Shown piece by piece: positions 1 to 13,488 of a stretch of DNA of 13,488 nucleotides (position 1 is the stretch's first letter; each line of letters opens with the position of its first letter). The stretch spans positions 1 to 13,488 of the forward strand of contig NZ_CAKRDI010000049.1 of assembly GCF_934309415.1 (NCBI RefSeq), read 5' to 3'. The notes beneath the pieces are model-generated. The model saw only the letters and a list, made by a program, of their open reading frames with translations. It made no database searches and was not told the DNA's origin. The DNA comes from an uncultured Mediterraneibacter sp. GTDB lineage: Bacteria > Bacillota > Clostridia > Lachnospirales > Lachnospiraceae. Made by a program: the position numbers and the translations under genes.

Positions 1-482
1 TTTACAGACTGATAAAATTCATATCCGTCTATATACATTTTATGTGATAAAACTTCATAAATAATGGGCTTTCCATGTCTTTTACCAACAGTGATTGCTG
101 TGTTTTCGTTATCTGATAAATGGACATATAAGCGACTTTTCGAAATTAGTCCGTTTTCCTCAATGGATGAAACGTATTTTTCTCCTGTCCCGTGATATAA
201 CACTGCAGGAGGTTCTTTCTTGAGAAGTTCGACATCAACAACAATGGAATGCCCTTGATTTGCCCGGATTAGAGTCTTATCTCCATTGAATGAATATCGC
301 TGCTTATTATCTGTTTTAACAATTTCTTCCAGTGTATCCATGTCGATAGGATGTGTTTTTGATATACCGATTAAAAGTTCTTCGACAGAAGCCCAGCCAT
401 GTGTATCCAATGTGATTCCAATCTTTTCTGGATGATGTCGTAAAATCAAACTCAAAAACCGACTTGTTTTATTTAGATCCAT
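1..482 (-). CDS. kptA: RNA 2'-phosphotransferase KptA/Tpt1 family (3' end outside window)
   Basis: The visible 160 codons encode the N-terminal and most of the C-terminal lobe of a KptA/Tpt1 protein. This family moves an internal RNA 2'-phosphate onto NAD+, giving ADP-ribose 1'',2''-cyclic phosphate. Family landmarks seen are LSLILRHHPE near residues 10-19, GW at 29-30, IRANQGHS at 72-79, LYHGT at 95-99 and RLYVHLS at 117-123. The family's Arg-His-Arg-Arg catalytic tetrad can be placed at R15, H16, R62 and R117. Family members are about 180 residues, so roughly 20 C-terminal residues lie beyond the left edge. The ATG at 482 is chosen because it keeps the whole domain and has a GAAGG-type ribosome binding site upstream; an earlier ATG at about 490 hits a stop after six codons. 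Bacteria lack the eukaryotic tRNA splicing pathway that makes the usual substrate, so the physiological role is unknown. Confidence 0.9.
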   Translation of the reverse strand, partial: MDLNKTSRFLSLILRHHPEKIGITLDTHGWASVEELLIGISKTHPIDMDTLEEIVKTDNKQRYSFNGDKTLIRANQGHSIVVDVELLKKEPPAVLYHGTGEKYVSSIEENGLISKSRLYVHLSDNENTAITVGKRHGKPIIYEVLSHKMYIDGYEFYQSV

Positions 483-509
483 TTGTCATACCTTCTTCTA
501 ATTTGACGT

Positions 510-538
510 TTGCGTTTCTGTTTGCTTAACTGTATAAA
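510..538 (+). promoter_or_regulatory. putative promoter for the 587 reading frame
   Basis: TTGCGT (510-515), a 17-base spacer and TATAAA (533-538) make a plausible sigma-A promoter pointing right, back to back with the kptA promoter. The two would compete for the same stretch of DNA. Confidence 0.35.
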
Positions 539-542
539 ATTT

Positions 543-572
543 ATTATACTATTCTTACAATATTTTTCGCAA
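543..572 (-). promoter_or_regulatory. putative promoter for kptA
   Basis: Read on the minus strand, TTGCGA (572-567) is followed after 18 bases by a perfect TATAAT (548-543). This would start transcription near 536, leaving a leader of about 55 bases before the kptA ATG. Sequence-pattern evidence only. Confidence 0.45.
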
Positions 573-586
573 TAAAAAGGATGTGT

Positions 587-733
587 ATGAATACAATGTT
601 TGATTTATCTTACGGAATCGAAGAGCGCGGTATAGAAAAAGGTATAGAACTAGGACGTTTGAGCCTTATTCGGCATATGCTTTCGCAGCAAATGCCAGTA
701 GAGGATATCAAGAAGTCTGAAGAAATGTCATAA
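587..733 (+). pseudogene. 48-codon remnant of an Rpn/PD-(D/E)XK transposase-family protein
   Basis: This short frame begins MNTMFDLSYGIEERG and carries GIEKGIELG, the charged, glycine-spaced repeat typical of the C-terminal tail of Rpn-type / PD-(D/E)XK nuclease family transposases. It then runs as a short amphipathic helix (LIRHMLSQQMPVEDIKK). Those proteins are normally around 300 residues, and the nuclease domain with its catalytic D-E-x-K residues is absent here. An AAAAGG motif at 575-580 gives normal spacing to the ATG at 587, and a promoter-like sequence lies upstream, so the tail might still be expressed as a micro-protein. I consider decay of an old mobile-type gene more likely. The family link rests on the repeat motif alone. 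Confidence 0.5.
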
Positions 734-796
734 CTTTCCTCTGATTCTCGTGGTCTGTCATATCATAATTTATACTTGAGCAAAAAAAGCACATCA

Positions 797-825
797 TTGA
801 AAAATTGTCCTTTGCTTGCTATAAT
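797..825 (+). promoter_or_regulatory. near-consensus sigma-A promoter
   Basis: TTGAAA (797-802), a 17-base spacer and TATAAT (820-825) differ from the consensus at one -35 base. Predicted start is near 832, giving a leader of about 35 bases to the ATG at 867. This is the best promoter match in the left half of the window. Confidence 0.7.
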
Positions 826-866
826 GTTAGCAGTTTTAATTATTATGAAATACAGGTGAGTTATCA

Positions 867-1259
867 ATGAAACAAGCTCTAAACGATAGTATTCTTTTTG
901 TAGTTTTAGTAGTAATAATAGTAGCTTTAGTTATAACACTTATAGTTTTAATAATACAAGCAATCTGCAGGTCTGTGGCTGATAATTATATAGATAAGAA
1001 TAGAAGAAGCTTATTTAATAAAACAAGACCCTTATCAGATAAATGTGTTGAGGCAGAAAACAAGTTGTTAAATGAACTACGGACTTATTGGGCATATATA
1101 GATGAATTAGGACTTGATCAAGAATATACATGTTGCTTCCTGTTTGCTTTAGAATACATTGTCATCAGGGTAATGTGTCATAATATCTTCGACATTACAT
1201 TTCAATATATTACACAGTTTGTCAATTGTGTTTATTTGCACATTCTGATTATGTCTTAA
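867..1259 (+). CDS. small membrane protein of unknown function
   Basis: I do not recognise this 130-residue protein. Residues about 8-34 are a long uninterrupted hydrophobic stretch (V/I/L-rich, ending QAIC) that should form one transmembrane helix or an uncleaved signal anchor. It is followed by a charged region (about 35-85) predicted to be helical and partly coiled. The last 40 residues are again rather hydrophobic and rich in Cys, Tyr and Ile, which may be a second membrane-associated segment or the product of an old frameshift. The gene has its own near-consensus promoter, an AGGTGAG ribosome binding site eight or so bases upstream, and an inverted repeat downstream, so it looks like a complete single-gene unit. 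It is visibly richer in A and T than its right-hand neighbours, consistent with acquisition by transfer. Confidence 0.6.
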   Translation: MKQALNDSILFVVLVVIIVALVITLIVLIIQAICRSVADNYIDKNRRSLFNKTRPLSDKCVEAENKLLNELRTYWAYIDELGLDQEYTCCFLFALEYIVIRVMCHNIFDITFQYITQFVNCVYLHILIMS

Positions 1260-1298
1260 TCTATTCAACTGGAAACGGTTCATATGATGTTAATGAAA

Positions 1299-1338
1299 AA
1301 ACGCCTCTTTACAAGTGTGATGCAGTAAAGAGGTGTTT
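1299..1338. terminator. 14-bp inverted repeat, possible terminator
   Basis: Arms 1299-1312 and 1325-1338 pair over 14 bp with one G-T pair around a 12-base loop. The plus-strand transcript has no U-run after the stem, but the minus-strand one does (AAAAA at 1296-1300 reads as U's). It may therefore act mainly against leftward transcription, or be a weak terminator for the gene ending at 1259. Confidence 0.5.
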
Positions 1339-1385
1339 AAGTGTAATATAACATGTTTGTTGTTGTGAAAAAAGAGGAAAAGTAA

Positions 1386-1413
1386 TTGTTAAAGTTATTT
1401 TGTCTGATATTAT
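1386..1413 (+). promoter_or_regulatory. putative promoter for the ProX-type gene
   Basis: TTGTTA (1386-1391), a 16-base spacer and TATTAT (1408-1413) form a moderate sigma-A promoter about 77 bases before the next start codon. Pattern evidence only. Confidence 0.4.
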
Positions 1414-1489
1414 TTTACATATAGAAACTCAATGAATTTGCAAAATATCTGGAAAACAGAACTTATAGATTTACAGGAGCGAGAAAAAG

Positions 1490-2023
1490 ATGGAATTAGT
1501 AAATGGAAGACCACAACACACGGAAGGAAGATTGGATAAGGAGATTCGGGTATATGATTTTCTGGATGCTCTGGGGATTTCTTACCAGAGGATTGACCAT
1601 GAAGCGGCAATGACAATGGAAGCATGCGAGGAAATCGACAAGACATTGGAGGCTACAATCTGTAAGAATCTGTTGTTATGCAATCGACAGGAAACGCAGT
1701 TTTATTTACTTATGCTCCCGGGAGACAAAGTGTTTAAGACAAAGGATCTTTCAGCGCAGATTGAATCATCCAGGCTTTCTTTCGCAAAAGCCGAATATAT
1801 GGAAAAATATCTGGACATCACTCCTGGATCTCTGAGCGTACTCGGCCTTATGAATGATAAGGATAAAATTGTGCGTCTTTTGATTGATGAAGACGTACTT
1901 GCAGGAGAATATATCGGATGTCATCCATGCATTAATACATCAAGTCTGAGATTTCGGACAAAAGATCTTCTGGGGAAGATCATTCCGGCGATGGAACATG
2001 AGATGACGGTTGTGAAATTATAA
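1490..2023 (+). CDS. ProX/YbaK-family aminoacyl-tRNA deacylase
   Basis: This 177-residue protein matches the free-standing editing-domain family (ProX/PrdX, ProXp-ala, YbaK). These proteins hydrolyse amino acids wrongly attached to tRNA, most often alanine on tRNA-Pro, in the cytoplasm. Seen directly are the conserved lysine segment CKNLLLC (K59 is the candidate catalytic lysine), MLPGDK near 75-80, the TPGSLSVLGLMND segment near 111-123 and the GCHPC loop at 143-147 followed by NTSSLR. The length equals that of other single-domain family members, and nothing looks truncated. An AGGAG site at 1475-1479 supports the ATG at 1490. The 87-base gap to the next gene has no clear terminator, so the two may be co-transcribed. 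The family assignment is firm, but the exact tRNA and amino acid cannot be read from sequence. Confidence 0.88.
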   Translation: MELVNGRPQHTEGRLDKEIRVYDFLDALGISYQRIDHEAAMTMEACEEIDKTLEATICKNLLLCNRQETQFYLLMLPGDKVFKTKDLSAQIESSRLSFAKAEYMEKYLDITPGSLSVLGLMNDKDKIVRLLIDEDVLAGEYIGCHPCINTSSLRFRTKDLLGKIIPAMEHEMTVVKL

Positions 2024-2110
2024 TGTGAGTAATAAAAATTAATTACATTATTGTTGAACAGGATTTTGTTTCACAATTAAGGGAAAATAGCAGAGAGTGA
2101 GAGCAAAATA

Positions 2111-2797
2111 ATGAGTGAACTAACAAATTTACAAAAACAATTATTTGAATTACAAGATTTGAAATACAGAGATTTTCATGCTCATCTGATTCCGGATATA
2201 GACAAAGAAAAGGTGATAGGAATCCGTACACCACAACTGCGGAAATTTGCGAAAGAGTATGAAAAGACAGAAGGGGCGGAGAAGTTTTTAACGGAACTTC
2301 CGCATACATATTATGAGGAGAATAATTTACATATGATGATCATCAGTGGAAGAAAAGACTATGAGGAATGTGTAAAAGAAGTGGAAGATTTTCTCCCGTA
2401 TGTGGATAACTGGGCAACATGTGACCTTCCGGCACCGAAGTGTTTTGAAAAACATAAAGAAGAATTGCTTGTAAAGATCAGAGAGTGGATCAATTCAGAA
2501 CACACTTATACAATCCGTTATGGAATAGGGATGCTGATGCGTCTTTATCTGGATGAAGATTTTTCACCGGAGTATCTGGAACTTGTGGCAGGAGTGGAAT
2601 CCGAAGCGTATTATGTGAACATGATGATTGCATGGTATATGGCAACTGCTCTGGCAAAACAGTGGGAGGATACAGTTCCATATATTGAGGAAGGAAAATT
2701 GTCTCCGTGGGTACACAGAAAAACGATTCAAAAAGCAGTGGAAAGTTATCGGATTACAAAAGAGCAGAAAGAATATCTTAAGGGATTCCGAAAGTAA
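2111..2797 (+). CDS. DNA alkylation repair protein, AlkD-like HEAT-repeat glycosylase
   Basis: This 228-residue protein belongs to the AlkD-type family, built from HEAT-like helical repeats, which removes N3- and N7-alkylated purines from DNA. Family signatures visible include GIRTPQLRKFAKEY near 37-50, LPHTYYEENNLH near 63-74 and YVDNWATCD at 97-105. They also include YTIRYGIGMLM near 133-143, YYVNMMIAWYMATALAKQW near 167-185 and TIQKAVESYRI near 209-219. In Bacillus cereus AlkD, W109, D113 and R148 line the active site; W101 and D105 here show the same spacing, and R136 is the likely third residue. Length is normal for the family. An AGAGAGTGAGAG purine stretch before the ATG serves as ribosome binding site. 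The gene follows the tRNA-editing gene and is closed by a terminator. Confidence 0.9.
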   Translation: MSELTNLQKQLFELQDLKYRDFHAHLIPDIDKEKVIGIRTPQLRKFAKEYEKTEGAEKFLTELPHTYYEENNLHMMIISGRKDYEECVKEVEDFLPYVDNWATCDLPAPKCFEKHKEELLVKIREWINSEHTYTIRYGIGMLMRLYLDEDFSPEYLELVAGVESEAYYVNMMIAWYMATALAKQWEDTVPYIEEGKLSPWVHRKTIQKAVESYRITKEQKEYLKGFRK

Positions 2798-2817
2798 TAA
2801 ATGATAGGAATGGATGT

Positions 2818-2851
2818 AGTAAGAGACGCCTCATAGAGGGTGTCTTTTACT
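2818..2851 (+). terminator. intrinsic terminator after the alkylation-repair gene
   Basis: AGTAAGAGACGCCTC and GAGGGTGTCTTTTACT pair across an ATA loop, with G-T pairs and one bulge. The right arm ends in a T-rich stretch (CTTTTACTATATT). Its place 20 bases after the stop codon fits a terminator. Confidence 0.7.
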
Positions 2852-2985
2852 ATATTGCGTAAAAATGTAAGAGTTTGTCTGAAGCGTTTCTACAATCGAC
2901 AGGTTTGCATTTTATGAAGGTTTGTTAAAAAAAAGAAATATGTAGTATTAAAAACCATATAAAATGGTAAAAAATACAATATTGA

Positions 2986-3014
2986 TTGACATGATCCAGG
3001 AAATGATTTATAGT
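2986..3014 (+). promoter_or_regulatory. promoter of the FabK-like gene
   Basis: A perfect TTGACA (2986-2991), a 17-base spacer and TATAGT (3009-3014) form a strong sigma-A promoter. Transcription would begin near 3021, giving a leader of about 50 bases. Confidence 0.75.
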
Positions 3015-3020
3015 TAAAAT

Positions 3021-3037
3021 AGTTTGAAAATCAAAAT
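3021..3037. promoter_or_regulatory. FabT-like operator over the transcription start
   Basis: The 13-base palindrome TTTGA-AAA-TCAAA (3023-3035) sits in a 17-base context that fits the published FabT box (ANTTTGATTATCAAATT) at nearly all positions. FabT is a MarR-family repressor of fatty acid synthesis genes in Firmicutes. The site begins right at the predicted +1, a position where a bound repressor would block transcription. No fabT gene is in the window, so the regulator is inferred. Confidence 0.6.
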
Positions 3038-3070
3038 AAATAAAACTCAGACATAAATCAGGAGGAAATC

Positions 3071-4156
3071 ATGAATTTAACAGAATATAAAAACAAGCTG
3101 AAAGCATTACAAATTGGGGAGAAAACAGCTGAGATCCCAATCATTCAGGGAGGAATGGGAGTAGGAATCAGCAGAAGCAGTCTGGCAGGAGCGGTAGCGA
3201 AAGAAGGAGGAATCGGTGTCATCTCTACAGCTCAGATTGGATATGATGAAGAGGGATTCGAGCAGGATCAGGCAGGATGTAATCGCCTGGCAATCAGAAA
3301 GCATCTGCAGAAAGCAAAAGAAATTGCCTGCGGAAATGGTCTGGTTGGAGTAAATATCATGGTTGCATTAAAGCATTATGCAGAGCATGTGAAAGAGGCA
3401 GTTGCAGCAGGTGCAGATGTGATTATCAGTGGTGCAGGACTTCCAATGACACTTCCATCACTGGTCAGTGAGGAATGCGGCACGAAGATTGCCCCGATTG
3501 TATCTTCGAAAAGAGCGGCACAGTTAATCTTGAAGATGTGGTCTCATAAGTATGACAGGACAGCAGATTTTCTTGTCATTGAAGGTCCGAAAGCGGGAGG
3601 ACATCTTGGCTTTTCCAGAGAGCAGCTGGATCAGATTAATACACTTGATTACGATGAAGAAATCCGTCAGATCATTGCCTGTAAGGAGGAATACGAGCAG
3701 CGTTATGAAAAAAAGATTCCGGTGATTGTAGCAGGTGGAATTTTTGACAGAGAGGATATTCATCATGTATTGGATCTTGGGGCGGATGGTGTACAGATCG
3801 CAAGCCGATTTGTGGCAACCAAAGAATGTGATGCATCCGAGGCTTACAAACAGGCTTATCTTGATGCGAAAGAAGAGGATGTGCAGATTATACAAAGCCC
3901 GGTTGGAATGCCAGGAAGAGCCATTCGAAATGGTCTGATCAGGCAGGTAGAGACAGCAAAACTGCCAGTGAAAAAGTGTTATAACTGTCTGGAAAAATGC
4001 AATCCGGGGAAAGTTCCGTATTGTATCACAAAAGCATTGATTGATGCGGTAAAGGGAGATGTGGAAAATGGTCTTGTGTTCTGTGGAAGTAATGTTGGCA
4101 GAATTCGTGAGATAGTGACAGTGCATGAGCTGATGATGGAGTTATGTGGGGAGTAA
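3071..4156 (+). CDS. FabK/nitronate monooxygenase-like FMN oxidoreductase
   Basis: This is a 361-residue TIM-barrel flavoprotein of the family that includes enoyl-ACP reductase II (FabK) and nitronate monooxygenase. Seen are the N-terminal IIQGGMGVGIS loop near 24-34, GVNIMVAL near 92-99 and GADVIISGAGLP near 114-125. They also include the conserved EGPKAGGH with H178 (the active-site histidine position in the family) and the FMN-phosphate segments AGGI and GADGVQIASRF. It is about 40 residues longer than FabK. The extra length includes a cysteine group, C303-x2-C306-x3-C310-x7-C318, that could bind a metal or Fe-S cluster. AGGAGG at 3060-3065 supports the ATG at 3071. The gene stands alone under a strong promoter with a FabT-like operator, which favours a role in fatty acid synthesis or enoyl reduction over nitronate detoxification. 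Sequence alone does not settle the substrate. Confidence 0.8.
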   Translation: MNLTEYKNKLKALQIGEKTAEIPIIQGGMGVGISRSSLAGAVAKEGGIGVISTAQIGYDEEGFEQDQAGCNRLAIRKHLQKAKEIACGNGLVGVNIMVALKHYAEHVKEAVAAGADVIISGAGLPMTLPSLVSEECGTKIAPIVSSKRAAQLILKMWSHKYDRTADFLVIEGPKAGGHLGFSREQLDQINTLDYDEEIRQIIACKEEYEQRYEKKIPVIVAGGIFDREDIHHVLDLGADGVQIASRFVATKECDASEAYKQAYLDAKEEDVQIIQSPVGMPGRAIRNGLIRQVETAKLPVKKCYNCLEKCNPGKVPYCITKALIDAVKGDVENGLVFCGSNVGRIREIVTVHELMMELCGE

Positions 4157-4228
4157 CAGTTCAGCCATGAAGTTTACTGTTCACTCCCATGTCAATCACT
4201 CCGCTGATTGGCATGGATGAGCTGTTAC
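4153..4228. repeat. nested palindromic element overlapping the stop codon
   Basis: Outer arms 4153-4163 and 4218-4228 pair over 11 bp with one G-T pair. They enclose an inner 12-bp hairpin (4187-4198 with 4205-4216, loop CTCCGC). The left arm contains the TAA of the FabK-like gene. No T-run follows, so it is not a classical terminator. The internal string TACTGTTCAC (4175-4184) recurs in another palindrome at 13360-13392, suggesting a dispersed intergenic repeat family. Confidence 0.6.
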
Positions 4229-4423
4229 AAAATTACTTCTGTAATCTTTCAAAATAGGAACTCTCATGTTAGAATAAAAGACAGATGTATGAACTACAAC
4301 AACAGAAATTTTAAAGTAGACTGAAGATAGTTTCTGCAAGATATGTATCACAATTTGCAGGAATGTTTTTCAAATCTATTTTGAAATCACGGAATAAGAG
4401 GAAAGTATAGAGAGAGAAAACAT

Positions 4424-4957
4424 ATGGTACAACATGAGTTGAATTATCGGGTAACATTAATAAATTGCAATGGAAAAGAATTACAGGCCGCAAAGTATTT
4501 GCAGATTTTTGCAGGAATGGAAGAGCTGGATGCCAGAAAGATAGTTTCCGTTCTGCCGCGTGTATTATTTGACAGTCTGGATGGAGAGGCATGTTCTTAC
4601 ATAGAAGATGCATTTGATTTTTATGGGATCAAATACAGTCTGGAACAGGTGGACGAGACCTATGATATCCCGGATTATCCATCAGCACAGGTAATCGCAC
4701 TTGGCAGTATGGTGGATTACTTCGGGCAGAGAACAGAGTATTCCAATATTGGAAGAAAATACGGATTTAAGGTAAGAGGCAGTCTGAATGATACTCCGTT
4801 TCTTGTAAAAGACGGTCTGACAGAGCAACAGGCAGAATCGTTAAAAATGGAATTAAGAAATATGGGAATGTCAGCACAGGTGATGCGTAGTTCAAGTAAA
4901 GTTCAGGGTGTGAAACGCATGGGACTGCTGGAGAGCATCTTTTCGAAGAAATTTTGA
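4424..4957 (+). CDS. hypothetical protein, possibly two L7/L12-like folds
   Basis: No named family is recognised with confidence for this 177-residue soluble protein. It has no signal peptide or membrane segment. Two halves look alike in plan. Residues about 8-72 run strand, helix (AAKYLQIFAG), helix (DARKIVSVLPRVLFDSL) and helix (EACSYIEDAFDFYGIKYSL). Residues about 88-156 end in PFLVKDGLTEQQAESLKMEL followed by RNMGMSAQV. The latter resembles the C-terminal fold of ribosomal protein L7/L12, where a proline-valine-lysine strand turn leads to a helix of the form EEAE-x-LK and a GA-x-V strand. It ends LLESIFSKKF. A purine stretch (AGAGAG, 4409-4415) precedes the ATG. Its stop codon touches a foreign ATPase fragment, so any original downstream partner may have been lost. 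The fold idea is inference. Confidence 0.65.
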   Translation: MVQHELNYRVTLINCNGKELQAAKYLQIFAGMEELDARKIVSVLPRVLFDSLDGEACSYIEDAFDFYGIKYSLEQVDETYDIPDYPSAQVIALGSMVDYFGQRTEYSNIGRKYGFKVRGSLNDTPFLVKDGLTEQQAESLKMELRNMGMSAQVMRSSSKVQGVKRMGLLESIFSKKF

Positions 4958-5261
4958 CGACACAGACTTGAGTGAGTCGATGCAGGATGTCTATGAAGAA
5001 AAGAAATGTCCGTTTATTGTTATTGTAGATGAATGGGACTGTATATTTAGAAAATTCCGACAGGATAAAGAAGCGCAGGAAAAATATCTTGATTTTCTGA
5101 GAGATTTATTAAAAGATAAAGAATGTATTCATTTAGCATATTTGACTGGAATTTTGCCGATAAAAAAATACGGAACACATTCTGCCCTGAATATGTTTGA
5201 TGAATTTTCTATGATCAATCAGGGACTTTTGGCCTTTTATGTGGGATTCACAGGGGAATGA
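4956..5261 (+). pseudogene. fragment of AAA-ATPase-like/PD-(D/E)XK nuclease family protein
   Basis: The reading frame matches the middle of the predicted AAA-ATPase domain found in many gut Firmicutes and Bacteroidetes (the AAA-ATPase_like plus PD-(D/E)XK architecture, usually 500 or more residues). It shows the Walker B strand FIVIVDEWD, then EKYLDFLRDLLKD, LAYLTGILPIKKYGTHSALNMFDEFSM split across adjacent segments, and a final YVGFTGE. The Walker A region and the entire nuclease half are missing. Family-like sequence starts at about 4956 (DDTDLSES), in a different frame from the preceding gene and touching its stop codon. The only start available is a TTG at 4968 without a ribosome binding site. 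The frame ends inside a terminator stem. I judge it a non-functional remnant left by recombination. Confidence 0.75.
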
Positions 5262-5290
5262 CCATCACTAAATTAGCATAGTGATGGTCA
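5259..5290 (+). terminator. 12-bp perfect hairpin terminator
   Basis: Arms 5259-5270 and 5279-5290 are perfect complements (TGACCATCACTA / TAGTGATGGTCA) around an 8-base loop, followed by the T-rich TTATTTCTGTT. The left arm includes the TGA that ends the ATPase fragment, so the hairpin probably belonged to a different, now lost, gene end. Confidence 0.7.
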
Positions 5291-5300
5291 TTATTTCTGT

Positions 5301-5355
5301 TCCTGTTCAATTTACTGCAGATGTGACTTTGAGGTTGAGTCAGGGAAGAACAGGA
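5301..5355. repeat. 8-bp inverted repeat in the convergent spacer
   Basis: TCCTGTTC (5301-5308) and GAACAGGA (5348-5355) are perfect complements separated by 39 bases, between the plus-strand terminator and the 3' end of the minus-strand regulator. No T-run is attached on either strand. It may be a weak leftward transcript end, or chance. Confidence 0.3.
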
Positions 5356-5360
5356 GAATT

Positions 5361-6905
5361 TTATAATTTTATTTTCTCCAGATAATCAAGCAAGATAAAA
5401 GAATATTCATAGGCAACCATCGCTTCTTCTTCCTCAATATCCAGATCAAAAAGCTCTTCCATTTTATTTAACCGGTAAAAAAAAGTACTCTTATGAATAT
5501 GCAGTTCTTTAGAAGCGCGTACAGCATTTCTTCCGTTCATCAGGTAAGCTTTCAGTGTATTGGCGTAGTCTGTATTCTGCGCCTGGTCATGGTGGACAAT
5601 CTTGTAGATATCCGGATGAATCGTTGATTTTAAAGTCGTAAAGTCCCTGCACAAAGAAAACGTGTGTTGTAGAAAATGTTTTTTGTAGTAAACAATGTAG
5701 TCTTCAGGAGTCAGTGCATGTTCCGAATAAAAAGAACATAAAAAGGCAGCCTGTCTGTAAAAAATATGACTTTCTGTAATATTTTCATATGGAAAACTGA
5801 CATATGCATATAACTGGTGAAACTGAAGGAATGCATAGAATTTTGTCAGAGTCTTATCATTAAACGGACGGTATGAATCACATGGCAAAAGTACCGTCAG
5901 TTTTCCGTAGAAAAATACAGCCATACTGTTCGGAAGAATCGTTAAAATCTGTTGGTACAGATTTTTCAACTGCCGTTCAGAAGCAGGACTGGTCGGGGCT
6001 TCATCAATTACCATCAGAAAATAATATTTTCCGGGTTTATGTCCTAACTGAACCATATTATTTAAAATATAGTCTTTCTGACTGAAATGGCCTTCCAGAA
6101 GTTCGGTTAAAAAATATTCATAGTTCAGTCTTGTATTTGTCTGGAAACTCATTTCACGTTGCATCTCAATTCCAATCACATAGCAGAGCATATCAATATA
6201 TTCCAGATCTTCTTCTACAAATTCTCTTTGAATCTCACGGACACAGATATATCCGACAACAGAATGCTGGATTCGGATACTCTGATAAATCCATTTATAA
6301 GAATATTCTTTCATATATGTGATAAAAGGTACTGTTGTAGAATAAATCTTTTTAACTAATTCTTCATCCAGCATATTCTTCAATCTGGAATCTTTTACGA
6401 AAAAACGCCCATCTATTTCCTCAAGATCATTCGTATTAGCAACCTGTGGACTTGCAGCCAGTACGGAAAAACTTGTGTCACAAATGGTAATTGGATTATT
6501 TAAGTGCATGTATGCGATATTGGTAATTCCCTGAAGTCCACTGTTATGCTGTAACGTCCGAAACAGTTCTTCTTCTTTGCATTTTAATAAATGATGTTCA
6601 AGAATTACTGTCTGACATACGTTAAATACATCGTCCAGAGAAGCTTTTTGTGGAATACAAAGGCATCTGGAAGGAAGTTCACAATCCGGATAGTTTACAA
6701 TCAGCAGATATTCATCAATAGGAGCACCCAGAAAATGGGCAGCATCGCACAAATACAGGATATTTCCTCCGGGATGCGGTGAGTGACTCTGTTTTGAATT
6801 CCAGAATAAAACGGAATCAATCCCGGCACGGGAATGATAAGTTCCATGGATCTGAACATTTAAACTGGTTTCAAGACGTTTGATTATATTTTCTAAATAA
6901 GCCAT
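5361..6905 (-). CDS. PucR/CdaR-type transcriptional regulator
   Basis: This 514-residue protein ends with the helix-turn-helix of PucR/CdaR regulators. Around residues 447-486 it reads TLKAYLMNGRNAVRASKELHI, then HKSTFFYRLNKMEEL, matching the family pattern of a long helix, N-x-x-x-A-S/A-K-x-L, and H-K-x-T-x-x-Y-R-L. The preceding region (about residues 260-440) is of the kind that forms a degenerate GGDEF-like domain in this family. The N-terminal 250 residues look like an effector-sensing part, with an ICDTSFSVLAAS segment near 140-155 similar to GAF/PAS strands. The ATG at 6905 is preferred over a TTG at 6938 because GGAGGAG lies just before it. It is divergent from the redox operon starting at 7101, about 200 bases away, so it is most likely the operon's substrate-responsive activator. 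Family members respond to small molecules such as purines, sugars and amino acids. Confidence 0.82.
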   Translation of the reverse strand: MAYLENIIKRLETSLNVQIHGTYHSRAGIDSVLFWNSKQSHSPHPGGNILYLCDAAHFLGAPIDEYLLIVNYPDCELPSRCLCIPQKASLDDVFNVCQTVILEHHLLKCKEEELFRTLQHNSGLQGITNIAYMHLNNPITICDTSFSVLAASPQVANTNDLEEIDGRFFVKDSRLKNMLDEELVKKIYSTTVPFITYMKEYSYKWIYQSIRIQHSVVGYICVREIQREFVEEDLEYIDMLCYVIGIEMQREMSFQTNTRLNYEYFLTELLEGHFSQKDYILNNMVQLGHKPGKYYFLMVIDEAPTSPASERQLKNLYQQILTILPNSMAVFFYGKLTVLLPCDSYRPFNDKTLTKFYAFLQFHQLYAYVSFPYENITESHIFYRQAAFLCSFYSEHALTPEDYIVYYKKHFLQHTFSLCRDFTTLKSTIHPDIYKIVHHDQAQNTDYANTLKAYLMNGRNAVRASKELHIHKSTFFYRLNKMEELFDLDIEEEEAMVAYEYSFILLDYLEKIKL

Positions 6906-6916
6906 ATCTCCTCCAT

Positions 6917-6930
6917 CAGACAAATGTCTG
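6917..6930. promoter_or_regulatory. palindrome CAGACA-AA-TGTCTG in the regulator leader
   Basis: Perfect 6-bp arms (6917-6922, 6925-6930) lie two bases upstream of the regulator's GGAGGAG site. CAGACAAA recurs at 7069-7076, in the leader of the divergent gene and at a similar distance from its start. It could be an operator for autoregulation or an mRNA hairpin that limits translation. Low certainty. Confidence 0.35.
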
Positions 6931-6987
6931 AAAATCAATTCAATATCGATAAAAAATTTCGATTGCTGTAGCGTGCTTGTTAAAAAA

Positions 6988-7013
6988 ATAACTGATATAG
7001 TTATATTAATAAC
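6988..7013. promoter_or_regulatory. three ATAAC half-sites in the divergent promoter region
   Basis: ATAACT (6988-6993), AGTTAT (6999-7004) and ATAAC (7009-7013) alternate in direction. They form two overlapping palindromes: ATAACT-gatat-AGTTAT and GTTAT-atta-ATAAC. The cluster lies between the divergent regulator and operon, about 90 bases before the operon's first ATG. A TTGTTA at 6977-6982 with TATATT at 7002-7007 (19-base spacer) would be a poor promoter overlapping the array, as expected for an activator-dependent gene. Inference. Confidence 0.4.
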
Positions 7014-7100
7014 AATATAGCAAGAATTTTGTAAGCCTTCAATGGAAAAATGAAAAGAAGGAAAATTTCAGACAAAATTCGATCTGCACAGGAGGAAAAT

Positions 7101-8045
7101 ATGAGCTACAAAGTAATGGGAATTACCGCAGGAAGAAAGAACAGTAACAGTGAAATTTTGCTGAAAGAGGCACTTTTAGTCTGTCAGGAGGCGGGAGCCG
7201 AAGTCACAATGATCAATCTGAAAGACTATCATATTGAAGACTGCACGGGCTGTACATCCTGTACTGCAGGAATGGCACAGGGCAAAAATGTGGGCTGCGT
7301 TCTGGATGAGAAAGACGATAAGAAAAAGATTATGGACGTAATGTTAGATCAGGATGCAGTGATTATTTCTGTTCCGACATATGACTTAATGCCGAGCGCA
7401 CAGTATCTTACATTTGCGCAGAGAAGTTTAAGTTACGAGACAGCGTTCCTGGAGACGATCGGTGCAATTGAGCACAAAGACCGTGTGGCAGGACTGATTT
7501 CTGTCGGTGGTTCTACAAGAGCATGGCAGTCTATGGCTCTGGAAGGATTACAGGCAACAATGTTCACAACAGATATGAAAGTGGTAGATATGCTTCTTGC
7601 TACAAGAGTTCCGGGAGCAGCGCAGTGTCTGTTAGATGACGAGCTGATCGCAAGAGCTCATAAGATGGGGGAGAACATTATGAAAGCAGTGGCAACTCCG
7701 GCAGAGGAACGTACATGGCTTGGTGAGGAAGATATGGGATGGTGTCCGAACTGTCACAGTAATGCACTGGTATTAGGTGAAAAACAGTGGGACGGACTGC
7801 ACTATCCGGTAGAATGTCAGGTGTGTGGAGCCGGTGGTAATCTGGAGCAGACAGAAGATGGAAAATGGAAATTTGTAATTCAGGAAGATGGCCTGCTCAA
7901 AGACCGCACAACCGTAGAAGGCAGAGCCAAACATCTGGAAGAAATCGGAGCAACACAGGGTGGATTCTATGCAAATCCGGATAACAGAAAGATTGTTCAG
8001 GCGAAAATTGCAAAATATAAAAATCTTCAGTTCAAAACAATTTAA
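7101..8045 (+). CDS. Isf-like iron-sulfur flavoprotein with zinc-ribbon tail
   Basis: This 314-residue protein has an N-terminal flavodoxin-like NADPH-dependent FMN reductase fold: VMGITAGRKNSNSEILLKEA at 5-24 is the FMN-phosphate loop type, and VIISVPTYDLMPSAQ follows near 89-103. It carries C48-x2-C51-x2-C54-x11-C66, close to the compact cysteine motif that binds [4Fe-4S] in iron-sulfur flavoproteins (Isf). The C-terminal third has CPNC (215-218) and CQVCG (239-243), a zinc-ribbon or rubredoxin-like pair not usual in this family. The ATG at 7101 follows AGGAGG with good spacing; a longer frame from 7050 has no such site. It is the first gene of the operon, and 152 bases separate it from the next gene. 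It probably passes electrons to or from the larger subunits, or acts on a related substrate. Confidence 0.75.
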   Translation: MSYKVMGITAGRKNSNSEILLKEALLVCQEAGAEVTMINLKDYHIEDCTGCTSCTAGMAQGKNVGCVLDEKDDKKKIMDVMLDQDAVIISVPTYDLMPSAQYLTFAQRSLSYETAFLETIGAIEHKDRVAGLISVGGSTRAWQSMALEGLQATMFTTDMKVVDMLLATRVPGAAQCLLDDELIARAHKMGENIMKAVATPAEERTWLGEEDMGWCPNCHSNALVLGEKQWDGLHYPVECQVCGAGGNLEQTEDGKWKFVIQEDGLLKDRTTVEGRAKHLEEIGATQGGFYANPDNRKIVQAKIAKYKNLQFKTI

Positions 8046-8088
8046 GGGATATTGATGTTGAGCTATACCATGAAATGGAGCGGACTAC

Positions 8089-8175
8089 ATTACTGATGAC
8101 AGTATGTTTTAAACAGTAATTGAATTTTTAATACGCTCTGGTATTTGAAAAAAAACAGAACGGATAGAAGTTCTG
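8089..8175 (+). promoter_or_regulatory. intra-operon spacer with two weak hairpins
   Basis: The 152-base gap between the first and second operon genes holds ATTACTG/CAGTAAT (8089-8095, 8114-8120) and CAGAAC/GTTCTG (8156-8161, 8170-8175). The second hairpin ends ten bases before the ribosome binding site AAGGGAG at 8186-8192. Neither has a strong T-run. They may be mRNA processing or attenuation signals that set the ratio of gene products; the evidence is weak. Confidence 0.25.
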
Positions 8176-8197
8176 AGAAATTTGTAAGGGAGATTTT

Positions 8198-10321
8198 ATG
8201 ATTACAATAACAATTGATGGAAAGCAAATTCAGACAAAAGAGGGAACCAGTGTACTGGAAGCTGCGCTTCAGAATAATATCTATATTCCTCACATCTGTC
8301 ATCATCCGGATCTGAAAGATATCTCTGCATGTAAACTGTGTTATGTGCAGGTTGAGGGACAGGATCAGCCGGTGACATCCTGCATGTTAAAAGCAGAGGA
8401 TGGAATGAACATTGTTACAAAAAATGAGGAAATCCAGCATTTAAGAAATGTTGCGATGGAACTGATTCTTGCGGCACATCCGGAAGACTGTTCTACCTGT
8501 CCGAAATATGGAAACTGTGAGTTACAGAATCTGATCCAGTACATGGGGGTATCCGCAGCCAGAATGCGTACAAGAGTCAAAGGATTCGCATGTGAAAGTG
8601 GAAATCCACTGTATGATCATGATATGAACCGCTGCATTTTATGCGGACGTTGTGTAAGGGCATGTAATGATCTGAGAGAAGTGAAAGTGCTGCAGTATCA
8701 GAAAAAAGGCATGGAGACTTATGTCGGCACATTACATGAAAAATTATTGAAAGATGCAAACTGTCGGTTCTGTGGAGCGTGTGCGGAAGTCTGTCCGACC
8801 GGAACGATCAGAGACAAGATCAATTATCCTGCAACAGAGCGCAAAGAAAAACTTGTTCCATGCAGAAGTACTTGCCCGGCTAACACGGATGTACCGCGTT
8901 ATATCCGCTTTGTAAAAGAAGGAAAATACGATGAGGCCGCAGCAGTGCTTCGGGAAAAAGTACCATTTCCACTGGCACTGGGGCATGTCTGTTCCCATGT
9001 CTGTGAGGCAGAATGCAGACGTTGCGCAGTGAATGAGCCGATTTCTATTCGTAATATTAAGCGATATGCAGCAGAGAAGGACACTGGAAAATACTGGAGA
9101 AATAAAGGCAAGCAATTGCCGGATACAGGGAAGAAGATCTGTGTGGTAGGTGCCGGTCCTGCCGGACTGACAGCAGCTTATTATCTGAGAAAACAGGGAC
9201 ATAATGTAACGGTAAAGGAAGCACTTCCAAAAGCCGGAGGAATGCTGCAGTATGGCATTCCTTCATACAGAATGCCAAGAGAAGAACTGAATCAGGAAAT
9301 CGGATATATTCTGGAATCAGGAATCAGACTGGAAACAGGAGTCAGAGTTCAGAATGTAGCTGAGTTGAAAGAACAGTATGATGCAGTGCTGGTTGCAATC
9401 GGAAACCATGAAGGGACTTTACTTCCGATGGAAGGAAATGATGCGGAAGGTATTTTACTGAATATTGATTTTCTGAGAAATGCGTCTATGGGAAATGAGA
9501 CCGGAATCGGTAAACGTGTGATCGTACTCGGTGGAGGTAATGTTGCGTTTGACTGTGCAAGAACGGCCAAAAGACTTGGTGCCGAAGAGATTCATGTGGC
9601 ATGTCTGGAAGCCAGAGATAAGATGACGGCAGATGAGGAAGAAATCGAGCAGGCACAGGAAGAAGGAATTCAGGTACATCCTGCACAGAGCTTTGAGAAG
9701 ATTCTGAAAGGTGCTGATAACAAAGTAAGTGGAGTTGCATTCAGTGATATCCTGTCATTTACTTTTGATGAAAACAGAAGAGCGATCATTGAGAAAGCAG
9801 AAGACTCCTATCATGAGATCGAAGCAGATACGGTTATATTTGCAGTAGGACAGAGATGTGGTCTGAGTCCGGAAGCAGGGATGGAGCGAGGCAGAGCAAA
9901 TTCAATCAAAGCGGATGAAAAAACACTTGAGACAGATATCCATGGAGTATTTGCCTGTGGTGATGTAACTTATGGAACGAAATCAGTCATTCTTGCAATT
10001 GCAGATGGAAGAAAAGCTGCAGAATCCATCGACAAATATCTTGGAGGAGATGGCGACATTTCTGAAGTTCTGGCACCGGTAGAAGTACATCCGACAGCAA
10101 TCGGTCAGGTGGATGGATTTGGTTATGAACCGAGAAGAAAGCCACAGATTTTAAGTGCCGAAGAGCGAAAAGATAATTTCAAAATGGTAGACCACGGAAT
10201 CTGTGATGCGGATATCTGTGGAGAGGCTTCAAGATGTCTGCAGTGTGATCTGAGAATGGATATTACCAGATCAAAGATCTGGAGTGATTATGACGGAGAG
10301 GAGGGAGAAAAGACATGTTAA
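8198..10321 (+). CDS. NuoG-like Fe-S / GltD-like NAD(P)H:FAD oxidoreductase subunit
   Basis: This 707-residue fusion should accept hydride from NAD(P)H and feed a chain of iron-sulfur centres. In order it has: a [2Fe-2S] domain with C34, C45, C48 and C62; a NuoG-type cluster site H94, C98, C101, C107; two [4Fe-4S] ferredoxin motifs at C146/149/152/156 and C189/192/195/199; and a cysteine-rich linker typical of GltD (C222, C226, C265, C269, C273, C276). A GltD-like flavoprotein follows, with FAD loop GAGPAG at 318-323, nucleotide loop GGGNVA at 445-450 and CGD near 587-589. After the second nucleotide loop comes CLEAR (469-473) instead of the usual Y-R-R, so Glu471 suggests NADH rather than NADPH. 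AAGGGAG precedes the ATG. The last 7 bases overlap the next gene, pointing to coupled translation and a stable complex. Confidence 0.85.
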   Translation: MITITIDGKQIQTKEGTSVLEAALQNNIYIPHICHHPDLKDISACKLCYVQVEGQDQPVTSCMLKAEDGMNIVTKNEEIQHLRNVAMELILAAHPEDCSTCPKYGNCELQNLIQYMGVSAARMRTRVKGFACESGNPLYDHDMNRCILCGRCVRACNDLREVKVLQYQKKGMETYVGTLHEKLLKDANCRFCGACAEVCPTGTIRDKINYPATERKEKLVPCRSTCPANTDVPRYIRFVKEGKYDEAAAVLREKVPFPLALGHVCSHVCEAECRRCAVNEPISIRNIKRYAAEKDTGKYWRNKGKQLPDTGKKICVVGAGPAGLTAAYYLRKQGHNVTVKEALPKAGGMLQYGIPSYRMPREELNQEIGYILESGIRLETGVRVQNVAELKEQYDAVLVAIGNHEGTLLPMEGNDAEGILLNIDFLRNASMGNETGIGKRVIVLGGGNVAFDCARTAKRLGAEEIHVACLEARDKMTADEEEIEQAQEEGIQVHPAQSFEKILKGADNKVSGVAFSDILSFTFDENRRAIIEKAEDSYHEIEADTVIFAVGQRCGLSPEAGMERGRANSIKADEKTLETDIHGVFACGDVTYGTKSVILAIADGRKAAESIDKYLGGDGDISEVLAPVEVHPTAIGQVDGFGYEPRRKPQILSAEERKDNFKMVDHGICDADICGEASRCLQCDLRMDITRSKIWSDYDGEEGEKTC

Positions 10322-13107
10322 AGTACATAAAAAATAAAGAGGCAGAAGAGAAGATTACGGAGATGAGTGCAGAACAGCTTCTGAGCAAAATTACAGAAAT
10401 AAAAGATCCGGTTACAAATATGACAGTCGGAGAAATGATTTCAAACTTAAAAGCTACTGTTCAGAATGCAAAAATGAATGTCGTTGTTTCTTTGGCAAAT
10501 GGCGATATCGACCAGATGCTTGCCTGTCTGTATCAGGACAATGCACAGGGAGTCATGCAGGGGGCAGAAGCGCTGGCAAAGATTCTCGGAGCGGAAAAAA
10601 TTGTGTTAATTCTTCCAGAATCCTTACAAGAACAGGAAACAGAAAAGAATTTCAGTTGTCATGCAAATGACAAAAAGGAATGTCCGACAGAAATTTTATA
10701 TGGAATGTGTTCACGCATGGTCTATACAACAGATCTGCTCGTACATCCGATCACCTGTGTGAAATGTTTTGAGGCATTGAAGGACGAGGATGTTCATAAA
10801 ACAATTATTTCCGTAAATGGACAGGCACCGCAGGAAGTAGAGTATGGAACAACATTAGATCAGATAATTCCGGAAGCAAAGGCAGTCAGAATCGGAAACA
10901 GAATCTGGGGAGCAGAAGTAAGAACACAGAGATTAGATGAATCATTTCCAATTGAAAATGGTGTCATTGAGACATATTCGGATCAGGAATGTGTTGTGAA
11001 AAAAGCGGAAGAGTTTGTCGGAAAACTGCGTGAAAAGTGCTGTGGAAAATGTGTGTTCTGCCGGGAAGGTCTGGCTCAGATTCACGAGGGATTAAAAGAT
11101 CTGACAGATGGAAAAGCGAAGCTTACGGATATTGATCTGATGAAAGAATTAGCTGAGATTATGAAGAGGCAGAGTAACTGCAGCTTAGGACAGACAGCAC
11201 CTGGAATGATACTTGGACTGCAGGAATATTTTGCAGAAGATATCAAAGAACATCTGGCTGGAAGATGTCATACTCTGGCATGTAACGCACTGGTTCACTA
11301 TTACATTGATCCAAAGAAGTGTAAAGGTGATGGTCATTGTGTGGAAAACTGTCCGAAAAAAGCAATTGACGGCGGAAAAGATTTTATCGGTGTTGTAGAT
11401 GAGTTTGAATGTGATAAGTGCGGCAAATGTATGGAAGTCTGTGCAAATGGTGCCATCAAGTGTGTAACCGGAAGATTACCAAAATTACCGGATGAACCGA
11501 TTGCATTGAAGAAATCAGATGATACAGCAGAGACAAAGGAAAGAAAAACAAGAAAACGTGTAAAACCAAAAGCTCTGTTATACAAGAAAAAAGTAACCGG
11601 TTTTACAGAAGATCCCAACAGTCAGACAGTGAAAGTGAAAGGAAATTTACCTATGAAAGAAATGAATGCAGATGTTATTATCGTAGCAGCCGGACCGGCA
11701 GGACTTGCAGCAGCAGTTACAGCCGGTGAGCATAATTTATCCTCCATCGTATTTGAAAAATCAAATACAACAGGCGGAGCAGCCAACATGGGAATGGGAC
11801 CACTTGGTATTGATACGAAAGTACAGAGACGTGGATTCAACCAGATTACAGTGGAAAAAGCACTGGATCTTCATATGGATTACACACACTGGAGAGTCGA
11901 TGCGGATCTGGTATCTACTTATTTCCACAAATCAGCAGATACAATTGAATGGCTGGAAAGCATGGGTGTAGAGTTTGCCGGAGCATTTAAATATTTCGCA
12001 GAGTCCGAGGCAACATGGCACATCGTAAAACCGGAAAACGGAGTAATCGGACCACGTGCGGCAGGTGGTATGATCAAAGCACTGACCAATCGTGCAAAAG
12101 AACTTGGTTCTCAGTTTGAAATGGAAACAAGTGTTGTAGAACTGATCAAAGAAGGGGATAAAGTCTGCGGAGTAATCGCAGTAGATAAAGATGGACAGCA
12201 GATCAAAGCAACGGCTAAAGCTGTCATTGTTGCAACAGGTGGATTTGGAAATAACAAGGAAATGCTTGCAAAAGAGTTTAACCTGCATCTGTGCGAAGAC
12301 TTCTATCCATTTATGGTTCCGGGAATCGTCGGAGATGGTCTGAACATGATGTGGAAAGCAGGGGCTATGAAATACGGTGCAGGAATCGAAGCGATTTACC
12401 AGCTTCCGGATAACCTGAACTGGTTCTTACTGGATGCAGTTCTCCGTCAGCCGAACCTTCTGATCAACCAGCTTGGAGAACGTTTCATGAACGAGGACCG
12501 CATGGGTAATACAACATTTACAGGAAATGCACTTGCGTTGCAGCCGGGCAATTATGCATACTGCATCATGGATGGAAATATCCTGAAACACTATAAGAAA
12601 AACGGACCGGATATCGAGGATATCGTACATCCGCAGGAAGCATTCTTTGGATTCGAGCAGCAGGCAGCACTGGCTGTAGAACAGGGATATGAGGCTTATT
12701 TTGAAGCTGAGACACTGGATGAGCTTGCAGAGAAACTGCAGATGGATCCGGAAGTGCTGAAAAATACAGTGGAAGAATACAATGAAATGTGTGATCTTCA
12801 TTGTGATACACAGTTCAATAAGAATCCGAAATTCCTTCATAAGCTTACAGGAAAAGGAAAATATCTGGTTGGTAAGTTCTATCTTGGAGCATACGGAACA
12901 ATCGGAGGAATCCGCATTAATAAATATTGTGAAGTACTGGATGATAACTTTATGCCGATTGAAGGTCTGTACTCAGCTGGTTCTGATGCAAATACGATTT
13001 ATGGTGATAGTTATAACTTTACACTTCCGGGAAATACAATGGGATTCGCAGTAAACTCTGGAAGAATGGCCGGTGAATCTGTGGCTGAGTATATTCAGGA
13101 GCTGTAG
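10315..13107 (+). CDS. degenerate NuoF / ferredoxin / fumarate-reductase-type flavoprotein fusion
   Basis: This 930-residue protein is the likely terminal reductase. Residues about 50-150 resemble a NuoF core (VVSLANGD...GVMQGAEALAKILGAEKIVLILPE) but lack the glycine-rich FMN/NADH loop. An SLBB domain lies at about 160-195. The NuoF-type [4Fe-4S] domain follows (C243, C246, C249, C289). Next is a two-cluster ferredoxin, site 1 CKGDGHCVENCP (C336, D339, C342, C346) and site 2 complete (C366, C369, C372, C376), then a lysine-rich linker at 395-450. The rest, about 452-925, is an FAD_binding_2 flavoprotein with loop VAAGPAG at 457-463, RFMNEDR at 723-729, GTIGG at 861-865 and LPGN at 904-907. 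No signal peptide is seen, so it should be cytoplasmic. A GAGGAGGGAG site precedes the ATG, which overlaps the upstream stop. The substrate is unknown; the fumarate carboxylate-binding residues are not recognisable. Confidence 0.85.
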   Translation: MLKYIKNKEAEEKITEMSAEQLLSKITEIKDPVTNMTVGEMISNLKATVQNAKMNVVVSLANGDIDQMLACLYQDNAQGVMQGAEALAKILGAEKIVLILPESLQEQETEKNFSCHANDKKECPTEILYGMCSRMVYTTDLLVHPITCVKCFEALKDEDVHKTIISVNGQAPQEVEYGTTLDQIIPEAKAVRIGNRIWGAEVRTQRLDESFPIENGVIETYSDQECVVKKAEEFVGKLREKCCGKCVFCREGLAQIHEGLKDLTDGKAKLTDIDLMKELAEIMKRQSNCSLGQTAPGMILGLQEYFAEDIKEHLAGRCHTLACNALVHYYIDPKKCKGDGHCVENCPKKAIDGGKDFIGVVDEFECDKCGKCMEVCANGAIKCVTGRLPKLPDEPIALKKSDDTAETKERKTRKRVKPKALLYKKKVTGFTEDPNSQTVKVKGNLPMKEMNADVIIVAAGPAGLAAAVTAGEHNLSSIVFEKSNTTGGAANMGMGPLGIDTKVQRRGFNQITVEKALDLHMDYTHWRVDADLVSTYFHKSADTIEWLESMGVEFAGAFKYFAESEATWHIVKPENGVIGPRAAGGMIKALTNRAKELGSQFEMETSVVELIKEGDKVCGVIAVDKDGQQIKATAKAVIVATGGFGNNKEMLAKEFNLHLCEDFYPFMVPGIVGDGLNMMWKAGAMKYGAGIEAIYQLPDNLNWFLLDAVLRQPNLLINQLGERFMNEDRMGNTTFTGNALALQPGNYAYCIMDGNILKHYKKNGPDIEDIVHPQEAFFGFEQQAALAVEQGYEAYFEAETLDELAEKLQMDPEVLKNTVEEYNEMCDLHCDTQFNKNPKFLHKLTGKGKYLVGKFYLGAYGTIGGIRINKYCEVLDDNFMPIEGLYSAGSDANTIYGDSYNFTLPGNTMGFAVNSGRMAGESVAEYIQEL

Positions 13108-13186
13108 GATGTGAGCTGGAAAATTATTCTGAGGTTATCAGGTTGGAATAATTAAAACTATAAAAGAATAAAAATATAAGAAAGGA

Positions 13187-13225
13187 CAGGAGATGATAGA
13201 AAAGACGATCATCTTCTGTTTTTTT
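13187..13225 (+). terminator. strong intrinsic terminator of the redox operon
   Basis: Arms 13187-13197 and 13208-13218 pair over 11 bp with one G-T pair around a 10-base loop, followed directly by seven T's. It lies 80 bases after the operon's last stop codon. Confidence 0.88.
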
Positions 13226-13229
13226 GTTG

Positions 13230-13254
13230 CCAGACATATGACAAAAAAGTCTGG
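13230..13254. repeat. short hairpin after the operon terminator
   Basis: CCAGAC (13230-13235) and GTCTGG (13249-13254) are perfect complements around a 13-base A-rich loop, with CTTTTTAG a few bases later. It may be a back-up terminator. The rest of the 13108-13450 spacer shows no gene; besides the two terminator-like hairpins it holds only the palindromic repeat at 13360-13392. Confidence 0.4.
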
Positions 13255-13359
13255 TGGATCTTTTTAGTATTCTTACTTAGCAATTTTACATGATGTATGT
13301 TATATTCCCATCTTTGACAGTTGGAAAGATAAAAAGGGGCTGTTGACATCTAATAATAT

Positions 13360-13392
13360 GTTACTGTTCACAGCATAGCTGCAAACAGTAAC
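13360..13392. repeat. palindromic repeat GTTACTGTT...AACAGTAAC
   Basis: Nine perfect pairs (13360-13368 with 13384-13392), a 2x2 internal loop, four more pairs (CAGC/GCTG) and an ATA loop form a near-complete hairpin with no T-run. It shares TACTGTTCAC with the element at 4153-4228. Both lie just downstream of gene ends, as dispersed intergenic repeats often do. Confidence 0.55.
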
Positions 13393-13450
13393 GCATCTCG
13401 CCATTCAGAATTGACAGCATTTTAAACCGCCACCCACTGCATTATACTTA

Positions 13451-13488
13451 TTAAAATTTATTTGCCAAATCTTCTGCCTGTTTACAGC
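13451..13488 (-). CDS. possible 3' end of an unidentified minus-strand gene
   Basis: Read leftward from the window edge, one frame gives the eleven residues CKQAEDLANKF and then TAA at 13453-13451. The composition suits a C-terminal helix, and the palindromic repeat follows about 60 bases after the stop. Too little is visible to name a product or to be sure it is coding. Confidence 0.3.
   Translation of the reverse strand, partial: CKQAEDLANKF

Follow-up and report, generated by a model that had tools for sequence, protein, structure and literature searches.

A conserved gene set predicted to encode an NADH-driven, Fe-S-wired reductase and associated with flavonoid-breakdown genes

Organization of the locus

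Three co-directional genes for redox proteins and a divergent regulator gene, found in a 13,488-nucleotide stretch of DNA (the whole of which is referred to here as the window), raise the question of what such a set would reduce and where its electrons would come from. The original prediction had read these genes as a soluble reductase system with its own PucR-type regulator, and ORF listing and Pfam searches found all the ORFs and domains where it had put them, in the same order. The features are the following.

5361..6905, minus strand: PucR-type regulator with a C-terminal HTH_30 domain (PF13556, E 3.6e-14, Pfam)
6916..6931, no strand: perfect palindrome TCAGACA-AA-TGTCTGA, found by script, spanning the pucR leader
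7101..8045, plus strand: P0002, FLR-family FMN flavoprotein of 314 aa (7d38, E 3e-33)
8198..10321, plus strand: P0003, electron-input subunit of 707 aa, NuoG-like plus GltD-like (domain searches, nucleotide-site motif)
10315..13107, plus strand: P0004, reductase subunit of 930 aa (domain searches, alignments, structure model)
10315..10959, plus strand: shortened NuoF fold that lacks the FMN/NADH loop, roughly residues 1-215 of P0004 (sequence, structure model)
11005..11253, plus strand: NuoF N3-type 4Fe-4S domain, residues 231-313, with C243, C246, C249 and C289 (PF10589)
11299..11442, plus strand: two-cluster ferredoxin domain, residues 329-376 (PF13237)
11653..13104, plus strand: FAD_binding_2 ene-reductase domain, residues 447-930 (PF00890, E 4.5e-47)

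Ribosome-binding sites and homologue lengths make 6905 and 7101 the likely starts of pucR and P0002. The ATG at 6905, which gives a product of 514 aa, is preceded by the ribosome site GGAGGAGAT, the longer ORF of the original prediction beginning with a TTG at 6938; the ATG at 7101 is preceded by AGGAGG, and homologues of P0002 are mostly 314-315 aa long among the matches listed. The HTH_30 domain scores 52.7 bits against a cut-off of 27, and the palindrome is a candidate operator of the pucR leader. The P0003 and P0004 genes overlap, since 10315 precedes 10321. No ORF of more than 46 aa lies between P0004 and the end of the window, scans of the window against Rfam and for tRNA gave no match, and the promoter and terminator scans returned about what shuffled sequences did (24 against 20.6, sd 4.7, and 6 against 5.5, sd 2.6, respectively). 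GC content (window 5361-13107) is 42-45% in the three structural genes and 36-37% in the regulator and the left part. A 97-aa ORF at window 4968-5292 matches the end of an AAA-ATPase_like domain, with a 14-pair terminator-like hairpin behind it.

Electron input

According to Pfam, P0004 joins a NuoF N3-cluster domain (231-313), a ferredoxin domain (329-376) and FAD_binding_2 (453-899). The NuoF-like/ferredoxin/FAD_binding_2 fusion of the original prediction therefore stands as regards its domains; its NuoF part, however, is no NADH dehydrogenase and has lost the FMN/NADH site. The FMN/NADH domain was absent in the Pfam search, residues 1-240 contain not one Gly-Gly pair, and in the structure model 383 residues of the stretch 1-384 align with a 479-residue stretch of 9bp5_B, so that about 95 residues are missing. 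The four N3 cysteines are kept in 47 of 47 rows (rows longer than 800 aa). D339 (window 11329-11331) takes the place of a ligand cysteine of the first ferredoxin cluster, a column that holds C in 19, S in 17 and D in 8 of 47 relatives.

With a NuoF part of this kind, NAD(P)H must enter through the GltD-like domain of P0003. In this protein Pfam recognizes, as had been read from the sequence before, a NuoG-N/NuoG-like 2Fe-2S/4Fe-4S part (1-210) fused to a GltD-like FAD/NAD(P)H part (215-684), and among solved structures it comes closest to the large NfnABC and StnABC subunits. Where the GltD/Stn nucleotide site has a pair of arginines, 45 of 46 distinct P0003 ortholog segments have Leu/Ile-Glu, and the arginines are retained in 12 of 13 distinct paralog segments, identical segments having been entered once; the replacement supports NADH as the probable electron donor.

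In Stn/NfnABC (StnABC 8oh5; NfnABC 9n5u and 9bov), as in P0003, GltD-like and NuoG-like parts share one large subunit, which leads electrons from pyridine nucleotide over Fe-S clusters to a NuoF-type partner. In the present set, by contrast, the NuoF partner is without an FMN/NAD site, and an ene-reductase flavodomain is either part of the same protein or the product of a neighbouring gene; the arginine pair of Stn corresponds to Leu-Glu in P0003, and StnC has 1172 aa with an FdhF-like domain, against 707 aa in P0003. No NuoE-like 2Fe-2S protein was found among the nine window proteins scanned; it could be encoded elsewhere. The single cytoplasmic electron path that had been proposed is supported.

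The FLR-family flavoprotein

P0002 is an FMN_red protein for which 7d38 is the sole solved relative at E ≤ 0.001, with homology over the full length, C-terminal tail included (residues 21-324), and it belongs to the FLR family instead of being the Isf-like flavoprotein for which it had been taken. Its tail has a CxxC...CxxC (Zn-ribbon-like) stretch, and a CxxCxxC...C motif, present likewise in 7d38, may be the origin of the Isf label. The flavone-reductase paper, in its accessible text, names structure 7D38 once (PMC7862272), and the FLR residues that it gives (M10, S14, N15, W149, H271 and I275) match the letters of the 7d38 chain. H271 and I275 are aligned to H and I of P0002 in the 7d38 alignment, and these residues (H278 and I282), as well as W142, are invariant in 31 of 31 rows. 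In the 7d38 alignment FLR W149 falls opposite an Arg of P0002 and G106 opposite a gap; in the 31-row alignment, in which 7d38 is absent, the GGSDW Trp of an FLR-type paralogue falls opposite the invariant W142. P0002 is a candidate flavone/enone reductase or a candidate electron acceptor of the complex, its activity being predicted from a distant relative (FLR; PMC7862272, 7d38) with the G106 region gapped. FLR is described, in the accessible part of its report, as unable to use NAD(P)H directly, with an electron transfer chain that is unexplored (PMC7862272). P0002-like proteins (846 matches) greatly outnumber the complex, and a second FLR of F. plautii, a paralogue, is reported as inactive on apigenin in the accessible text of PMC8398226.

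Conservation of the gene set

With P0004 as query, 24 loci were retrieved from genome contigs (loci are numbered L and genomes G). P0003 accompanies P0004 in 22 of these 24 (it is absent from L019 and L024), so the genes are conserved together outside this genome; a PucR relative is found in 9, divergent in 7 of those 9, which agrees with the regulator originally proposed, and a P0002 relative in 7. The NuoF and FAD domains make up one gene in the window and in L001, L006, L085 and L087; in most other listed loci of this set each has a gene of its own, so that the P0004 fusion joins parts that are already neighbours elsewhere.

A P0003 ortholog (E < 1e-180, one ortholog being split over two contigs) is present in at least 24 of 299 genomes drawn from the family of the genome of L018; two to three candidates were scored per genome in this family sample (three) and in the class sample used below, so orthologs may be missed. 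Of the best loci, one from each of these 24 genomes (10-20 kb, some ended by the contig), 21 hold the FAD domain, 22 the NuoF part, 7 PucR and 8 an FLR relative. A match at E ≤ 1e-100 was found in 12 of 145 relatives of G003 (G003 itself counted), the best match after G003 having 67% identity over the reductase domain. Conservation of the gene set exceeds chance.

The absence of a characterised enzyme of this combination, as originally claimed, agrees with a literature search, most subscription journals lying outside it, in which no equivalent was described. The riboflavin-degradation neighbourhood of Lachnospiraceae was considered and rejected, the gene list in the accessible part of its report being without this set (PMC12934955).

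Association with flavonoid-breakdown genes

Phloretin/DAPG hydrolase, scored as PF18089 at E ≤ 1e-20, is rare, since it occurs in 16 of the 299 family-sample genomes and in none of 14 controls. Of the 24 P0003 genomes 13 have it and 11 lack it, compared with 3 carriers among the 275 others (Fisher p 7e-14, kinship ignored; with the seed genome set aside, 12 of 23 and 3 of 275). A class sample of 391 genomes, which overlaps the family sample (in G001 and G269 at least) and is not fully independent of it, has P0003 in 6, PF18089 in 7 and both in 3, that is, 3/6 against 4/385 (p 7e-5) or, without the seed, 2/5 against 4/385 (p 0.002), kinship again being ignored.

The window is without any hydrolase or phloroglucinol gene, and we infer the substrate class from the genes of relatives. 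In the fetched stretches of the best loci, hydrolase or phloroglucinol genes occur in 6 of 24, or in 10 when thiolase/PTB/BUK genes are counted, and none in 14; SDR matches below 33% near some loci were left uncounted (threshold 55%). Among the loci retrieved with P0004, gene clustering assigned a hydrolase only to L001 and L018 (2/24). The fetched loci closest to the window in the FAD domain, L001 (91%), L085 (76%) and L087 (74%), carry a phloretin hydrolase and a DUF1097 gene within the same gene run, placed just before P0003 in L001, 12 bases past the P0004 homologue in L085 and one gene past it in L087; the fourth-closest, L091 (73%), shows no hydrolase. The DUF1097 gene itself adjoins the hydrolase gene (L001:5561-6085, L085:14569-15144, L087:5627-6133). 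The L085 hydrolase is closer to the phloretin type, matching the solved phloretin hydrolase at 4e-30 and PhlG only at 1e-21. In L154 a hydrolase, an FLR relative (60% to P0002), the FAD domain, P0003 and the NuoF part stand in a row. In L018 (Clostridium sp. 12(A)), genes for SDR, cyclase, BKACE, thiolase, CoA-transferase and hydrolase adjoin the set, the SDR matching 5g4k (6e-103), which we take to be phloroglucinol reductase. Of the four kinds of enzyme in the phloroglucinol pathway, as given in the accessible text of PMC10470551, this locus has three, the 3-hydroxyacid dehydrogenase kind being absent among the genes scanned.

In two of the three family-sample PF18089 genomes without P0003 (G237 and G269), an SDH-type FAD_binding_2 flavoprotein, unlike the P0004 domain, is fused to the hydrolase (813-818 aa). 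The fusions lie at L122:8425-10866 and L123:6676-9132, the latter adjoining phloroglucinol genes. PF18089 is also found inside a polyketide cluster in L164, so it is not flavonoid-specific and is no proof of flavonoids; that cluster (L164:7201-16130) encloses an SDH-type flavoprotein together with the DAPG hydrolase. In the three class-sample PF18089 genomes without P0003 (L162-L164) no OYE reductase was found among the eight neighbours scanned, which leaves a replacement of Fcr by the complex unproved; an SDH-type FAD_binding_2 gene adjoins the hydrolase in L162 and L164.

All seven loci L133-L139 hold genes for a thiolase of SCP-X type, DUF35 and phosphotransacylase, four of them also one for butyrate kinase, and the same set lies at L017:15299-19607; matches of the thiolase include PhlC and benzoylsuccinyl-CoA thiolase. 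At E < 1e-100 the thiolase is found in 8 of 24 P0003 genomes and in 1 of 275 others (2 of 275 at 1e-40). This set could cleave an aryl ketone with CoA, saving ATP.

The reductase domain of P0004

Structure comparison assigns the reductase domain to the fold of the fumarate and urocanate reductases, with ketosteroid dehydrogenases nearly as good; rmsd is 2.7-3.4 A for the latter folds against 4.8-5.8 A for flavocytochrome c fumarate reductases. Flavocytochrome c and UrdA share the fold and are fed by haem, whereas the P0004 domain would be fed by a NuoF-type Fe-S domain. In the alignment with flavocytochrome c, R402 corresponds to G731, H504 to Y860 and R544 to T903 of P0004, and among 55 relatives the respective columns hold G in 50 and Q in 5, Y in 55, and T in 48; the proton-path pair E378/R381 corresponds to D707/R711, each kept in 50 of 55. 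We take R402 (Fcc3) to be the catalytic Arg and assume the other fumarate-reductase residue roles likewise. On this alignment the P0004 domain appears to lack the residues with which fumarate reductase performs catalysis and binds the carboxylate, and a neutral, phenol-type acceptor would suit it better than a carboxylate. The reductase-domain comparison excluded duplicate rows, rows with stops and rows of fewer than 440 aligned residues; in it, protein P0013 of the isolate KM106-2 is identical to the L085 copy across the domain. A single 789-aa relative (P0124), joining half of P0003 to the FAD domain, looks like an assembly chimera and was left out.

Proposed function

We favour, with a probability of roughly 0.55, the reading that P0003 and P0004 form an NADH-driven, Fe-S-wired soluble enone reductase of anaerobic flavonoid breakdown, with an FLR partner. 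It is favoured by the following: the association with PF18089, the hydrolases of L001, L085 and L087 and the gene content of L154 and L018; the retention of FLR H271 and I275 together with the replacement of fumarate-type R402 and H504 by G/Q and Y; and the SDH-type flavoprotein-hydrolase fusions of two genomes, with the closer match of the L085 hydrolase to phloretin hydrolase than to PhlG. NADH would reduce the FAD of the GltD-like domain of P0003, from which single electrons would pass through the 4Fe-4S clusters of that domain, the NuoG-type clusters and NuoF N3 to the ferredoxin domain and on to the second FAD, in the fumarate-reductase fold of P0004. This FAD would pass hydride to an aryl enone at its beta carbon, saturating the aryl-conjugated C=C, with perhaps a tyrosine of P0004 as proton donor. 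Chalcone or flavanone would so be converted into a dihydrochalcone, the substrate of phloretin hydrolase, and the complex would stand in for the OYE-type Fcr/EnoR. The preceding step, from flavone to flavanone, would fall to P0002, which may receive its electrons from this Fe-S module too, and expression of the set would be turned on by the divergent PucR-type protein.

In C. butyricum the genes for FLR, Fcr and Phy are consecutive, Fcr being an FAD-dependent oxidoreductase with an alpha/beta barrel (PMC11868195), and the same enzyme set is used in PMC8398226 and PMC11170127; the accessible parts of these three papers mention no NuoG/GltD/NuoF-wired reductase. The complex would resemble Fcr (EnoR type; PMC11868195, PMC8398226, as far as their accessible text goes) in the proposed reaction and in the neighbourhood of FLR and phloretin hydrolase; in contrast to the barrel of Fcr, no Oxidored_FMN (OYE barrel) domain was found in P0002-P0004 by the Pfam search.

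Flavonoids are the most likely substrates. The observation behind the original prediction is confirmed and its interpretation partly supported. A diet-derived unsaturated compound is the likeliest class of substrate, but the unsaturated acids that had been put forward are disfavoured.

Alternative readings

It is conceivable, although a good deal less probable, that the complex uses NADH to reduce small phenolics, either vinylphenols or hydroxycinnamates, mainly as an electron sink, and that flavonoid genes lie near it through a shared plant-phenolic diet. The closest NCBIfam model of the FAD_binding_2 domain is that of vinylphenol reductase VprA (NF053717), matched over the full length; vinylphenol is a smaller phenolic, and hydrolase is absent from the window and from many loci. 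The score (307.6 bits) is about half of the equivalog cut-off (600), however, the P0004 domain differs from VprA in being wired to a GltD/NuoG/NuoF module, and the hydrolases in the L001, L085 and L087 runs and the order of L154 are hard to explain by diet. The same reading would be favoured by FMN_bind plus FAD_binding_2 proteins about 60% identical to the reductase domain (P0104-P0123), the named members of which come from lactic acid bacteria (Streptococcus, Liquorilactobacillus) and which, judged by sequence, appear to be the same reductase on another electron module.

It is improbable that the Fe-S module is chiefly a donor to the FLR-family protein and that FAD_binding_2 acts on a further pathway substrate. 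The unexplored electron chain of FLR would fit, as would an FLR-family gene in 8 of 24 best loci and 7 of 24 loci retrieved with P0004, but 16 of the 24 best loci, including L085 and L087, are without an FLR relative within the fetched stretch. Equally improbable is a bifurcating system, in which electron bifurcation would run over the GltD-type FAD and the ferredoxin domain, the downhill oxidation of NADH by chalcone would be coupled to ferredoxin reduction with a feed to FLR, and the next step in sister genomes would be thiolytic instead of hydrolytic and yield ATP, the whole amounting to an energy-conserving flavonoid respiration.

There is still less reason to expect a reductase of steroids, bile acids or other enones unrelated to flavonoids: the lower rmsd of ketosteroid dehydrogenases and the invariant tyrosines of the reductase domain would suit it, but the association with the flavonoid pathway speaks against it, and a partial survey found no steroid gene among the neighbours scanned. 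Reduction of unsaturated acids such as fumarate, urocanate or acrylate is the least probable of all, because the fumarate-type residues are lost.

Returning to the reading as an enone reductase of flavonoid breakdown, the complex I/Stn electron module would here be rewired to an organic acceptor, and the complex would be a concrete candidate for the NADH-linked electron source of FLR, whose electron origin stayed open. Genome screens for flavonoid breakdown use homologues of FLR, Fcr, CHI and the hydrolase; if this reading is true, the chalcone/flavanone step has a further reductase, unrelated in structure, and flavonoid degraders have been missed.

The genomes of L006 and L013 (G004 and G005) have 7 and 12 DAPG hydrolase matches, respectively, 6 and 10 of them at E < 1e-20, an unusual expansion.
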